Source of the DNA: Flavobacterium sp. HJ-32-4
GTDB taxonomy: Bacteria; Bacteroidota; Bacteroidia; Flavobacteriales; Flavobacteriaceae
Assembly (NCBI RefSeq): GCF_022532105.1
Contig: NZ_CP092832.1
Coordinates: 186,001 to 250,000, forward strand
Direction of reading: 5' to 3'
DNA length: 64,000 nt
Position 1 is the stretch's first letter; the number at the start of each line of letters is the position of its first letter. Below are positions 1 through 64,000 of the stretch, piece after piece. A program made the translations under genes and the position numbers. Under the pieces are notes generated by a model. It did no database searches. It saw only the letters and a list, made by a program, of their open reading frames with translations, and was not told where the DNA came from.

Positions 1-786
1 GATGCCCCGGTACAGCCGCATTTTCTGGCTCACTTCGCCTTTAAATTCCTGGGCTTCCACATCCGGCTTCGGCTTCATTAGGATCACAGGCGTGAACGAA
101 GCGGCATTATCACCATAGCGGTGGCGGATGTAATTCACGGGAAGAAACGCAGACGTGTCGTTCGAATCACCGAACAGCCCCTTTCCTTGTTTCTTCAATA
201 CGCCGATGACCGTAAAACGCTGACCATACATACGGACTTGCTTTCCAATCGGACTGCTGCCCCCGAAGAGTTTCTGTACCACTTCGTACCCGAGTACCAC
301 AACGGGTGAACCCGAATTCGACTCAGCCTCATTGTAGAAACGTCCCTCTTCAAAATCGAGCTTTTGGATATTGGCAAACTCATACGAAATCGGAACCGTA
401 TTGATTTCCTTCGCCGTCTCCCCCTCGTATTTGATGGATTCGTGCGGCGCCCAAACCTGGAATGCCACGTCTTCCACAGTATTCAGCGACGATTTCAGGT
501 AGACATATTCATCGTATTTCACGTCCGGAAACTGCTCAAGCTTCCATTGTGGGATGTCACTTGGCCCAAACGGGAAACGCAACAGGAACGCCGTGTTTTT
601 GTCGAGCGCACTTAAGTCCTTCTTGAACTTCGCGTCAAGTGAGTCGACCGCCGAAAGCACGGCAATGATCGAGAAAATACCGATCGTGACCCCGAGAAGG
701 GACAGGAACGTTCGAAGTTTGTTGTTTTTCAGCGCCTGAAGCGCGAAGTGGAAACTTTCCGATAAAAGCCTTAGGTATACCAGCAT
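1..786 (-). CDS. ABC transporter permease, MacB/FtsX type (partial, C-terminus outside window)
   Basis: The reading frame is open from an ATG at 786 to the left edge, giving 262 codons of the N-terminal half. Residues about 17-45 hold the family hallmark NNKLRTFLSLLGVTIG followed by a hydrophobic segment, the first transmembrane helix of MacB/FtsX permeases. The rest reads as the soluble MacB periplasmic core (short motifs VVVLGYEVVQKLFG and FTVIGVLKKQG). Such permeases work with a separate ATPase to move substrates, or transmit force, across the envelope. The C-terminal helices and any partner ATPase lie outside the window, so the substrate cannot be guessed. An in-frame ATG at 843 would add 19 residues, but the start at 786 matches the usual short N-terminus before the first helix. 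The gene is divergent from purH. Confidence 0.85.
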   Translation of the reverse strand, partial: MLVYLRLLSESFHFALQALKNNKLRTFLSLLGVTIGIFSIIAVLSAVDSLDAKFKKDLSALDKNTAFLLRFPFGPSDIPQWKLEQFPDVKYDEYVYLKSSLNTVEDVAFQVWAPHESIKYEGETAKEINTVPISYEFANIQKLDFEEGRFYNEAESNSGSPVVVLGYEVVQKLFGGSSPIGKQVRMYGQRFTVIGVLKKQGKGLFGDSNDTSAFLPVNYIRHRYGDNAASFTPVILMKPKPDVEAQEFKGEVSQKMRLYRGI

Positions 787-917
787 CCCGCCCTTTTTTG
801 CGTTGGATAAAAGTCCGACATTTTCGCGACAAAACCTAATCATGCGGATCCTCTGGTTTAGTGTCGGTAATGGCAAAATTGTTACAGCCCTATCGTGCAT
901 CTTTGGTCGTAATCAAG

Positions 918-925
918 TACTTTTG
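918..925 (+). promoter_or_regulatory. Candidate -7 promoter box for purH
   Basis: TACTTTTG matches the Bacteroidota -7 consensus TAnnTTTG exactly and lies 50 bp before the purH start. No TTG lies at the ideal 19-bp spacing upstream, so the -33 element is weak or absent. Confidence 0.5.
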
Positions 926-975
926 CAGCCTGGTTGCCCGTTCAGGGTTACTACTTTACCAAACACAACTACTTC

Positions 976-2502
976 ATGAGCACGACAAAACCCATCCGGT
1001 CGGCGCTGGTTTCCGTTTTCTATAAAGACGGTCTCGAGCCGATCGCGCGCCTGTTGCACGAGCAGGGCGTCACATTTTATTCAACCGGAGGAACAGAAGA
1101 ATTCCTTCGAAATCTGGGCATCCCGGTCATCCCGGTAGAAGATGTCACCTCCTACCCTTCGATTCTGGGCGGACGCGTCAAAACCCTGCACCCCAAGATT
1201 TTCGGCGGGATCCTGAACCGCCAGAACCATGAGGGTGACGTCGCACAGATGCAGGAATATGATATTCCCCAAATCGACCTCGTGATTGTCGACTTGTATC
1301 CGTTCGAACAAACGGTCGCGTCCGGCGCACCAGAGGCCGACATCATCGAAAAGATCGACATCGGCGGGATTTCCCTCATCCGCGCGGCAGCGAAGAACTT
1401 CAAAGACACCGTCATCATTGCGTCGGTAAACCAATACCCTGAATTTCTTGACATCCTGAAAAAGAACGGTGCCGCCACCAGTTGGGACGAGCGCAAGGAC
1501 TTTGCCACCAAAGCCTTTCAGGTATCGTCACACTATGACACCGCTATTTTCAACTATTTCAACACGGACGAAACGGTGTATAAAGCCAGCATTTCAAACG
1601 GGGAAACCCTTCGGTATGGCGAAAACCCACACCAACGCGGCTGGTTTTTCGGCGACCTCTCCCGGATGTTCGACAAATTGCACGGAAAGGAACTCTCCTA
1701 CAACAACCTCCTTGACGTAGACGCCGCCGTCAACCTCATTCTCGAGTTCAAAGGCGATGCCCCTACGTTTGCGATCCTGAAACACAACAATGCCTGCGGA
1801 ATAGCTACACGCATGACTATGAAAGAAGCGTATTTGGCTGCTTTGGACGGCGATCCGACCTCGGCTTTCGGCGGTGTATTGATTGCTAATGGCCCGATCG
1901 ATGCCGACACCGCCTCGGAAATCAACCAACTGTTCTGCGAAGTGGTGATTGCCCCTTCATTTGACGACGCAGCAGTTGCCATACTGAAAGAGAAAAAGAA
2001 CCGTATCCTGTTGGTACAGAAAGACGTCGAGCTTCCGAAAAAGCAGGTCCGCACCGCCTTGAACGGCTTGCTCATACAAGACCGCAATGACGTTACGGAC
2101 CGTGCCGACGGACTGACCACCGTCACGGCAAAAGCGCCGACCCAACAGGAAATCGACGACCTGCTTTTCGCGTCGAAAATTTGCAAAAACACCAAGTCGA
2201 ATACCATCGTACTGGCGAAAAATAGCACCCTGCTCGCCTCCGGAACCGGACAAACCTCACGGGTCGATGCCCTGCGCCAGGCAATCGAAAAAGCCCAGGG
2301 ATTTGGCTTTTCACTCGAGGGTGCGGTAATGGCAAGTGACGCCTTCTTTCCGTTTCCCGATTGCGTCGAAATTGCGCACCACGCAGGCATCACGGCGGTC
2401 ATCCAGCCGGGTGGTTCGATCAAAGACGAATTGAGCATCACGTACTGCAATGAAAACGGGATGGCGATGGTGTTCACCGGCACCCGTCATTTCAAGCATT
2501 GA
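976..2502 (+). CDS. purH: Bifunctional AICAR transformylase / IMP cyclohydrolase
   Basis: PurH carries out the last two steps of de novo purine synthesis: formylation of AICAR with 10-formyl-THF, then ring closure to IMP. The protein is 508 residues, a normal family length. The N-terminal cyclohydrolase (MGS-like) domain shows SVFYKDGLEPIARLL, YSTGGTEEFL and GGRVKTLHPKIFGG. The C-terminal transformylase domain shows LKHNNACGIA (His near residue 269), TSAFGG, SDAFFPFPD and QPGGSIKDEL. An upstream in-frame start at 934 would add 14 residues that overlap the promoter box, so ATG 976 (MSTTKPIRSALV) is chosen. The gene is monocistronic by appearance: a strong hairpin follows and mreB has its own -7 box. 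Confidence 0.97.
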   Translation: MSTTKPIRSALVSVFYKDGLEPIARLLHEQGVTFYSTGGTEEFLRNLGIPVIPVEDVTSYPSILGGRVKTLHPKIFGGILNRQNHEGDVAQMQEYDIPQIDLVIVDLYPFEQTVASGAPEADIIEKIDIGGISLIRAAAKNFKDTVIIASVNQYPEFLDILKKNGAATSWDERKDFATKAFQVSSHYDTAIFNYFNTDETVYKASISNGETLRYGENPHQRGWFFGDLSRMFDKLHGKELSYNNLLDVDAAVNLILEFKGDAPTFAILKHNNACGIATRMTMKEAYLAALDGDPTSAFGGVLIANGPIDADTASEINQLFCEVVIAPSFDDAAVAILKEKKNRILLVQKDVELPKKQVRTALNGLLIQDRNDVTDRADGLTTVTAKAPTQQEIDDLLFASKICKNTKSNTIVLAKNSTLLASGTGQTSRVDALRQAIEKAQGFGFSLEGAVMASDAFFPFPDCVEIAHHAGITAVIQPGGSIKDELSITYCNENGMAMVFTGTRHFKH

Positions 2503-2522
2503 CGCGGGTTACGACGCCCTTT

Positions 2523-2567
2523 CGGAAGCCTTTTCCAACGTTCGGCGGGGAAGGCTTCCGCGTTTTT
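2523..2567 (+). terminator. Rho-independent terminator after purH
   Basis: Arms CGGAAGCC (2523-2530) and GGCTTCCG (2553-2560) are perfect, the inner bases TTTTCC/GGGGAA partly pair, and a T run (2563-2567) follows. Confidence 0.8.
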
Positions 2568-2619
2568 AAAAATCTCCCTGAAAATAAAATAGCAGGGCGC
2601 GTTGGTACGCGAAATTATA

Positions 2620-2627
2620 TACCTTTG
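2620..2627 (+). promoter_or_regulatory. Candidate -7 promoter box for the mre/rod operon
   Basis: TACCTTTG matches TAnnTTTG and lies 40 bp before mreB. A TTG at 2602-2604 gives a 15-bp spacer, slightly short for a Bacteroidota -33 element. Confidence 0.55.
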
Positions 2628-2666
2628 CAAGGACTAAAACCGTAACCACAAACCCCCGCAGATTGT

Positions 2667-3695
2667 ATGGGATTTTTTGATTTCATGACCGAGGATATTG
2701 CTATCGACCTCGGAACCGCGAATACGCTCATCATCCACAACGACAAGGTTGTGATCGACAGTCCGTCGATCGTAGCCCGTGACCGGGTTTCCGGCAAGAT
2801 CATTGCCGTCGGTAAAGAAGCCAACCTGATGCAGGGTAAGACGCACGAGAACATCAAAACGATCCGCCCGCTGAAAGACGGGGTCATCGCCGACTTCGAT
2901 GCGTCTGAAAAGATGATTAGCATGTTCATCAAGAGCATCCCGGCGCTGAAGAAAAAAATGTTTACACCGGCCCTTCGCATGGTGGTGTGTATCCCTTCAG
3001 GTATTACCGAAGTGGAAATGCGCGCGGTGAAGGAAAGCTGTGAGCGCGTGAACGGAAAAGAAGTCTACCTCATCCACGAACCAATGGCCGCTGCAATCGG
3101 TATCGGAGTGGATATCATGCAGCCAAAAGGGAACATGATTGTCGACATTGGAGGGGGAACGACGGAAATCGCAGTCATCGCATTGGGTGGCATCGTATGC
3201 GACAAATCGGTGAAGATCGCCGGTGACGTGTTTACGAACGACATCGTATATTACATGCGGACACAGCACAACCTCTTCGTTGGGGAAAGTACCGCGGAGA
3301 AAATCAAGATTGAAATCGGAGCGGCCATCGAGGAACTCGACACCCCGCCGGATGATATGTCGGTACAGGGACGCGATTTGCTGACCGGCAAACCAAAACA
3401 GGTAGAGGTTTCGTACCGCGAAATTGCCAAAGCACTCGACAAGTCGATACAGCGTATCGAAGATGCGGTGATGGAGACGCTGTCGCAGACACCGCCGGAA
3501 CTCGCCGCCGACATCTACAATACCGGTATTTACCTGGCAGGTGGCGGTTCGATGCTTCGCGGACTCGACAAACGGATTTCCCTGAAGACCGATCTTCCCG
3601 TATACATTGCGGAAGACCCGCTTCGCGCCGTTGTTCGGGGTACCGGAATGGCGCTTAAGAACATCAACAAATTCAGAAGTATATTGATAAAATAA
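2667..3695 (+). CDS. mreB: Rod shape-determining actin homologue MreB
   Basis: MreB is the bacterial actin that forms membrane-bound filaments and steers lateral wall synthesis by the elongasome. The 342-residue protein has the usual length. The N-terminal phosphate-1 loop IDLGTANTLI, the phosphate-2 loop DIGGGTTEIA (about residues 159-168), and the adenosine motif YLAGGGSMLRGLD near the C-terminus are all present. The N-terminus MGFFDFMTEDIA carries the short hydrophobic stretch typical of the family. It opens the mreB-mreC-mreD-mrdA-rodA cluster, the standard elongasome operon order. An inverted repeat lies between it and mreC. Confidence 0.97.
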   Translation: MGFFDFMTEDIAIDLGTANTLIIHNDKVVIDSPSIVARDRVSGKIIAVGKEANLMQGKTHENIKTIRPLKDGVIADFDASEKMISMFIKSIPALKKKMFTPALRMVVCIPSGITEVEMRAVKESCERVNGKEVYLIHEPMAAAIGIGVDIMQPKGNMIVDIGGGTTEIAVIALGGIVCDKSVKIAGDVFTNDIVYYMRTQHNLFVGESTAEKIKIEIGAAIEELDTPPDDMSVQGRDLLTGKPKQVEVSYREIAKALDKSIQRIEDAVMETLSQTPPELAADIYNTGIYLAGGGSMLRGLDKRISLKTDLPVYIAEDPLRAVVRGTGMALKNINKFRSILIK

Positions 3696-3705
3696 ATTCC
3701 AAGGG

Positions 3706-3748
3706 ACAAATTCCAAATTCCAATAAGGACTTGCGATTTGGAATTTGT
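3706..3748. repeat. 13-bp-arm inverted repeat between mreB and mreC
   Basis: ACAAATTCCAAAT (3706-3718) and ATTTGGAATTTGT (3736-3748) are perfect inverted copies with a 17-nt loop. Neighbouring AATTCC/GGATTTCC bases extend the symmetry partly. There is no T run, so it is more likely an intergenic repeat or mRNA-processing hairpin than a terminator. Confidence 0.75.
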
Positions 3749-3774
3749 TATTTGGGATTTCCAATCTCTCCCGG

Positions 3775-4605
3775 ATGCAGCAGATACTCGCCTTCGTCAT
3801 TAAAAACAGCCATAAGTTGCTGTTTTTGCTGCTTTTGGGCATATCCATTTCGCTGACCATACAGGCACACTCCTACCACCGCAGCCGGGTCATCAGTTCG
3901 GCCAATGCGTTCACGGGCGGAATCTATTCGCAGATGAACGAAATCGACGAATATTTCGGGCTCCGCTCACAGAACGAAGCACTCGCAAAAGAGAACGCAC
4001 GCCTCAAAGCGTTGCTGTTCAACCGGGTCGATTCGACGGGCAAACCGGTGTTCGACAGCATCCGCGGCGTACGCAAAACGGAAGTTTTAGTGGCGAAAGT
4101 GGTACACAATACCTACAACACCCAACACAATTACATCACCATCGATGCCGGAAACCGCAAAGGCATCCGGACCGACATGGGGGTCATCAACGACCTGGGC
4201 ATCGTCGGCATTGTAGAGACAACCTCGACGAACTACGCCACGGTGCAGAGCGTCCTGAACATCAAATCACAGATCAACGCCAAGATCAAAAAATCGAACC
4301 ACTTCGGTACCCTTACCTGGAATGGAAAAAATGCCGGTGTCGTGCAGTTGAGAGAAGTGCCGCGCCTGGCTTCTATCCGCAAGGGCGATACCATCGTGAC
4401 CGGCGGACAATCGCTGATTTTCCCTGAGAACATTGGCATCGGCACCATCGACAAATACTACACCGACGACGAGACGAACTACTACACCATCGACGTACGG
4501 TTGTTTAACGATATGACCAATCTCGGTTACGTCTACATCATCAAAAACAAAGACCGGGCAGAGGTACAACGCCTCGAAGCAGAAACAAAGGCCAAAAATG
4601 AATAG
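3775..4605 (+). CDS. mreC: Rod shape-determining protein MreC
   Basis: MreC is the bitopic scaffold of the elongasome; it links MreB/MreD to PBP2 in the periplasm. The 276-residue protein has a short cytoplasmic tail, one transmembrane helix (about residues 11-29, LLFLLLLGISISL), then a polar stretch rich in E, N and L (about 48-75, NEALAKENARLKALL) that fits the dimerising coiled coil. The rest is the beta-rich MreC core (VVHNTYNTQHNYITIDAG, GIVGIVETTS). The longer reading starting at 3745 lies within the intergenic inverted repeat, so ATG 3775 (MQQILAFVIKNS) is preferred. Its 3' end overlaps mreD by 8 nt, consistent with translational coupling. Confidence 0.93.
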   Translation: MQQILAFVIKNSHKLLFLLLLGISISLTIQAHSYHRSRVISSANAFTGGIYSQMNEIDEYFGLRSQNEALAKENARLKALLFNRVDSTGKPVFDSIRGVRKTEVLVAKVVHNTYNTQHNYITIDAGNRKGIRTDMGVINDLGIVGIVETTSTNYATVQSVLNIKSQINAKIKKSNHFGTLTWNGKNAGVVQLREVPRLASIRKGDTIVTGGQSLIFPENIGIGTIDKYYTDDETNYYTIDVRLFNDMTNLGYVYIIKNKDRAEVQRLEAETKAKNE

Positions 4606-5104
4606 TACGATCCTATTCAATATCGTCCGTTTTGTGATGCTGCTCGCGGCACAGATCCTTATTTTTGATGCCTTTCATTTTTCGGGCTACCTCAACCCCT
4701 TTCCGTATGTGCTGTTCATCATCTTGTATCCGGTGAACGGAAATCGCTACGGACTTTTGTTGGCGGCGTTTCTGATGGGACTCATCATCGACCACTTCCT
4801 GAATTCCGGCGGTGTGCATGCCACGGCTTCGATCGTACTGGCCTATTTGCGACCGTCTTTCTTCCGGTTTTCATTCGGAGTCAGCTATGAATACCAGACC
4901 ATTAAAATCAACGACCGGCTCACACCCGAACGTTTTTCCTTCATCCTGATTTGTGTGGCCATGCACCATTTGGTTCTGTTCGTGCTGGAAGCCTTCCGCG
5001 CGAGCCTGTTCCTGAAAGTCCTGGCCCAAACGTTCACCAGCACGATTTTTACCTTATTGATGTGCCTGTTGCTCATCCATTTGTTTAAACCCGCGCGGCG
5101 ATGA
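4598..5104 (+). CDS. mreD: Rod shape-determining protein MreD
   Basis: MreD is a small polytopic inner-membrane partner of MreC. The 168-residue protein is almost wholly hydrophobic, with about five predicted helices, and carries the family-like stretches FSGYLNPFPYVLFIILYP and FLMGLIIDHFLNSGG. Sequence conservation is low in this family, so identification rests on size, hydrophobicity and position between mreC and mrdA. It overlaps mreC (start 4598, mreC stop 4603-4605), and its stop overlaps the mrdA start (ATGA at 5101). Confidence 0.9.
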   Translation: MNSTILFNIVRFVMLLAAQILIFDAFHFSGYLNPFPYVLFIILYPVNGNRYGLLLAAFLMGLIIDHFLNSGGVHATASIVLAYLRPSFFRFSFGVSYEYQTIKINDRLTPERFSFILICVAMHHLVLFVLEAFRASLFLKVLAQTFTSTIFTLLMCLLLIHLFKPARR

Positions 5105-7005
5105 GAAAAGTATTGCTTCCTACCGTTATCATTATCAGCACCCTGTTGATCGTGGTCCGACTGTTTTACCTCCAGATCATTGACCAGGAGCTCAAACTGA
5201 AGTCGGAAAATAATGCCCTCCGGATCGTATACGATTACCCCGAACGTGGTTATATCTACGACCGGAACGGCAAGTTACTGGTGGCCAACCAGCCCTCCTA
5301 CGACATCATGGTGACCCCTAAGGACGTCAAGAATATCGACACCCTCGAATTCTGTCGCCTGCTCAACATCAGCAAAGACGACTTCCTTCGCATCATCAAA
5401 AAAGCACGGGATTACAGTCCAAGGCTCCCGTCCGTGTTCCTTTCCCAACTCAACAAAAGCGAATATGCCGCGCTGCAGGAAAAGATGCGGAAATTCGAAC
5501 CCGGCTTTGAAGTCGTCAAACGTTCCCTCCGCGATTACCAGGTGAAGGTGGGGGCGAATATCTTCGGTTCGATCGCCCAGGTGAGTCCGGCCGAACTGGA
5601 AAAAAACCACTACTACCATGCCGGCGACCTCATCGGACGACAGGGCGTCGAGCAGAGTTATGAGAAGATCCTGCGGGGGATAAAAGGTGTGAAATACCGG
5701 CAGAAGGACAAATTCAACCGCGACATCGGCCCGTACCAACAAGGACGTTTCGACACCATCGCCAAACAGGGAGAAGACATCACCCTCACTATTGACGCCG
5801 TCCTGCAGGAATACGGCGAGAAACTCATGATCAACAAGCGCGGCGGTATCGTGGCCATCGAACCCAAAACGGGGGAAATCCTGGCGTTGGTAACGGCACC
5901 TTCCTACGACCCCTCCATTCTCGTGGGCCGTCAGCGTTCGCGGAATTACACCCAACTCTACAACGATTCTATCGCCAAACCGCTTTTTGACCGTGGATTG
6001 CTGTCGCAATACCCGCCCGGATCGCCTTTCAAGATCATCACAGGCCTGATCGCTTTGCAGGAAGGCGCCGTTGACGAACAAACCACCGTCATGTGTCACC
6101 ACGGCTTTAGTTACGCGCCGGGCCGGTTCATGCGCTGTCACGGTTCCGGACCCCACCAACTGCACAACGGCATTTATAACTCGTGTAACGCCTACTTCGG
6201 AACGGCTTACATGCGGACCATCAACAAATACCGAAGCCCGGCTTATGCGGTCGACGTGTTCTCGAAACATGCCCGTAGTTTCGGGTTGGGCGAGTTCATG
6301 GGATACGACCTACCGACGGGCAAGCGCGGAAAAATTCCAACGTCGAAAACCTACAAACGCATGTATCCGAACGGCGGGTGGAAATCGACCACCATCGTAT
6401 CGAATGCCATCGGACAGGGCGAAGTATTGGCAACGCCCATCCAATTGGCGAACATGATTTCGGCAGTGGCCAACAAAGGCTACTACTACACGCCCCACAT
6501 CATCAAGAAAATCAAAGGCGAGAAAATCGATCCGAAGTATACGACCAAACACGTCACCACCATCGATAAAAAGTATTTCGACCCGATGATATCCGGCCTT
6601 TTCGACGTGTATAACTTCGGAACCGCGAGCCACCTGAAAGTCGAAGGCATCAACATCTGTGGTAAAACCGGAACGGCTGAGAACTTTACGAAGATTGGCG
6701 GCAAACGTATCCAGTTAAAAGACCACTCGATCTTCGTGGCGTTTGCCCCGATGGAGAACCCGAAGATTGCCATCGCCGTATTCGTGGAAAACGGGGGATT
6801 TGGCGCGACCATTGCCGGTCCGATTGCGAGTCTCATGATCGAAAAATACCTCCGGGGGAAAATCACCCAGCCGGCGCGCGAGAAATTCATCCTCGAGAAA
6901 AGCCTGCAGGCCGAATACGAGCGCTATACCCGAAAAGCCAAAGACACCCTATTGGGGGCCGAGCGCTTCCAGGAAGATTCCGATTCACTCGATCCGAAAA
7001 ACTAG
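5101..7005 (+). CDS. mrdA: Penicillin-binding protein 2 (elongasome transpeptidase)
   Basis: PBP2 is the class B transpeptidase that crosslinks peptidoglycan during cell elongation with RodA. The 634-residue protein has one N-terminal transmembrane anchor (about 5-25), a dimerisation domain (ERGYIYDRNGKLLVANQP at about 49-66) and a C-terminal transpeptidase domain. All three active-site motifs are visible: SxxK as S308-PF-K311, SxN as S361-C-N363, and KTG at K522-T-G524. The start overlaps the mreD stop by 4 nt. The charged C-terminal tail beyond about residue 590 looks disordered. Confidence 0.96.
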   Translation: MRKVLLPTVIIISTLLIVVRLFYLQIIDQELKLKSENNALRIVYDYPERGYIYDRNGKLLVANQPSYDIMVTPKDVKNIDTLEFCRLLNISKDDFLRIIKKARDYSPRLPSVFLSQLNKSEYAALQEKMRKFEPGFEVVKRSLRDYQVKVGANIFGSIAQVSPAELEKNHYYHAGDLIGRQGVEQSYEKILRGIKGVKYRQKDKFNRDIGPYQQGRFDTIAKQGEDITLTIDAVLQEYGEKLMINKRGGIVAIEPKTGEILALVTAPSYDPSILVGRQRSRNYTQLYNDSIAKPLFDRGLLSQYPPGSPFKIITGLIALQEGAVDEQTTVMCHHGFSYAPGRFMRCHGSGPHQLHNGIYNSCNAYFGTAYMRTINKYRSPAYAVDVFSKHARSFGLGEFMGYDLPTGKRGKIPTSKTYKRMYPNGGWKSTTIVSNAIGQGEVLATPIQLANMISAVANKGYYYTPHIIKKIKGEKIDPKYTTKHVTTIDKKYFDPMISGLFDVYNFGTASHLKVEGINICGKTGTAENFTKIGGKRIQLKDHSIFVAFAPMENPKIAIAVFVENGGFGATIAGPIASLMIEKYLRGKITQPAREKFILEKSLQAEYERYTRKAKDTLLGAERFQEDSDSLDPKN

Positions 7006-7011
7006 TGTGAC

Positions 7012-8268
7012 ATGAAGAATCAGAGTACGCGCAGCAATATGGACTGGGTTATGGTCACGATTTACATCGTGCTCGTGGTGCTGGGCTGGCTCAATATTTA
7101 TTCGTCAACGATACCCGAGAGCGGCCAGACCGACCTCACAGATATCTCACAGTTTTACAGCAAGCAGCTCGTCAACATCTTCCTCGCCATTCCGCTCATC
7201 ATTATTGTACTCTCCGTAGACGGGAAGTTTTATGAGAAGTTCACGAGTATCATTTACGTCGCGGGCCTCTTATTGGTGGCCGGTCTCTTTGTGTTCGGAA
7301 AGGAAGTAAAAGGCCAGACGAACTGGTATTCCTTTGGTTCGTTCAGCTTGCAACCGGCCGAATTTGCCAAAATTGCGACCGCTTTGGCGGTGGCGAAATA
7401 CCTGAGCGACATCCAGATCAACCTAAAGGATACACAACGACAGGTGCAGGTGTTGGGTATCATCTTCCTGCCGATATTGCTCATCGTCCCCCACGACCCG
7501 GGAAGTGCGTTGATTTTCATGACGTTTTTCTTCGTGCTGTATCGGGAGGGCCTCCCTTCCTGGTACCTCTGGACAGGCTTTGCGGCCATCCTGCTTTTTG
7601 TCATGAGTCTTCTTTTTGAACCGATTTACATCATCGGGGGCGCCGCTTTACTGATCATTCTCAATTACTACCGATCGAAAATCGTCAACCGGAACATCAT
7701 ACTCAGTTCGGTGGTGTTAGTGGCCGTGGCCGTGTTCACACTGTCCGTTAGCTATGTCTTCAACAACGTCTTTGAACAACACCACCGCGATCGCTTCAAC
7801 GTGTTGTTAGGCGAGGAAGTCGACGTAAAAGGCATCGGGTATAACACCAACCAGTCTAAGATTGCAGTGGGTTCGGGCGGTGTGTTCGGGAAGGGTTTTA
7901 TGGAAGGAACCCAGACAAAAGGAGGCTTCGTTCCGGAACAGCACACCGATTACGCCTTCACCATCGTAGCAGAAGAATGGGGCTTTACCGGATCGATTGT
8001 CGTAATCGCGCTCTTTATGGGACTCATCGCCCGGATCTTGTATTTGGCGGAACGACAGAAAACGAAATTCAGTCGGGTATACGGCTATTGCGTGGCCTCC
8101 ATCCTCTTCATTCACTTCTTCGTGAATGTGTCGATGGTATTGGGTATTTTCCCAACCGTGGGTGTTCCCCTACCCTTCTTTTCATACGGTGGCTCCGGAC
8201 TCTGGGCCTTTACCGTCCTACTCTTCATCTTTATCAAGCTCGACGCCAACAAAGTCAACGAGTGGTAA
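7012..8268 (+). CDS. rodA: Peptidoglycan glycosyltransferase RodA (SEDS family)
   Basis: RodA polymerises lipid II into glycan strands during elongation, paired with PBP2. The 418-residue protein has around ten hydrophobic helices and SEDS signatures: an aspartate-containing loop HDPGSALIFM, the periplasmic EQHTDYAFTIVAEEWGF segment, and near the C-terminus FPTVGVPLPFFSYGGSG. It follows mrdA by 6 nt and ends the operon. The converging OmpA-family gene ends only 6 bp further, and no terminator hairpin is visible between them. Confidence 0.95.
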   Translation: MKNQSTRSNMDWVMVTIYIVLVVLGWLNIYSSTIPESGQTDLTDISQFYSKQLVNIFLAIPLIIIVLSVDGKFYEKFTSIIYVAGLLLVAGLFVFGKEVKGQTNWYSFGSFSLQPAEFAKIATALAVAKYLSDIQINLKDTQRQVQVLGIIFLPILLIVPHDPGSALIFMTFFFVLYREGLPSWYLWTGFAAILLFVMSLLFEPIYIIGGAALLIILNYYRSKIVNRNIILSSVVLVAVAVFTLSVSYVFNNVFEQHHRDRFNVLLGEEVDVKGIGYNTNQSKIAVGSGGVFGKGFMEGTQTKGGFVPEQHTDYAFTIVAEEWGFTGSIVVIALFMGLIARILYLAERQKTKFSRVYGYCVASILFIHFFVNVSMVLGIFPTVGVPLPFFSYGGSGLWAFTVLLFIFIKLDANKVNEW

Positions 8269-8274
8269 GAATCG

Positions 8275-10287
8275 TTACAGGTTCTTGATGACGAATTCGC
8301 TTCGGCGGTTCAGCTCGTGTTGTTCTTCGTTGCACGCGTCATCGGGCACACAACGGATGATAGGCTGGCTTTCGCCGTATCCTTTAGCCGAAATACGCGT
8401 TGCCGGAATACCGTGCTCGATAATGTAATCAAGGGTAGACGCCGCACGCTTCGACGACAATTCCTCATTATAGCGATACGTGCCCCGCACGTCGGTGTGC
8501 GAGCCGATCTCGACGACCATCTCGGGGTATTTCTTCATCAGTTCGACGACGCGGTCGAGAATCGGTTTCGAGTCCTTCCGGATATACCACAAATCATAGT
8601 CGAAGTAAATCGGGTCGGTTTTGATTACCAGTCGGCCGCGCTCTTCCACCACGTCTTTTTCCTTCGCTTTGATATCGGCCACACGCTGCTGCTTTTCCTG
8701 CTCCGCTGCTTTCCGGGCCGCTTCTTCCGCCTGTTTTTTCTCCTGCTCAATAGCGGCATCAGACTTCAGCGCCATCGAGGCGTCGTTGACCTTTCCGCGC
8801 TCTTTCTTCAGTTTCAGGGTGCGGCTGTCACTGGAATACGCGGGTTTCGAAGCCGAGACTTTATACGTTGCTTCGCACGCCACGCGAAAGCGAAACGCCC
8901 CATCGGCAGCCGTCGTGACCACTTCTTCGCCAGCGGTGCCGCCCACCGTCTCCAACACCACCTTTGCACCTTCGAGCGGCAATTGGGTGTCCTTGTCGGA
9001 AATAATCCCTGTTATCTCCTGTTTGCAGCCTTCGACAATCAGCGGCTTGGTCTCGTGGAGGAAATAGATGTCATCGCTTCCCTTCCCGCCCGGACGGTTG
9101 CTGGAGAAGTAGCCGTCTTTCGTCGCCGGGTCAATGGAAAAAGCAAAGTCATCATAACCGGAATTCAACGGCAAGCCCACATTATAAACCGTTTTCCCGT
9201 CTGAAACATACACATCGAGCGCACCGTAGCCATAGTGGCCGTCGGAGGCGAAATAGAGCTTCCCGTCCTGCGCCACAAAAGGAAACTGCTCACGCTGGTC
9301 GGTATTGATTTCCGGACCGACGTTCACCGGCTCGGCATAAGTGCCATTATCGATGGCGACCGACCAGATGTCGAATGACCCGATTCCGCCGGGGCGATCA
9401 GACGAAAAATAGAGGGTCTTTTCATCCGGGCTCAACGCCGGGTGCTCGACCGAAAAATCAGGGCTATTGAAAGGAAGCGCCGTCACGCGGGTCCAACCGG
9501 CGTCGTATTCGGCTTTATAGAGTTGTACGACCGACACGCGTTTTCCGTTCTTGCCCCGCTTGCCATCCTTGAAATAGTTTCGGGTAAAATACATCGTGCG
9601 ACCGTCCTTCGTAAAAACCGCACTCGCTTCGTGAAGATCGGTTTCCAGTTCCTTGGCATACGAGGTCGCCACAGAATCCTCGGGCGAGGTCACAGCAAGC
9701 AAATCCAGGTAGCGTTCGTCGTTCCATTTGAACTTCTTATCCAAAAGTCCTGACGACCGTTTGACGCCCGCAAATACGACTTTCTTGCCGTCGTTACTGC
9801 CGCCGAACTCGCTGAACGGCGTATTGAAGGGAAGGCCCCGGATATCAAACCGTGGCCCAATCGCGGTGATATTCTCGAGGGTCTCAATGTCTTTCTCCAG
9901 TCGTTGCAATGCATCGGTCTGCCCTGTCTTCGTCAAAAACTTCCGATAGACATCCGCCGCCAGTTTATAGTCGCCTGCTGTCTTCAAGGTATGGATGTAC
10001 CGCCAGGTGTAGGAAGCATCCACAGCGTCCGGAAACTTCCACAGCAACTGTCTGTAGAGGGGCTGCGATTTGGCGAAATCACCCGTAAAATAGTACGCAT
10101 CCGCCAGATTCCGGACCACCTCCAGCGAACCGTCCGTTTCAATCAGACGTTCGTAGATGGGAATAGCCTCCGAATAAAAGGTCCGTTCAAAATACCGCTT
10201 CGCCATCATCTTGTCCTGCGACTGTCCGAACACACCCATCGCCAACAGCCAGCAGCCTATCACCATCGTTATCTTCAAACGTCCCAT
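8275..10287 (-). CDS. OmpA-family protein with TPR, beta-propeller and regulatory domains (PorE-like)
   Basis: The protein is 670 residues when started at MGRLKITMVIGCW (10287), which gives a proper signal peptide. A longer reading from 10320 would run into the upstream gene. In order it shows TPR-like helices (about 25-140), PD40/WD40-like beta-propeller repeats (LSPDEKTLYFSSDRPGG, DGYFSSNRPGGKGSDDIY, about 150-405), a carboxypeptidase-regulatory-like beta sandwich (ITGIISDKDTQLPLEGAKV), a charged Lys/Glu/Ala linker, and a C-terminal OmpA peptidoglycan-binding domain (VEIGSHTDVRGTYRYN, LSSKRAASTLDYI). This is the layout of PorE of the type IX secretion system, which ties the PorP complex to peptidoglycan. 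It starts 1 bp after the stop of the PorP/SprF gene and is third in a cargo-PorP-PorE unit. It may be a paralogue specific to this cargo, not the core PorE. Confidence 0.88.
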   Translation of the reverse strand: MGRLKITMVIGCWLLAMGVFGQSQDKMMAKRYFERTFYSEAIPIYERLIETDGSLEVVRNLADAYYFTGDFAKSQPLYRQLLWKFPDAVDASYTWRYIHTLKTAGDYKLAADVYRKFLTKTGQTDALQRLEKDIETLENITAIGPRFDIRGLPFNTPFSEFGGSNDGKKVVFAGVKRSSGLLDKKFKWNDERYLDLLAVTSPEDSVATSYAKELETDLHEASAVFTKDGRTMYFTRNYFKDGKRGKNGKRVSVVQLYKAEYDAGWTRVTALPFNSPDFSVEHPALSPDEKTLYFSSDRPGGIGSFDIWSVAIDNGTYAEPVNVGPEINTDQREQFPFVAQDGKLYFASDGHYGYGALDVYVSDGKTVYNVGLPLNSGYDDFAFSIDPATKDGYFSSNRPGGKGSDDIYFLHETKPLIVEGCKQEITGIISDKDTQLPLEGAKVVLETVGGTAGEEVVTTAADGAFRFRVACEATYKVSASKPAYSSDSRTLKLKKERGKVNDASMALKSDAAIEQEKKQAEEAARKAAEQEKQQRVADIKAKEKDVVEERGRLVIKTDPIYFDYDLWYIRKDSKPILDRVVELMKKYPEMVVEIGSHTDVRGTYRYNEELSSKRAASTLDYIIEHGIPATRISAKGYGESQPIIRCVPDDACNEEQHELNRRSEFVIKNL

Positions 10288-10288
10288 A

Positions 10289-11221
10289 TCAAAAAAATCT
10301 AGGTGATTTATCGTAACCACGTCCCATAAAGTTCAGATCAAACAGCAGGAATACTTCGTGGGTGCCCGAATTGAACTGCCCCAGGTTCGACAGCGTATGA
10401 TCGTAGGCATAGCCAATCCGCACCTGCGGACTTACCTGCCACGCCATCAGTCCGCTAAACGAATCGTCGATCCGGTAGGCCGCGCCCAATTCAAAACGAT
10501 CCCGCCACAAGGCGTTGAGCGTCACATCCACGGCCGCTGGTGTACCTTCCGCAAAACGGGTCATAAACGCCGGTTTCAGCTTTAGGTTCGGAGACACCGG
10601 CCATACATAGCCTCCGGTAAAAAACGTATGCATCTTTTCGCCTCCATACGACTGTATACCGTTTCGTTCGACGATATGGCGAGAGGAAAGGAAATTCGGA
10701 ACCGATAGACCCACATAATAGCGGTCGGTGAAATAGTAAAGACCGGCCCCGACACCCAGCTTCGACATGTTGACATTCTCAGCGAAGGCCGCGTCGGAAG
10801 CGGGGTCGCCACTTTCAAAAACGAACCCATTGAAATTCGTCTGCAACGACGTCAGCCCGGCCTTTAATCCGAGTGACAGGCGGTGCTGCCCACGAAACTG
10901 CAACACATACGCAAAATCCGCATAGAGGTTGGTTTCCTTTTTGGCGCCATCGCCTATATCGTCAGAAATCGCCGAAAGACCCAGTTCCACCTGACGGTCG
11001 ACCGGCATATGGGCAAAAAACGTCATGGTTTTCGGCGCGCCCACTGCCCCCACCCATTGTGAGCGGTAGAGTCCGCCCAGGTTCAGGATATTCGTCGTAC
11101 CCGTAGCATAGGCCGGGTTTACCACGTTCATATTGTACATATAGTGGGTATACTCCGGATCCTGCTGGGAGAAAGCGGCCAGTGCTGCAAAGAGCGCGAT
11201 ACACGTGTAGAATGACTTCAT
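10289..11221 (-). CDS. PorP/SprF family type IX secretion outer-membrane protein
   Basis: This 310-residue protein has a signal peptide (MKSFYTCIALFAALAAFS) and the family start QQDPEYTHYMYNMNVVNPAYATG, followed by amphipathic beta strands. PorP/SprF proteins are outer-membrane barrels; in F. johnsoniae SprF is needed to export the adhesin SprB, and type B cargo genes usually sit next to an SprF-like gene. Here the gene overlaps the 3' end of the type B cargo gene (its ATG lies at 11219-11221, the cargo stop at 11218-11220) and is followed directly by the PorE-like gene. The three are very likely co-transcribed and work together, with this protein as the cargo-specific exit or anchor. Confidence 0.92.
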   Translation of the reverse strand: MKSFYTCIALFAALAAFSQQDPEYTHYMYNMNVVNPAYATGTTNILNLGGLYRSQWVGAVGAPKTMTFFAHMPVDRQVELGLSAISDDIGDGAKKETNLYADFAYVLQFRGQHRLSLGLKAGLTSLQTNFNGFVFESGDPASDAAFAENVNMSKLGVGAGLYYFTDRYYVGLSVPNFLSSRHIVERNGIQSYGGEKMHTFFTGGYVWPVSPNLKLKPAFMTRFAEGTPAAVDVTLNALWRDRFELGAAYRIDDSFSGLMAWQVSPQVRIGYAYDHTLSNLGQFNSGTHEVFLLFDLNFMGRGYDKSPRFF

Positions 11222-13851
11222 CGGTTCAGGTATAGCCGCCCTTGTCGTGGGCTTTTGTCGTCACGGTTGAAATACAGAATATAGAAATACACCCCATTCG
11301 GCACGACGCCATCGATCACGGCACCCGATTGGGCCTGACCATCCCATTCGGGCTTATTGATGGCGCCTTTGAAAAGCAGATTCCCATAGCGATTATAAAT
11401 TTCGAGTCGGAAATCAGGGTACAGGAACTCAATTTCCGGAATTCGGAACGTATCGTTGATGCCGTCGCCATTAGGCGAAAATCCGTCGGGCACCATAAAG
11501 GCATATTCCGTCGGGTCACAGTCCGTAAGGGTTACCGTTACGGCGATACCGTCGGGCGATACACAACCGGTAGCCGGATCAGAATCGTATCCGTAATAGG
11601 TGGCACCTTCCTGTAACAGCGTGGTGTTGGGCAATAAGACGCCATCGACGGCCGCATCGTACCACAACATCTCGCCCGTCGCCCCTACGTTATCCGACAG
11701 GCTCGCCAGCGTGGGGTTGTCGACACCACAAAATGCCGAACCACCGGGCAATAACACGGGTGCATCTACCGTAATGACCGTCACATTCGCCTGTGCCCTC
11801 GCCGACGTGCAGCCCGTCGCCGGATCGGTGACCGCTACAAAATAAGTCCCGTTGGTAAGAGACGTATCGGCGGGAAGTACATCATCCGACACATCGTCCA
11901 CATACCAACTAAACGTAGCCCCCGTAGGCGTAAGTTGGCCGACAGTAGGCGTATCGGTGCCACAAAAGACCTGATCCGATGTCACCGGAACAGCGGGTAG
12001 CGGCTGGATCGTAAACGTGCGAGAGGCAGAAGCGGTCGCGACACCACAGGCATTAGCGTTGTTCTGGAGTCCGGTGATCGAAAGCGTCGTGGCACCCGTG
12101 TTCGTCAATGAAGTGGCCGGTACTACAAACGAAGCGTTGCCGCCGGAGGCCGATACTACAACTTGCTGGTCAGTGGCGGTATTGGCGCCCGAAAGCGAAT
12201 AGGTTACCGTGACGTTCGAGAGCGAACCCAATCCCGACAAAAGCGCCGTAACGACATCCCCTTCACAGGAATTGGCAATTACGACCTGAAGGGCCGAGGT
12301 GTTCGGTTTGGTGTTGACCACGATGGTACGGGTAAACGTAGACGTCGTTTCGCAATCGGTTGCCACACTGCGGATGTAGGTAATCGACAAAACCGTCGCA
12401 CCGGGATTCGGCAAAAGTGTTGAGGGAAGGATGAAAGTCGCCGATCCGCCCGACAGGGTAAGTTGTAACGCGGTCTCCGGAAGCGTACTGGCACCCGAAA
12501 GCGTGTATTTCATATCATAGACCCCATCCGCCAGTGCACTGCCGGATAGCGTCGCGACGGCATCTTCCCCCAAACAAATCGGAGGAATGGCCACGGTAGC
12601 CGGATCGATTTCGGGAAGAGGAAAAATGGAGAGTACGTCTGATACATCAATCGGGTTCGGACAATAGCCCGGACTTTCCTTATCCTTTATCTGGACAATC
12701 GTGATGGTGTAATCCCCGGCCTCCGGAAAGTTCGAAGGCGGAATCGGAAAGGTCATCACCCCTCCCGCAAAATCGGCTTCCCCCTGAAGGGTAGTATTCG
12801 CCGGACCGGAAATGGTATAAGTAAACGTATACGTTCCATCCGGAACCGGAAAAGCGCCCTGGGTCAGGGTTGCCTGATAGGTGGCAGTAGCGATTTCCGA
12901 CTCACAGATATCCGAATTCACCACCAATGTCGCGCCCGTGAAGTCAATATGCGGTTCGATGACGAAGACAACTGTTGCCGTTTCGGGCGTACATACCGGA
13001 TTCGCCGGATAAACCGTATAACTGTAGCTATATTTCCCCGGGCCATAGGTTTGGAAGACCTGCTGGAGGTTAATATGTGAGTCGAAGAAGCCGAAAATCT
13101 GGCCGGTACCGTCGACGTCGCTCCAGATACCAAAAGGATCTTCACCTGACAATATATCCTGAAGGTTGATATCGGTGTAAGCGGAGAAATCGTCGGTATC
13201 ACAAAAGCCCTGTTCGGGGGCACTTCCCGGATTCGGCTTCCGGTGTACGGTTACAAATATCGTAGCCGATACCGGCGGACATGAACCGGCGGACGGCACG
13301 GTATACGTAAACTGAAAAGTACCCAATCCCGCCTGGGTTGCATCGAGAAAATTCCCGGATAACGCCCCGGTATTGCTGTCATCACTCCAGGTTCCGTTTT
13401 GTTGCGGGTCGGGATCAGAACCTTCAAAGAAACTGAAAAGATTCACCGACTCATCATCGCTGCAGGCCGAGCCGTTGGGCGCCGGAACACCTGCCCACGG
13501 ACCAATGATGACGGTGGCAATAGCAACATTGTCCGCACAGGCGCCTGGTACGGTGTAGGCGAACTGGTAGACGCCGCTTAGGTGCAGTTGCCACGTATCA
13601 AGAAGTCCTGTAGAAGTATTCAACGCACCGCTCGGCAGTGGAAACGACCACGTGCCCCCGGGGGAAGGTGAACCACCCAAAACGGAAAACAAATCAAGGA
13701 ACTGGTTAGACGGATTGGAATAGTCGCAAATTTCAATGGTGCCGTCGTCACCCGCGCACTGCGCATTGCTATGGAAGAGCCCGCCCAGGGTCACGAAAAA
13801 TACCATCATCCACACCCTTCGCGAGCGCCGGGCAAAACCGTTTTCAATCAT
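11218..13851 (-). CDS. Large secreted protein with type B T9SS sorting domain (gliding-motility-type C-terminus)
   Basis: This 877-residue protein begins with a signal peptide (about residues 1-30, after MIENGFARRSRR) and consists largely of Thr/Ser/Gly-rich beta-sandwich modules. Two early modules share GTWS and YTVPxA motifs. A middle tandem shows repeated TLSGGSATF-like and VVSASGGNASF-like strands. Two late modules share the pattern FCGxDxPTxxxL. The last about 95 residues are a type B C-terminal domain: VPDGFSPNGDGINDTF, then LEIYNRYGNLLF, WDGQA and PNGVYFYIL. That domain directs export through the type IX system and attachment to the surface or release. Neighbouring PorP/SprF and PorE-like genes support this. 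Adhesin is the likely role, but no known binding domain is recognised. Confidence 0.88.
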   Translation of the reverse strand: MIENGFARRSRRVWMMVFFVTLGGLFHSNAQCAGDDGTIEICDYSNPSNQFLDLFSVLGGSPSPGGTWSFPLPSGALNTSTGLLDTWQLHLSGVYQFAYTVPGACADNVAIATVIIGPWAGVPAPNGSACSDDESVNLFSFFEGSDPDPQQNGTWSDDSNTGALSGNFLDATQAGLGTFQFTYTVPSAGSCPPVSATIFVTVHRKPNPGSAPEQGFCDTDDFSAYTDINLQDILSGEDPFGIWSDVDGTGQIFGFFDSHINLQQVFQTYGPGKYSYSYTVYPANPVCTPETATVVFVIEPHIDFTGATLVVNSDICESEIATATYQATLTQGAFPVPDGTYTFTYTISGPANTTLQGEADFAGGVMTFPIPPSNFPEAGDYTITIVQIKDKESPGYCPNPIDVSDVLSIFPLPEIDPATVAIPPICLGEDAVATLSGSALADGVYDMKYTLSGASTLPETALQLTLSGGSATFILPSTLLPNPGATVLSITYIRSVATDCETTSTFTRTIVVNTKPNTSALQVVIANSCEGDVVTALLSGLGSLSNVTVTYSLSGANTATDQQVVVSASGGNASFVVPATSLTNTGATTLSITGLQNNANACGVATASASRTFTIQPLPAVPVTSDQVFCGTDTPTVGQLTPTGATFSWYVDDVSDDVLPADTSLTNGTYFVAVTDPATGCTSARAQANVTVITVDAPVLLPGGSAFCGVDNPTLASLSDNVGATGEMLWYDAAVDGVLLPNTTLLQEGATYYGYDSDPATGCVSPDGIAVTVTLTDCDPTEYAFMVPDGFSPNGDGINDTFRIPEIEFLYPDFRLEIYNRYGNLLFKGAINKPEWDGQAQSGAVIDGVVPNGVYFYILYFNRDDKSPRQGRLYLNR

Positions 13852-13911
13852 GTAGTTGGTTTATGTCGTAAACATAACAGTTGAAAACGGATTTCTCCCC
13901 GTCTGAAAACA

Positions 13912-13938
13912 AAAAAACGCCTCGGTGAGGCGTTTTTT
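13912..13938 (-). terminator. Terminator hairpin between the protease and cargo genes
   Basis: AAAAAACGCCTC and GAGGCGTTTTTT form a near-perfect stem with a short loop. It lies 22 bp beyond the stop of the minus-strand protease gene and upstream of the cargo gene on the same strand, so it separates the two transcripts. Confidence 0.88.
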
Positions 13939-13959
13939 GAGTATGCGAGACGTAGGGCG

Positions 13960-16185
13960 TTACGATTTCACCACCTTTTCTTTTTTCTTAAGGTTGAGGC
14001 CCGACGTACCCGCGCTATTTTGCTGCATATCGGAAAGCACGTTGAGCGCCTCTTCGATATAGGCATCCTTGGTCAGGGCCTCGTGCCAACGATCGCGTTT
14101 TTCTTTCAGCGTTTCGTCTTTCTTCACCAACTCATCTTCATACGGCAAAGACGCGAACGTGAGGTGGTTGTCATAATCGCTGATCGATTTGAAACGTTTG
14201 GCGTCATTATCGAGATCGTCCTGCTCTTTGCGGAATTTGACGAGGTTCAGGCTATACGTGTTCTCATCACGACGGCCGGCCAGCCATTTGGCGTTCTCAT
14301 CGATCAGTTTGAACTGCGGATTCTCGGCCACCCGTTTGCGGCTGTTCGTGATGGCTTTTCCTAAATCGCCCCCTTTCCAGGATTGGTACTGAGCCGGATC
14401 GATTTTATCCCACGGCATGGCATTGTGAAGGTCGCGTTCGCCGATTTCGATATACGAATACCGATCCGGTACGACGACGTCACTGCTCACACCGCGAAGT
14501 TGGGTTGACCCTCCGTCGATACGATAGAATTTCTGTGTAGTGGTCTTAAGCGCACCCAAATCGCCGTAACTGCTGTTTCGGACAAATTGATTGAGGTCGA
14601 TGATATTCTGCACGGTTCCTTTTCCGAACGACTGCTTGCTTCCGAGGATTACACCACGCTTATAATCTTGGATAGCGGCAGCGAGGATCTCAGACGCCGA
14701 CGCAGAGAAATTGTTGATCATCACCACCAACGGACCGTCCCACTGCACACGGCTGTCGGTGTCGGCCAATACTTCTTTCTGTTTTCCCACCGTCTTCACC
14801 TGTACTACCGGCCCTTGGTCGATAAACATACCGGCAATATCCACTACCGTACGAAGCGAACCGCCGCCATTGTCGCGCAGGTCAAGAGCGATACCCTGCA
14901 CACCCTGCTCTTTCAGGCGCGCGATTTCCTGTGCGATGTCTTTGGCAGCATCACGGCTGTCTTTATTTTCAAAATCGATGTAGAATTTCGGGAGGTAAAT
15001 GATGCCATACAGTTTGTCTTTCATCTTGACAATACTGGATTTCGCATACGTCTCATCGATCTCCACGATGTCGCGGATCAGTGAGATAACCTTGATGGTA
15101 CCGTCTACTTTCTTGACGGTAAGGCGCACTTCCGTGCCCTTTGGCCCTTTAATTTTCTTGACAACGTCGTCGATACGCATCCCAACGACATCCACAGGCT
15201 CTTTATCGCCTTGTCCGACTTTCAGCACCACATCACCCGGCTCCAGTTCTTTCTGTTTCCACGCAGGCCCGCCGGAAATCAACTCCGTAATTTCGGTGAA
15301 ATCGTTCTTTTTCTGCAGACGCGCGCCGATTCCTTCCAATTTACCCGACATACTGATGTCGAACTTATCTTTATCCTCGGGCCCCATATAGGAAGTATGC
15401 GGATCAAACCGCTCAGCAATGGCGTTCACAAACACCGAGAACCAGTCGGCACGATCAAGGTCAGCCAGGAAGCTGAATTGCTCATCAAGCGATTTTAGAG
15501 CGGTTTCGCGTGTCTCTTTTTCGAGTTCTTCAAAGGTTTTGGGCGTATTATCCTGTTCGGTTTTCAGGCTCGTCTTGATAGGCACTCCGCCTTTTTTCTT
15601 ATCTTTTTCCTCTTTGTTTTTGCCTTCCTGTATGTCAAGCCGGTCCGCCAGCGATGAAAGCGTCGACAGCTTGATTTGCTTACGCCATGTATCCTTTATC
15701 TCTTCTTTGGTTTTGGCATACGGCAGCTTCTCATAGTCGGTATTGATTTCCTCATTTACCGTGTAATCGAATGGCTTGGAGAGGATGTCTTTGTAATACG
15801 ACTTACTTTCCGCAATACGCTCTTGCAGACGGTCGTAGGTGAGGTCGAAAAACGTAAGGTCCTTGTTCTTGATGGCATCGTCGATCTGGGTTTCATACTT
15901 GGAAAACTCGTCGATATCCGATTGCAGGAAGAAACGTTTGGACGGATCCAGCGCATCCAGATAATCCTTGTAGACCCCTTTCGAGAAGTCATCATCGATT
16001 TGCTTCGGTTGGTAGTGTCCCCGCTCGATGACAAACGTCAAAAGTTCCAGCAACATCTTGTCTTTTTCCGGATCCCCTTCCTTAGAACCCCTAAATGGAA
16101 TGAAACTCAAAAGCGCAAGCGATACCAGGCCGACGACGGTCAGCAACTTATAATTCCTTTTCATAAATTGAAAAATAGCGTTCAT
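13960..16185 (-). CDS. Tail-specific (carboxy-terminal processing) protease, S41A family
   Basis: This 741-residue protein resembles Prc/Tsp, which cleaves periplasmic proteins from their C-termini. An N-terminal hydrophobic segment (YKLLTVVGLVSLALLSFIPF) serves as signal or anchor. A helical N-terminal region follows, then a PDZ domain (ELEPGDVVLKVGQG, VVKKIKGPKGTEVRLTV) and the S41 catalytic core with DLRDNGGGSL, the serine motif FSASASEILAAA (near residue 496) and the lysine motif SFGKGTVQN about 25 residues later. The C-terminal Prc-type helical domain follows. The start could be 16185 (MNAIFQFMKRN) or 16164 (MKRNYKLL). The upstream extension to 16242 is improbable because it crosses the divergent promoter region with surE. 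Confidence 0.92.
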   Translation of the reverse strand: MNAIFQFMKRNYKLLTVVGLVSLALLSFIPFRGSKEGDPEKDKMLLELLTFVIERGHYQPKQIDDDFSKGVYKDYLDALDPSKRFFLQSDIDEFSKYETQIDDAIKNKDLTFFDLTYDRLQERIAESKSYYKDILSKPFDYTVNEEINTDYEKLPYAKTKEEIKDTWRKQIKLSTLSSLADRLDIQEGKNKEEKDKKKGGVPIKTSLKTEQDNTPKTFEELEKETRETALKSLDEQFSFLADLDRADWFSVFVNAIAERFDPHTSYMGPEDKDKFDISMSGKLEGIGARLQKKNDFTEITELISGGPAWKQKELEPGDVVLKVGQGDKEPVDVVGMRIDDVVKKIKGPKGTEVRLTVKKVDGTIKVISLIRDIVEIDETYAKSSIVKMKDKLYGIIYLPKFYIDFENKDSRDAAKDIAQEIARLKEQGVQGIALDLRDNGGGSLRTVVDIAGMFIDQGPVVQVKTVGKQKEVLADTDSRVQWDGPLVVMINNFSASASEILAAAIQDYKRGVILGSKQSFGKGTVQNIIDLNQFVRNSSYGDLGALKTTTQKFYRIDGGSTQLRGVSSDVVVPDRYSYIEIGERDLHNAMPWDKIDPAQYQSWKGGDLGKAITNSRKRVAENPQFKLIDENAKWLAGRRDENTYSLNLVKFRKEQDDLDNDAKRFKSISDYDNHLTFASLPYEDELVKKDETLKEKRDRWHEALTKDAYIEEALNVLSDMQQNSAGTSGLNLKKKEKVVKS

Positions 16186-16300
16186 TGGATTTAAGCGAAC
16201 TAAATTAAGGAAAAACAAGGCGGAGCGTCCGCACCCCCGCATAATTTTTTGTTAAACGTATAATCGGACGACGTGCGTCCCCGCTCACCTGCAAAATACG

Positions 16301-16308
16301 TATTTTTG
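16301..16308 (+). promoter_or_regulatory. Candidate -7 promoter box for surE-lpxB
   Basis: TATTTTTG matches TAnnTTTG 21 bp before surE. The bases just upstream (CAAAATA, 16292-16298) read TATTTTG on the other strand, a 1-nt shorter version that could serve the divergent protease gene, so two promoters may sit back to back here. Confidence 0.5.
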
Positions 16309-16328
16309 CGGAGCGAAACGTTACACTT

Positions 16329-17099
16329 ATGGCGAAAAAACCTTTGATTCTCGTGACCAATGACGACGGAATTACCGCACCCGGTATCCGGATGCTCATC
16401 GCCTGCATGGCCGCCATCGGTGACGTGGTCGTCGTTGCCCCTGACAAACCACAAAGCGCTACAGGCCACGCGATTACCATAAACAATACGCTCTACCTCA
16501 ACCACATCAGCAAAGAAGGCGATGCGATTCCCGAATACAGTTGTTCGGGCACGCCGGTCGATTGCGTCAAATTTGCCGTAAACGAAATCCTCCATCGCAA
16601 ACCCGACCTCTGTGTGTCGGGCATCAACCACGGCTCGAATTCGTCGATCAATGTCATTTATTCCGGCACGCTTAGTGCGGCGGTTGAAGCGGGCATTGAA
16701 GGAATTCCGGCCATCGGCTTCTCGTTGCGCGACTACGACTGGAATGCCGACTTTTCTCCTACCCGTTCCTTCGTCGACACCATTGCCCGTAATGTGCTCG
16801 AAAACGGTTTGCCGCCCGGGGTCATCCTCAACGTCAATTTCCCAAAATTGCCCGAAAGCGCTATTAAAGGGATTCGTATCTGTCGGCAGGCCAAAGCATT
16901 CTGGCAGGAGAAATTCGACAAACGCACGAGTCCGATGGGACGTGATTACTACTGGCTGACAGGCGAATTCATCAACCTCGACAAGGGGGAAGACACCGAT
17001 GAATGGGCGCTCGATAACGGATATGTATCGATCGTGCCGGTGCAGTTCGACCTGACCGCCCACCATGCGATCCAGGAACTCAATACGTGGAAATTCTGA
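16329..17099 (+). CDS. surE: 5'/3'-nucleotidase SurE
   Basis: SurE is a metal-dependent phosphatase acting on nucleoside monophosphates and short polyphosphate. The 256-residue length is typical. The N-terminal metal site VTNDDGI (D12, D13), the VVAPDKPQSATGHAIT stretch, the SGTPVDCVKFA motif and SGINHGSNSS with a conserved Asn are all visible. The stop is directly followed by lpxB with a 1-bp gap, so the two are likely one operon. The surE-lpxB pairing is common in Flavobacteriia. Confidence 0.96.
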   Translation: MAKKPLILVTNDDGITAPGIRMLIACMAAIGDVVVVAPDKPQSATGHAITINNTLYLNHISKEGDAIPEYSCSGTPVDCVKFAVNEILHRKPDLCVSGINHGSNSSINVIYSGTLSAAVEAGIEGIPAIGFSLRDYDWNADFSPTRSFVDTIARNVLENGLPPGVILNVNFPKLPESAIKGIRICRQAKAFWQEKFDKRTSPMGRDYYWLTGEFINLDKGEDTDEWALDNGYVSIVPVQFDLTAHHAIQELNTWKF

Positions 17100-17100
17100 T

Positions 17101-18231
17101 ATGAAATACTACATCATTGCAGGCGAAGCATCGGGCGATCTTCACGGATCCAACCTCATCAAGTCCCTCCGGCAGATCGATGCGGAGGCCGACATCCGTT
17201 GTTGGGGCGGCGACCTGATGCAGCAGGCAGGCGGCACACTCGTGAAACACTACCGCGACCTGGCCTTCATGGGGTTCGCGGAAGTGGTGTCGAATTTGTC
17301 CACCATCCTGAAAAACATCCGCTTCTGCAAAGACGATATCGCCGAATTTGCCCCCGATGCCCTCATCTTCATCGACTACCCGGGCTTCAACATGCGTATC
17401 GCTAAGTGGGCGAAAGAAAAAGGCATCCCCACCCATTACTATATTTCGCCCCAGATTTGGGCATGGAAGGAAAATCGTATCAAAGCCATCCGACGCGATG
17501 TCGACGAGATGTATGTCATCCTGCCGTTTGAAAAGGATTTTTACGAAGGAAAGCATGGCTATGATGTGACCTTCGTCGGGCATCCGCTGATCGATGCGAT
17601 AAAAGACCGCCAACCCATCGCGCAGGCGGACTTCCTTGCGATGCATCAACTTGACGACAAGCCCATTGTAGCACTTTTGCCCGGAAGCCGGAAACAGGAG
17701 ATCACGAAAATGCTCGAAGTGATGCTGTCGGTCGTTCCCGACTTCCCGACCCACCAGTTCGTCATTGCAGGCGCACCCGGCCAGGAACCCGCCTTTTACG
17801 AACGCTTCCTCGACGGGAAGAACGTACGGTTCATCTCCAACCGCACCTACGACCTCCTCGAACATGCCGATGCCGCCCTGGTGACCTCCGGCACGGCCAC
17901 GCTCGAAACCGCGCTGTTCAAAGTGCCGGAAGTCGTATGCTACCGCGGGAGTTGGATCTCCTACCAAATCGCCAAACGCATCATTACCCTCAAGTATATT
18001 TCTCTGGTCAACCTCATCATGGACGCCCCCGTCGTAACCGAACTCATCCAGAACGAGCTCACAACTGACAACCTACGTCGGGAATTGGCAAAACTACTCG
18101 ACCCCACACACCGGAAAAACCTGCTGTCGCAGTATGACGCACTCGAAGAAAAATTAGGCGGCGTCGGCGCCAGTAGCACCACGGCAAAGGCCATTTTTGA
18201 GAAGGTCAAAGCGGCGCAAACGAAACGTTAA
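17101..18231 (+). CDS. lpxB: Lipid-A-disaccharide synthase
   Basis: LpxB joins UDP-2,3-diacylglucosamine and lipid X to form the lipid A disaccharide, on the inner face of the inner membrane. The 376-residue protein has the GT-B fold signature AGEASGDLHG at the N-terminus, the membrane-contacting segment KHYRDLAFMGFAEV, ISPQIWAWKENRI, and the C-terminal donor site with LLPGSRKQEI and SGTATLETALF. The start at 17101 (MKYYIIAGEAS) is chosen because earlier in-frame codons lie inside surE. An intergenic stretch of 165 bp follows. It has no gene but includes a near-match -7 box TATTTTAG at 18259-18266, possibly serving the next gene. Confidence 0.96.
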   Translation: MKYYIIAGEASGDLHGSNLIKSLRQIDAEADIRCWGGDLMQQAGGTLVKHYRDLAFMGFAEVVSNLSTILKNIRFCKDDIAEFAPDALIFIDYPGFNMRIAKWAKEKGIPTHYYISPQIWAWKENRIKAIRRDVDEMYVILPFEKDFYEGKHGYDVTFVGHPLIDAIKDRQPIAQADFLAMHQLDDKPIVALLPGSRKQEITKMLEVMLSVVPDFPTHQFVIAGAPGQEPAFYERFLDGKNVRFISNRTYDLLEHADAALVTSGTATLETALFKVPEVVCYRGSWISYQIAKRIITLKYISLVNLIMDAPVVTELIQNELTTDNLRRELAKLLDPTHRKNLLSQYDALEEKLGGVGASSTTAKAIFEKVKAAQTKR

Positions 18232-18396
18232 AGTTTACATTTTTAGGTCCTTTTTTGCTATTTTAGCGACCTCTTTGATACGAAACGTGCTACGCTTCGC
18301 GTTTTGTTTTCCTGACACTAAACCCCGGTTCCCTTTTTTGGAAGCCATTTTATTAATAAAGCTAAGGCGTCATTGCCGAAAAATAAAAGATAAAAT

Positions 18397-19068
18397 ATGC
18401 AGACAAAAAGAACGCTTCGCCTTCTGTTCCTTTTGATACTACTGGTTCCGTTTATCGGACACGCTCAGATTGTGACATCCAAGAAGGAAGCGATCAAAAA
18501 GGGTATTTACCAGAAACCGTCTGACAAAAAGGTAGAGGTAGCCGCTGCGGAAAAGCCAAAACCAACGGTAGCGGTCGAGCCGCGTAAAGAGGTGCGCAAA
18601 ACCCCAAAACCGGCCCCGGCAACCAAGCCCTCTATCCTCAACGACAAAGAGGATACCGACCTTGACCTTACCGACAACGGCGTTCCCTACACAGCCATCC
18701 AGATGATCAACAATGCCATGACCTTCATTGGCGTTCCGTATCATGGCGGCGGCACTACACCGGCGGGCATGGATTGCTCCGGAATGGTGACCGCGGTGTT
18801 CAGCCTGTTTGATAAGAAATTGCCCCGCAGTTCGTGGGAAATGGCCAAAGTGGGAGCGAAGGTCGACCTGAAAGACGTCCGCAAGGGCGATCTGGTGTTC
18901 TTCCGCACCAGCCGTCGAAACGGCATCAGCCACGTCGGAATGGTGGTGGAAGTAAACGGCGATGAAGTCAAGTTCATCCACTCCTCTACAAGCGAAGGCG
19001 TTATCATCTCGTCCACCAAAGAGCCCTACTACCAGCGCACCTTTGTGCAGGCCAACCGGGTGCTGTAA
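18397..19068 (+). CDS. NlpC/P60 (C40) family cell-wall peptidase
   Basis: This secreted 223-residue protein probably cuts peptide crosslinks or stem peptides in peptidoglycan. It has a clear signal peptide (LLFLLILLVPFIGHAQ), then a low-complexity Lys/Pro/Val-rich linker (about 45-85), then the NlpC/P60 domain. The catalytic triad is visible: C127 in MDCSGMV, H179 in SHVGMV and H195 in IHSS. The domain ends FVQANRVL. It stands alone between lpxB and comEC. The linker may span the periplasm or wall. Confidence 0.93.
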   Translation: MQTKRTLRLLFLLILLVPFIGHAQIVTSKKEAIKKGIYQKPSDKKVEVAAAEKPKPTVAVEPRKEVRKTPKPAPATKPSILNDKEDTDLDLTDNGVPYTAIQMINNAMTFIGVPYHGGGTTPAGMDCSGMVTAVFSLFDKKLPRSSWEMAKVGAKVDLKDVRKGDLVFFRTSRRNGISHVGMVVEVNGDEVKFIHSSTSEGVIISSTKEPYYQRTFVQANRVL

Positions 19069-19194
19069 GTTTTAACATTTCATGCGGCAAAACCGTACTT
19101 TGCCGTCTTCCAATCGTACTACTTTTACCACATCGACCGCAGCGAAGCCCACTGCCAGGATGATTACACGCGCTGTGTGTCGCATATATATCCC

Positions 19195-19222
19195 AAAAGG
19201 AGCGGAGCAATTCGCTCCTTTT
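19195..19222 (+). terminator. Hairpin terminator before comEC
   Basis: AAAAGGAGCG (19195-19204) pairs perfectly with CGCTCCTTTT (19213-19222) across an 8-nt loop. It is 126 bp after the C40 peptidase stop and 13 bp before comEC. It could end the upstream transcript or act on the comEC leader. Confidence 0.65.
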
Positions 19223-19235
19223 CAATTTAATCGAT

Positions 19236-21200
19236 ATGTGGCGATTTCCTTTAGTACGGGTACTCCCCTTCTTTATAACCGGTCTGCTCGCCGGACGTTT
19301 TCTACCCGACGGACTGCCGGCGCTTGTTGTGTTTCTACTACCCTTCGGACTGGCCCTGCTGTGGCGCCCGTACCGGACCTTGGCGGCGGTTGCCATCTGT
19401 GCCATCGTGTTGGGGTGGACCGACGCACGCCTACACGATGAGCGGCGTTTCGCCAGCCATTACCTACACTTCGATCAAAACGCACCGCATGCCTTTACCG
19501 CTACGGTAACCGAACGTTTGCGTCCCTCCCACTACTATAGCCGACTGGTCGTTACCGTTTCGGCTATCGACCGTAAGGAAGCCTGCGGCAAGCTATTGGT
19601 ATGCCTGCCCAAAAAGCGAACGCCCACCCTTTTTCCGGGCGACCAATTGGTCGTACGTGGACGTATGCACCGCGCCCGTCCACCGGCCCAGCCCAGCGAC
19701 TTTGATTATGGCGACTATCTGGCGAATAAATCAATCTATGCCACTTTGTATCCGAAATCGGGTGATTGGCGAGTCATGCCGTCTGCACCCCCCACCTTCG
19801 GACGCGCCATCGCCCTGATGCAACAACGCCTCGAAAATAGCTTCCGCCGTCAGGGGATGGGGGAAACGGAATTGCAGGTGTTGATGGCATTGGCGCTAGG
19901 GAAACAACTTGATATTCCGAAGGAAACACTGGCCGATTATCAGTATGCGGGTGCCGTGCACATTCTGAGCGTATCGGGTTTGCACGTCGGACTTCTGCTC
20001 GGATTCGTCTTGTTCTGCCTGCGCCCCCTTCCCCAATCGCGTAAATGGAACCTCCTGCGGTTTACGCTCGTACTGCTCTTCCTTTGGGGATTCGCCTGCG
20101 TGGCGGGTTTGTCGCCCTCGGTCATACGATCGGCCACCATGTTCAGCTTTGTGGCAGGTGGTACGCTGTTGCGGAAAGACGGCAACCTGCTCCATACGCT
20201 CTGTGTGTCAATGTTGGTCATCCTGGCCGTTTCGCCGGGTTTCCTTTACGACGCCGGGTTCCAACTTAGCTACCTGTCGCTGTTTTTCATCGTGTGGCTG
20301 CAGCCCTTCTTTGACCGCATCGCCCCCTTCGAAAACCGAATGTTGCGGTATATCTGGGGCCTGTTGACGGTTTCGTTCTCGGCCCAATTGGGGGTGTTAC
20401 CCTTGAGTTTGTATTACTTCCACCAGTTTCCGGGCCTGTTTTTCCTGACCAACCTATTGATCGTGCCCGTACTCGGTATCATCATGGCAGCGGGCGTACT
20501 GTCGATGGTGGGCGCACTGCTGGGGTTTTTGCCTTCATGGTTCGTGTTGATCGTCGACCGGCTTCTGTGGGCGATGAATGAGGTCATACACCGGATAGCC
20601 ACCATTGACGGAATGGTCATCCGAGACGTGTACTTCCCTTTTTCGATGCTTGTAATGGGATACATGGCCATTATTGCCTTCTCCGGCGCGTTGCGACATC
20701 CCTCCTACCGAACGATACGGCTGGCGGCAATCAGCGTGCTGTGCCTGCAAGCCACAGTGTTCTTCCAAAACCAACAGTATACAGGTCGGGATGCGTTTTA
20801 CGTAATGCAACGGCCCAGAACTACCGAATACCTGTGCATACGCGGACGAGCCGGCTATCTCACCTCCACGGCTGCCCTACACCGTCAGGGCGGACTCAAA
20901 TCGGCATTAGGATTGGATACGATTGGGGTGCGGCCTTTGCAAAACTGTCTGTATGCGGCCGGGAAACGCATTCTCGTCATCGACAGCAGTGGCTGCTTTG
21001 CAGGCAAACCCGACATCGTCATCATGACCGGTTCGCCCAAAATAAACCTCGAGCGAATGCTACGCCAACTTCACCCGCAGGAGGTGGTAGCGGATGGTTC
21101 CAATTATAAGAGTTATGTAAACCGATGGCGGACTACTTGCCATAAAATGAAAATCCCTTTTCATGCTACTGCCGAAAAGGGATTCTATTGTAGGGAATAA
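19236..21200 (+). CDS. comEC: ComEC/Rec2-family DNA-uptake membrane protein
   Basis: ComEC forms the inner-membrane channel for single-stranded DNA during natural transformation. The 654-residue protein has an N-terminal helical pair, a soluble DUF4131-like region (about 60-185), and the Competence domain (about 225-500) with the hallmark GAVHILSVSGLHVGLLLG, FACVAGLSPSVIRSATMF and FLYDAGFQLSYLSLFFIVWLQP (short motifs, separately placed). The C-terminal part, where many ComEC proteins carry a metallo-beta-lactamase-like nuclease, is short (about 140 residues). It has no HxHxDH or DVGQGDA motif, so the nuclease is absent or degenerate, as in many Bacteroidota. It converges on the thioredoxin-like gene. 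Confidence 0.92.
   Translation: MWRFPLVRVLPFFITGLLAGRFLPDGLPALVVFLLPFGLALLWRPYRTLAAVAICAIVLGWTDARLHDERRFASHYLHFDQNAPHAFTATVTERLRPSHYYSRLVVTVSAIDRKEACGKLLVCLPKKRTPTLFPGDQLVVRGRMHRARPPAQPSDFDYGDYLANKSIYATLYPKSGDWRVMPSAPPTFGRAIALMQQRLENSFRRQGMGETELQVLMALALGKQLDIPKETLADYQYAGAVHILSVSGLHVGLLLGFVLFCLRPLPQSRKWNLLRFTLVLLFLWGFACVAGLSPSVIRSATMFSFVAGGTLLRKDGNLLHTLCVSMLVILAVSPGFLYDAGFQLSYLSLFFIVWLQPFFDRIAPFENRMLRYIWGLLTVSFSAQLGVLPLSLYYFHQFPGLFFLTNLLIVPVLGIIMAAGVLSMVGALLGFLPSWFVLIVDRLLWAMNEVIHRIATIDGMVIRDVYFPFSMLVMGYMAIIAFSGALRHPSYRTIRLAAISVLCLQATVFFQNQQYTGRDAFYVMQRPRTTEYLCIRGRAGYLTSTAALHRQGGLKSALGLDTIGVRPLQNCLYAAGKRILVIDSSGCFAGKPDIVIMTGSPKINLERMLRQLHPQEVVADGSNYKSYVNRWRTTCHKMKIPFHATAEKGFYCRE
21152..21184 (-). 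terminator. Hairpin terminator for the thioredoxin-like gene, inside the comEC 3' end
   Basis: AATCCCTTTTC and GAAAAGGGATT form an 11-bp stem with an 11-nt loop. On the minus strand it follows the thioredoxin-like stop and leads into TTCATTTTA. It lies within the last codons of comEC. Confidence 0.6.
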
Positions 21201-21204
21201 ACCG

Positions 21205-21669
21205 TTACTTTTTATTGGCCAGGATGGCATTTGCGCCTTCCAGCCATTTTGCCGGTCCGCCTGCCACATAGCCGGTGCTACCCAGACGGTCAAAGCTCAC
21301 TTTACCATCTTTGTTGGATGGCGTGACCAACCAAATGGTAGGATAGCCGCGGATACCGAACAATTGTTCCATATCGGCGTTCTGCTTCTTAATGTCATCT
21401 GGCAGTTGCTTACGGCGCGGGAAATCGAGTTCTACCAGCACGACATTGTCTTTCGCCCATTTGGCGAAATCCGGCGTGGTGAGTACTTCCTTCTGCAAAC
21501 GCATACACCAGCCGCACCAGTCACTTCCAGTGAAGAACAACAGAAGGGGCTTTTTCGATTTGATCGCTAATTCAGAGGCCTTTGAAAGGTCGTTGTGCCA
21601 GGTCAGTTCCTGGGCTTGTGCGCTGTATCCTGCCATCAGGAAAAACGCTATGAGAACCATTTTTTTCAT
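21205..21669 (-). CDS. Secreted thioredoxin-fold protein
   Basis: This 154-residue protein has a signal peptide (MKKMVLIAFFLMAGYSAQAQ) and a thioredoxin fold with the active-site pair C52-G-W-C55 in FFTGSDWCGWC and a cis-proline loop RGYPTIWLV. It is probably a periplasmic thiol-disulfide reductase of the DUF255/thioredoxin_7 type common in Bacteroidota. The CGWC pair is less usual than CGPC and suggests a specialised redox partner. It follows the POT transporter gene on the same strand with a 53-bp gap. Its stop lies 4 bp from that of comEC. Confidence 0.9.
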   Translation of the reverse strand: MKKMVLIAFFLMAGYSAQAQELTWHNDLSKASELAIKSKKPLLLFFTGSDWCGWCMRLQKEVLTTPDFAKWAKDNVVLVELDFPRRKQLPDDIKKQNADMEQLFGIRGYPTIWLVTPSNKDGKVSFDRLGSTGYVAGGPAKWLEGANAILANKK

Positions 21670-21722
21670 TTCAGAATGCTATTTATAGGATGGGTTACAA
21701 AAACAGTGCCTAAGATAGGATA

Positions 21723-23234
21723 TTATCGCACGCCGTGCATCAATTTTTTCACCAACGGCGACAGCGCGATAAGCACCACGCCGAGAATCAGGGCATATAG
21801 TGCCAACTGCTCGTATCCTTTGGTGTAGGTCATCAGTTTCTCGTAGTTGTTGGCATTTTCGGATGCCTCGGCGATATTGGCACCCAATAAACCGGCGAAG
21901 TATTGCCCGTACGCGCTCGCCAGGAACCACATGCCCATAATCACCGCCTGTGTCTTTTGCGGCGATAAGCGCGTCATGGCCGACATACCGATAGGCGACA
22001 AACACAGTTCCCCGAAAGTGATGATAAACCAGCCAAAGGTGAAAAATTCCAATGACGTCACGCCTTCCGCGTTCGCGTAGTTCTTACAGAGGTAGAACAC
22101 ATAGAAACCCGCCGCCAGGAACAGGAAACCAAGGCCGAATTTCACCGTCGTGTCAGGTTCCAGCTTTCGTTTGCCCAGCGCAAGCCATCCCATACCGACC
22201 AATGCGGCAAAGAGAATCACGAACAACGAGTTAGCCGAATTGTTTACGCCATTAGGGTCCATTTTGATGCCTACGAAATGATCCGACAAATTGTTAAGTG
22301 CAAACAGGCTGAGTGAACCGCCACTTTGCTCGAAAAAGGCCCAGAAGAAAATGGAGAAAATGATGAAAACCAGGGCCGCGAGTAACTTCATATTCTCGGC
22401 CTTCGAAAAGCGTAACATCTCGATAAAGAGATAAACCAATGCGGCCGGCCCGATGATAAACATGAAAATATCGGTGTATTCGGTCTTTGACACCATGGTC
22501 ATGATAAGGGGAATAACCGCCAGTGAACCGATATAGATCAGGCTTTCCCGCAACATCCGTTTGTTTTTCTCGAGATGCAGCAACGGCGACAACCCAATTT
22601 CACCCAGGCTTTTTTGTGTTTGGGTAAACGTAAGCAAACTGACAATCATGACGATCGCCGCAAACCCAAAGGCCACGTTCCACCGAAGGGGCTCGGGCAC
22701 CAAACTTTCCAGCATATTCCCGTTAGCCACGGCAATGCAGAGGTACCCGCCAATCAAGGCGCCAAGGTTTACGCCGGCATAAAAGAGCGAAAATCCGGCA
22801 TCCACCCGCGGATCGCCTTCCTTATAGAGCTTCCCGACGATGGTAGAGATATTGGGTTTGAAAAAACCAGTTCCGACGATAGTGAAACTGATGCCCACAA
22901 AAAAGAACTCAGTGGGGTTGACGGCAAGTATAATACTTCCGACAATCATCAGGAGTCCGCCCCAGAAAAGCGATCGTCGATAGCCCAGAAACTTGTCAGC
23001 GAACAAGCCGCCGATGAAGGTAAATGCATAGACGAATGCCTGTGTCGCACCATACTGCAACTGGGCCGTCTGATCGTCCATTAAGAGTTTTTGGGTCATG
23101 AATACGACCAGCATCCCCCGCATCCCGTAGAAGCTGAAGCGCTCCCACATCTCGCTGAAGAAGAGGTACCACAACTGTTTGGGATACTTGCCCTTAAAAC
23201 CTTGGATCGATTCGAGTGTATAGGAATTTTCCAT
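21723..23234 (-). CDS. Proton-dependent oligopeptide transporter (POT/PTR2 family)
   Basis: POT proteins import di- and tripeptides with protons across the inner membrane. The 503-residue protein has 12-14 hydrophobic segments. Its first helix carries the family motif WERFSFYGMRGML, followed by the PTR2 signature region (FIGGLFADKFLGYRR), GTGFFKPNISTIVG and FTFGWFIITFGELCLSPIGMS. Both sequence and motif spacing resemble the adjacent POT gene at 23290-24996, so the two are likely tandem paralogues that may differ in substrate range. A terminator separates them, so each may be expressed on its own. The two C-termini end identically (KKLMHGVR versus KKMMHGVR). Confidence 0.95.
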   Translation of the reverse strand: MENSYTLESIQGFKGKYPKQLWYLFFSEMWERFSFYGMRGMLVVFMTQKLLMDDQTAQLQYGATQAFVYAFTFIGGLFADKFLGYRRSLFWGGLLMIVGSIILAVNPTEFFFVGISFTIVGTGFFKPNISTIVGKLYKEGDPRVDAGFSLFYAGVNLGALIGGYLCIAVANGNMLESLVPEPLRWNVAFGFAAIVMIVSLLTFTQTQKSLGEIGLSPLLHLEKNKRMLRESLIYIGSLAVIPLIMTMVSKTEYTDIFMFIIGPAALVYLFIEMLRFSKAENMKLLAALVFIIFSIFFWAFFEQSGGSLSLFALNNLSDHFVGIKMDPNGVNNSANSLFVILFAALVGMGWLALGKRKLEPDTTVKFGLGFLFLAAGFYVFYLCKNYANAEGVTSLEFFTFGWFIITFGELCLSPIGMSAMTRLSPQKTQAVIMGMWFLASAYGQYFAGLLGANIAEASENANNYEKLMTYTKGYEQLALYALILGVVLIALSPLVKKLMHGVR

Positions 23235-23241
23235 ATGGGTA

Positions 23242-23274
23242 AAAAAAATGCCGCATCAAAAACGACGCGGCATA
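23242..23274 (-). terminator. Rho-independent terminator between the two POT genes
   Basis: Read on the minus strand, ATGCCGC and GCGGCAT pair (inner bases GTCG/GATG add little) and are followed by a run of eight T. It lies 15 bp after the stop of the upstream POT gene. Confidence 0.85.
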
Positions 23275-23289
23275 GTTAGTAATGGGTTA

Positions 23290-24996
23290 TTAGCGCACGC
23301 CGTGCATCATTTTCTTCAAGACCGGCGTAAGCAGTGCCAGCAAGAGTGACGCGATACCGCAAAGCACAACGAATACCATGAAAAACTCAAAGAGGTTGTG
23401 GATGGTAAAACCTACAAATGTGGGATATTCCGTAGCAATCTGCTTCTCCGCGAACAGCTTTACCTGTTCCACGCTAAGGGTAACCTTTTTATCAAGGACG
23501 TCCTGCAGGTTGACCCCCATCTTCTCTGCCATCTCAAATTTGTCGCCCGTGGCAGGAATAAGCGCTCCCAGCGTCCCGGCAAGGGCATATCCCGCGGCAT
23601 TCGAGATAAAGAACACACCATACAACAACGAAGCGAACCGTTTAGGTGAGAGCTTACCAACCAGCGACAATCCAATTGGTGACAGACACAATTCGCCCAA
23701 TGTCTGGATAAAATAAAGAAGAATGAGCCATTTAATCGCCAACAATCCGGTGTTCCCTAAGTCCTTTACATTGTGAGCGATGATGAAATAGCTCAGGGCA
23801 ATAAGTGCCAGACCGATCGCCTGTTTCATAGGAGAAATAGGCTCTTTACCCGATGCCCGAAGTTTATCCCACAACAAACTGAACGGAAGGGCAAGAAATA
23901 CAACGAACAAGCCATTGAATATCTGCACCATGGAAGCCGGCATCTCGCCGAAAAGGAAGAAACGGTCCGTTTGGTTGGAAGCAATGAACGTCAACGACGA
24001 ACCCGCCTGTTCAAATGCCGCCCAGAAAAAGATGATGAAGAATGAAATGATGTAAATCACGAGAATACGTTGGATCTCGACCTTGGTAAGGGTAGAATCC
24101 AGCAAAATCAAAACGGCCAACGAAATGCCAGAACCATAAATGATTGGATATATGATACCTTTGACGAGCGTTCCAATCTCGAAGTGCGTAAATCCGAATT
24201 CTCCCACGTGGAGATAACGGAAGACGAAAAACAGTATAACGAACAGCACACCCACAAGCCCAATCGACTTAGATGAGAATTTCGCCTGCTCCACTACTTC
24301 GCCCGAGGCCGCATCCTTGTTCGGACGGGCACCAATCGGAGCGCCCGTCGGTGTTACCACATACTTGTTCTTCAGAAAAAGGAACACGAAGGTTCCGATG
24401 ATCATTGCCGTACAGGCCATCAGATAGCCCCATTTGAAAACGGTAGGATCTTGTACTTTCCCGACTTTAACATCGGCAAAAAGCGGCACAAAATATTGGC
24501 TTAGCAAAGCGCCAATGTTAATGCCCATGTAGAAAATCGTAAACGCGGAATCCAACTTTGTCTTCTCTTGCGGTGGATAGAGGCTGCCTACCATCGAGGA
24601 AATATTCGGCTTGAAGAACCCGTTGCCGAAAATGATGATAAACAGTCCAAGCCAGAAAACACTTTTCGACAGATCCAGATCGGTGTCATAGCTCGTGGCG
24701 CTGTAAAACAGGAGGAACTGTCCGATTGCCATCAGACTTCCCCCCAACAGTATACAGTTCCTGTTCCCAAGATACTTATCTGAAATAAAACCGCCGAGAA
24801 GGGGTGTCAGGTAGCACAAAGCAAGAAATCCGCCATAGATAATCGAAGCATTGGATTCGCCAAGCATCAGGGCATGCACCATGAATAAGGTCAGGATGGC
24901 GCGCATTCCATAAAAGTTGAAACGCTCCCACATTTCCGTTCCGAACAATACCCAAAGTCCTTTAGGATGTCCTGTCTTTACCGCTTGTTCACTCAT
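23290..24996 (-). CDS. Proton-dependent oligopeptide transporter (POT/PTR2 family), longer paralogue
   Basis: This 568-residue peptide transporter has the helix-1 motif EMWERFNFYGMRAIL, LGGFISDKYLGNRN, FGNGFFKPNISSMVG and FIQTLGELCLSPIGLS. It exceeds its neighbour mainly by an insert between helices 6 and 7 (around residues 210-260, VTPTGAPIGARPNKD) and an extra loop before the last helix (LQDVLDKKVTLSVEQVKLFAEKQ, residues about 485-520, cited here as separate landmarks). It sits 18 bp downstream of the DPP IV-type peptidase gene on the same strand. The two are probably co-transcribed: extracytoplasmic dipeptide release by the peptidase would feed uptake here. Confidence 0.95.
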   Translation of the reverse strand: MSEQAVKTGHPKGLWVLFGTEMWERFNFYGMRAILTLFMVHALMLGESNASIIYGGFLALCYLTPLLGGFISDKYLGNRNCILLGGSLMAIGQFLLFYSATSYDTDLDLSKSVFWLGLFIIIFGNGFFKPNISSMVGSLYPPQEKTKLDSAFTIFYMGINIGALLSQYFVPLFADVKVGKVQDPTVFKWGYLMACTAMIIGTFVFLFLKNKYVVTPTGAPIGARPNKDAASGEVVEQAKFSSKSIGLVGVLFVILFFVFRYLHVGEFGFTHFEIGTLVKGIIYPIIYGSGISLAVLILLDSTLTKVEIQRILVIYIISFFIIFFWAAFEQAGSSLTFIASNQTDRFFLFGEMPASMVQIFNGLFVVFLALPFSLLWDKLRASGKEPISPMKQAIGLALIALSYFIIAHNVKDLGNTGLLAIKWLILLYFIQTLGELCLSPIGLSLVGKLSPKRFASLLYGVFFISNAAGYALAGTLGALIPATGDKFEMAEKMGVNLQDVLDKKVTLSVEQVKLFAEKQIATEYPTFVGFTIHNLFEFFMVFVVLCGIASLLLALLTPVLKKMMHGVR

Positions 24997-25014
24997 AATA
25001 TAGTTTTTGGTTGG

Positions 25015-27180
25015 TTATAGATTAGCCTTAATAAAATCCGTCATTTTGTAATACAATTGCACCCGCGTCATACCGCCGTAGATCCCGTGGTTCTTGTCGG
25101 GGTAGATCGCCCAGTCGAACTGCTTGTTGGCCTGCACCAGCGCCTCGATCATCTTCATCGAATTCTGTACGTGCACATTGTCGTCAGCCGACCCGTGAAT
25201 CAACAGAAACTTGCCTTTCAGCTTCCTAACGTGCGTAATCGGCGAGTTATCGTCATAGCCACCCGGGTTTTCCTGTGGCGTCTGCATATAGCGCTCGGTG
25301 TAGATACTGTCGTAATACCGCCAACTCGTCACCGGTGCCACCGCAATGGCCATCTTGAAGGTGTCTGCACCCTGGAAAATACAGTTCGACGCCATGAAAC
25401 CGCCGTACGACCAGCCAAAAATGCCAATCCGCGTTTTGTCGATATACGGATAGCCTCCCATTACCTGGGCCGCCGCAATCTGGTCTTCCACTTCGTATTT
25501 ACCCAACTGCTTTTGGGTGATCTTTTTGAACGCCGCCCCTTTGAAGCCTGTTCCACGCCCGTCAACACAGGCTACAATATAACCCTGTTGCGACAGCATC
25601 ATGAACCAATAATCGTCGTATCCGTTCCAGGTGTTGTCGACCTGCTGCGAACCCGGACCCGAGTATTGGTACATAAAAAGCGGATACTTCTTTGCCGGGT
25701 CGAAATCCTTCGGCTTGATCATCCAGGCGTTGAGTTCATCACCTTTCGGGGTTTTCAGCACGAAGTATTCTTTGGTAGGGAGATTGTAGGCTTTTAGTTT
25801 TTCAAGCAAGGCCGTATTGTCTTGTATGGCCTGCACCACCTTACCCGTTTTCGCGTCGTTAAGGGTAAAAGTAGGCGGCACCAGCGCACTGGAAAACGTG
25901 TTGATGAAGAACTTAAAATCCGTACTGAATTTGCCGTCATTGAAGCCGGTCTGCGACGTGAGCCGCGCTTTACCTTTTCCGTCAATACCGATGCGATAGA
26001 CATCGCGGTTGATCGATCCGTTCTCGGTCGATTGGTAGAAGATGGTTTTCGTTTTCTCGTCAAGTCCGTAATACGCCGTCACTTCCCAGTTGCCTTTGGT
26101 GACCTGGCGCAGCAACTTACCAGATTTGTCGTAATGGTAGATATGGTTGAACCCGTCTTTCTCGCTCGTCCAGATGAAACTGTTGTCGGCGAGGAAGGTG
26201 AGGTTATCCGTAATGTCGATATACGCGTTGTCTTTTTCATTCAGGACTACACGAACGGCACCTGTGCGCGCATCCACAAACAACAGGTCGAGATTATCCT
26301 GGTGGCGGTTGATGACCTGCACCGACAGTATATTCGGGTCATTCGTCCACTTGATGCGTGGGATATAGAAATCCTGGTAATTGCCCAATTTGATCTCCGT
26401 CGTAGTGCCGGACGGATTCCGTACGAAAAGCGATACCACCGCATTCTTCTCACCCGCTTTCGGGTACTTGAACGTTTCGGTGGCTGGGTACAGTTCATTT
26501 CCATACACACTCATCGAAAACTCGGGCACTTCCGATTCGTCAAACCGGATCCACGCCAGGTTCTTCCCGTCGGCGCTCCAGTCGAAGGCCCGCACGAAAG
26601 CGAATTCCTCCTCATACACCCAGTCGGTGATACCGTTTATAATGCTGTTTTTCTTGCCGTCGGTCGTCACCTGTTGGGTGGCACCGGACGCAATGTCATA
26701 CACATAGAGGTTGTTTTCCTTTCCGAAGGCGATACGCGTGCCGTCGGGTGAGAAGGTCGGCTCCTGCACCCCCTCCAGTATGCGCGTCAATTTCTTCGAC
26801 GCAATGTCAAAAAGGAAGTAGTCCGCCGTAAACGAATGACGGAAAATCGGATTGGAATGATTCCCGATCAGGATCTTACGCTCATCCGCACTGAAGGTAT
26901 ACGTGTCGATACCATCGGCCAGTTCCGGATAATCACGGGTATTGATCAGGGTCGCCACCTGCTTCAGCGTCGCAAAATCGTACAGGTCGATGCGGGCCGA
27001 TTGGGTGCCCCGGTCAAAATTCAGAACCGTATACTGGTTGGTGTTGTGCATGGCGGCGAACTCGTCCATGCCTTTCGTACGGAAGGTGCCTCCGTAAATG
27101 TCCTCAATCGTAATTTTCTTCTGCCCGAAGACGGTGGCCGTCATCACGAACAGGCAGAAACAGAGTTTTTTTAGCTGCAT
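25015..27180 (-). CDS. Dipeptidyl-peptidase IV-type serine peptidase (S9 family)
   Basis: This enzyme removes dipeptides, usually Xaa-Pro, from peptide N-termini in the periplasm. Started at MQLKKLCFCLF (27180) the 721-residue protein has a clean signal peptide. A longer reading upstream lies in the divergent promoter region and has no homologous character. The N-terminal DPPIV beta-propeller (about 90-470) precedes the alpha/beta hydrolase domain. The catalytic triad is intact: S591 in GWSYGGF, D666 in GSADDNV and H698 in KNHGIYG. The following POT transporter gene points to a peptide-scavenging unit. Confidence 0.95.
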   Translation of the reverse strand: MQLKKLCFCLFVMTATVFGQKKITIEDIYGGTFRTKGMDEFAAMHNTNQYTVLNFDRGTQSARIDLYDFATLKQVATLINTRDYPELADGIDTYTFSADERKILIGNHSNPIFRHSFTADYFLFDIASKKLTRILEGVQEPTFSPDGTRIAFGKENNLYVYDIASGATQQVTTDGKKNSIINGITDWVYEEEFAFVRAFDWSADGKNLAWIRFDESEVPEFSMSVYGNELYPATETFKYPKAGEKNAVVSLFVRNPSGTTTEIKLGNYQDFYIPRIKWTNDPNILSVQVINRHQDNLDLLFVDARTGAVRVVLNEKDNAYIDITDNLTFLADNSFIWTSEKDGFNHIYHYDKSGKLLRQVTKGNWEVTAYYGLDEKTKTIFYQSTENGSINRDVYRIGIDGKGKARLTSQTGFNDGKFSTDFKFFINTFSSALVPPTFTLNDAKTGKVVQAIQDNTALLEKLKAYNLPTKEYFVLKTPKGDELNAWMIKPKDFDPAKKYPLFMYQYSGPGSQQVDNTWNGYDDYWFMMLSQQGYIVACVDGRGTGFKGAAFKKITQKQLGKYEVEDQIAAAQVMGGYPYIDKTRIGIFGWSYGGFMASNCIFQGADTFKMAIAVAPVTSWRYYDSIYTERYMQTPQENPGGYDDNSPITHVRKLKGKFLLIHGSADDNVHVQNSMKMIEALVQANKQFDWAIYPDKNHGIYGGMTRVQLYYKMTDFIKANL

Positions 27181-27304
27181 TCGAATGTTGTTACCTGAAA
27201 TAACCTCCAATTTTACTGAAAAAAATGCAATAAACGGCAATTTTGCACGGCTTTCGGTGTTTTTAACGCTCTCGCCCACGCATCGCGGATGCCATCGAAA
27301 CCCG

Positions 27305-27312
27305 TATCTTTG
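27305..27312 (+). promoter_or_regulatory. Candidate -7 promoter box for the HMG-CoA reductase gene
   Basis: TATCTTTG matches TAnnTTTG and lies 21 bp before the chosen start at 27334. No good TTG is seen at the usual distance upstream. Confidence 0.5.
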
Positions 27313-27333
27313 TGCCCACAGAACAAAATTGCG

Positions 27334-28644
27334 ATGACACAAGCCGTTTCCGGGTTCTCCGGACTCACGAAAGAGGAAAAAATCGAATGGTTGGCCCAAC
27401 ACTGTTTTGCGAACCCACCCGAGGCGACTGCCCTGCTGAAAAGCTACTGGAATGAGGACGAAAAACTCCAACGGCTTCACGATGAATTCATCGAGAATAC
27501 GATCTCGAATTTCTACCTGCCGCTGGGCGTAGCACCCAATTTCGTGGTCAACGGCACCTATTACACGCTGCCTATGGTCATCGAGGAAAGTTCCGTAGTG
27601 GCCGCGGCCTCACGGGCGGCGAAGTTCTGGTCAACACGCGGCGGATTCAAAGCCTCCGTCATCGATACCGAGAAAATCGGCCAGGTGCACTTCCTGTTCA
27701 AAGGCGATCCGGCTGCCCTGCACGCCTTCTTTTCACTCGTGAAACCACGATTGGTGGCGGCCACCGACCTCATCACCCAAAATATGCAAAAACGCGGGGG
27801 TGGCATCCGGAATATCGAACTCCGTGACCGAACCGCCCTCATCCCGGGCTATTACCAACTGCACGCGACCTTCGAAACCGTCGATTCGATGGGCGCCAAC
27901 TTCATCAATTCCTGCCTCGAGCATTTTGCCCGGACGCTATTGGCGGAGGCGCAGACCTATCCCGACTTCCAGACGGAAACGCCCGACGTCGTGATGAGCA
28001 TCCTTTCGAATTATGTGCCGAACTGCCTGGTGCGCGCGGAAGTGGCCTGCCCGGTAGAAGACCTGGCGGATAAAACCATTCCAGACCCGGCTACCTTCGC
28101 TGAAAAATTCCTGACGGCCGTGCGCATAGCGGAAGTAGAACCCTTCCGTGCCGTCACACACAATAAAGGCATCATGAACGGCATCGACGCCGTCGTGCTG
28201 GCCACCGGCAACGACTTTCGCGCGGTGGAAGCCGGCATTCACGCCTACGCTGCCCGCTCCGGACGCTACGGCAGCCTGTCGCACGCCGAGATCAAAGACG
28301 GCATCTTCCGGTTCTGGATCGAGATTCCGTTGGCACTGGGTACGATTGGCGGACTCACCTCGCTCCATCCCCTCGTGAAACTCTCTTTGGAAATGTTGGG
28401 AAAACCGTCGGCACGCGACCTGATGCAATTGGTAGCCGTGGCCGGATTGGCGCAGAACTTCGCCGCGGTGAGTTCCCTTACCACGACGGGCATCCAAAAA
28501 GGACACATGAAAATGCACCTCAATAACATCCTCAACCAAGTCAACGCTTCGGAAGAGGAACGCCAAAAGGCCCAGGCCCATTTCTCGAAAGCCGAGGTTA
28601 CGCACGCGGCGGTGCACGCCTTCATTTCGCAACTACGCAACTAG
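27334..28644 (+). CDS. Hydroxymethylglutaryl-CoA reductase, class II
   Basis: This enzyme interconverts HMG-CoA and mevalonate, the committed step of the mevalonate route to isoprenoids, which Flavobacteriia use instead of the MEP route. The 436-residue protein shows the class II features: ENTISNFYLPLGVAPNFVVNG with the catalytic Glu, PMVIEESSVVAAASRAAKFW (cited in part), the NIE-LRDR stretch, the NKGIMNGIDAVVLATGND motif with the catalytic Lys/Asp, and the C-terminal His. The start at MTQAVSGFSGL follows the -7 box; an earlier start at 27289 would include the promoter. Its stop overlaps the GTG start of the kinase gene, indicating coupling. Confidence 0.93.
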   Translation: MTQAVSGFSGLTKEEKIEWLAQHCFANPPEATALLKSYWNEDEKLQRLHDEFIENTISNFYLPLGVAPNFVVNGTYYTLPMVIEESSVVAAASRAAKFWSTRGGFKASVIDTEKIGQVHFLFKGDPAALHAFFSLVKPRLVAATDLITQNMQKRGGGIRNIELRDRTALIPGYYQLHATFETVDSMGANFINSCLEHFARTLLAEAQTYPDFQTETPDVVMSILSNYVPNCLVRAEVACPVEDLADKTIPDPATFAEKFLTAVRIAEVEPFRAVTHNKGIMNGIDAVVLATGNDFRAVEAGIHAYAARSGRYGSLSHAEIKDGIFRFWIEIPLALGTIGGLTSLHPLVKLSLEMLGKPSARDLMQLVAVAGLAQNFAAVSSLTTTGIQKGHMKMHLNNILNQVNASEEERQKAQAHFSKAEVTHAAVHAFISQLRN

Positions 28645-29552
28645 TGGAACAGCGCATCTATGGCAATGGCAAATTACTCCTGACAGGCGAATACCTCGTG
28701 TTGGACGGAGCCACGGCCCTGGCGCTTCCCACTCGCTTCGGCCAGGAATTCATCATAACACCCCATGCGGAACGGGTAGTCAGATGGCGAAGCCGGGATG
28801 CCGACCATGGCATTTGGTTCGAAGCCACCTTTACCTGGGAGGAAATCGCAAGCGGACAGGCCGAAACAGACGATCCGGTTGCGCTGACGTTGGCACGCAT
28901 CCTGCATGCAGCCCATACGATGCATCGTGGGGCGCTGGAGGCCTCTGGATATGATGTAGTGGCGACCCTGACGTTCCCACGCCTTTGGGGACTCGGCTCG
29001 TCTTCTACCCTGCTCTATGCCGTGGCGAAATGGTTCGATATCGATCCGTATGAATTATCGCGTCGGACCCTGGGTGGAAGCGGATATGATATTGCCTGTG
29101 CCGGATCGGCGCATCCTATTTTTTACCAGCTTCAGGACGGACAACCTGTTGTGACAACCGCACCGTTCCAACCGGTGTTTGCCGAACACCTCTATTTCGT
29201 GTACCTCAACCAAAAACAAGACAGCCGGGCGTCTATCGCGCACTACCGCAACCGGCGACAGGCGACGGCGCGCGAATTACAGATGATAACCGATATCAGT
29301 CATGCCCTGGTGCACACGGGTAAACTCGATAACTTCATGTCGCTGCTGGTGGAACATGAGGAACTACTTAGTGGTGTATTAGGTTGGGATCCTATCCAGA
29401 AACGGCAGTTCCGCGACTTTAAGGGCGTGATAAAAAGCCTGGGCGGATGGGGCGGCGACTTTATCCTCGCGGCTACCCAAGAAGATCCACATGCCTATTT
29501 CCAGGATAGAGGCTTCGAGACCATCGTCCCCTACCGCGACATGATCCTGTAA
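28644..29552 (+). CDS. GYDIA-family GHMP kinase
   Basis: This 302-residue GHMP-superfamily kinase has the named hallmark GGSGYDIACAGS, the N-terminal GNGKLLLTGEYLVLDGATAL (homologous to the mevalonate/galactokinase start) and the phosphate-binding motif GLGSSSTLLYA (about residues 111-121). The start is a GTG whose first base is the last base of the HMG-CoA reductase stop, so the two are translationally coupled. This context suggests a role in mevalonate or related metabolite phosphorylation, but the substrate of GYDIA kinases is, to my knowledge, not established. The C-terminal GGWGGDFILAATQ is the usual third GHMP motif. Confidence 0.88.
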   Translation: MEQRIYGNGKLLLTGEYLVLDGATALALPTRFGQEFIITPHAERVVRWRSRDADHGIWFEATFTWEEIASGQAETDDPVALTLARILHAAHTMHRGALEASGYDVVATLTFPRLWGLGSSSTLLYAVAKWFDIDPYELSRRTLGGSGYDIACAGSAHPIFYQLQDGQPVVTTAPFQPVFAEHLYFVYLNQKQDSRASIAHYRNRRQATARELQMITDISHALVHTGKLDNFMSLLVEHEELLSGVLGWDPIQKRQFRDFKGVIKSLGGWGGDFILAATQEDPHAYFQDRGFETIVPYRDMIL

Positions 29553-29564
29553 CCATCCACAAAT

Positions 29565-29595
29565 AAAAAATCCCGGTGTTACAACCGGGATTTTT
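29565..29595. terminator. Bidirectional terminator between the GHMP kinase and ppiD
   Basis: ATCCCGGT (29570-29577) pairs with ACCGGGAT (29584-29591), flanked by an A run and a T run, so it can stop transcription from both converging genes. Confidence 0.9.
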
Positions 29596-29615
29596 GTTGG
29601 GAAACGAGAAGCCTC

Positions 29616-31676
29616 TTAGTAGAACAAGGCCCTGTTATCTTCGATATCGGCATTATCGCGAAGCGACTGGATAGCACGGTTCGGAGCCGATGCATTCATA
29701 CCGTTCAGTTTCGCAGCGAACTCTTTGTACTCTTTACGGGCCGGAGCTTCCGTAACCGCTTTTGTTACGACTACATACACACCGCTGTTACCTTCGATTG
29801 GAGCCGACATTTTGCCTACTTTGGTAACGCTGGCTACAGCACCTACCTTCTGCTCCATACCCACACCGGCCAGCATCGTCGTTTCGATAGTCACGTCGGT
29901 TGCGGTCTGAACCGTAGTATTGTTGGCTTTCGCGATGGCATCCAGTGAGCCACCTTTCATTTTCGCTTTGATCAATTCCGCTTTCTTCTTGTTTTTAAGA
30001 AGTGGTTCGATAGCCGGACGTGCGTCTTCCACTGCCATCAGGCCTTCCGGATTGATTTTTTTCAGTTTCGCGATGACACTTCCCTGGTTCGGGATGTCGA
30101 AACGCTTCACGTCACCTACCACGGTAGCTTTGTCAAACGCCCACTTCACGATCTGGCGCTGGCTTCCTACAACACCAAAGTTGTCGTCAACCGGCTTCAC
30201 TTTTACCGGAGGGTTAACGGTAAGTTTGAACGACTTCGCTGTCGCGGTAAAGTCTTTTGTTTTCGCAGCATCTTCGAATTTCTGTGCGTCGGCATATGCC
30301 TTGTCGCTGGTTTCTTTCGAAGCCTCGATTTTCTTGGCGATGGTAGCCAGACGAACGCCGTCCTGCTTCTCTGTTGCTTTTACGATATGGTAACCGAATT
30401 CGGTTTCCACCAAACCGATTTTACCAACCGGATTGTTGAAGATATAATCCGCATACTTCTTGGTAAGTGGACCGCCTTTTTGTTGGAATCCGATGTCACC
30501 ACCCTGTTGCTTGGATGTATCGTCAGAATTCGTCATCGCCTGCAGCATGAAGCTGTCAGGATTGGCCGTTACGGCGGCAAAAACTTCTTTTGCTTTTGCT
30601 TCTGCTTCTTCTTTCGTGCGGGTAATCGCTGGGTTGTTTTGGGCAACCGGCGTTCCTTTATACGAAATCAGGATGTGGCTTGAACGTACTTTCGCACCGG
30701 CATCTTTCGCTACCATACGGCTGGCTTTGTAGTACTCGCCATCTTTGTAAGGACCGAATACGCCACCAACAGGAAGGTTGTACAACTGCTCAACGAATTG
30801 CGCAGGCAGGTCTTGCTTCGCTACGAAGGTAGAATCATACGGAAGTTCCGAATGGGTGGTTACGAAATCGGCAATGTCTTTTGCGTTCGCGAGTCCGGCA
30901 ACCGAATCGTTTGCTCCGATGGAGGCCTCGAGTTCTTTTTTCACCGCTTCTTCGTCAGCCGGCGATGCTTTATCTGAAACAAGTACGTATTCAAGTTCGC
31001 GAACTTCGTCTGATTTGAAACGCTTCTCGTCTTTTTTCATATAGGCGATGATTTCATCGTCAGAGACTTTCACATCGCTGTCTTTGATAGAAGAAAAAGG
31101 TACACCCACGTAATCGAACGTGATTTTCTTCGTCTCCATCTCATACTTCATTTTGCCTTCGGTTGAAGTCGTATACATCGCGCCTTTGATAAGGGCGGCA
31201 TACTGCATGTATTTAGCCGTAAGGGCAGCCTGCTCAAGTTGGGTATCAAGGAAGGCTTGTTGCTCTTTGTTCGAACGGTAAAACTCATCGAACTTGGCAC
31301 GGGTGAATTTGCCTGCCTGGTTCAGGAAGAGCGGATTCTGGCCGATTTGCGACTGCTCGAGTGCTTTGTTGATAGCGGCGTCGGTAGCGCGGATACCCAG
31401 TTTTTCGAACTCGGCGTTCACCAATGAAATAGTGACTTCCTGCTCCCAGATATTATTGACGGCGTTAAGGCCGGCCTGACCGTTTTGGCTCATGGCACCC
31501 ACCTTCTTGTTGAATGCTTCATACGTGATATCCTCACCATTGACGCTTCCTACGTTGCGGGTATCCGAGAAGATGCCTCCCTGGAACAGATCCTGTACGA
31601 TAAACGCCAGGAGACAGAAACCGATTACAAGGATCAGGAGCGCGCCACGCTGCCGGATTTTTGATAAAACTGCCAT
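29616..31676 (-). CDS. ppiD: PpiD/SurA-like periplasmic peptidyl-prolyl isomerase
   Basis: This 686-residue membrane-anchored foldase has a single N-terminal helix (GALLILVIGFCLLAFIV) of PpiD type, a SurA/PpiD-like chaperone domain (NGEDITYEAFNKKVGAM, QVGQNPLFLNQAGKF-like segment), and a parvulin domain at about residues 340-450 (VRSSHILISYKG, GGDIGFQQKGGPL, FGYHIVKATEKQ). A C-terminal chaperone region follows. It assists folding of outer-membrane and secreted proteins. It is preceded on the same strand by the CNNM/CBS gene after a 101-bp gap with its own promoter candidate. Confidence 0.93.
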   Translation of the reverse strand: MAVLSKIRQRGALLILVIGFCLLAFIVQDLFQGGIFSDTRNVGSVNGEDITYEAFNKKVGAMSQNGQAGLNAVNNIWEQEVTISLVNAEFEKLGIRATDAAINKALEQSQIGQNPLFLNQAGKFTRAKFDEFYRSNKEQQAFLDTQLEQAALTAKYMQYAALIKGAMYTTSTEGKMKYEMETKKITFDYVGVPFSSIKDSDVKVSDDEIIAYMKKDEKRFKSDEVRELEYVLVSDKASPADEEAVKKELEASIGANDSVAGLANAKDIADFVTTHSELPYDSTFVAKQDLPAQFVEQLYNLPVGGVFGPYKDGEYYKASRMVAKDAGAKVRSSHILISYKGTPVAQNNPAITRTKEEAEAKAKEVFAAVTANPDSFMLQAMTNSDDTSKQQGGDIGFQQKGGPLTKKYADYIFNNPVGKIGLVETEFGYHIVKATEKQDGVRLATIAKKIEASKETSDKAYADAQKFEDAAKTKDFTATAKSFKLTVNPPVKVKPVDDNFGVVGSQRQIVKWAFDKATVVGDVKRFDIPNQGSVIAKLKKINPEGLMAVEDARPAIEPLLKNKKKAELIKAKMKGGSLDAIAKANNTTVQTATDVTIETTMLAGVGMEQKVGAVASVTKVGKMSAPIEGNSGVYVVVTKAVTEAPARKEYKEFAAKLNGMNASAPNRAIQSLRDNADIEDNRALFY

Positions 31677-31707
31677 TGCTTTGTTTCGTGTTTAAAAATT
31701 CAGTTTG

Positions 31708-31739
31708 CGAAAATACAATTATCTGTGTAATAAACACAA
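31708..31739 (-). promoter_or_regulatory. Candidate promoter for ppiD
   Basis: Read on the minus strand, TTG (31739-31737) is followed after 21 bp by TATTTTCG, a 7-of-8 match to TAnnTTTG, 32 bp before the ppiD start. Confidence 0.4.
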
Positions 31740-31777
31740 CCATCCTTTACATTTTCGCTATTTTTTAGGCAGGGGCG

Positions 31778-33040
31778 TTACCGTTGTGGCACATGCAGGG
31801 TAACCCGCACGGTTTCGATGCGATGGGCCGTGGAGTCTTCGATCGCCAAAGCATAATCGCCGACCTGCAACACATCACCCCGACCGGGAAGCGAACCGGT
31901 ATGATACGCCACCAATCCCCCCAGGGTAGTGTAGGCGTCGTGTTGCGGCAAATGAAGTGCGTAGGTATCATTGAGATACCGCACCTCCAGCCGGGCCGAG
32001 AACAGCCATTCGTGTGGTCCTACCTCCTCTTCCACCCGGCGGCCCTGGTCGTGCTCGTCTTCGATTTCCCCAAATAGTTCCTCCACAATGTCTTCGGTGG
32101 TGACCATTCCCGCCGTGCCACCGTGCTCGTCCAACACAAGGGCCACACTGCGCCGTTTCCGGGTGAGTTGGTTGAGCAGGTCGCGGATGGGCGTCACACC
32201 CGGTGCGAATTCGGCTGAAATCACAACCGACGCAATATCGGCAGGCTGTCGGAACATATCAAACGAGTGCACGTATCCGACCACATCGTCGAGCGATTCA
32301 CGGAAGACCAGAATCTTGGAATAACCCGTCGCGATAAACAGGTTTCGAAGATCCTCCAGCGAACTGTCGATCGACACCGCCGTGATCTCGGTGCGGGGCG
32401 TCATGATGTCGCGCGCCCGGATACCCGAGAATTCAAGGGCATTCCGGAAAATCTGCACTTCCATATCCACCGCCTTTTCACCCTCGGCGTCAAGTTGTTC
32501 GGAAATATAGGCCCCGAGATCGGCCCGGCTGAAAAGCGGAAAGTCGGTGCGGTTGCGCGAACGGAATACCCGAACCAGGATAAAGTCGGCCAAATGCAGC
32601 AACGCCCCCGCCAGCGGCGAAACCATCCAATAAAAGACACCCGCCGGAAGTGCCAGGGCCTTCAATGCCTGGTTGGCATAACTGCGGAAAAAGACCTTCG
32701 GCAGAAACTCCGATGCCAGCAAAATCGGCAGCGTGGTCAGGGCTAATTGCACCAACAGTGCCGTGACACCGCTGCGCCCCAGTCCCCAGCCCTCGGTCAA
32801 GGCCGGCAGATAGGGCAGCATACAATAGACGTAGGCCACCAGGGCCACCGTGTTTCCCAGCAACAGGGCCACGATGAAACGGGCGGGATACGCTGAAATG
32901 CGCGCCAGCATGCGTCCGGACGGCGAGTCCTGCAACTTTTCGATGCCGATAAAGATTTTATTGGAGGAGACGAAAGCAATTTCCATCCCCGAAAAAAATG
33001 CCGACAGAAACAGGCAGACGAGGATGGCAAAGACGTCCAT
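31778..33040 (-). CDS. CNNM/CBS-domain membrane protein (CorC/HlyC family)
   Basis: The 420-residue protein has an N-terminal DUF21 (CNNM) domain with four hydrophobic segments (starting MDVFAILVCLFLSAFFSGMEIAF, of which the SGMEIAF turn is diagnostic), two CBS domains (IMTPRTEITAVSID, KRRSVALVLDEHGGTAG) and a CorC_HlyC C-terminal domain. The motif VEELFGEIEDEHD links the last two. Such proteins are thought to transport or sense divalent cations such as Mg2+. It resembles the gliding protein GldE, but the GldD neighbour expected for that gene is absent, so it is left unnamed. The start at 33040 avoids overlap with the small upstream gene. Confidence 0.9.
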   Translation of the reverse strand: MDVFAILVCLFLSAFFSGMEIAFVSSNKIFIGIEKLQDSPSGRMLARISAYPARFIVALLLGNTVALVAYVYCMLPYLPALTEGWGLGRSGVTALLVQLALTTLPILLASEFLPKVFFRSYANQALKALALPAGVFYWMVSPLAGALLHLADFILVRVFRSRNRTDFPLFSRADLGAYISEQLDAEGEKAVDMEVQIFRNALEFSGIRARDIMTPRTEITAVSIDSSLEDLRNLFIATGYSKILVFRESLDDVVGYVHSFDMFRQPADIASVVISAEFAPGVTPIRDLLNQLTRKRRSVALVLDEHGGTAGMVTTEDIVEELFGEIEDEHDQGRRVEEEVGPHEWLFSARLEVRYLNDTYALHLPQHDAYTTLGGLVAYHTGSLPGRGDVLQVGDYALAIEDSTAHRIETVRVTLHVPQR

Positions 33041-33042
33041 GG

Positions 33043-33234
33043 TTATTTCTGTTGACGGTCCCTCAGCCGTTTGATGAAGCGGTAACGTACGAAAAACAAC
33101 ACCGTACACATAACGCCCAACGCCAGCATCAACCATTTTTCGTCGGTGTCAAGCGACCACTTTTCGTAGGCCATGTAGAAGAGCACGAACGCCAATACTA
33201 CATATACATATTGGGTGATGGATAGGTATTTCAT
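33043..33234 (-). CDS. Small two-helix membrane protein of unknown function
   Basis: The 63-residue protein starts MKYLSITQYVYVVLAFVLFYM, a first hydrophobic helix, followed by a second (LMLALGVMCTVLFFV) and a basic tail ending RLRDRQQK. It lies 1 bp after lptC and 2 bp before the CNNM gene, so it is surely co-transcribed. The tight spacing and two good helices make it a real gene. I do not recognise a family and its function cannot be stated; a topology or cofactor role with LptC or the CNNM protein is only a guess. Confidence 0.75.
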   Translation of the reverse strand: MKYLSITQYVYVVLAFVLFYMAYEKWSLDTDEKWLMLALGVMCTVLFFVRYRFIKRLRDRQQK

Positions 33235-33235
33235 G

Positions 33236-33787
33236 TTATTCGCTTTCGTTTATGAGTCCGGAGACACGCTGGAAATTGACACGTTTGAAATCTTTGCTGA
33301 AATCAATCCCCTGTCCGCGGGTCGAGCCACTCTTAGGATTCTTAAAGGTAAACGGTTTTTCCGTATAAAACCAATCGTTTTTCTGGTCAAAATACAACTG
33401 TTCCGTATTCATCACGCTGCCGTTTTCCGACGTGATGGTCACGTTTCCGCGAAGGTCGATCAATTCAGTGCCTTTGAACTGCACGGCATAGTCCGAACGG
33501 ATGAAGGTTTTCTGTCCCTTTTTGTCATACAAGGTAACGTTGACCCCTTTCGGGAACTCGGTAAAGGGATAATCGACGGTCGCGTAGTCGAGCATTTTCG
33601 GACTCACCAGCACCGCACCGATGCGGCCCGAGTCGGTATACTTTACGTCGATGTCATCGGCCTCGCCCGTAGGTGAGAACTCCGAGAAGTAAATTTTGCG
33701 TACGTCGTTCAGGCTGTTCCCGCATCCGATAGCCGTCAGCGAAAGTGCCAACACACCAAAGGGGATGAAAAGCAAACGACGGCGCAT
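33236..33787 (-). CDS. lptC: LPS export protein LptC
   Basis: LptC is the inner-membrane-anchored bridge protein that hands lipopolysaccharide from LptBFG to LptA. The 183-residue protein has an N-terminal signal/anchor with a possible lipobox (LTAIGCGNS, Cys about 22) and then beta strands typical of the LptA/LptC fold: GRIGAVLVSPKM, KTFIRSDYAVQF, NVTITSENGSV, MNTEQLYFDQKNDWFYT. A longer reading begins inside the adjacent barrel gene, so the start is placed at 33787 (MRRRLLFIPFG). The gap to the upstream stop is 4 bp. The N-terminal Cys suggests a lipoprotein in this lineage. Confidence 0.85.
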   Translation of the reverse strand: MRRRLLFIPFGVLALSLTAIGCGNSLNDVRKIYFSEFSPTGEADDIDVKYTDSGRIGAVLVSPKMLDYATVDYPFTEFPKGVNVTLYDKKGQKTFIRSDYAVQFKGTELIDLRGNVTITSENGSVMNTEQLYFDQKNDWFYTEKPFTFKNPKSGSTRGQGIDFSKDFKRVNFQRVSGLINESE

Positions 33788-33791
33788 CGTA

Positions 33792-35069
33792 TTAGTCGTA
33801 TTTCGGCTTGATGAACCACAGGTCGCTGAACGAGAACGCCAGGCTGATCTTGGTGTAGTTCTCGTGGATAAGTCCACCGGCCCGGGTGCCACGGTGGCCG
33901 AGTTCGAAGCCCAGGTTGATATTGGTAAACGTGCCGCGCATCGGCAGGCCAAAACCAAACGTCACGGCCAGGTCTTCGATTTTGTTCCCTTCGATATTCA
34001 ATCCGGTATCTTCATAGCGGACACCGGCACGGTACACGATCCGTTTGAAATACCCTTTATAGGCATCATAGCGCGGGATGAAGTAACCACCCAGGCTGTA
34101 ACGTGCCGATTTGTTGTAGCCGATCAGCGAATTGCCGCTGCCATCGGTGATATCGAAGCGTCCGCCCGAACCCGAAGACGCGATGGACGCTTCTGCGGCG
34201 ACCAGCCATTTGCGGGCGCGTCCGAAGCCAGAGCCAAAGGTGAAACGCGCCGGCAATGTAACCGTTTCGAAAGCACCACTCGCGATTTCCTCCGTGTCGA
34301 CTACCGTTTGGTCGTCATTGGCCGAAATCGAAACCGTGGATACCGTTCGGGTGGCCGTATGTCGAAGATTGGTTTCAAACACATATACGCCACTGACGTA
34401 AAAATCATATTTCTTGGCAAACTGTCTTTTGTAATGCGCCCCGACCGTCAGCGTATTGCCCTGTAGGTCGGAATTGACGTTTTCACGCTTTGCCAGTTGC
34501 ACGCCATACGGACGCTCAAGGCTGATATTTTCGATCTGTCCGAAATTAAAGTCGTATTGCAACCCCACGTTAAAGTTGTTGTTGAGGGCGTAAGAGCCGG
34601 CAAAGAAGACACGGTTGACGCCTCCGGAACCCGAATACTGTCTAAGATCGTATTGGTCACTGTCGATAGAAGACACCGTTTTCGAAGCCAGGCGGTACCC
34701 GACCGATGAATAGGGCATAAGTCCGAAGCCGAAGCCCCATTTTTTATACGGTATGGCAACGGCGATGTAGTTCAGGTTGGTGCTGGTGGCGCGGTCGCTA
34801 TCGGCGTTGGTGGTCAGCAGCAGACGGTTGTGCATCCCTCCGACCCCAAGGGTCGTACGGCGAAGCACCGAATAACCGGCCGGATTGAGAAGGTTGATGT
34901 GGATACTGTCGGATACAACACCGATGCCTCCCATGGCCCGGGCGTCGGCAGTACCTCCTGCAACGATTTCACCTATACCATAAAAAGAGTAAGGCGATGA
35001 CGACCCGTTTTGGGCAAAAAGGCCGGCGGATACAAAGAGGAGCAGGCCGGCAAAGAACTTATTGGTCAT
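33792..35069 (-). CDS. Outer-membrane beta-barrel protein (FadL/OmpP1-like)
   Basis: This 425-residue protein has a signal peptide (KFFAGLLLFVSAGLFAQ) and long runs of alternating hydrophobic strands ending in an aromatic C-terminus (FSDLWFIKPKYD). The N-terminal region ARAMGGIGVVSDS and LLNPAGYS, with the Asn-Pro-Ala motif, resembles FadL/OmpP1 proteins, which carry hydrophobic molecules across the outer membrane. The start could be 35069 (MTNKFF) or 35078 (MPNMTNKFF); both lie inside the 3' end of coaX, which it overlaps. It is next to lptC in one operon. Substrate is unknown; identity beyond a barrel is only moderately sure. Confidence 0.75.
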   Translation of the reverse strand: MTNKFFAGLLLFVSAGLFAQNGSSSPYSFYGIGEIVAGGTADARAMGGIGVVSDSIHINLLNPAGYSVLRRTTLGVGGMHNRLLLTTNADSDRATSTNLNYIAVAIPYKKWGFGFGLMPYSSVGYRLASKTVSSIDSDQYDLRQYSGSGGVNRVFFAGSYALNNNFNVGLQYDFNFGQIENISLERPYGVQLAKRENVNSDLQGNTLTVGAHYKRQFAKKYDFYVSGVYVFETNLRHTATRTVSTVSISANDDQTVVDTEEIASGAFETVTLPARFTFGSGFGRARKWLVAAEASIASSGSGGRFDITDGSGNSLIGYNKSARYSLGGYFIPRYDAYKGYFKRIVYRAGVRYEDTGLNIEGNKIEDLAVTFGFGLPMRGTFTNINLGFELGHRGTRAGGLIHENYTKISLAFSFSDLWFIKPKYD

Positions 35070-35784
35070 GTTGGGCATATTGAAACGTGCGCACCAGGCT
35101 TTCCAGCAGGAAATTTGGATGGGCAAATATGGTATTTTTTAATCGTTTAGCCAAAATTTCGGTGTCGCCGCCCGTTAAAATAATGGTAAAGTTTGGCCGT
35201 TCCTGCACCAGCGAGGCGATAAAACCGTCGATTTCAAGCGCAAGTCCGTTGACTACTCCCGAGTGGATGGAAGCCGCCGTCGAATCGCCGATCAGGCCCG
35301 TCGGCTCCCCCGTGTGCAGCAGCGGCAGTTTGGCCGTATAGCGGTGCAACGCCTCGTAGCGAAGGCGGAGCCCCGGTGAGATGGCGCCCCCGTGGTAGCG
35401 GTCGTCGGCATCTACAAAATCATAGGTGACGCAGGTGCCGGCATCGATCACCAACCGGTGTTGCTTCGGATAGGCCAGCGTAGCGCCCGACGCCAACACC
35501 ATGCGGTCGATGCCGAGGGTGTCGGGCGTGCCGTAGGCATTGAAAAAAGGAAGCGGCGACTGGCGATTGACGGCGTATACCGGAAGTCCGAACGACTGCC
35601 ATTCTTCGGCGCCGACGGCCGTGACCGAAGCCAGGACAATCTGCCGCACCGCGTACTTCGAAAGAAGGGGTGCGATGTCGGATACGGGCGACTGTCGGTC
35701 GAGGACCCACACCTCTAAAAGCGCACCTTCCTGAAAGACAGCGGCCTTGGTGCGGGTATTTCCGATATCGACGGCAAGGATCAT
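35059..35784 (-). CDS. coaX: Type III pantothenate kinase
   Basis: CoaX phosphorylates pantothenate, the first step of coenzyme A synthesis, using an ASKHA-fold ATPase domain. The 241-residue protein opens MILAVDIGNTRTKAA, with the phosphate-1 motif DIGNTRTK, and carries the second motif VIDAGTCVTYDFVD. GGAISPGLRLRYEAL and LTGGDTEIL mark the remaining conserved sites. It leads an operon of coaX, barrel, lptC, small membrane protein and CNNM gene. A weak -7 match (TACCTTCG, plus-strand 35803-35810) lies upstream on the minus strand. Its promoter region backs onto the tRNA promoter. Confidence 0.95.
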   Translation of the reverse strand: MILAVDIGNTRTKAAVFQEGALLEVWVLDRQSPVSDIAPLLSKYAVRQIVLASVTAVGAEEWQSFGLPVYAVNRQSPLPFFNAYGTPDTLGIDRMVLASGATLAYPKQHRLVIDAGTCVTYDFVDADDRYHGGAISPGLRLRYEALHRYTAKLPLLHTGEPTGLIGDSTAASIHSGVVNGLALEIDGFIASLVQERPNFTIILTGGDTEILAKRLKNTIFAHPNFLLESLVRTFQYAQHDQ

Positions 35785-35837
35785 TTTGGCAGGGTTTCGG
35801 GGCGAAGGTACAAAGAGATTTTTTTATGTTTTTTCTT

Positions 35838-35867
35838 TTGGAACAATTAAAAATCCTTCTATATTTG
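35838..35867 (+). promoter_or_regulatory. Consensus Bacteroidota promoter for tRNA-Phe
   Basis: TTG (35838-35840), a 19-bp spacer, then TATATTTG (35860-35867). This is the ideal TTG-N19-TAnnTTTG arrangement and lies 15 bp before the mature tRNA, the best promoter in the window. Confidence 0.85.
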
Positions 35868-35882
35868 CAGCCGCATTAGCGA

Positions 35883-35955
<73 letters not shown>

Positions 35956-35960
35956 CTTAA

Positions 35961-35985
35961 ACCCGAGTTCACGCTCGGGTTTTTT
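35961..35985 (+). terminator. Terminator after tRNA-Phe
   Basis: ACCCGAG pairs with CTCGGGT across a 6-nt loop and is followed by six T. Confidence 0.92.
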
Positions 35986-36128
35986 GTTTCATTTACACAC
36001 CGTTCCCGCACTCCTTAGTACTCACCTCACCCGGGACCCACCATTTTTAAGACCGCTCCGCTTTCCTCTTTCTTCTTGCGTCTTGCTTCTTTCCTCTCTC
36101 CCCTCTCCTCTCTCCCCCCTCCAACCAT

Positions 36129-36183
36129 GATACTGCCTAGATACTGCCTGGATAAAGCGTATATAAAGCGTATATAAAGCGTC
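36129..36183. repeat. Five tandem 11-nt units
   Basis: Units GATACTGCCTA, GATACTGCCTG, GATAAAGCGTA, TATAAAGCGTA and TATAAAGCGTC follow each other without gaps. The first two and last three form two subfamilies with the same 11-nt period, close to one turn of DNA helix. Confidence 0.8.
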
Positions 36184-36288
36184 TATGGTGACAAATTCGT
36201 AACGTCCCCCCTACGCGCTTTTATGTAAGTAACGGGCCGATGGCCGCTGCCCTTTCCTTCCATTTTACAACCCCAGTTCCCGCGGCCC

Positions 36289-36360
36289 GCGTTAGGGGGC
36301 GACGCGGAAAGCCCACAGCGAGGCACGAGCGAGGACTTGCAGCATAGCACCCGACGGCGC
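36289..36360 (+). repeat. Interspersed element copy A (GCGTTAG-headed, 72 nt)
   Basis: It starts GCGTTAGGG and ends CCCGACGGCGC. It shares a 24-nt identical core (CAGCGAGG to GACTTG, 36316-36339) and overall length with the copy at 39185-39256. Confidence 0.8.
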
Positions 36361-36497
36361 TTTTCCAGTTGGCAGTGGGCAGTTGGAAGTAGGCAGTTGG
36401 AAGTAGACCGCCGCGGGCACTAGTGGGCAGACGCCGGAACGCCCTAAAAAAACTTGAAATATTTTTCTATTTGTAATTTGTCTAAATAAAATTAGCC

Positions 36498-36505
36498 TAT
36501 TTTTG
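36498..36505 (+). promoter_or_regulatory. Candidate -7 promoter box for the TonB-dependent receptor
   Basis: TATTTTTG matches TAnnTTTG, 23 bp before the start. TTTG at 36477-36480 lies 17 bp upstream, an acceptable -33 element. Confidence 0.6.
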
Positions 36506-36528
36506 CGGGCGAAAAATAACGCTTTCGC

Positions 36529-38754
36529 ATGAAATACCTACTCGCCCTCGGCCTGGCCGTCACCGCATCGACCTACGCCCAACGCCTGCCACAGTCACAA
36601 GATTCATTGGTGGCGCTCGACACGATCCGCATCAGCCCCAAACCCCAAAGTCCGGAACGCCTGCCCGAAATCAAAAACAACGTATTGTTTTCAGGCAAGA
36701 AGAACGAAGTGCTGAAACTCGGCAACATCAACGGCAACTTCGCCACCAACAAAGCACGCGAGATCTTTTCGCGGGTGCCGGGCGTGACGATCTGGGAAAA
36801 CGAAGCCTCGGGCATACAGGTGAACGTGGCCGTACGCGGGTTGAGTCCGAACCGCAGTTGGGAATTCAACACCCGCCAGAACGGGTATGATATTTCATCC
36901 GACGTATTCGGCTATCCGGAAGCGTACTACAACCCCCCGATGGAGGCCGTGGAAAGCATCCAGATCGTGCGGGGCGGCGCTTCGCTGCAGTTTGGCCCAC
37001 AGTTCGGCGGCATGCTCAACTATATCCTGAAACGCGAGCGCAAACAGGCGTTCACCTTCGAAACCCAAAACACCGTTGGCAGTTACCAATTGCTGAGTTC
37101 GTATAACGCCATCGGCGGCACCTATAAAAAGTGGTCGTATTATGTGTATAACGACTCGCGCAGCGGACAGGGCTGGCGCCAGAACAACCGCTATAACGTG
37201 CGCAATACGTATGCTTTCGTGGGGTATCGGTTCGGCTCAAAAACGGAGCTTTCCGCCGAGTACACCAATATGGATTACGAAATGCAGCAACCGGGTGGCC
37301 TCACCGACGCGCAGTTCAAAGACGACCCGCGCAAGTCGTACCGTGAGCGCAACTGGTTCGGCACGCCGTGGAACGTCTTCTCGTTGCAACTCGACACCCA
37401 GTTCAGCGACCGCCTGAGCTTCAACGCCAAACTCTTCGGACTCATCAGCGCGCGCAACAGCGTCGGGTTTACGGGTGCGGCGAACGTGGCCGATGCCATT
37501 GACCCGGCTACGAACGCCTATGCCCACCGCCGTGTCGACCGCGACGATTATGAGAACTTTGGACTTGAAACCCGCAGTATCTTCAAATATGCCCTGGGCA
37601 AGGTGAAGAGCAACCTGGCGTTCGGCGTGCGCGTCTACCAGGCGAAAACACAACGCAGACAGGAAGGCCGGGGCAGCACAGGCTCGAACTTCGACCTGAA
37701 CATCGAAGGCGACTTCGCCCGCGACCTCGACTTCAGAACGCGCAACGTGGCGTTCTTCGCGGAAAACCAGTTCAAGGTGACCGACAACTTCAGCGTTACA
37801 CCCGGAGTCCGCTACGAAAACATCCAGTCAGAAGCGGGTGGCCGTTTCGGTATCAGCGGCGGCAACCCGGTGATGCTTGAAAATGAAACTATTGACCGAA
37901 GCAAGCCGTTGTTCGGCCTCGGACTTGAATACCGCCTCGGATCGACGAATTTCTATGCGAATATCTCGCAGGCCTACCGTCCGGTATTGTTCTCTGACCT
38001 GACGCCGCCGGCCGTAACCGACGTGATCGATCCCGACCTGAAAGACGCGGATGGGTTCAACGCCGACTTCGGCTACCGTGGTAAATACCGTGACATCCTG
38101 AACTTTGACGTCGGCCTGTTCTACCTGAAATACAACAACCGCATCGGGGGTGTTCGCCAGTTCGTCAACAACGACCCGTCGCAGGGCACCTACCTCTACC
38201 GCACCAACCTGGGCGAGTCGGTCAACAAAGGGATCGAAAGCTTCATGAACGTCAACCTCACGGCTTTGTTTGGCTGCAAGAACACCTACGGCAGCCTCGA
38301 CGCCTTTGCCTCAATGAGTTTTATCGACGCACGCTATACCGATTTCAGGACCTATACCACGACTGGCACCGCGCCGAATGTGGTGATCACCGAAGGCAAC
38401 CTGTCGGGTAACCGCGTAGAGAATGCACCGCGCTACATCCACAGTTTCGGCCTGTCATGGAGCACTTCGCAGTTCTCCTGCACCTTACAACACCGCCGTT
38501 CAGGGCGCATTTTCACCGATGCGAACAACACCTACGAACCGTCGGCCAACGGCACGACCGGCCTGCTCGACGGGTACCACCTGTATGACCTGTCAGCTGA
38601 ATACAAATTCCTCGAGCATTACAACATCAAGGCAGGCATCAACAACCTGACAGACGAGTCGTATGCTACACGCCGTTCGGGTGGCTACCCGGGTCCGGGC
38701 ATTTTGCCAGGCGAAGGACGTACGGTGTATATGTCGGTGGGATTCAAAATATAG
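36529..38754 (+). CDS. TonB-dependent receptor, FecA-like siderophore receptor
   Basis: This 741-residue outer-membrane receptor has a signal peptide (MKYLLALGLAVTASTYAQ), no CarboxypepD-regulatory domain, a plug domain (SRVPGVTIWENEASGIQVNVAVRG split as motifs SRVPGV and NVAVRGLSPNRSWEF; VESIQIVRGGASLQFGPQFGG) and a long beta barrel ending GRTVYMSVGFKI. Plug and barrel resemble FecA-type ferric citrate or siderophore receptors. No sigma/anti-sigma genes lie next to it, so regulation by FecIR-like signalling is not supported here, and it lacks the N-terminal signalling domain. It lies before exbB-exbD, though a 714-bp repeat-rich gap separates them. Confidence 0.88.
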   Translation: MKYLLALGLAVTASTYAQRLPQSQDSLVALDTIRISPKPQSPERLPEIKNNVLFSGKKNEVLKLGNINGNFATNKAREIFSRVPGVTIWENEASGIQVNVAVRGLSPNRSWEFNTRQNGYDISSDVFGYPEAYYNPPMEAVESIQIVRGGASLQFGPQFGGMLNYILKRERKQAFTFETQNTVGSYQLLSSYNAIGGTYKKWSYYVYNDSRSGQGWRQNNRYNVRNTYAFVGYRFGSKTELSAEYTNMDYEMQQPGGLTDAQFKDDPRKSYRERNWFGTPWNVFSLQLDTQFSDRLSFNAKLFGLISARNSVGFTGAANVADAIDPATNAYAHRRVDRDDYENFGLETRSIFKYALGKVKSNLAFGVRVYQAKTQRRQEGRGSTGSNFDLNIEGDFARDLDFRTRNVAFFAENQFKVTDNFSVTPGVRYENIQSEAGGRFGISGGNPVMLENETIDRSKPLFGLGLEYRLGSTNFYANISQAYRPVLFSDLTPPAVTDVIDPDLKDADGFNADFGYRGKYRDILNFDVGLFYLKYNNRIGGVRQFVNNDPSQGTYLYRTNLGESVNKGIESFMNVNLTALFGCKNTYGSLDAFASMSFIDARYTDFRTYTTTGTAPNVVITEGNLSGNRVENAPRYIHSFGLSWSTSQFSCTLQHRRSGRIFTDANNTYEPSANGTTGLLDGYHLYDLSAEYKFLEHYNIKAGINNLTDESYATRRSGGYPGPGILPGEGRTVYMSVGFKI

Positions 38755-38758
38755 TGAT

Positions 38759-38955
38759 AAGTGGTTAGTAGTTAGTAGTCAGTGGTCGGTGGTTAGTTAC
38801 CAATGAGACTGCGACCGCGACTGTCACTGCCACTGCGACGGCGACTGCGACTGCGACTGCGACTGTGACTGCGACTGATCAAGGCGTTCCGGCGCCACTA
38901 ATTACTACTCACTGACCACCGACTACCGACCACTGACTACTAACCACTAACTCCT
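38759..38955. repeat. GACTGC microsatellite flanked by imperfect inverted arms
   Basis: A GACTGC-type hexamer array (about 38806-38878, with variant units GACCGC, CACTGC, GACGGC, GACTGT) is flanked by arms rich in TAGTTAGTAG/CAGTGGTCGGTGGTTAG on the left (38759-38798) and their inverted counterparts CTAACCACTAACT-like and CACCGAC on the right (38899-38953). The arms could fold into a large hairpin. It includes GGCGTTCCGGCGCC (38883-38896), an inverted copy of the element-end sequence found elsewhere. Confidence 0.75.
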
Positions 38956-38960
38956 CAAAA

Positions 38961-39050
38961 GCGCCGTCGCGCTCTCCGCACTCGCTTTTTGCCGCTCCCT
39001 AACGGTCGGTCGCGGCAAAAGAGCTCAAACAATGCTGCGATCGCTAACGC
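38961..39050 (-). repeat. Interspersed element copy C (GCGTTAG-headed)
   Basis: On the minus strand it starts GCGTTAGCGATCGCAGCATT (39050 downwards), then TGAGCTCTTT, AGCGAGTGCGGAGAGCGCGA, and ends CGACGGCGC. It is nearly identical at both ends to the copy at 62090. Confidence 0.85.
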
Positions 39051-39429
39051 GAAAGGCTTCAAAGAACATTGCCTTTTCAAAGAACAGGACGCCTCTTGTA
39101 TCGATGGCGCGGATGTAGGATCCGTTGCATCTCGTAAAGAAACGTCCCCATTCTACCGAAAGTTACCGTTCTTTGAAGCCTGTTGCGTTAGGGATAGCAG
39201 TGGAAAGCCCGCAGCGAGGCACGAGCGAGGACTTGGAACGAATAGCCCGACGGCGCCGACTGCGACCGCGACTGGGTGGTACTAATGCCCACTGCGACTG
39301 CCTACTGCCTACTAAGCAAGCGCCGGAACGCCCAGCCATCCTACTCCATGAGGGGCGTACTTTCCGCGATGCCATACTTTATCTTCAAAAACCTCGTTAT
39401 GCTGGCAGGACCCAGCGATAAAAAATCGC
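39051..39429. other. Non-coding repeat stretch before exbB
   Basis: No gene is seen. A perfect 13-bp inverted repeat GGCTTCAAAGAAC (39055-39067) and GTTCTTTGAAGCC (39168-39180) brackets a 100-nt unique segment between head-to-head elements C and B. A second GACTGC-type run (39257-39308) follows, then GCGCCGGAACGCCC (39321-39334). Confidence 0.7.
39185..39256 (+). repeat. Interspersed element copy B (GCGTTAG-headed, 72 nt)
   Basis: It starts GCGTTAGGGATAGCAGTGG and ends CCCGACGGCGC, the same length as copy A at 36289-36360. Confidence 0.85.
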
Positions 39430-39437
39430 TATTTTTG
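39430..39437 (+). promoter_or_regulatory. Candidate -7 promoter box for exbB-exbD
   Basis: TATTTTTG matches TAnnTTTG, 31 bp before exbB. It directly follows the small hairpin GCGATAAAAAATCGC. Confidence 0.5.
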
Positions 39438-39468
39438 TCGATAACCCTTCACACCAAACCGATTTAGC

Positions 39469-40179
39469 ATGATTTCTTTCTTATCGTTACAATCAGAAGT
39501 CGTAAACGACACCCTTGCCAGCGCTACCGAGACCGCTGCGAAAACGGCGCCTGCGGGCGACATCTCGTATTTCTCGTTCCTGATGAAAGGGGGTATCCTG
39601 ATCATCCCGATTATCCTGTTGTTGTTCTTCTGCGTGTATGTCATCATCGAGCGGTACCTGTCGATCAAAAAGGCCACGAAACAAGACGCCACACTGGTCA
39701 GCGATGTCAAGTCGCAACTCCGTGCCGGTAAAATCGAAACCGCGTTGATGCTGTGCCACCGTACGCCGGCGGCCACGGGTAACATCCTGCATGCGGGCAT
39801 TTCGATCATCGGGCGGCCGATCAGCGAGATTGAGTCGGCGATGGAGAAGCAAACCAACATCGAAGTGGCCCAAATGGAAAAAGGACTGGGGTATCTGGGG
39901 TTGATCTCGGGTATTGCGCCTATCCTTGGGTTTATCGGAACGATTTCGGGTGTTATCCGGATCTTCTATGAGATTTCGAAGACCTCCGACGTGAGTATCG
40001 GAAACATCTCAGAAGGTCTGTATGAGAAGATGATCAGTTCGGGCTCCGGACTCGTCGTCGGTGTGGTCGCGTATTCCGCCTACCATTTGTTCAACATGAT
40101 GATCGACAGCTTCGTGCTTAAGGTGCAGAAGCAGTCGTTTGAGATCGTCAACGTAATCCAGCAACCACATGGCCATTAA
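39469..40179 (+). CDS. exbB: ExbB/TolQ-family energy-transducing proton channel subunit
   Basis: ExbB forms the pentameric inner-membrane channel that, with ExbD, uses proton flow to drive TonB. The 236-residue protein has a first helix (ILIIPIILLLFFCVYVIIERYL), a cytoplasmic domain with the conserved MEKQTNIEVAQMEKGLGYL stretch, and the helical pair GLISGIAPILGFIGTISGVI and GLVVGVVAYSAYHLF. An N-terminal extension rich in Ala/Thr/Ser precedes helix 1, as in other Flavobacteriia. The 3' end overlaps exbD by 11 nt. No tonB gene lies in the window. Confidence 0.93.
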   Translation: MISFLSLQSEVVNDTLASATETAAKTAPAGDISYFSFLMKGGILIIPIILLLFFCVYVIIERYLSIKKATKQDATLVSDVKSQLRAGKIETALMLCHRTPAATGNILHAGISIIGRPISEIESAMEKQTNIEVAQMEKGLGYLGLISGIAPILGFIGTISGVIRIFYEISKTSDVSIGNISEGLYEKMISSGSGLVVGVVAYSAYHLFNMMIDSFVLKVQKQSFEIVNVIQQPHGH

Positions 40180-40561
40180 GCGAACACGGCGTTTCCACGC
40201 TGAGATCCCGACGGCATCACTGAGCGACATCATGTTCTTCCTGTTGTTGTTCTTTTTGATCATTTCGACCTTGGCGAATCCGAATGTGATCCGGTTGATG
40301 CTTCCGAAAGCGAAGACGACCGAACACACGAACAAGAACCACCTGACGTTGTCGGTGACCGACGACAAACTCTATTACCTCGACAAGCAACAGGTCGATT
40401 TCACGCAATTGCGCGACGAGTTGCAGCGCCTGACGACCGAGCGGGGTGATAAAACCGTAATTGTGCGTATTCCGAAGGATTTGCAGGTGCAAGACTTAGT
40501 CGACGTGCTTCAGATTGGTTCGGAACTGAAACTGAATTTCTCGATCGCCACGGCCAAATAA
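40169..40561 (+). CDS. exbD: ExbD/TolR-family energy-transducing protein
   Basis: ExbD is the inner-membrane partner of ExbB with a periplasmic domain. The 130-residue protein has a short basic N-terminus (MAIKRTRRFHAEIPTASL), one helix starting at the functionally key aspartate (SDIMFFLLLFFLIISTL) and a periplasmic alpha/beta domain (KTVIVRIPKDLQVQDLVDVL). The Asp at the head of the helix is the expected proton-relay residue. The start lies inside exbB, so the pair is coupled. A strong terminator follows. Confidence 0.93.
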   Translation: MAIKRTRRFHAEIPTASLSDIMFFLLLFFLIISTLANPNVIRLMLPKAKTTEHTNKNHLTLSVTDDKLYYLDKQQVDFTQLRDELQRLTTERGDKTVIVRIPKDLQVQDLVDVLQIGSELKLNFSIATAK

Positions 40562-40582
40562 TCGTTGCGACGCGTCAAAATA

Positions 40583-40615
40583 AAAAAGCCTCCTGGAAAT
40601 CCGGGAGGCTTTTTC
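40583..40615. terminator. Bidirectional terminator between exbD and the amylase gene
   Basis: AAAAGCCTCCTGG pairs with CCGGGAGGCTTTT (one G-T pair) over a 4-nt loop, with A and T runs on either side, serving both converging transcripts. Confidence 0.92.
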
Positions 40616-40632
40616 TTTATAACTAACTCACA

Positions 40633-43473
40633 TTACTGCCGAACAAGTCGCACCGTTTTCTGGCGACTGCCCTGGCTGATTTTTACAAGGTATACCCCGT
40701 TTGGAAGGTCTCCTATCTGATAGGTATCACCCATAGCCGTGCGCGGGAACGATTTCACGCGTTGGCCGGTGATGCTGAACACTTCTACGCCGTCGGCATC
40801 CGTATTGATTTGGAATGACCCGGACGATGGGTTGGGATACAGCATGACGTTCTCCATGGTATCGAACTCTTCCTGGCCCAATGTCGCGAGCTGGTTACCG
40901 TAGATACGGAACTCACCTGCCGGCACTGAAATCGTGGCGGTGGTATTGGTGACGTTCATAGACGTGTTGTCCATCAGGTTGTACCAGGTGCCGGCATACG
41001 GGAAACTCGGGTTGATGTTCTGGGCGGCTACCGAGAAGTTTGCGATAATCACGACATTTTTCAACTGGTTGGCCGGCAATGCATTATTATAGACGTAGAT
41101 GCGCTGACGAATGTTGTTACCATCAGGGCTTATAGCATAATCCCCTTCGAACACCGGCTCGTTGATCTTCATATTGATCATCTTTGACCAGTTATTGTAT
41201 ACCGCGAGACGGGCCGGAACACCTAACCAGTTGTTGGTCCATTGCTCCTGTGGCTTGGTCGACAGTTTACAGTCACCCGCGGTTGGATCCGATTCGGTAT
41301 TCACCGTACCGTTCGTACAGGTGTAGATGGAATCGTCATATCCAAGCTCGGCAAAGTGCCAGATCATTTTAGGTCCGGGAACCAAAAGTGATACCGCGCC
41401 CAGTGTTGACATCCGCGTAAGCGAATTGTTCAGGTTGTTGAGCGGTGACACACCATTTGAGTTACCAAAGGTCATCGCGCCATAGACCATACGGTCTTTG
41501 TCGTGGCTCTCTGGATATCCGATAAGACGCTTAGCGGTAAAACCGCGCGATACGTTGCCCATACGCGAGATATCGCCGTCTTGCGAATAGCCTTTCATCA
41601 ACTGCGAATATTGGTAAGTCATTTCACCCCACATCATTACCCCTTTGCTTGGCGTCTCGTTAAGGCGGTAGTTCGCCCACTGCTGCTCTTCGTTATCGGT
41701 ACCGAGGTGTTCGAAAATCGCGAAGTGCGTCGGGTCAAGCTGCCACGAATAGTCAGCATACTCTTTCAACACCGCAACACGATCAGCCTGATAGGCGTTG
41801 GTACACGTGTCATCGCCTCCGGAACAGTTCTGGGTGAAGCCTTTCGTAAGGTCCCAACGGAAGCCGTCGATATGAAATTCTTCGATCCATTGTTTGATGA
41901 CGCGTTTGACGTAGGTCTTGGTCAAGGCAGACGAGTGGTTGAAGTCAGACCCTACGCTGTAAGAGTGTTTCGCAAACTCGTTGAAATACGGGTTGTCGGC
42001 CGCAGGGTCTCCCCATCCGTCGCCATCGGGATCTTTCATCCACATACGTACCATTGGGTTACGTCCAAAGGCGTGGTTGAGCGCAACGTCAAGGATGACT
42101 GCGATACCGTTTTGGTGACAGAGGTCGATGAACTCTTTGAATTTTGTCGCAGAGCCATAGAACTTATCGAGTGCCATGTGGAACGAAGTGTTGTATCCCC
42201 AGCTTTCGTTGCCTTCGAACTCCATTACCGGCATCAACTGAATTGCATTGATTTTCAAGTTCTTAAAGTACTCGATACGATCAATCAGGTTTTGGTAGGA
42301 ACGATCTGCATCAAAATCGCGCACCAACACTTCATATACAATCAGGTCGTCTTTCTTCGGTTTTGTGAAGTTGGTTACCTGCCAGTTATATGGCGTTTGT
42401 CCGGTTTGCAGAACGGTCACATCGCGGCTTTGTCCGGCCGGCATAACCGGCATATTCGGATAATTGGCTGCCGGGATATACGGATCATCATACGGATTTA
42501 CGACCAATGTCGAGTAGGGATCGGCGGTTTTCACCAACGCCGGTGAATTGGTCGTTGGTGTGGTATCCACCACCCAATACTGGTAATAATTGTAGGCATT
42601 GGGGGTAAGTCCGTTCAACTCGATCCAGAACTTCTGGGTCGACGGATCGCGTTTCATCGCATAGGACGTGTCAGGCTGCCAGTTGTTAAAATTTCCGGCT
42701 ACATAAACGAAATCCTTTCCCGGAGCGGTAAGCACCAACCAGGCTTTCGTGTTGTCGACATCGCTGTAGGTGATTCCATCTTCCATAGCGGTCGGCATTG
42801 CCTGCGACACGGTTCCCGGGTTCACGACCACCGCGAACTGACGGGAGAACGTGGTAACGCCCTGCGTAATTTGGAGGTCGTAGTTTTTATTGGTGGTAAT
42901 GTTGGAATCGGTATAACTGAAGGTAGCGCCGTTTGACGTATAAATACTGGTTCCGTTGGCCAACAGGTTATACGATGCGTTTCCGTTAGTGTTGTTCGCC
43001 GTAATAGCGAGGCTTCCACCTGAATTCACAATGGTCGTGCTGTTAAGTGCCGGAGCCGTTAAAGTTGCCTGGAACGCACCTATGTTGACGAAATAGTCTG
43101 TGGTTTGCTGGCCACCTGTATCCGAGCGGAACACGACACAAATCTGTGTAAGAGCCGCAGAGTTGGATACACCAAAATAGGTGTAAAGATCCGGAGTGAT
43201 AGTCAGACTGTAGGTCGTACCGGACACCAATGTAAGGGCCGGTTGTGTGGTATTATTCCCCCAGCTCCCCTTTACGTTCTGCCAGGTAGCATTATTGACG
43301 GTCACACCCATGTGTGCATAGATGGTGCCGTTATAGGTCGCCAAACCCGTACCCGCCTTATTGAAGAATAGGGTAACTGCCTGGTTGGCCTCAGGCGGAG
43401 AGGGAGTGGTAGTGATTTGCGCCGAAACACAAAAGCCAAACATAATTGCAAACAGCAATACAACTTTTTTCAT
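40633..43473 (-). CDS. Secreted alpha-amylase (GH13) with type A T9SS sorting domain
   Basis: This 946-residue secreted enzyme cuts starch or maltodextrin outside the cell. It has a signal peptide (KKVVLLFAIMFGFCVSAQ), an N-terminal region of beta-sandwich modules (two or more, about 20-260, of CBM or E-set type), an E-set/GH13-linked module (FVYVAGNFNNWQPDTSY), the GH13 barrel and a C-terminal type A sorting domain (YPNPSSGSFQI, PNGVYLVKIS, ending KTVRLVRQ). Catalytic residues are D541 in DGFRWD, E588 in FEHLG and D658 in ESHDKD. It is last in the susCDE operon; a hairpin precedes it, so its level may differ from the upstream genes. The longer start at 43506 is inside that hairpin region, so 43473 is used. 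Confidence 0.93.
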   Translation of the reverse strand: MKKVVLLFAIMFGFCVSAQITTTPSPPEANQAVTLFFNKAGTGLATYNGTIYAHMGVTVNNATWQNVKGSWGNNTTQPALTLVSGTTYSLTITPDLYTYFGVSNSAALTQICVVFRSDTGGQQTTDYFVNIGAFQATLTAPALNSTTIVNSGGSLAITANNTNGNASYNLLANGTSIYTSNGATFSYTDSNITTNKNYDLQITQGVTTFSRQFAVVVNPGTVSQAMPTAMEDGITYSDVDNTKAWLVLTAPGKDFVYVAGNFNNWQPDTSYAMKRDPSTQKFWIELNGLTPNAYNYYQYWVVDTTPTTNSPALVKTADPYSTLVVNPYDDPYIPAANYPNMPVMPAGQSRDVTVLQTGQTPYNWQVTNFTKPKKDDLIVYEVLVRDFDADRSYQNLIDRIEYFKNLKINAIQLMPVMEFEGNESWGYNTSFHMALDKFYGSATKFKEFIDLCHQNGIAVILDVALNHAFGRNPMVRMWMKDPDGDGWGDPAADNPYFNEFAKHSYSVGSDFNHSSALTKTYVKRVIKQWIEEFHIDGFRWDLTKGFTQNCSGGDDTCTNAYQADRVAVLKEYADYSWQLDPTHFAIFEHLGTDNEEQQWANYRLNETPSKGVMMWGEMTYQYSQLMKGYSQDGDISRMGNVSRGFTAKRLIGYPESHDKDRMVYGAMTFGNSNGVSPLNNLNNSLTRMSTLGAVSLLVPGPKMIWHFAELGYDDSIYTCTNGTVNTESDPTAGDCKLSTKPQEQWTNNWLGVPARLAVYNNWSKMINMKINEPVFEGDYAISPDGNNIRQRIYVYNNALPANQLKNVVIIANFSVAAQNINPSFPYAGTWYNLMDNTSMNVTNTTATISVPAGEFRIYGNQLATLGQEEFDTMENVMLYPNPSSGSFQINTDADGVEVFSITGQRVKSFPRTAMGDTYQIGDLPNGVYLVKISQGSRQKTVRLVRQ

Positions 43474-43488
43474 AGCCTGGATTAATGG

Positions 43489-43517
43489 AAAAAAAGGGCT
43501 TTGCAAGCAAAGCCCTT
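43489..43517 (-). terminator. Hairpin with T run between susE and the amylase gene
   Basis: AAGGGCTTTGC and GCAAAGCCCTT form an 11-bp perfect stem with a 2-nt loop, followed on the minus strand by seven T. It is probably a partial terminator or mRNA-processing site inside the operon. Confidence 0.8.
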
Positions 43518-43537
43518 CCTTATGTTTAAAATGTTTC

Positions 43538-44590
43538 TTAGTTCGCAGTCAGCGTGTACGAATACTTGCGTGGGTTACTAAGGTCAAGAACGACATGGTA
43601 AGAACCACCTGCACCTACTGAGAGGTTTGGACCGTCATAGTTCATAGAACCATCTTCATCCGGATCGCCGCCGAGGTTGATAGTCCAAGCATTGTTCGCA
43701 CGGAACTTGAACTCGCCTGCAGAAAGCGTAACGTCACCCTCCCAGGTTTTGTTAGTGGAGTTGTACGTCAACGCTGTACTGGCATCCCATCCACCTGGTG
43801 TAGCGGCACCTACGATGCCCCAGGTTGTTGGCTCAACAGAATACACGAGGGTCGTGGTGTTGGCACGTACGCGGTAGTAACCGGCAGCAGCGCTACAATC
43901 AGACTCACCTGATTCAACGAGTGCATTAGAGAACGAACCGTCATCACCCCAATCCGTGTTACCCCAGTTGAAGTTTCCAGCTGGATCAGGCGCTACGAAT
44001 TTGAAACCACCGTCAAGCCAGATATAACCTTCGTAATCGGTTTCACCGAAAGCAGAAGCAGCGATACGTGGTGCTGTTGGCGGATTCCATCCCTGGTGGT
44101 TACCCGGAACGGCCAGCTTAGGAAGATCCGTAGAGTAAGGTGTCACCAGATAGGTGATTACATTTGAATAGTGCGGCATTTCGTCGTTACTTCCGATAGA
44201 CGATTTGATACGTACTTCAAGACCGCCTTGGGTAAATGGTGTCAAACCTGCACCTACGGCTGCGCCATTCAGAGCATCAGACGTTACAGTAGCGTAGGTA
44301 TTGGTTGTTTGGGTCAATACGAGTGGCGTATCGAACTCATCCCCACTTTTGTCTACTTCGATGGTGTAGGTAACTTCGGTAGGAGTACCATAGTTCATGT
44401 CTTCCCATGTCAGGGAGAGACCTGGGTTCAACGGTGTCTCAGGGCTCAATACAGCGCCCTCACCTGACACAGGAGAGAGAATCTGGAATTCTCCTTCCGG
44501 TTCAACATATTTGAAATTGTCTTCACCTTCACAGCCAACCAGACTGGTGAAAAGGGCAGCAAAAGCAATCGATTTTACTATATTTTTCAT
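43538..44590 (-). CDS. susE: SusE-like outer-membrane starch-binding lipoprotein
   Basis: The 350-residue protein is a lipoprotein (signal peptide ending LFTSLVGC, lipid on the Cys at about residue 20). It has a SusE N-terminal Ig-like domain (FQILSPVSGEGAVLSPETPL split at its centre, TYTIEVDKSG) and C-terminal starch-binding domains of SusE/SusF type (IWLDGGFKFVAPDPAGNFNWG, GWDASTALTYN, GEFKFRANNAWTINLGG). SusE binds starch chains at the surface and, with SusD, gives them to SusC. At 350 residues it holds one Ig-like and probably two carbohydrate-binding domains. It follows susD by 22 bp. Confidence 0.9.
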   Translation of the reverse strand: MKNIVKSIAFAALFTSLVGCEGEDNFKYVEPEGEFQILSPVSGEGAVLSPETPLNPGLSLTWEDMNYGTPTEVTYTIEVDKSGDEFDTPLVLTQTTNTYATVTSDALNGAAVGAGLTPFTQGGLEVRIKSSIGSNDEMPHYSNVITYLVTPYSTDLPKLAVPGNHQGWNPPTAPRIAASAFGETDYEGYIWLDGGFKFVAPDPAGNFNWGNTDWGDDGSFSNALVESGESDCSAAAGYYRVRANTTTLVYSVEPTTWGIVGAATPGGWDASTALTYNSTNKTWEGDVTLSAGEFKFRANNAWTINLGGDPDEDGSMNYDGPNLSVGAGGSYHVVLDLSNPRKYSYTLTAN

Positions 44591-44612
44591 CTTTTAATTC
44601 GTTTATTTCTGA

Positions 44613-46208
44613 TTAATAACCTGTGTTTTGTGTCAAATTTGGATTTGAAGCGATTGACAACGCCGGAATAGGGAATACCTTGAAATTGTTGGAAATCGCA
44701 ATACCGTTCTGCCCATTCCCTTTCCAAGCCCAGTTGTAGCTGCCTCCGGTATATTTACCGAAACGGATAAGGTCCTGACGACGGTGGGCTTCCCAGTGAA
44801 GTTCGCGTGCACGCTCATCGAGGATGAAGTCGAGTGTCAACTCACCATCCGCGATGTTGGCAGCAGTAGAGCCATTATTGGCACGCTGACGCAGTTGGTT
44901 CACATAGTTGGTACCGGTTGCAATGGAAGCACCGGCAGCACCACGAACCGCGCACTCCGCATACATCAGGTAGGCATCTGCCAAGCGGAATACAGGGAAG
45001 TCAGTGTCAACGAAAGTACCACTTGTTCCTGGAACGCCGGTCGAGGAAATATTGCTGAATTTCGCCAGAATATAACCTTGGTCGCGATTGGCAATATCCG
45101 TAATCTCTACATCGCGAGAACCCGAAATAATCGTATTGCGCTCGTCATTAACGAAATCGTCTCCCTCAAACTTCTGCACCATCTGTTTGCGCAGACGAAG
45201 GGCGCCGCCCCATCCACCAACGCCAAACTGGCTTCCGTTCCCTTCGATAGAACCCACCTGACCATTGATGATGACCGTTGTAGCACCGTAGTTTTGCGTC
45301 ACCTGACCGTCAGCCTGTAGTCCGAAAATCACTTCAGTCGACGTGTTGTTGTCGGCCTTAAAGTTATCGAGGTAGTTCGCCTCAAGAGCGTAGGCAGAGC
45401 CCAAAATGCTGTTTAGTTGCGTAACGCAATCAGCATAACGATTCTCTCCGATATACACTTCAGCGTTGAGATACATCTTGGCCAGAATCATTTGTGCCAT
45501 GGTTTGGTCAACACGACCATATTCATTGGCACGACCTGGTTTCAGGTCCGGGATGACCGCATTCAGTTCGCTTTCAATATACGCAAACAGGGCCGCACGA
45601 TCATACTCAGGACCACGAATGTTAAGGGGGTCGGTTTCCGAGACGAACGGTGCTTTTCCAAACAGGTCCATCATTACATAGTACGCATAGGCACGCAACA
45701 CACGCGCTTCGTTACGATAGTCCTCGATCTCGGCTAGAAGAGCTGGGTCGTTGTGACCGCGACCGCTCACTTTCTCTGGAGTCGTTTGACGAAGGTACTC
45801 GTTTGCGATGGCCACTTCCGCCATGGTACGGCTGAACATTCCAATTAGGATTGGATTCTGATCGGTCCAAATGTTACGCTGAAGCTCGCGAACACCACCA
45901 TCATTCTCATAACTCCAGATTACCTCATCCGTGGTGAGGTCTTCCAGATACCATAAACATCGACCGAACTGCGAGGTACCCGCGTCTACCCCCTGCAAGA
46001 AGGAGGAGCCGGCGCCGGTTGTTCCGGTCAATGACAAGTTCCCATACACACCCGCCAAGCCTTGTTTATAGGCCGAGGGCGACGCGTAAAACGAGTCAGC
46101 AAGTGACGCATCGTCGTCTTTCGGCGACTGATCTAGGTCACTTGTACATGCCTGTAACGATAAAAGAGCCGTTGCAAGCAGAGTGATACTTAATTTCCAA
46201 TTTTTCAT
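44613..46208 (-). CDS. susD: SusD/RagB-family outer-membrane glycan-binding lipoprotein
   Basis: SusD caps the SusC transporter and captures oligosaccharides. The 531-residue lipoprotein starts with a signal peptide ending LLSLQACTSDLDQSP (Cys about 21) and shows the SusD helical TPR scaffold with YRNEARVLRAYAYYVMMDLFGKAPFV split by short spacers, AYLMYAECAVRGA, and the C-terminal LDERARELHWEAHRRQDLIRFGKY motif. It is close to the usual length. The gene sits 12 bp after susC and 22 bp before susE. The surrounding GH13, GH65 and beta-PGM genes indicate a maltodextrin or starch ligand. Confidence 0.95.
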   Translation of the reverse strand: MKNWKLSITLLATALLSLQACTSDLDQSPKDDDASLADSFYASPSAYKQGLAGVYGNLSLTGTTGAGSSFLQGVDAGTSQFGRCLWYLEDLTTDEVIWSYENDGGVRELQRNIWTDQNPILIGMFSRTMAEVAIANEYLRQTTPEKVSGRGHNDPALLAEIEDYRNEARVLRAYAYYVMMDLFGKAPFVSETDPLNIRGPEYDRAALFAYIESELNAVIPDLKPGRANEYGRVDQTMAQMILAKMYLNAEVYIGENRYADCVTQLNSILGSAYALEANYLDNFKADNNTSTEVIFGLQADGQVTQNYGATTVIINGQVGSIEGNGSQFGVGGWGGALRLRKQMVQKFEGDDFVNDERNTIISGSRDVEITDIANRDQGYILAKFSNISSTGVPGTSGTFVDTDFPVFRLADAYLMYAECAVRGAAGASIATGTNYVNQLRQRANNGSTAANIADGELTLDFILDERARELHWEAHRRQDLIRFGKYTGGSYNWAWKGNGQNGIAISNNFKVFPIPALSIASNPNLTQNTGY

Positions 46209-46220
46209 AATAACTTTTTT

Positions 46221-49169
46221 TTAGAATTTCACGTTTACTCCGAAAAGGAATGTACGCTGGCGCGGATACGTTGTTTTATCAACGCCATTGTTTGTGATCT
46301 CCGGGTCCAGACCGCTGTACTTGGTAAGCAAAAACGCATTTTGCACACCGGCTGAAAGTCGGAGAGAAGCTTTTTTATCGAGCCATTCAGGGAATGTATA
46401 CCCAACGGTAATGTTATCCATCCTCAGGAAGGATCCGTCTTCGATCCAAATATCCGAAAGCACTACGTTTGAGGTATTGATAAAGCCATATTGCGGCGTT
46501 ACTGAAGGCACATTCACCGCCGCAGTTCCCGAATCAATCAGAGACAACTGGGCATTACCCGCCTGATAGGCGTTGAACACATGCGATCCAAGACTTGCAC
46601 GCATGTTAAACGAGAAGTCGAGGTTACCCCAATTGATGGTAGATGCCAAACCAAGTGTCAAGTCCGGATCAGGGTTGTGGTAAATGTAGCGGTCTTGGTC
46701 GTTGATAACATTATCTCCATTCAGGTCAGCATAAGCACCCTCGATTGGCTTGTTGTTGTTGTCATACAATTGCTTGAAAACGTAGTAAGAGAAAGGCGCA
46801 AAACCTTCGCTGTGCAGGTTAAGTTGTGTTCCTGTACCTGCGATATTCTCACCGATACGGATGTCTGTGTTATAGATGAGTTCATCGATTTTACGATCGA
46901 AGGAAGTGGCGTTGAAATTCACGTTCCAGTTAAACTTCTCTTTTCTAATTACGTCGGCACTTACCTGTAGTTCGAGACCTCTCGTGGTGAAGCTACCCAC
47001 ATTCTGGAAGATCCGGTTTGAAAAGTTACCCCCGTCTGCAACAGCCGCCTCAACGAGTAGGTCACTACTTTTCTTGTAGAAACCTTCAATACTTCCCGAA
47101 ATACGGTTGTCGTAAAAACCGAAATCGATACCTACGTTGGCGGTAGCCGTTTCCTCCCATTTGAGGTTCGGGTTGTAGGCAGAAGGAATCACGATTGGAA
47201 GCGCTGTATCTCCCATGATGTATTGTGAATAGGTATCACCGGTATTGATAAAAAGGATCGCTTTGTCAGCCGGGATGTCCTGTTGCCCTGAAATACCATA
47301 GCCTACCCGAAGTTTTAGTTCTGACAGCGTATTGTTGTCTTTAAAGAACTCATTCTTCAGTCTCCATGCTAATGAAGCCGCCGGAAAGAAACCCCATTGA
47401 TTGGCACCTGCGAAACGGGAAGATCCATCGTAACGACCGGTGAAGGTTAGTAGGTACTTATCTTTATAGTTAAGGTTGGCACGTCCGAAGAAACCAATCA
47501 ACACCTGATCAGTGTCAGTAGCGGTATCCGGCGTCGTCAGTGGATCATATGTCGGCGACAGTTCATTGCCAGAGGTGAATTTAGATCTCTGGAATTTCTG
47601 GTAGGAATAACCAGCCGTAAGATCGAGATTCAGGTCGCCGATACCTTTGACATAGTTAAAATACATGTCAAGCAATTTGTTGCGGCGCATTTCCTCTTCC
47701 CTTGAACGGTTACCAACTGGAATGTTTCCATTATTGTCAGCGCTCGCAGCAGTCAGAGGAAGTCTGAGTCTGCGCTCACCGTTGGCCTCATCGAAACCGA
47801 TGTTTGCAACGAAACGGAGCTCAGGCAAGAAATGGAATTTATAATCTAACTCAATATTTCCGAGAAAACGGTCATTCGAACCATTGTCATTGCGTTGAAG
47901 CAATTGTGCCACAGGGTTACGTGGCGCAAGATTGTCGATTTTGTTGATAAGGCCGTTTGAACCCAGAACCGCATATTCATTGAACCCGTCAAAAAATGAA
48001 GTCGGGTCATATACAGGCTGTGTAGGATCAAAGCGAAGCGCATTACCTTCCACCGCTTCAGTAAAACGGTTTCTTTCACGGCTGAACGACGCATTCACGC
48101 GCACCTTTAAATGATCATCCAGGAATGTAGGATTCATTGCGATGTTTCCAGACGAACGCTGGAAAACGTTGGTCAGACGAAGACCTTCCTGATACGTGTT
48201 GTTTAAGGTCAAACGAGTAGGAATACGCTTGAAAAGTGTGCCTGAAACAGTCAGGTTGTTGTCTACTAAATCCGTATTGCGGTAAATAGCATCCTGCCAA
48301 TCGGTATTGGCCGTACCCAGTCGATTAAGCACTCCTGTGTTTCCAGCATAGCGCTCATTGACAAGGGCCCGGAACTGATCGGCGTTCAACACATCAACTT
48401 TGTCCATTAAGGTACCATATCCGTATTGGAAATTGTATTCCACCCGAACATCTTTACCCCCTTTTTTAGTCGTGATGATGATGACACCGTTAGAGGCACG
48501 CGAACCGAAGATCGCTGTTGCTGAAGCATCTTTCAAAACGGTAATGGACTCAACCGTGTTTGGGTTAAGTGATGCCAGGAAAGACGTTGAACCCGTTACA
48601 GAGTCATTGGTGATCGGCAATCCGTCTACCACGATCAACGGGTCATTTTTGGCAAAAAGTGACGAACCTCCGCGAATCCGAATCTCGGAGCCAGAGCCCG
48701 GAGCACCACTTGTATTGATGGTCAGACCGGCCACCTTACCATTAAGGAGGTTCTCAGTTGTCACGATGGCACCTTTGTTGAAGTCTTTGGCCGTGACGGT
48801 CGTAACGGAGCCCGTGACGTCCTTCTTGCGGGTGGTACCGTACCCCACCTGCACCACGACTTCCTGAAGCTGTGATGCCTCTTCAGCCAGCGCAAACGAA
48901 AGGGTTTTCTGGCCATTGTAGGTCACGGTTTGTTGTGTGAATCCGATTGATGACACGACGATGACATCGCCTTTTTTCACGCCGTTGAGCGTAAATTTAC
49001 CGTCGATGTCGGAAGAGGTGCCATTACTGGAACCCTGCACAACGATGCTGGCACCCGGCAACGGCAGGCCACTAGCCTGTTCGGTCACCGTTCCGGAAAC
49101 CGACTGGGCCAGCATGCTCGCTGGGAGTAACAGCAGAAAAATGAACAACTTAGTGTAAATTGTTTTCAT
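46221..49169 (-). CDS. susC: SusC/RagA-family TonB-linked outer-membrane transporter
   Basis: SusC imports oligosaccharides through the outer membrane using TonB energy. The 982-residue protein has a signal peptide (FIFLLLLPASMLAQ), a CarboxypepD_reg-like domain (SGLPLPGASIVVQGSSNGT, DGKFTLNGVKKGDVIVVSSIGF), the linker QEVVVQVGYGTTRKKDVTGSV, a plug domain (GKVAGLTINTSGAPGSGSEIRIRGGSSL in part, ITVLKDASATAIFGSRASNGVIIITTKKG in part) and a 22-strand barrel ending RQRTFLFGVNVKF. It leads the susC-susD-susE-amylase operon, leftward from the shared control region with the LacI gene. Confidence 0.96.
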   Translation of the reverse strand: MKTIYTKLFIFLLLLPASMLAQSVSGTVTEQASGLPLPGASIVVQGSSNGTSSDIDGKFTLNGVKKGDVIVVSSIGFTQQTVTYNGQKTLSFALAEEASQLQEVVVQVGYGTTRKKDVTGSVTTVTAKDFNKGAIVTTENLLNGKVAGLTINTSGAPGSGSEIRIRGGSSLFAKNDPLIVVDGLPITNDSVTGSTSFLASLNPNTVESITVLKDASATAIFGSRASNGVIIITTKKGGKDVRVEYNFQYGYGTLMDKVDVLNADQFRALVNERYAGNTGVLNRLGTANTDWQDAIYRNTDLVDNNLTVSGTLFKRIPTRLTLNNTYQEGLRLTNVFQRSSGNIAMNPTFLDDHLKVRVNASFSRERNRFTEAVEGNALRFDPTQPVYDPTSFFDGFNEYAVLGSNGLINKIDNLAPRNPVAQLLQRNDNGSNDRFLGNIELDYKFHFLPELRFVANIGFDEANGERRLRLPLTAASADNNGNIPVGNRSREEEMRRNKLLDMYFNYVKGIGDLNLDLTAGYSYQKFQRSKFTSGNELSPTYDPLTTPDTATDTDQVLIGFFGRANLNYKDKYLLTFTGRYDGSSRFAGANQWGFFPAASLAWRLKNEFFKDNNTLSELKLRVGYGISGQQDIPADKAILFINTGDTYSQYIMGDTALPIVIPSAYNPNLKWEETATANVGIDFGFYDNRISGSIEGFYKKSSDLLVEAAVADGGNFSNRIFQNVGSFTTRGLELQVSADVIRKEKFNWNVNFNATSFDRKIDELIYNTDIRIGENIAGTGTQLNLHSEGFAPFSYYVFKQLYDNNNKPIEGAYADLNGDNVINDQDRYIYHNPDPDLTLGLASTINWGNLDFSFNMRASLGSHVFNAYQAGNAQLSLIDSGTAAVNVPSVTPQYGFINTSNVVLSDIWIEDGSFLRMDNITVGYTFPEWLDKKASLRLSAGVQNAFLLTKYSGLDPEITNNGVDKTTYPRQRTFLFGVNVKF

Positions 49170-49279
49170 ACATCTGTTTAGGTTAAAATTGAGTTAGTTA
49201 GCGTGTAATCGCTGCTTCGAACGTGTTAAAAGTATGTAAATAAACGGTTAGCTCGGCGGAGGCCTTTCGAAAACAGAAT

Positions 49280-49293
49280 CGCAAACGTTTTCG
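49280..49293. promoter_or_regulatory. LacI-family operator candidate in the susC-lacI control region
   Basis: CGCAAACGTTTTCG is a 14-bp palindrome with one mismatched pair around the central CG, the typical shape of LacI/PurR/CcpA-type operators. It lies 110 bp upstream of susC and 105 bp upstream of the divergent LacI-family gene, so the regulator likely controls susC and itself. A 7-of-8 -7 box (TACTTTTA on the minus strand, plus coordinates 49227-49234) lies between it and susC. Confidence 0.6.
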
Positions 49294-49398
49294 TGTTGAA
49301 AACTTTCACGCCTACCTACAAATTTAGCCTAATCCTTACGGGATGTAAAAATAAAAAACACTATAATTACGAAATTAAAAATTACATGGTTTTCATCT

Positions 49399-50436
49399 AT
49401 GAAAAGAAAGGTCACGCTTAAACAAATTGCAAAAGAACTGGATGTCTCGATTTCTACCGTTTCAAAATCGCTTCGTGACAGCGCGGAAATCAGCGAGGAC
49501 ACCCGCCTGAAGGTGCAGGCCTTCGCCAAACTGTACAATTACAAACCCAATAATATCGCGCTCAGCCTTAAAAATCGCAAGACAAAAACCATCGGCGTCA
49601 TCATCCCGGAAATCGTCCATCATTTCTTCGCCACGGTCATCAGCGGGATCGAGCAAATGGCAAATGAATCCGGCTACAGCGTCGTGGTGTGTCTTTCCAA
49701 CGAATCCTTCGATAAGGAAGTCCTTAACATGGAAATGCTCGCCAACGGCAGCACTGACGGTTTCATCATGTCATTGTCAAAGGAAACGCAACTCAAAGGC
49801 GACTTCCACCACATCAACGAGGCCATTAGCCAGGGCATGCCGGTCGTAATGTTTGACCGTGTCACGAACGACGTCCTTTGCGATAAAGTCATCATCGACG
49901 ACAAACTGGCGGCCTACGAAGCCGTCGTCTCCCTGGTGAAGATGGGGAAACGAAAAATCGCGCTCCTTTCCACAGTAGATTACGTAAGTGTCGGAAAGTT
50001 GCGTACCGAAGGCTACACCAAAGCGATCCGCGACAACGACCTTCCGCTTGACGAGGCACTGATTGTCCGGATTGGCGATGAGAGCGAGCTGGAATCGAAG
50101 GTGTCGGCTTTACTCGAAGACCGCAGTATTGATGCGGTGTTGGCGGTCAATGAACTCTATGCCGTTACGACGATAAAACTGGCGCGGGAAGCCGGACTTC
50201 AGGTACCCAATGACCTCTCCGTCATTGCTTTTACGGATGGGATCATTTCCCAATACTCTACCCCCACCATTTCCACTGTGAGCCAGAACGGCATCAAAAT
50301 GGGCGAGAAAGCCGCCCGTATGCTGATTGAGCGACTCGAGGCCGAAGAACTCGGCGTGGAGGAAGAGGAACAATACCGTACGGAGGTCATTGACACCCAA
50401 CTCATCGAACGCGAGTCAACGTCCGTAAGCGTATAA
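49399..50436 (+). CDS. LacI-family transcriptional regulator of maltodextrin use
   Basis: The 345-residue protein has an N-terminal LacI helix-turn-helix (TLKQIAKELDVSISTVSKSL, about 5-26) and a hinge, then a periplasmic-binding-like sensor domain (NNIALSLKNRKTKTIGVIIPE in part, PVVMFDRVTNDV, YTKAIRDND, VIAFTDG, STPTISTVSQNGIKMGE). It is divergent from susC and upstream of the transporter, phosphorylase and amylase genes, so it is the likely regulator of the whole locus. In other Flavobacteriia such a LacI protein replaces the SusR-type regulator of Bacteroides. The 162-bp gap to the MFS gene has no gene; a 7-of-8 -7 box TATATTTA lies at 50498-50505. Confidence 0.92.
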   Translation: MKRKVTLKQIAKELDVSISTVSKSLRDSAEISEDTRLKVQAFAKLYNYKPNNIALSLKNRKTKTIGVIIPEIVHHFFATVISGIEQMANESGYSVVVCLSNESFDKEVLNMEMLANGSTDGFIMSLSKETQLKGDFHHINEAISQGMPVVMFDRVTNDVLCDKVIIDDKLAAYEAVVSLVKMGKRKIALLSTVDYVSVGKLRTEGYTKAIRDNDLPLDEALIVRIGDESELESKVSALLEDRSIDAVLAVNELYAVTTIKLAREAGLQVPNDLSVIAFTDGIISQYSTPTISTVSQNGIKMGEKAARMLIERLEAEELGVEEEEQYRTEVIDTQLIERESTSVSV

Positions 50437-50598
50437 CGCAGCACCCCGTCGGTCTCTTAAATTTCGGGTCGAACCATCGACTTTGAAATTATTCCGCTAT
50501 ATTTACCGCCTGATTCATCAGAACTTGTAGTCCTGCTTCGAACACAAACTCAAGTTTTGATAAGCAACACGCTTATCGTAACGCCTTTAAATTACGAT

Positions 50599-51972
50599 AT
50601 GGAAAAGCGTAGATTAAGCTTCTGGGAGATTTGGAACATGAGTTTCGGTTTCCTGGGGATACAAATGGGATTTGCCCTGCAGAACGCCAATGCAAGCCGA
50701 ATTCTCCAGACCTTTGGTGCCGATGTTCATGAACTCTCCTGGTTTTGGATCATCGCGCCTCTCATGGGGTTGATTGTGCAACCTATCATCGGTCATTACA
50801 GTGATAACACCTGGGGACGCTTTGGCAGAAGGAAACCATTCTTTCTGGCAGGTGCGCTATTGGCCTCCATTGGTTTGGTTCTCATGCCTCAGGCTGACAT
50901 CTTCGTCGCATTCCTACCTGCGCTATGGGTAGGTGCCGGTATGCTGATGATAATGGACGCGTCATTCAACATTGCTATGGAACCCTTCCGTGCATTGGTG
51001 GGAGATAATCTCCGCAATGATCAGGCCACCCTGGGATTCAGTGTCCAGACAGCCCTTATCGGCTTTGGCGCCGTAATCGGTTCCTGGCTTCCCTATGCCC
51101 TTACCAATTGGTTTGGAGTGTCGAATGAGAGTACGGATGGTATTCCTCCCCATTTGATTTATTCCTTCGTAATCGGGGCTGTTGTATTGGTCGCTTCTAT
51201 CATGATCACAATTCTTACAACGAAAGAGTACTCTCCCGATGAACTGGCGCAGTTTTCCGACGAAAAAGCGAGTGCGGAAGCTCTGGCACTCGACCATGTG
51301 GCGGAGGTCGAACCCCTTAAAGAAGCGCGTCTCGTTGACATTTTTGAAGATTTCCGAAAGATGCCAACGACCATGCGTCAACTAAGTTGGGTACAATTCT
51401 TTTCATGGTTTGGACTTTTCGGAATGTGGGTTTTTACCACACCGGCCATTGCGCACCACATCTATGGACTTCCCATCAACGATACCAAAAGCCCGACCTA
51501 TCAGGCAGCCGGCGACTGGGTGGGTATCCTTTTTGGCGTGTACAATGCCGTATCAGCCGTTTTCGCTTTCGCGTTGCCTCTCATCGCCAAACGAATCGGA
51601 CGCAAGCTAACCCACTCGTTGTCACTTATCATCGGTGGAATCGGGCTCATCTCAATGTATGTAATGCCCGACGAAAACTGGCTGGTTCTTTCCATGGTGT
51701 GTGTGGGAATCGCATGGGCGAGCATCCTGTCAATGCCCTACGCTATTCTTGCCGGCGCGATCTCACCGAGGAAGATGGGCGTTTACATGGGAATCTTCAA
51801 TTTCTTTATCGTAATTCCACAAATCGTAAATGCCCTGATTGGTGGGCCGCTCGTGAAATACCTTTACCATGACGACGCCATATTTGCATTGATTACAAGT
51901 GGTGTATCATTTCTGATTGCGGCTGCATTGGTGTTCAAAGTCAGGGATGTAGCTGGACAAACCCCAAATTAA
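50599..51972 (+). CDS. MFS sugar transporter (maltose/disaccharide type)
   Basis: This 457-residue inner-membrane transporter has 12 helices and the GPH/SLC45-like signatures: FWEIWNMSFGFLGIQMGFAL, GHYSDNTWGRFGRRKPF in helix 2-3 loop, and DASFNIAMEPFRALVGD. The central loop (EYSPDELAQFSDEKASAEALALDHVAEVEPLK, around residues 205-235, acidic) separates the two halves. SLC45-type proteins import maltose or sucrose with protons. Its place directly upstream of pgmB and the GH65 phosphorylase makes maltose the best guess. An in-frame TTG at 50557 is possible but ATG 50599 (MEKRRLSFWEIW) fits the family. The stop overlaps the pgmB start by 1 base (TAATG). Confidence 0.9.
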   Translation: MEKRRLSFWEIWNMSFGFLGIQMGFALQNANASRILQTFGADVHELSWFWIIAPLMGLIVQPIIGHYSDNTWGRFGRRKPFFLAGALLASIGLVLMPQADIFVAFLPALWVGAGMLMIMDASFNIAMEPFRALVGDNLRNDQATLGFSVQTALIGFGAVIGSWLPYALTNWFGVSNESTDGIPPHLIYSFVIGAVVLVASIMITILTTKEYSPDELAQFSDEKASAEALALDHVAEVEPLKEARLVDIFEDFRKMPTTMRQLSWVQFFSWFGLFGMWVFTTPAIAHHIYGLPINDTKSPTYQAAGDWVGILFGVYNAVSAVFAFALPLIAKRIGRKLTHSLSLIIGGIGLISMYVMPDENWLVLSMVCVGIAWASILSMPYAILAGAISPRKMGVYMGIFNFFIVIPQIVNALIGGPLVKYLYHDDAIFALITSGVSFLIAAALVFKVRDVAGQTPN

Positions 51973-52628
51973 TGAATAAAAAAGCCTTCATTTTCGACCT
52001 CGACGGCGTGCTCGTCGATACTGCAAAATACCATTACCTGGCGTGGCAGAAGATTGCGCATGAACTGGGCATCGAATTCACGCCCGAACACAATGAGGAG
52101 TTGAAAGGTGTCAGCCGGGTTCGGTCGCTCGACATCATCCTCGGACTCGGAAAGATCGAAGCCACTCAGGAACAAAAAGACAAATGGCTGGTGCAGAAAA
52201 ACGAAGACTACCTGTCGTACCTCGTCAATATGGACGAAGGTGAAATTCTGCCCGGTGTACTTCCGGTACTGAAGTACCTGAAACAAAAAAACCAATTGGT
52301 CGCACTGGGTTCGGCAAGTAAAAATGCACGCCCGATCCTGGAAAAAACCAATACCATGCGTTTCTTCGACGCCATTGTTGACGGAAACGATGTGACGAAT
52401 GCCAAACCCGACCCTGAGGTTTTCGTGCGGGCCGCTCAACTGGTGGGCGTACCAAACGAAAAGGCCGTGGTCTTTGAAGACTCAGTTGCGGGTGTGCAGG
52501 CGGCGAATATCGCACACATGACCAGCGTCGGCATCGGCGATGAAAGTGTCCTGAAAGAGGCCCGTTACCTGTTCAGGGACTTTACCTACATCGACACGGC
52601 GTTCATTGACTGTCTCATCAAAAATTAA
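51972..52628 (+). CDS. pgmB: Beta-phosphoglucomutase
   Basis: This enzyme converts beta-glucose 1-phosphate, released by the GH65 phosphorylase, into glucose 6-phosphate. The 218-residue HAD-superfamily protein has the nucleophile motif D9-L-D11-GVLVDT, the cap residues TAKYHYLAWQKIAHELG, GVSRVRSLDIIL, the motif-II Ser in ALGSASKNA, Lys in NAKPDPEVF and the acidic motif FEDSVAGVQAA. It lies between the MFS transporter and the phosphorylase in the same operon, the classical partner arrangement. Confidence 0.95.
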   Translation: MNKKAFIFDLDGVLVDTAKYHYLAWQKIAHELGIEFTPEHNEELKGVSRVRSLDIILGLGKIEATQEQKDKWLVQKNEDYLSYLVNMDEGEILPGVLPVLKYLKQKNQLVALGSASKNARPILEKTNTMRFFDAIVDGNDVTNAKPDPEVFVRAAQLVGVPNEKAVVFEDSVAGVQAANIAHMTSVGIGDESVLKEARYLFRDFTYIDTAFIDCLIKN

Positions 52629-52657
52629 GCAACTGCCCCTTATTTAATACATTGCAA

Positions 52658-54958
52658 ATGAACCAGGATTATATCAAGCCCGACAACTGGTCGGTTATAG
52701 AAGAAGGATTTGATGCCGAGCGGGTAAAATCATCCGAAAGTCTTTTCAGCATCGGCAACGGTGCGATGGGCCAACGGGCCAACTTTGAGGAAAAATACTC
52801 CGGCGAAACGTTCCAGGGAAGCTATATAGCGGGCATCTATTATCCCGATAAAACAAAAGTAGGCTGGTGGAAAAACGGGTATCCGGAGTATTTCGCAAAG
52901 GTACTCAACGCGCCTAACTGGATTGGAATCAACGTGACTATCAACGGAGAGTCGCTTGACCTACACAACTGCCGTGAGGTGCGCCATTTCCGCCGGGAGC
53001 TCAATATGCGCGAAGGATGGTACCACCGCTCTTTCGAAGCCGTACTACAAAACGGCACGGAGATTAAGGCCGACATCCGTCGTTTCCTTTGTATGGACCT
53101 GGACGAAGTAGGTGTGATCCGATATGAGATCGCGGCGTTAAATACAGCGGCCACAATAGTTTTCGAACCGTATCTGGATGCGGGCGTGCACAACGAAGAC
53201 GCCAACTGGGAAGAGAAATTCTGGGAAACACTTGCCGTTGACCATAAGAGAGACAGTGGCTATGTCACAGCCCGTACCTATAAGACGCATTTTGTTGCGA
53301 CGACGTTCATGCACAACGCGGTAGCACTGGCTGAAACGGAGTTGGACGCCACACCGGAGGTAACCCAAAACGACGATACACTATCAATGGCCTATACCGT
53401 TCATGCGGAAAAAGGGGTCAAGGCCTCCCTCACCAAATTCGGTGGCTACGCGGTATCACTCAACCATACCGATACGCTGGCCGGTGCCCAACAGGCAATT
53501 TCCCGCGCGCAGGCGATCGGTTATGACGGCTTGCTGGCGCAACAGATAGCGGCGTGGGCTGCCATCTGGGAAATGTCGGATATTACCATTGACGGAGATG
53601 TAAAGGCACAACAGGGCATCCGTTTCAACATCTTCCAACTGAACCAGACCTATTCAGGTAAGGATTCACGCCTGAATATTGGGCCTAAAGGCTTCACCGG
53701 TGAAAAATACGGCGGATCGACTTACTGGGACACCGAAGCCTACTGCATTCCATTTTATATGGCTACCAAAGACCAACAGGTCGCACGTAACCTCCTCACC
53801 TATCGCTACAACCAACTGGATCGCGCGATCGAAAACGCGGGCAAACTGGGCTTCACCAACGGAGCGGCGCTCTACCCGATGGTGACGATGAATGGGGAAG
53901 AATGCCATAACGAATGGGAAATAACCTTTGAGGAAATCCACCGAAATGGCGCGATTGCCTTCGCTATTTACAACTATCATCGTTTTACAGGCGACTATTC
54001 TTATATCCCTGAAAAAGGCCTGGAAGTGCTGATCGCGATTGCCCGCTTCTGGCAACAACGGGCTACCTGGTCGGACTACCGCCAGAAGTACGTCATACTG
54101 GGCGTCACGGGGCCAAACGAATACGAGAACAACGTCAACAATAACTGGTATACCAATTACCTGGCGGCCTGGTGTATCCGATATGCATCGGAACAAGTCG
54201 AGCAGGTGCGTGGGGAGTATGGGGATGATTATCTCCGTATTGTACAGAAAACCAAGCTGACGCAGGAAGAACTCGCCACCTGGCAGAAGGTATCGGAGAA
54301 TATGTACTATCCCAAATCCGATGAATTGGGCGTTTACCTCCAACAGGATGGTTTCCTCGATAAAGAACTCGTGAAAGTAGCCGACCTCGACCGCTCGCAA
54401 CGTCCGCTGAACCAAAAGTGGTCGTGGGACCGTATCCTGCGTTCGCCTTACATCAAGCAGGCCGATGTGCTGCAGGGGTTCTATTTCTTCGAAGACCATT
54501 TTACACGTGAGGAACTGGAGAAGCATTTTGATTTCTACGAGCAGTTTACCGTACACGAAAGCTCGTTATCGCCTTGCGTGCACTCGATCCAGGCGGCGGT
54601 ATTGGACAAAATGGAGATGGCATATGCCTTCTATCTCCGCACTTCGCGACTCGACCTTGACGATTACAACAAGGAAGTAGAGGAAGGATGCCACATCACT
54701 TCCATGGCCGGAACCTGGATGAGTATAGTGGAAGGCTTTGGCGGAATGCGCGTACGCGATGGCGTCCTGCATTTCACACCGCGGATTCCGAAAGAATGGA
54801 AAGGGTACTCGTTCAAAATTAACTTCCGTGGGCAAATACTGAAGATTTCCGTACATCCGACCGAGACGAAATTCTCACTGGAAGGTGGAAACGAATTGAC
54901 CGTGGTGGTCAATGGCAAGGAAGTAACGGTCGAACCAAATGGTTTGGTGACAGTTTAA
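52658..54958 (+). CDS. GH65 family glycoside phosphorylase (maltose phosphorylase-like)
   Basis: This 766-residue enzyme splits a disaccharide with phosphate into glucose and beta-glucose 1-phosphate. The N-terminal beta-sandwich (SSESLFSIGNGAMGQRANFEE in part, YIAGIYYPDK) and the (alpha/alpha)6 barrel (TYWDTEAYCIPFYMATKDQQ in part) are clear. The general acid E488 lies in GVTGPNEYENN. C-terminal ITSMAGTWMSIVEGFGGMRV and the beta-sandwich VTVEPNGL follow. Its partner pgmB and the maltodextrin setting favour maltose over trehalose or kojibiose, but sequence alone does not settle that. Start ATG 52658 is preferred over a TTG 6 bp upstream. Confidence 0.93.
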   Translation: MNQDYIKPDNWSVIEEGFDAERVKSSESLFSIGNGAMGQRANFEEKYSGETFQGSYIAGIYYPDKTKVGWWKNGYPEYFAKVLNAPNWIGINVTINGESLDLHNCREVRHFRRELNMREGWYHRSFEAVLQNGTEIKADIRRFLCMDLDEVGVIRYEIAALNTAATIVFEPYLDAGVHNEDANWEEKFWETLAVDHKRDSGYVTARTYKTHFVATTFMHNAVALAETELDATPEVTQNDDTLSMAYTVHAEKGVKASLTKFGGYAVSLNHTDTLAGAQQAISRAQAIGYDGLLAQQIAAWAAIWEMSDITIDGDVKAQQGIRFNIFQLNQTYSGKDSRLNIGPKGFTGEKYGGSTYWDTEAYCIPFYMATKDQQVARNLLTYRYNQLDRAIENAGKLGFTNGAALYPMVTMNGEECHNEWEITFEEIHRNGAIAFAIYNYHRFTGDYSYIPEKGLEVLIAIARFWQQRATWSDYRQKYVILGVTGPNEYENNVNNNWYTNYLAAWCIRYASEQVEQVRGEYGDDYLRIVQKTKLTQEELATWQKVSENMYYPKSDELGVYLQQDGFLDKELVKVADLDRSQRPLNQKWSWDRILRSPYIKQADVLQGFYFFEDHFTREELEKHFDFYEQFTVHESSLSPCVHSIQAAVLDKMEMAYAFYLRTSRLDLDDYNKEVEEGCHITSMAGTWMSIVEGFGGMRVRDGVLHFTPRIPKEWKGYSFKINFRGQILKISVHPTETKFSLEGGNELTVVVNGKEVTVEPNGLVTV

Positions 54959-55013
54959 CAAAATATGCGGTTTTCCCGTAACCGACGTTGCGGCGCGCTT
55001 CCGAACTTTGGGT

Positions 55014-55050
55014 CCAGACCTCAAAGGTTTTAAAAACCTTTGAGGTCTGG
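55014..55050. repeat. Perfect 17-bp-arm palindrome (REP-like) upstream of the Y1-like gene
   Basis: CCAGACCTCAAAGGTTT (55014-55030) and its exact inverse complement AAACCTTTGAGGTCTGG (55034-55050) are separated by 3 nt. It ends 15 bp before the Y1-like gene start. Similar palindromes are, to my knowledge, frequent in Bacteroidota genomes, which I cannot check here. Confidence 0.9.
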
Positions 55051-55065
55051 GCAAAACACCAAAAA

Positions 55066-55518
55066 ATGGAAAAGCGACCTCTTCTTGAAGCCGGAAAAAC
55101 CTACTGGATCCGACAAACAGGCAACAACAATGAACCGTTGTTCCTTGAAAACCGGAACTTTACGTTCTTTATCCGACTGATGCGTAAGCACCTGCCCGTT
55201 GCCTACGACGTGCAGGCCTATGCCCTAATCGAAACCGAGATACAACTCGTTTTGACCGTGAAGGATGGCATGCCGCCGCGATACGCCGAAAAACTCTACC
55301 AGCCATTATCCAATTTACTAAACGCCTACGCGAAAGCCATCAACAAACGGTATGGCCGCTCCGGAAGCCTGTTCCGCGTTCGCTACAAACGCCTGCTGAT
55401 CGGTAGCAACGCAATGCTGGCCGATGTCATCCACCAAACGCACGTATTACCGGCGCGAACGGGCCGAAAGTATACGTTCTATCCGTACTCTTCCTACACA
55501 AACCCACTATTTCTATGA
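55066..55518 (+). CDS. Diverged Y1/HUH (REP-associated tyrosine transposase-like) protein without catalytic residues
   Basis: The 150-residue protein has the layout of IS200/RAYT-type Y1 transposase domains: an N-terminal strand with LFLENRNFTFFIRLM, the strand YALIETEIQLVLTV (52-65), the helix LSNLLNAYAKAINKRYGRSG (81-100) with SLFRVRYKR (101-109), and the late motif FYPYSSY (138-144). In active relatives the strand reads Y-C-L-M-P-N-H-F-H; here both metal-binding His are replaced by E58 and Q60, and the YIHxNP motif reads V121-I-H-Q-T. So the protein is probably catalytically dead and kept for nucleic-acid binding. Start ATG 55066 is chosen after the palindrome. Its stop overlaps the GH13 start (ATGA at 55515), so it is coupled to the operon. 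Confidence 0.75.
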   Translation: MEKRPLLEAGKTYWIRQTGNNNEPLFLENRNFTFFIRLMRKHLPVAYDVQAYALIETEIQLVLTVKDGMPPRYAEKLYQPLSNLLNAYAKAINKRYGRSGSLFRVRYKRLLIGSNAMLADVIHQTHVLPARTGRKYTFYPYSSYTNPLFL

Positions 55519-57341
55519 AACGACTGCTGCTCTTACTCCTCGCCTCCTCGGCCTTCGCCCAACTTTCAAAGGTCGAGCCGCCCTTTTGGTATGTAGGGAT
55601 GCAAAACCCCCAACTGCAGATTATGTTCTACGGAAAGAACATCAGCCAGTATACCGTAACGGCTCCTACCAACATCCCCGTGACATCGGTCATCCGTACG
55701 GAAAACCCGAACTACCTTTTTGTGACGATCAATACGGCAGGACTTTCCCCGTCTGATGTAGTCTTCTCTTTTTCTCTTAAAGGAAAACAGGCGTTTACGC
55801 GGACGTATGAACTTCGGGCGCGAAAGCAAGGATCCCGGATGCGAAAAGGATACGATTCTTCGGATGTAATGTACCTGCTGATGCCGGATCGTTTTGCCAA
55901 TGGCAACCCCGCAAACGACAACACGGCCGATACCGCCGAAAAAGCAGATCGCACCATCAACAACGGACGACACGGCGGCGACTTACAAGGGATCATCGAC
56001 CACCTCGATTACATACAACAAACCGGTGCCACGGCCATCTGGAGCACACCGCTTTGTGAAGACAACGACCCAAGGGGCTCGTATCACGGATATGCCGAGT
56101 CAGACGTCTACCGCATCGACCCACGGTACGGCACCAACGACGACTACTTGAAGCTTTCATCCGAACTGCACAAGCGGGGCATGAAATTGGTACTGGATTA
56201 CGTAACCAACCATTGGGGCGCGGAACACTGGATGATAAAAGACCTTCCGACCTACGATTGGATCCACCAGTTCCCGGGTTACGCCCAAAGCAACTACCGG
56301 ATGACCACCCAATTCGACCCCAACCGGGCCGAGAGCGATAAGCGTTACTGTGTAGACGGCTGGTTCGTAAAATCAATGCCTGACCTTAACCAGTCAAATC
56401 CGCTTGTGGTTACCTACCTGACCCAAAACGCGATTTGGTGGATCGAATATGCCGACCTCGACGGTTTCCGGGTCGACACCTACTCCTACAACGACAAAGA
56501 AGGTATCGCCAAATGGACCAAAGCCATCACCGACGAATACCCCTATTTCAATATCGTGGGCGAAGTCTGGATGCACGACCAGACGCAAATGGCCTACTGG
56601 CAAAAAGACAGCCGAATCGGGGCAATCGATAATTATAACTCGTATTTACCGAGCGTGATGGACTTCACCCTTCACGACGCCATTGGGTCGGTTTTCAACG
56701 AAGACCAGCCGTCATGGGACAGAGGAATCGTGAAGTTCTATGAGAACTTTACGAATGACTTTCTCTATCCGAATATCAATAACATGCTGGTATTCGCAGA
56801 AAACCACGACACGCAGCGCTTCAACCATCTGTATGGGAATGATATCCGGAAGTATAAACTGGCCATGGCCCTCATCGGCACGATCCGGGGCATTCCACAG
56901 GTATACTACGGTTCTGAAATTGGGATGGCGGGCAACAAAGACCAAGGCGACGGCGACATCCGACGCGACTTCCCGGGCGGCTGGCCCGGCGACACACAAA
57001 ACGCCTTCACCCGTGCCGGACGTACGGCCGAACAGAATGCCTATTTCGATTTCACGTCACGCCTGTTCAACTGGCGGAAAACGGCGTCGGTCATCCATCA
57101 TGGAAAAACGAAACATTTCCTTCCGGAAAACAACGTATACGTGTATTTCCGATACGATGACAGCCATCTCGTGATGGTCGTCCTGAACAACCACCCTGAA
57201 CGGCAAACCATCAAGACCGACCGCTTCCGCGAGATCCTGAACGCCTCGAAAGGACGCGACATCCTAACAGAACAAACTGTCGACCTGTCTTCACAAATCA
57301 CGATCGAAGGAAAAACCCCTATGATCATTGAAATTCGTTGA
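55515..57341 (+). CDS. GH13 neopullulanase/cyclomaltodextrinase-like enzyme
   Basis: The 608-residue enzyme has a signal peptide (KRLLLLLLASSAFAQ), a cyclomaltodextrinase N-terminal beta-sandwich (about 20-105, VEPPFWYVGMQNPQLQIMFYG in part) and a GH13 barrel with D321 in DGFRVDTYS, E350 in VGEVWMHD and D432 in ENHDTQR. A C-terminal beta domain follows. No T9SS domain is present, so it is probably periplasmic, where it shortens maltodextrins after SusCD import (SusA-like role). Signal plus N-domain fit the Bacteroides neopullulanase. It overlaps the Y1-like gene by 4 nt and is followed by a second GH13 gene with a 1-bp gap. Confidence 0.93.
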   Translation: MKRLLLLLLASSAFAQLSKVEPPFWYVGMQNPQLQIMFYGKNISQYTVTAPTNIPVTSVIRTENPNYLFVTINTAGLSPSDVVFSFSLKGKQAFTRTYELRARKQGSRMRKGYDSSDVMYLLMPDRFANGNPANDNTADTAEKADRTINNGRHGGDLQGIIDHLDYIQQTGATAIWSTPLCEDNDPRGSYHGYAESDVYRIDPRYGTNDDYLKLSSELHKRGMKLVLDYVTNHWGAEHWMIKDLPTYDWIHQFPGYAQSNYRMTTQFDPNRAESDKRYCVDGWFVKSMPDLNQSNPLVVTYLTQNAIWWIEYADLDGFRVDTYSYNDKEGIAKWTKAITDEYPYFNIVGEVWMHDQTQMAYWQKDSRIGAIDNYNSYLPSVMDFTLHDAIGSVFNEDQPSWDRGIVKFYENFTNDFLYPNINNMLVFAENHDTQRFNHLYGNDIRKYKLAMALIGTIRGIPQVYYGSEIGMAGNKDQGDGDIRRDFPGGWPGDTQNAFTRAGRTAEQNAYFDFTSRLFNWRKTASVIHHGKTKHFLPENNVYVYFRYDDSHLVMVVLNNHPERQTIKTDRFREILNASKGRDILTEQTVDLSSQITIEGKTPMIIEIR

Positions 57342-57342
57342 T

Positions 57343-58989
57343 ATGAACTACCGCATCCTCCTACTCCTTTCCTTTCTGGTGAACGCTATGGGCTTTTCGC
57401 AACACGCCTCCCCCAAAAAAACGCCTTTCCTGTGGCCATCTGCTAACCTCTATTTTGTGGTAACCGACCGTTTCTGCAACGGCGACACAACCAATGATGT
57501 GAACTTCGGACGCACCAAGCCGGCAGCGAAATTCCGCGGTTTCGAGGGAGGTGATATCAAAGGCGTGACAAAGAAGATCAAAGAAGGCTATTTCGACCGA
57601 TTGGGCGTCAATGCCCTCTGGCTTACACCTATCGTAGAGCAGATTCATGACGGAACGGATGAAGGGACAGGATTATCGTATGGCTTCCATGGCTATTGGA
57701 CGCGAGACTGGAGCGCCCTCGACCCCAATTTTGGCACCGAGGCCGACTTGCAGGAATTGGTCACAACCGCCCACGCACATGGCATCCGGATCGTATTGGA
57801 CGCCGTTATCAACCACACCGGGCCCGTAACACACTCCGACCCTGAATGGCCTTCTGACTGGGTACGCACGGGCCCGACTTGCTCGTACAAAAGCTACGAA
57901 ACCACTACTGCGTGTACCTTGGTGGCCAACTTGCCGGATGTATTGACAGAATCGGATACCCCAGTCGAACTACCTCCTTTCCTGTTGGAAAAATGGAAAA
58001 ACGAAGGGCGTTACGAACAACAGACGGCAGAATTGGACGCTTTTTTCAAAGCAACGGGTTACCCGCGTGCACCAAAGTACTATATCATCAAATGGCTAAC
58101 CGACTACGTACGCAAGTTCGGCATTGACGGCTATCGCGCCGATACGGTAAAACACACCAATCCGGAGGTTTGGATGGCACTGAAAACACAGTGTGACGCT
58201 GCCTTCGCGGAATGGAAAAAAGCACATCCGGAAAGCGTGCTTGACGACAACCCGTTCTTTATGGTAGCCGAGGTGTATGGATACGGTGTAAGCGGCGGAC
58301 GCAACTACGATTTCGGCGACCACAAAGTCGACTATTTCGACCACGGATTCGATGCGATGATCAATTTCGAATTCCGTTGGGATGCTGATAAAGACTATGC
58401 CTTTCTTTTTGGGAAGTATGCCGAGAAATTCGCCACCACACTAAAGGATGTTACCGTCCTGAACTACACGGCCTCCCACGACGATGGCAACCCTTTTGAC
58501 GCCAAACGGGTGAAGTCGTTCGAAAACGCGAACAAACTACTGTTGTGTCCGGGTATCTCCCAAACCTATTATGGCGATGAAACCGCTCGGCTTCTTGTCG
58601 TTGACGATGCCACGGGTGACGCCAAACTGCGGTCGCCGATGAACTGGGACGCGATCGAAAAGGACGCTTCCACCCAGGCGATTCTGGAACACTGGCAGAA
58701 AATAGGACGCTTCCGCGGACGCCACGTCGCGGTAGGAGCCGGTACGCACACCGTATTATCTACAACGCCGTATGTCTGCGCACGACAGTATGCGCAGCAC
58801 GGCATTTCAGACGCCGTTGTAATCGGACTCGATCTGGCAAAAGGCGCTAAAACAATCGCCGTTACTGGTGTGTTCAAAGAGGGCCAAAAACTGCGGGACG
58901 CCTATTCGGGGCAGGAAACGAAAGTGAAGAAGGGCGCGGTAACGATTGATTCACCCTTTACGGTCGTACTACTCGAAGAAGTCCACTAA
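57343..58989 (+). CDS. GH13 alpha-amylase family enzyme
   Basis: This 548-residue enzyme begins with a signal peptide (YRILLLLSFLVNAMGFSQ) and goes directly into a GH13 barrel without an N-domain. Active-site residues are D267 in DGYRADTVK, E310 in VAEVYGYG and D380 in TASHDDGN. The family region II/III elements VINHTGPVTHSDPEW and FHGYWTRDWSALDPNFG are seen. An insert at about 180-240 (SYKSYETTTACTLVANL) is larger than in the neighbour. It lacks a sorting domain, so a periplasmic or membrane-linked maltodextrinase/amylase role is likely, complementary to the first GH13 enzyme. Start ATG 57343 is used; the one at 57328 lies inside the preceding gene. Confidence 0.92.
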   Translation: MNYRILLLLSFLVNAMGFSQHASPKKTPFLWPSANLYFVVTDRFCNGDTTNDVNFGRTKPAAKFRGFEGGDIKGVTKKIKEGYFDRLGVNALWLTPIVEQIHDGTDEGTGLSYGFHGYWTRDWSALDPNFGTEADLQELVTTAHAHGIRIVLDAVINHTGPVTHSDPEWPSDWVRTGPTCSYKSYETTTACTLVANLPDVLTESDTPVELPPFLLEKWKNEGRYEQQTAELDAFFKATGYPRAPKYYIIKWLTDYVRKFGIDGYRADTVKHTNPEVWMALKTQCDAAFAEWKKAHPESVLDDNPFFMVAEVYGYGVSGGRNYDFGDHKVDYFDHGFDAMINFEFRWDADKDYAFLFGKYAEKFATTLKDVTVLNYTASHDDGNPFDAKRVKSFENANKLLLCPGISQTYYGDETARLLVVDDATGDAKLRSPMNWDAIEKDASTQAILEHWQKIGRFRGRHVAVGAGTHTVLSTTPYVCARQYAQHGISDAVVIGLDLAKGAKTIAVTGVFKEGQKLRDAYSGQETKVKKGAVTIDSPFTVVLLEEVH

Positions 58990-59034
58990 TCCGAATCCGG
59001 TTCATTGAAGCAGCCGACCTAATTCTTTCCACAC

Positions 59035-59709
59035 ATGCTTCGCATCGCACACCGTGGCGCCAAAGGTTATGCCCCTGAAAATACGCTCGCAGCGTTTGAG
59101 AAAGCGATGGCGATGGGTGCCGACGGCATCGAGTTGGACGTACACCTGAGCGCCGACGGAAAGGTAGTCGTCATGCACGACGCTACACTTGACCGGATGA
59201 CAGGTGCCGCCGGGACGATTGCGGAAATGGAATGGGAGTCTATTCAAACATATCGTGTGGCGGACCACCACCCTATCCCTTTATTGGAAAACGTCCTCAA
59301 GCTACTGGGCCCCGGCTTCTTCCTGAACATTGAACTCAAAGTGGCAACGGCGGTGCAACCCGTGTTGGCCATCATAGAAGCGTATGTCGCCAAAGGATTC
59401 CAATATACACAATTCGTCATTTCCTCTTTTGACTGGGTGGCCCTGCAGGAAGTGCGCGAGCGACAACCCAAAGTGCCGATTGGAGTGCTTACGCAGACGG
59501 ACCTCAACCTGGCCATTGCGTTTGCGCGTTCGGTTCGCGCGGAGGCCATACACCCCTATTTCCACCTGCTGTCGGCCCAGCGTGTCCGTGAGATGCAGGA
59601 AGAAGGTTTCCGGGTTTATACCTGGACCGTCAACGAGCCTGGCGATATCGCCCTCGTAAAGTCGTATCTTGTCGACGGAATTATAAGCGACTATACCGAC
59701 AGGTTATGA
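59035..59709 (+). CDS. Glycerophosphodiester phosphodiesterase family protein
   Basis: The 224-residue protein is a GDPD-type TIM barrel without a signal peptide, so it is cytoplasmic. The catalytic and metal motifs are IAHRGAKGYAPENT (H6, E15), the ELDVHLSADGKVVVMHD stretch with the second His, and ELK later. It hydrolyses glycerophosphodiesters to glycerol 3-phosphate and an alcohol. It follows the second GH13 gene after 45 bp on the same strand and may be read through from the maltodextrin operon, though its job looks unrelated. Its stop overlaps the next start (ATGA at 59706). Confidence 0.92.
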   Translation: MLRIAHRGAKGYAPENTLAAFEKAMAMGADGIELDVHLSADGKVVVMHDATLDRMTGAAGTIAEMEWESIQTYRVADHHPIPLLENVLKLLGPGFFLNIELKVATAVQPVLAIIEAYVAKGFQYTQFVISSFDWVALQEVRERQPKVPIGVLTQTDLNLAIAFARSVRAEAIHPYFHLLSAQRVREMQEEGFRVYTWTVNEPGDIALVKSYLVDGIISDYTDRL

Positions 59710-60944
59710 CCCAATCGTATGACATTGTAATCGTGGGCGGCGGTGCGGCCGGTTTCTTCACGGCCCTCAACGCCGCTGAAGCCCAGCCAAAATTGAAAAT
59801 CGCCATTCTGGAGCGCGGCAGCGATGTGCTTTCGAAGGTACGGGTCTCGGGCGGTGGACGGTGTAACGTGACCCACGCCTGTTTCGATCCGCGCGAATTG
59901 GTGAAGCATTACCCACGAGGCGAAAAAGAGCTCCGCGGGCCGTTCCATTCCTTTGCCTGTGGCGATACGATTGAATGGTTCGAACGTCACGGGGTGGTGC
60001 TCAAAACAGAGGAAGACGGCCGCATGTTTCCGGTTACGGATAGTTCCCAAACCATCATAGATTGTTTTCTATCCGCAGCTTCGAAATATAAAATTGACGT
60101 GCGTACCGGACACAGTGTCCAATCGCTGTTCCGAAATGAAAAAGGCTGGAAGATCGATACCACGAAGGGATCGTTCTCGGCCCGCTTCCTTGTGATGGCG
60201 AGCGGCAGTAACCCGAAGATGTGGGAAATGCTCCATGAACTGGGCCATACGATCATACCGCCGGTTCCCTCGCTGTTTACCTTCAACATCAAAGATACGC
60301 GCATAAAAGAGTTACCCGGCATCTCCGCACTGGCTACCGTAACCATTCCCGACACAAAGTTAGAGGCCGAAGGCCCATTGCTGATTACGCACTGGGGGCT
60401 GAGCGGCCCGGCGATATTGAAACTGTCGGCTTGGGGCGCCCGTATACTGGAAGCCAAAAAATACCTGTTTGAAATCCGGGTGAACTGGCTGCACGACCAG
60501 GATAAGGAAGACGTATTGACGGCCTTTGCCTCTTTACGCACCGAGAGCGGAAAAAAACAAGTGATGTCGCGTTCACCGTTCGGGCTCGTAAGTCGTTTAT
60601 GGGAAAGCCTCTGCTCGGCTGCCGGAATTGGCAAGGAAACCCGCTGGGGTGACCTCTCCGCCAAACAGGCCGCCGCATTAGCTTCGCAATTGACAGAAAG
60701 CCGTTTTCAGGTAAATGGAAAAAGTACGTTTAAAGAAGAATTTGTCACCGCAGGAGGCGTGTCATTGAAGGAGGTCGATTTCCGTAGTATGGAAAGCAGG
60801 ATAGTCCCGCAACTGTATTTCGCCGGTGAAGTACTCGACATTGATGCCATCACAGGTGGATTCAACTTCCAGAACGCCTGGACGGGCGGGTGGTTGGCGG
60901 CTAAGGCGATAACGTCGGCAACTGAGGCGGCGCATCCTCTATAA
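59706..60944 (+). CDS. HI0933/BaiN-family FAD-dependent oxidoreductase
   Basis: The 412-residue flavoprotein opens with the Rossmann dinucleotide motif IVIVGGGAAGFFTALNAAE, then LSKVRVSGGGRCNVTHAC, the MFPVTDSSQTIIDC stretch, and ends with the family C-terminus LYFAGEVLDIDAITGGFNFQNAWTGGWLAAKAI (short pieces GEVLDIDAITGG and QNAWTGGW). Members include proteins annotated as aminoacetone oxidases or BaiN, but the reaction is not settled. The start lies within the gdpD-like stop, so the two are co-transcribed. The gene ends 139 bp before the AT-rich cassette. Confidence 0.9.
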   Translation: MTQSYDIVIVGGGAAGFFTALNAAEAQPKLKIAILERGSDVLSKVRVSGGGRCNVTHACFDPRELVKHYPRGEKELRGPFHSFACGDTIEWFERHGVVLKTEEDGRMFPVTDSSQTIIDCFLSAASKYKIDVRTGHSVQSLFRNEKGWKIDTTKGSFSARFLVMASGSNPKMWEMLHELGHTIIPPVPSLFTFNIKDTRIKELPGISALATVTIPDTKLEAEGPLLITHWGLSGPAILKLSAWGARILEAKKYLFEIRVNWLHDQDKEDVLTAFASLRTESGKKQVMSRSPFGLVSRLWESLCSAAGIGKETRWGDLSAKQAAALASQLTESRFQVNGKSTFKEEFVTAGGVSLKEVDFRSMESRIVPQLYFAGEVLDIDAITGGFNFQNAWTGGWLAAKAITSATEAAHPL

Positions 60945-60962
60945 CGTTCGCGGATCCAATCA

Positions 60963-60978
60963 CAGTTGGCGCCAACTG
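60963..60978. repeat. Perfect 16-bp palindrome near the cassette's left flank
   Basis: CAGTTGGCGCCAACTG is self-complementary with no loop, 93 bp before the left inverted repeat of the AT-rich cassette. Confidence 0.85.
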
Positions 60979-61083
60979 GAACCGAGTATTCTCTGCTACT
61001 CTGAAACTAAGTTATTAAAAACAAAATGTTCATGGTCCACTTATCCCGCCAATTGCGACTACTACACGCTGTTATGAGCAGTT

Positions 61084-61704
61084 TTAGTTATTTAAATTCT
61101 TGTAATCTGTAATCCATGTTGACATATTTTCAATAATATCACTAAAAGTCAGCGAGTTTATGTCTTTCGGATCATAACCGTTATCATTTAAAATTTGCTC
61201 AAAATCGAATTCAAACTCTGCATATGCTAACCAAATTGGTTTGTACCAAGGAACATCTTCAATTGAAATTTTAAACCAGTCTCTTACTGCCTTGATGATT
61301 TCTTCAGGTTCGTTTCTATGAGATTTTATATCATTCCCTGAAATATCTGAGATAATGCTCTTGTAACGATAAGGTTCCTTTTCTAAAATCAGAAACTTCT
61401 TTCCGCCGTATATTTCAGGATTTGACTTCTTTAAGCCAAAATCAATTCCGCATTCGAAAGGCATATTAAATCTGGGATAATCATTTCTTCTAATTCTCTC
61501 CACACGAGATAAATCGTGAATTGAGTACTTTGACGTTTTCATCAACTCAACAATATGATCAATCCTTACTTCACCAGAATCTGCAGTTTCCGAAATTTGA
61601 GGTTTTAGATCTAAATAAATAATAGTGAAAAGCAAAGGTTTTAAAAGAGGAAAATACAGATTGTCAAAGGGACAATTGATAAAAACCTTATATTCATCGA
61701 TCAT
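61084..61704 (-). CDS. TIR/nucleoside-deoxyribosyltransferase-like protein, possible defence effector
   Basis: This 206-residue protein is soluble and acidic with no signal peptide. Its N-terminal half has the layout of a TIR/deoxyribosyltransferase-like Rossmann fold: KVFINCPFDNLYFPLLKPLL (in part), the strand YSIHDLSRVE (about 61-70) and FNMPFECGIDFGLKK (about 79-93), where the Glu of FECG is placed like the catalytic Glu of NAD-cleaving TIR or transferase domains. The C-terminal half (DWFKISIEDVPWYKPIWLAYAEFEFD) is helical and not recognised. It overlaps the DUF2188 gene by 4 nt (ATGA at 61704). Whether it cleaves NAD or a nucleoside is not shown. AT-rich codons suggest transfer. Confidence 0.6.
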   Translation of the reverse strand: MIDEYKVFINCPFDNLYFPLLKPLLFTIIYLDLKPQISETADSGEVRIDHIVELMKTSKYSIHDLSRVERIRRNDYPRFNMPFECGIDFGLKKSNPEIYGGKKFLILEKEPYRYKSIISDISGNDIKSHRNEPEEIIKAVRDWFKISIEDVPWYKPIWLAYAEFEFDFEQILNDNGYDPKDINSLTFSDIIENMSTWITDYKNLNN

Positions 61705-61961
61705 TTTTTCGCACTATTAGACTGTATTGTCCCGTCTTTTTTATGAATTACAATTCTTTCTGCGGACTTAATATTGTTTGCCGCCTTTACTGCAGCAGCT
61801 TTTGTTGGTGAAACTACAGATGCTCTAACGGCCCCTTCTTTCTTAACGGCCCATCCATCCTTGCTTGGGACCACGTGGACTCGTTTCGAATTGGACGTTA
61901 CTGCTTTCTTAAAGCTCTCTGTCAACTTAGCAGCCGGAGTTTTTTTTCTTGGAGTCGACAT
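61701..61961 (-). CDS. Small basic DUF2188-type protein
   Basis: This 86-residue basic protein has a Lys/Ala/Thr-rich N-terminus (MSTPRKKTPAAKLTES) and a DUF2188-type domain in its C-terminal 50 residues, with the hallmark VHVVPSKDGWAVKKEG, AAAVKAANNIKSAE and VIHKKDGTIQ. The domain has no settled function. The basic N-terminus could bind nucleic acid. It is the first gene of the cassette, coupled by stop/start overlap to the TIR-like gene. A longer reading from 61997 adds 12 residues of low likelihood. A 7-of-8 -7 box TACTTTTA on the minus strand (plus coordinates 61976-61983) lies just upstream. Confidence 0.7.
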   Translation of the reverse strand: MSTPRKKTPAAKLTESFKKAVTSNSKRVHVVPSKDGWAVKKEGAVRASVVSPTKAAAVKAANNIKSAERIVIHKKDGTIQSNSAKK

Positions 61962-62089
61962 AAAATCCCTTTTTGTAAAAGTAACGATTTTGATCATTTT
62001 TTATTGAACATCATGTGAAAAATTGCTCATAACCTCTTTACATGTCCGTCAAGGCCAATAGCCGTAGCATCGTTCTTGAGTGAAGTAGT

Positions 62090-62172
62090 GCGTTAGCGAT
62101 CGCAGCATTGTCTGAGCTCTTTGCGTACCGACGGCAGGAGGGCGCAAAAGCGAGTGCGGAGAGCGCGACCCG
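62090..62172 (+). repeat. Interspersed element copy D (GCGTTAG-headed)
   Basis: It starts GCGTTAGCGATCGCAGCATT, continues TGAGCTCTTT and AGCGAGTGCGGAGAGCGCGA, matching copy C at 38961-39050 in inverse orientation. GGGGAACGCCC (62175-62185) just beyond its end resembles the end sequence near copies A and B. The rest of 62034-62226 shows no gene. Confidence 0.85.
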
Positions 62173-62226
62173 CAGGGGAACGCCCAAAGACCACTCTTCT
62201 CCTTTCCTTCAAATAATTAAAAAACA

Positions 62227-62253
62227 AAAGCCCTGAACGCGTGTCAGGGCTTT
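62227..62253 (-). terminator. Terminator after nuoN
   Basis: AAAGCCCTGA pairs with TCAGGGCTTT over a 7-nt loop, with T-rich sequence following on the minus strand. It lies 24 bp after the nuoN stop and ends the nuo operon. Confidence 0.88.
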
Positions 62254-62276
62254 GTTTAATATGATTATGAAACTCG

Positions 62277-63644
62277 TTAGAAAAGATCGGTCAGCAGGCT
62301 CGGAAACAAGCCAATCGCGAGGTTCAGCAGCAAGGCAATCACGCCAACTGCGAACACGGCATACGGACGTCCGTTGCGGACTTCGTTCGGTTCTTTGGTA
62401 TACATCGCGAGGATGAGCTTGAAATAGTAGCCGACGCTGATGATGGAGTTCACCACACCTACGATGACGAGGGCGAGGTGACCCGAGCGAAGGGTGTCGT
62501 TGAACAGCATCAGTTTTCCGAAGAAGCCGGAAAATACCGGAATACCGGCCATCGACAGCAGGGCTCCGGTCATGACAGCCGCCATCAGCGGGCTGGTTTT
62601 ACCCAATCCGTGGAACTGGGTCACATCTTCGTTACCATGGTCGCGGCATACGTAGATAATGACGCTGAACGCGGCGATACCGGCGGTGCCATACGCACAG
62701 GCGTAATAGAATAAGGTGGACTCAGATGTCGCCGTATTGAGCAGCGTCATCAGCATAAAGCCGGCATGCGAAATACCCGAGAACGCCAACATCCGCTTGA
62801 CATTCACCTGGCGAAGCGCCATGATGTTGCCTACCGTCATCGACAGCATCGAAATCGCGATGACAACGTAGAATGCCTTTTCAGGCAGGTTATAGGCCAT
62901 GACTTTTGCCAACTTAAAGAAGGCTGCCATAGCTGTGATTTTGGCAAGGGTACTCATCAACGCCGTGGTGAGCGCCGGGGCTCCCTGGTATACGTCGGGT
63001 GCCCAGAAGTGGAACGGAACCGCCGCAATCTTGAATAAGAGTCCAACCGTGAGGAGGATGATACCGATATAGAACCACGCTTCAACGTCGGCGGACATCG
63101 CCGCTTCCCCGATGGTACGCATATCAAACGTGCCCACGGCACCGTATATCAGACAGATGCCAAACAGGATGAACCCTGAGGCAAAGGACCCTAAAAGGAA
63201 ATACTTGAGTCCGGCTTCATTGCTTCGGATGTTCAAACGGTCACTGGCCGCCAAAACGTACAGTGCAATGGAAAGGATTTCAATGCCCAGGAAGAACATC
63301 GCCAGGTTGCCAAACGTCACCATGGCCGTAGCGCCTGCGAGGAGGAATACTTTGATGGAAACGAAATCCGAGAATTTACCCATGTGGGCATGGTAGAAAT
63401 TCGGAGATAAGGCAATGAGGAAGATCGTCAATACGGTGAACAGACCGGTAAAGGCATATCCGTAGGAATCGGCCACGATCATGTTGTTGTAAAAACTACC
63501 TGTCTTGCCAAAACCTTCCGCGACCAGCACCAACACGCCTATAAGGCCAAGGATGACGGCCGGCGCCATGATTTTGCGCAGGTTGAGCATCTCGAGTAAG
63601 AGACATAAGACACCAATTCCTGTTATCGTAATGAGTAACTCCAT
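62277..63644 (-). CDS. nuoN: NADH-quinone oxidoreductase subunit N
   Basis: NuoN is one of the antiporter-like membrane subunits of respiratory complex I, pumping protons as quinone is reduced. The 455-residue protein has about 14 helices and the antiporter-family motifs: an Lys-containing helix LLFKIAAVPFHFWAPDVYQGAPALTTALMST (short pieces FKIAAVPFHFWAPDVYQG and PALTTALMST), FSGISHAGFML and MTGALLSMAGIPVFSGFFGK. It is last in the nuo operon, 6 bp after nuoM, and ends at a terminator. No further complex I subunits are in the window. Confidence 0.95.
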   Translation of the reverse strand: MELLITITGIGVLCLLLEMLNLRKIMAPAVILGLIGVLVLVAEGFGKTGSFYNNMIVADSYGYAFTGLFTVLTIFLIALSPNFYHAHMGKFSDFVSIKVFLLAGATAMVTFGNLAMFFLGIEILSIALYVLAASDRLNIRSNEAGLKYFLLGSFASGFILFGICLIYGAVGTFDMRTIGEAAMSADVEAWFYIGIILLTVGLLFKIAAVPFHFWAPDVYQGAPALTTALMSTLAKITAMAAFFKLAKVMAYNLPEKAFYVVIAISMLSMTVGNIMALRQVNVKRMLAFSGISHAGFMLMTLLNTATSESTLFYYACAYGTAGIAAFSVIIYVCRDHGNEDVTQFHGLGKTSPLMAAVMTGALLSMAGIPVFSGFFGKLMLFNDTLRSGHLALVIVGVVNSIISVGYYFKLILAMYTKEPNEVRNGRPYAVFAVGVIALLLNLAIGLFPSLLTDLF

Positions 63645-63650
63645 CCCGGT

Positions 63651-64000
63651 TTAGTTAAAGCGGTTTATTTGTGTAAGTATGTTTTCGAGGGCCGGTGTGA
63701 TAAGGTCGTTCAGCGGTTTCGGATAGACGCCAAAAGCGAAAATCACGACAACGATCACAACCAATACACCCGACTCGCTCATGCTAAGCCCTGCGAAAGG
63801 CTTCTCGTGACGTTCGCCCAACATCACCTGTTGGAACATTTTCAACATGTAGTACGCGCCCAGGATAATGGTAAGTCCACCCACGATGGCATACCACATA
63901 TTTATTTGAAAAAGGCTATACAGCACCGTGAACTCCCCAATGAAGTTGAAGGTCGACGGCAGTGCCACCGAGGCGAGTACCATGATCATGAACAACGAAG
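63651..64000 (-). CDS. nuoM: NADH-quinone oxidoreductase subunit M (partial, N-terminus outside window)
   Basis: The frame is open from the right edge to a stop at 63651-63653, giving the last 115 or so residues of NuoM. SVALPSTFNFIGEFTVLY resembles the conserved LPGxxGFVGEF motif of NuoM, with the Glu of IGEF, and GAYYMLKMFQQVMLGE and VFAFGVYPKPLNDLI mark the C-terminal helices. NuoM is the second antiporter-like proton-pumping subunit. The apparent start at 63995 is an internal Met; the true start lies outside the window. Confidence 0.93.
   Translation of the reverse strand, partial: SLFMIMVLASVALPSTFNFIGEFTVLYSLFQINMWYAIVGGLTIILGAYYMLKMFQQVMLGERHEKPFAGLSMSESGVLVVIVVVIFAFGVYPKPLNDLITPALENILTQINRFN

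Follow-up and report, generated by a model that had tools for sequence, protein, structure and literature searches.

A 150-aa protein encoded within a maltodextrin operon is a homologue of the RAYT (TnpA-REP) transposases that has lost its catalytic residues, is held by purifying selection and lies next to a perfect palindrome of the cognate REP-like type. We consider it reasonably probable (about 0.6) that this protein is a RAYT without catalysis, kept by selection and now acting only through its hairpin-binding half. In a more far-reaching form of this reading, a bacterial transposase has become entirely a sequence-specific binder of palindromes or hairpins, both the protein and some ten genomic sites are under selection, and loss of catalysis with the gene retained has happened again at a second operon comprising alpha-2-macroglobulin, lipoprotein-like and penicillin-binding-protein genes; we hold this form tentatively, at slightly under even odds.

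Gene Layout of the Maltodextrin Operon

The window, meaning the whole stretch of 64,000 nt that was analysed, covers bases 186001-250000 of a 3.53-Mb genome assembled as one contig (G000), and its sole Rfam match is one tRNA. The operon runs in the order LacI regulator, MFS transporter, beta-phosphoglucomutase, GH65, the 150-aa protein, GH13 cyclomaltodextrinase and GH13, and includes the following features.

52652..54958, plus strand: GH65 gene (PF03632, PF03636, PF03633), 5' of the dead RAYT and in the same direction
54954..54980, plus strand: neighbouring MITE-end-like repeat, TTTAACAAAAT across the GH65 stop codon and then the short hairpin TGCGGTTTTCCCGTA
55014..55050, no strand: perfect palindrome with 18-bp arms and a 1-nt loop, a cognate REP-like site with core ACCTCAAAGGTTTTnAAAACCTTTGAGGT, 11 copies in the genome
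55066..55518, plus strand: catalytically dead RAYT (TnpA-REP) homologue of 150 aa, ATG at 55066, stop at 55516-55518
55515..57341, plus strand: GH13 cyclomaltodextrinase-like gene (PF00128, PF09087, PF10438)
57328..58989, plus strand: second GH13 gene (PF00128)

The palindrome occupies the interval between GH65 and the dead RAYT, ending 15 nt before the ATG of the latter. Its arms (55014-55031 and 55033-55050) are 100% complementary around the single loop base and the whole measures 37 nt; a preliminary description of this DNA had it as perfect, which it is, with arms of 17 bp, which are in fact 18 bp. The same description placed the palindrome 15 bp before the start of the protein and had the protein end in a stop/start overlap with the GH13 gene, and the coordinates confirm both, the GH13 ATG at 55515 overlapping the dead-RAYT stop by 4 bp (ATGA).

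A RAYT without Catalytic Residues

Kinship of the 150-aa protein is established by the RAYT family profile together with the fold. The NCBIfam model REP_Tyr_transpos scores 12.5 bits against a cut-off of 80, no Pfam family matches at E <= 1, and the fold is a Y1 HUH fold. The comparison with TnpA-REP that had been proposed as a check returned exactly that protein (E. coli, PDB 4er8) as the closest fold, with 135 residues matched. Family profile, fold and alignment agree on the originally suggested RAYT/Y1 scaffold lacking catalytic residues.

The alignment set 106 distinct intact RAYTs (175-225 aa, selected for HxH) against 11 dead ones. The HUH motif is absent from the window protein (H58E, H60Q), whose E58 and Q60, already named in the preliminary description, align to both histidines of the intact relatives, a column fixed by construction among the 106 because these were selected for HxH. 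The missing tyrosine had been assigned to V121; its correct position is Q124, in a column that holds Tyr in 98% of the intact relatives. At three more near-invariant columns, H14, N128 and H132, the window protein has W, L and T; these columns might, as a guess, be parts of the active site. Among the 128 distinct RAYT loci, which were not selected for HxH, four have no HxH at the HUH place, namely L025 (G034), L047 (G150), L140 (G421) and the truncated 60-aa L116.

The losses extend across the clade of the window protein, for which we used a dead set of seven (the window protein, P0001, P0003, P0005, P0006 and the G150 and G034 proteins, omitting P0002 as the same orthologue as L047 and P0004 as a 112-aa fragment). 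H14 and H58 are gone in all seven, H60 in six (P0005 retains it) and Tyr in all five that are long enough to span its column; N86, Y88, N93, R98, G100, L102, F103 and R109 are retained in 7/7. Extra positive charge of the dead proteins over the first 115 residues is not significant (p 0.09). With HUH and Tyr gone, single-strand cleavage and joining of REP sequences by the dead RAYT is not expected.

Between G000 and G150 the dead gene shows dS 0.52, dN 0.056 and dN/dS 0.108, compared with dN/dS of 0.020-0.050 for five operon genes and 0.109 for the GDPD gene in the same pair. Judged from this one species pair, and with a ratio above most of its neighbours, the dead RAYT is under purifying selection, and the maintenance implied by the earlier proposal of a domesticated protein is borne out.

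The Same Locus across Genomes

An intact RAYT of 192-193 aa sits between GH65 and GH13 in G044, G225 and G216. In G044 and G225 it is flanked by a palindrome to either side, in G216 one was found upstream only, and these intact RAYTs carry the window's own CCTCAAAGG palindrome type. G034 has a dead RAYT of 116 aa between two palindromes and without the GH13 overlap, and G150 (MAG JAIXYI01, locus L047) and G000 both have a dead RAYT of 150-152 aa with an upstream palindrome only, the ATGA overlap and the distance from palindrome to start being the same in the two. The five genomes other than G000 are the only ones with both GH65 and GH13 as neighbours among the 133 RAYT loci fetched (seven rows, two of them repeats), the window itself lying outside the 133. 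The dead RAYT is about 40 residues shorter at its C-terminus than the intact relatives at the locus, and in G287 GH65 and GH13 stand 110 bp apart with no RAYT between them.

Six genomes at one locus form an intact-to-dead series, and orthologues sharing the His/Tyr losses in the same maltodextrin locus, which the preliminary description had suggested looking for, are present in G150 and G034. In the tree, the seven dead proteins make up one supported group (97/95) and the three intact locus proteins another (99/93); a single clade of the six maltodextrin-locus rows and four P-rows is not rejected (AU p 0.385), with long branches present. Because intact RAYTs fill the same slot elsewhere, the operon position was likely inherited from an ancestral RAYT insertion.

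A Constrained Cognate Palindrome

Dropping identical proteins reduced the 133 fetched RAYT loci to 128 distinct ones, and a perfect inverted repeat with arms of at least 12 lies within 150 nt upstream in 86/127 of them and within 150 nt downstream in 66/123, against 2/640 control windows from the same loci. The arm often takes the form ACCTnnnAGGT with a middle that varies between RAYT groups, and each arm of the window palindrome is itself a short inverted repeat. RAYT loci are thus often flanked by inverted repeats and the spacing of the palindrome is the same in G150, as anticipated for a REP-like cognate site. Palindromes on both sides of the gene, a hallmark of RAYTs, are not seen in G000 and G150, where the palindrome is upstream only, and this hallmark is soft because a downstream palindrome within 150 nt is confined to the fraction of loci given above.

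The genome count proposed in the preliminary description gives 11 copies of the core in G000, all perfect with up to 2 mismatches permitted, and 0 matches for the reversed control; the palindrome therefore exceeds chance, and the 12-base half-site of the core has no further occurrence in this genome. G150 has 10 core copies, again all perfect (<= 3 mismatches permitted), nine of which are at loci common with G000. Across these nine loci 0/252 arm positions have changed, compared with 3/9 loop bases and 235/1253 positions of the 70-nt flanks (18.8%, poorly alignable stretches included). The chance of unchanged arms is near 2e-23 at the flank rate and near 1e-8 at 7% divergence, the low end of long BLAST matches, and by our own arithmetic (0.93 to the 28th power) the chance of finding nine of eleven sites untouched at 7% drift is about 5e-7. 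The constrained core arms point to sequence-specific recognition, and the dead RAYT is the best candidate for the protein that would recognise the palindromes.

Each of the 11 copies also forms 3 to 5 of the 5 pairs that adjoin the invariant core on its outer side, although the letters at the third and fourth of these pairs vary between copies, so that pairing is maintained besides the core sequence. The core is not invariant everywhere, as two copies in G034 carry changes that are symmetric and paired, and six in G044 depart from the loop-1 pattern by 1-2 mismatches. G000 and G034 have only the maltodextrin site in common (12 G034 regions with 13 palindromes, of 16 counted, several regions being compared with one short flank). 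The two G000 sites that are unconserved in G150 count against full conservation. Their flanks are on different contigs there (synteny breaks), and all that G150 has beside the left flank is half a palindrome (L224) or a sequence resembling the palindrome but differing at 8/28 positions (L220). Rearrangement at palindromes is possible for these two (G000:C1:891370 and 1278424; L220, L224).

Distribution and Setting of the Sites

For the census, 398 genomes were sampled evenly from a larger group within the genus, and the palindrome (loop 1-8) is present in 15 of them. Copy numbers are 12, 11, 7, 6 and 5 in the five genomes in which a RAYT was found at this locus, and 10 of the other 393 have 1 to 5 copies with no RAYT found at this locus by a check that covered RAYT matches with fetched DNA, so that palindrome and locus RAYT are associated (Fisher p 4e-8). 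Two palindromes in G361 are separated by 555 nt, and the interval contains no RAYT match.

Within G000, 10 of the 11 sites lie behind the 3' end of one or both adjoining genes, the remaining site being divergent, and four of the 11 lie between convergent genes as judged from open frames and family matches. Fifteen of the 16 site neighbours searched matched a family (outside the search were both L008 neighbours and the right-hand neighbours of L011 and of the second L012 site), as follows.

dNK, H+-PPase, UPF0102, LD-carboxypeptidase, GH20, RecO, saccharopine dehydrogenase, YjbR
aldehyde dehydrogenase, alpha/beta hydrolase, two metallophosphoesterases, DUF72, ribulose-phosphate epimerase, LigA

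These families show no theme, and a sugar regulon was rejected on this ground. The preliminary description had suggested that the protein may control the sugar operon; as its main role this is unsupported because the operon palindrome is 1 of 11 and the others are mostly at the 3' ends of unrelated genes.

The repeat at 54954-54980 looks like one end of a MITE-like repeat of ~130 bp that occurs in G000, the end motif of which gives 91 + 111 matches (<= 2 mismatches) against 21 + 28 in the control. The repeat has the ends TTTAACAAAA..TACGGTTTTCCCGTA, often with a core near GTAAGGGACGCATCCGCCCCTCCCCTA, and was noted at L201-L203, L207, L210-L212, L214, L215 and L218 besides the window; full elements were also observed. 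A MITE-end-like copy (<= 3 mismatches) lies within 90 nt of 11/11 palindromes in G000 (controls 4/226) and of 8/10 in G150 (controls 0/206). Because the MITE-end-like hairpin adjoins all 11 G000 copies, another element may have spread the palindromes.

This proximity and the position after a gene 3' end at 10/11 sites would both suit palindromes conserved for a reason of their own, such as 3' mRNA protection, termination, chromosome structure or MITE-like spread, beside a protein kept for an unrelated role. The genomes with palindromes but no RAYT found at this locus and the outer arm pairs that vary in letters with pairing retained fit as well. However, if hairpin structure alone mattered, the core should accept paired changes, of which there are none at the nine common loci, and the association with the locus RAYT is strong. 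A terminator scan, moreover, returned no site at the palindrome itself (two matches beside it, both on the minus strand, about the chance number), which led us to reject the palindrome as a terminator. We regard this explanation as unlikely, albeit the most serious alternative to a binding-only RAYT.

Recurrence and Other RAYT Loci

A second locus, in G309 (L176), has a broken-frame RAYT between two CCTAACAGG palindromes, neighboured by an alpha-2-macroglobulin gene and a penicillin-binding-protein gene (Pfam). By eye, the neighbours are the same in G301 (L175), where a dead 143-aa RAYT is followed by a lipoprotein-like gene, and in G421 (L174), where the dead RAYT lies within one 424-aa open frame with a lipoprotein-like part; neither has a Pfam match. 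G421 has two further HUH-less RAYT copies, L173 and L177, the latter with palindrome-like sequence still on both sides.

In Flavobacteriaceae we also observed RAYTs that share a reading frame with a HemF-like part (coproporphyrinogen III oxidase), which Pfam confirms in L081 and L103. The palindrome lies inside the fused frame in 10/13 long frames (L081, L090, L101, L103, L105, L111, L113, L115, L120 and L121), always in the same phase, and encodes the linker between the two parts with peptides such as DLQGFENLAGQ; L094, L114 and L125 have no palindrome inside the frame. A neighbour from the haem pathway recurs in G421, where L178, a RAYT that has an HFH motif, immediately precedes a gene recognised by eye as hemE-like.

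Proposed Mechanism and Alternatives

We infer an order of events in which an ancestral RAYT entered the GH65-GH13 gap of the maltodextrin operon with flanking palindromes, then lost its HUH histidines and tyrosine, and was afterwards retained by selection. The dead RAYT would recognise the CCTCAAAGG palindromes at about ten genomic sites, either as extruded DNA hairpins or as RNA hairpins near transcript 3' ends, and binding may affect expression or genome structure. The site 15 nt before its own start codon could let the protein tune its own translation and that of the coupled GH13 gene.

Taken alone, this last step would make the protein a local RNA regulator under autogenous control: it would bind the polycistronic mRNA at the hairpin 15 nt ahead of its start codon and thereby govern how much of itself and of the coupled GH13 enzyme is translated, the other ten palindromes being bystanders. 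Between the GH65 stop and the dead-RAYT start the RNA folds into a long hairpin (MFE -54.4, z -6.6), and the ATGA overlap and layout recur in G150. The other eight common palindromes are equally invariant, however, and the dead gene of G034 has a second palindrome behind it and no overlap with GH13, so that a purely local role seems rather improbable to us. We give little credence to the notion that the protein is a relic kept only as a translated leader, its frame surviving through the stop coupled to the GH13 start: the ATGA overlap in G000 and G150 would fit, but coupling alone would let the dN/dS of the frame approach 1, and a ratio of 0.108 indicates amino-acid selection, the core residues are retained 7/7 and G034 retains the dead gene without the overlap.

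It is likewise very improbable that the protein is a helper without catalysis of its own, still mobilising palindromes jointly with a second Y1 enzyme acting in trans, although G034, equally dead, has other palindrome positions, given that G000 contains no full-length Y1_Tnp match and no second homologue at E <= 0.4. The sole Pfam Y1_Tnp match in G000 was rejected as a mobilising enzyme, being partial (positions 25-90 of 121) with a frame that reads broken and, by eye, a different palindrome-like neighbour. Since 9/10 G150 sites are at common loci, there has been little palindrome movement since the split.

Comparison with Known Systems

The window locus resembles the RAYT/TnpA-REP system (PDB 4er8), as far as the available parts of PMC8266576 and PMC6006769 describe it, in its fold, in the palindrome by the gene with dispersed copies and in having one homologue in G000. 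It differs in that HUH and the catalytic Tyr are gone, the C-terminus is shorter, the palindromes number 11 and, by eye, no GTAG stands beside the window palindrome. The palindrome agrees with REP elements as intergenic, multicopy palindromes of 20-40 bp (37 nt, 11 copies), but 11 copies are few compared with the high REP copy numbers given in the accessible text of PMC3733652. TIRYTs and TIRtrons, according to that paper, also have a Y1 enzyme between inverted or self-complementary repeats, and differ in that HUH and Tyr, gone in the window protein, are conserved in all aligned RAYTs and TIRYTs (PMC3733652).

Unlike IS200/IS605, the window locus is not an autonomous element with an active TnpA and defined ends; its catalytic residues are gone and its position is common to several genomes. 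In the E. coli malE-malF region, a REP palindrome lies between genes of the maltose operon, a similar setting inside a maltose operon that differs in its neighbour, which is a RAYT in the present case; no RAYT homologue is known beside the malE-malF REP.

The literature searched, with subscription papers outside its scope and some sources available in part, yielded no report of a natural HUH-less RAYT. The sections available of PMC8266576 term TnpA-REP the first prokaryotic domesticated transposase, describe RAYTs as domesticated with a behaviour nearer to that of housekeeping than of transposase genes, and treat the mode of REP spread by RAYTs as unresolved; they also use TnpA-REP catalytic mutants as controls. 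At the maltodextrin locus catalysis can be left out of account, since the protein and most of the sites persist without it, which makes a role confined to binding directly testable.
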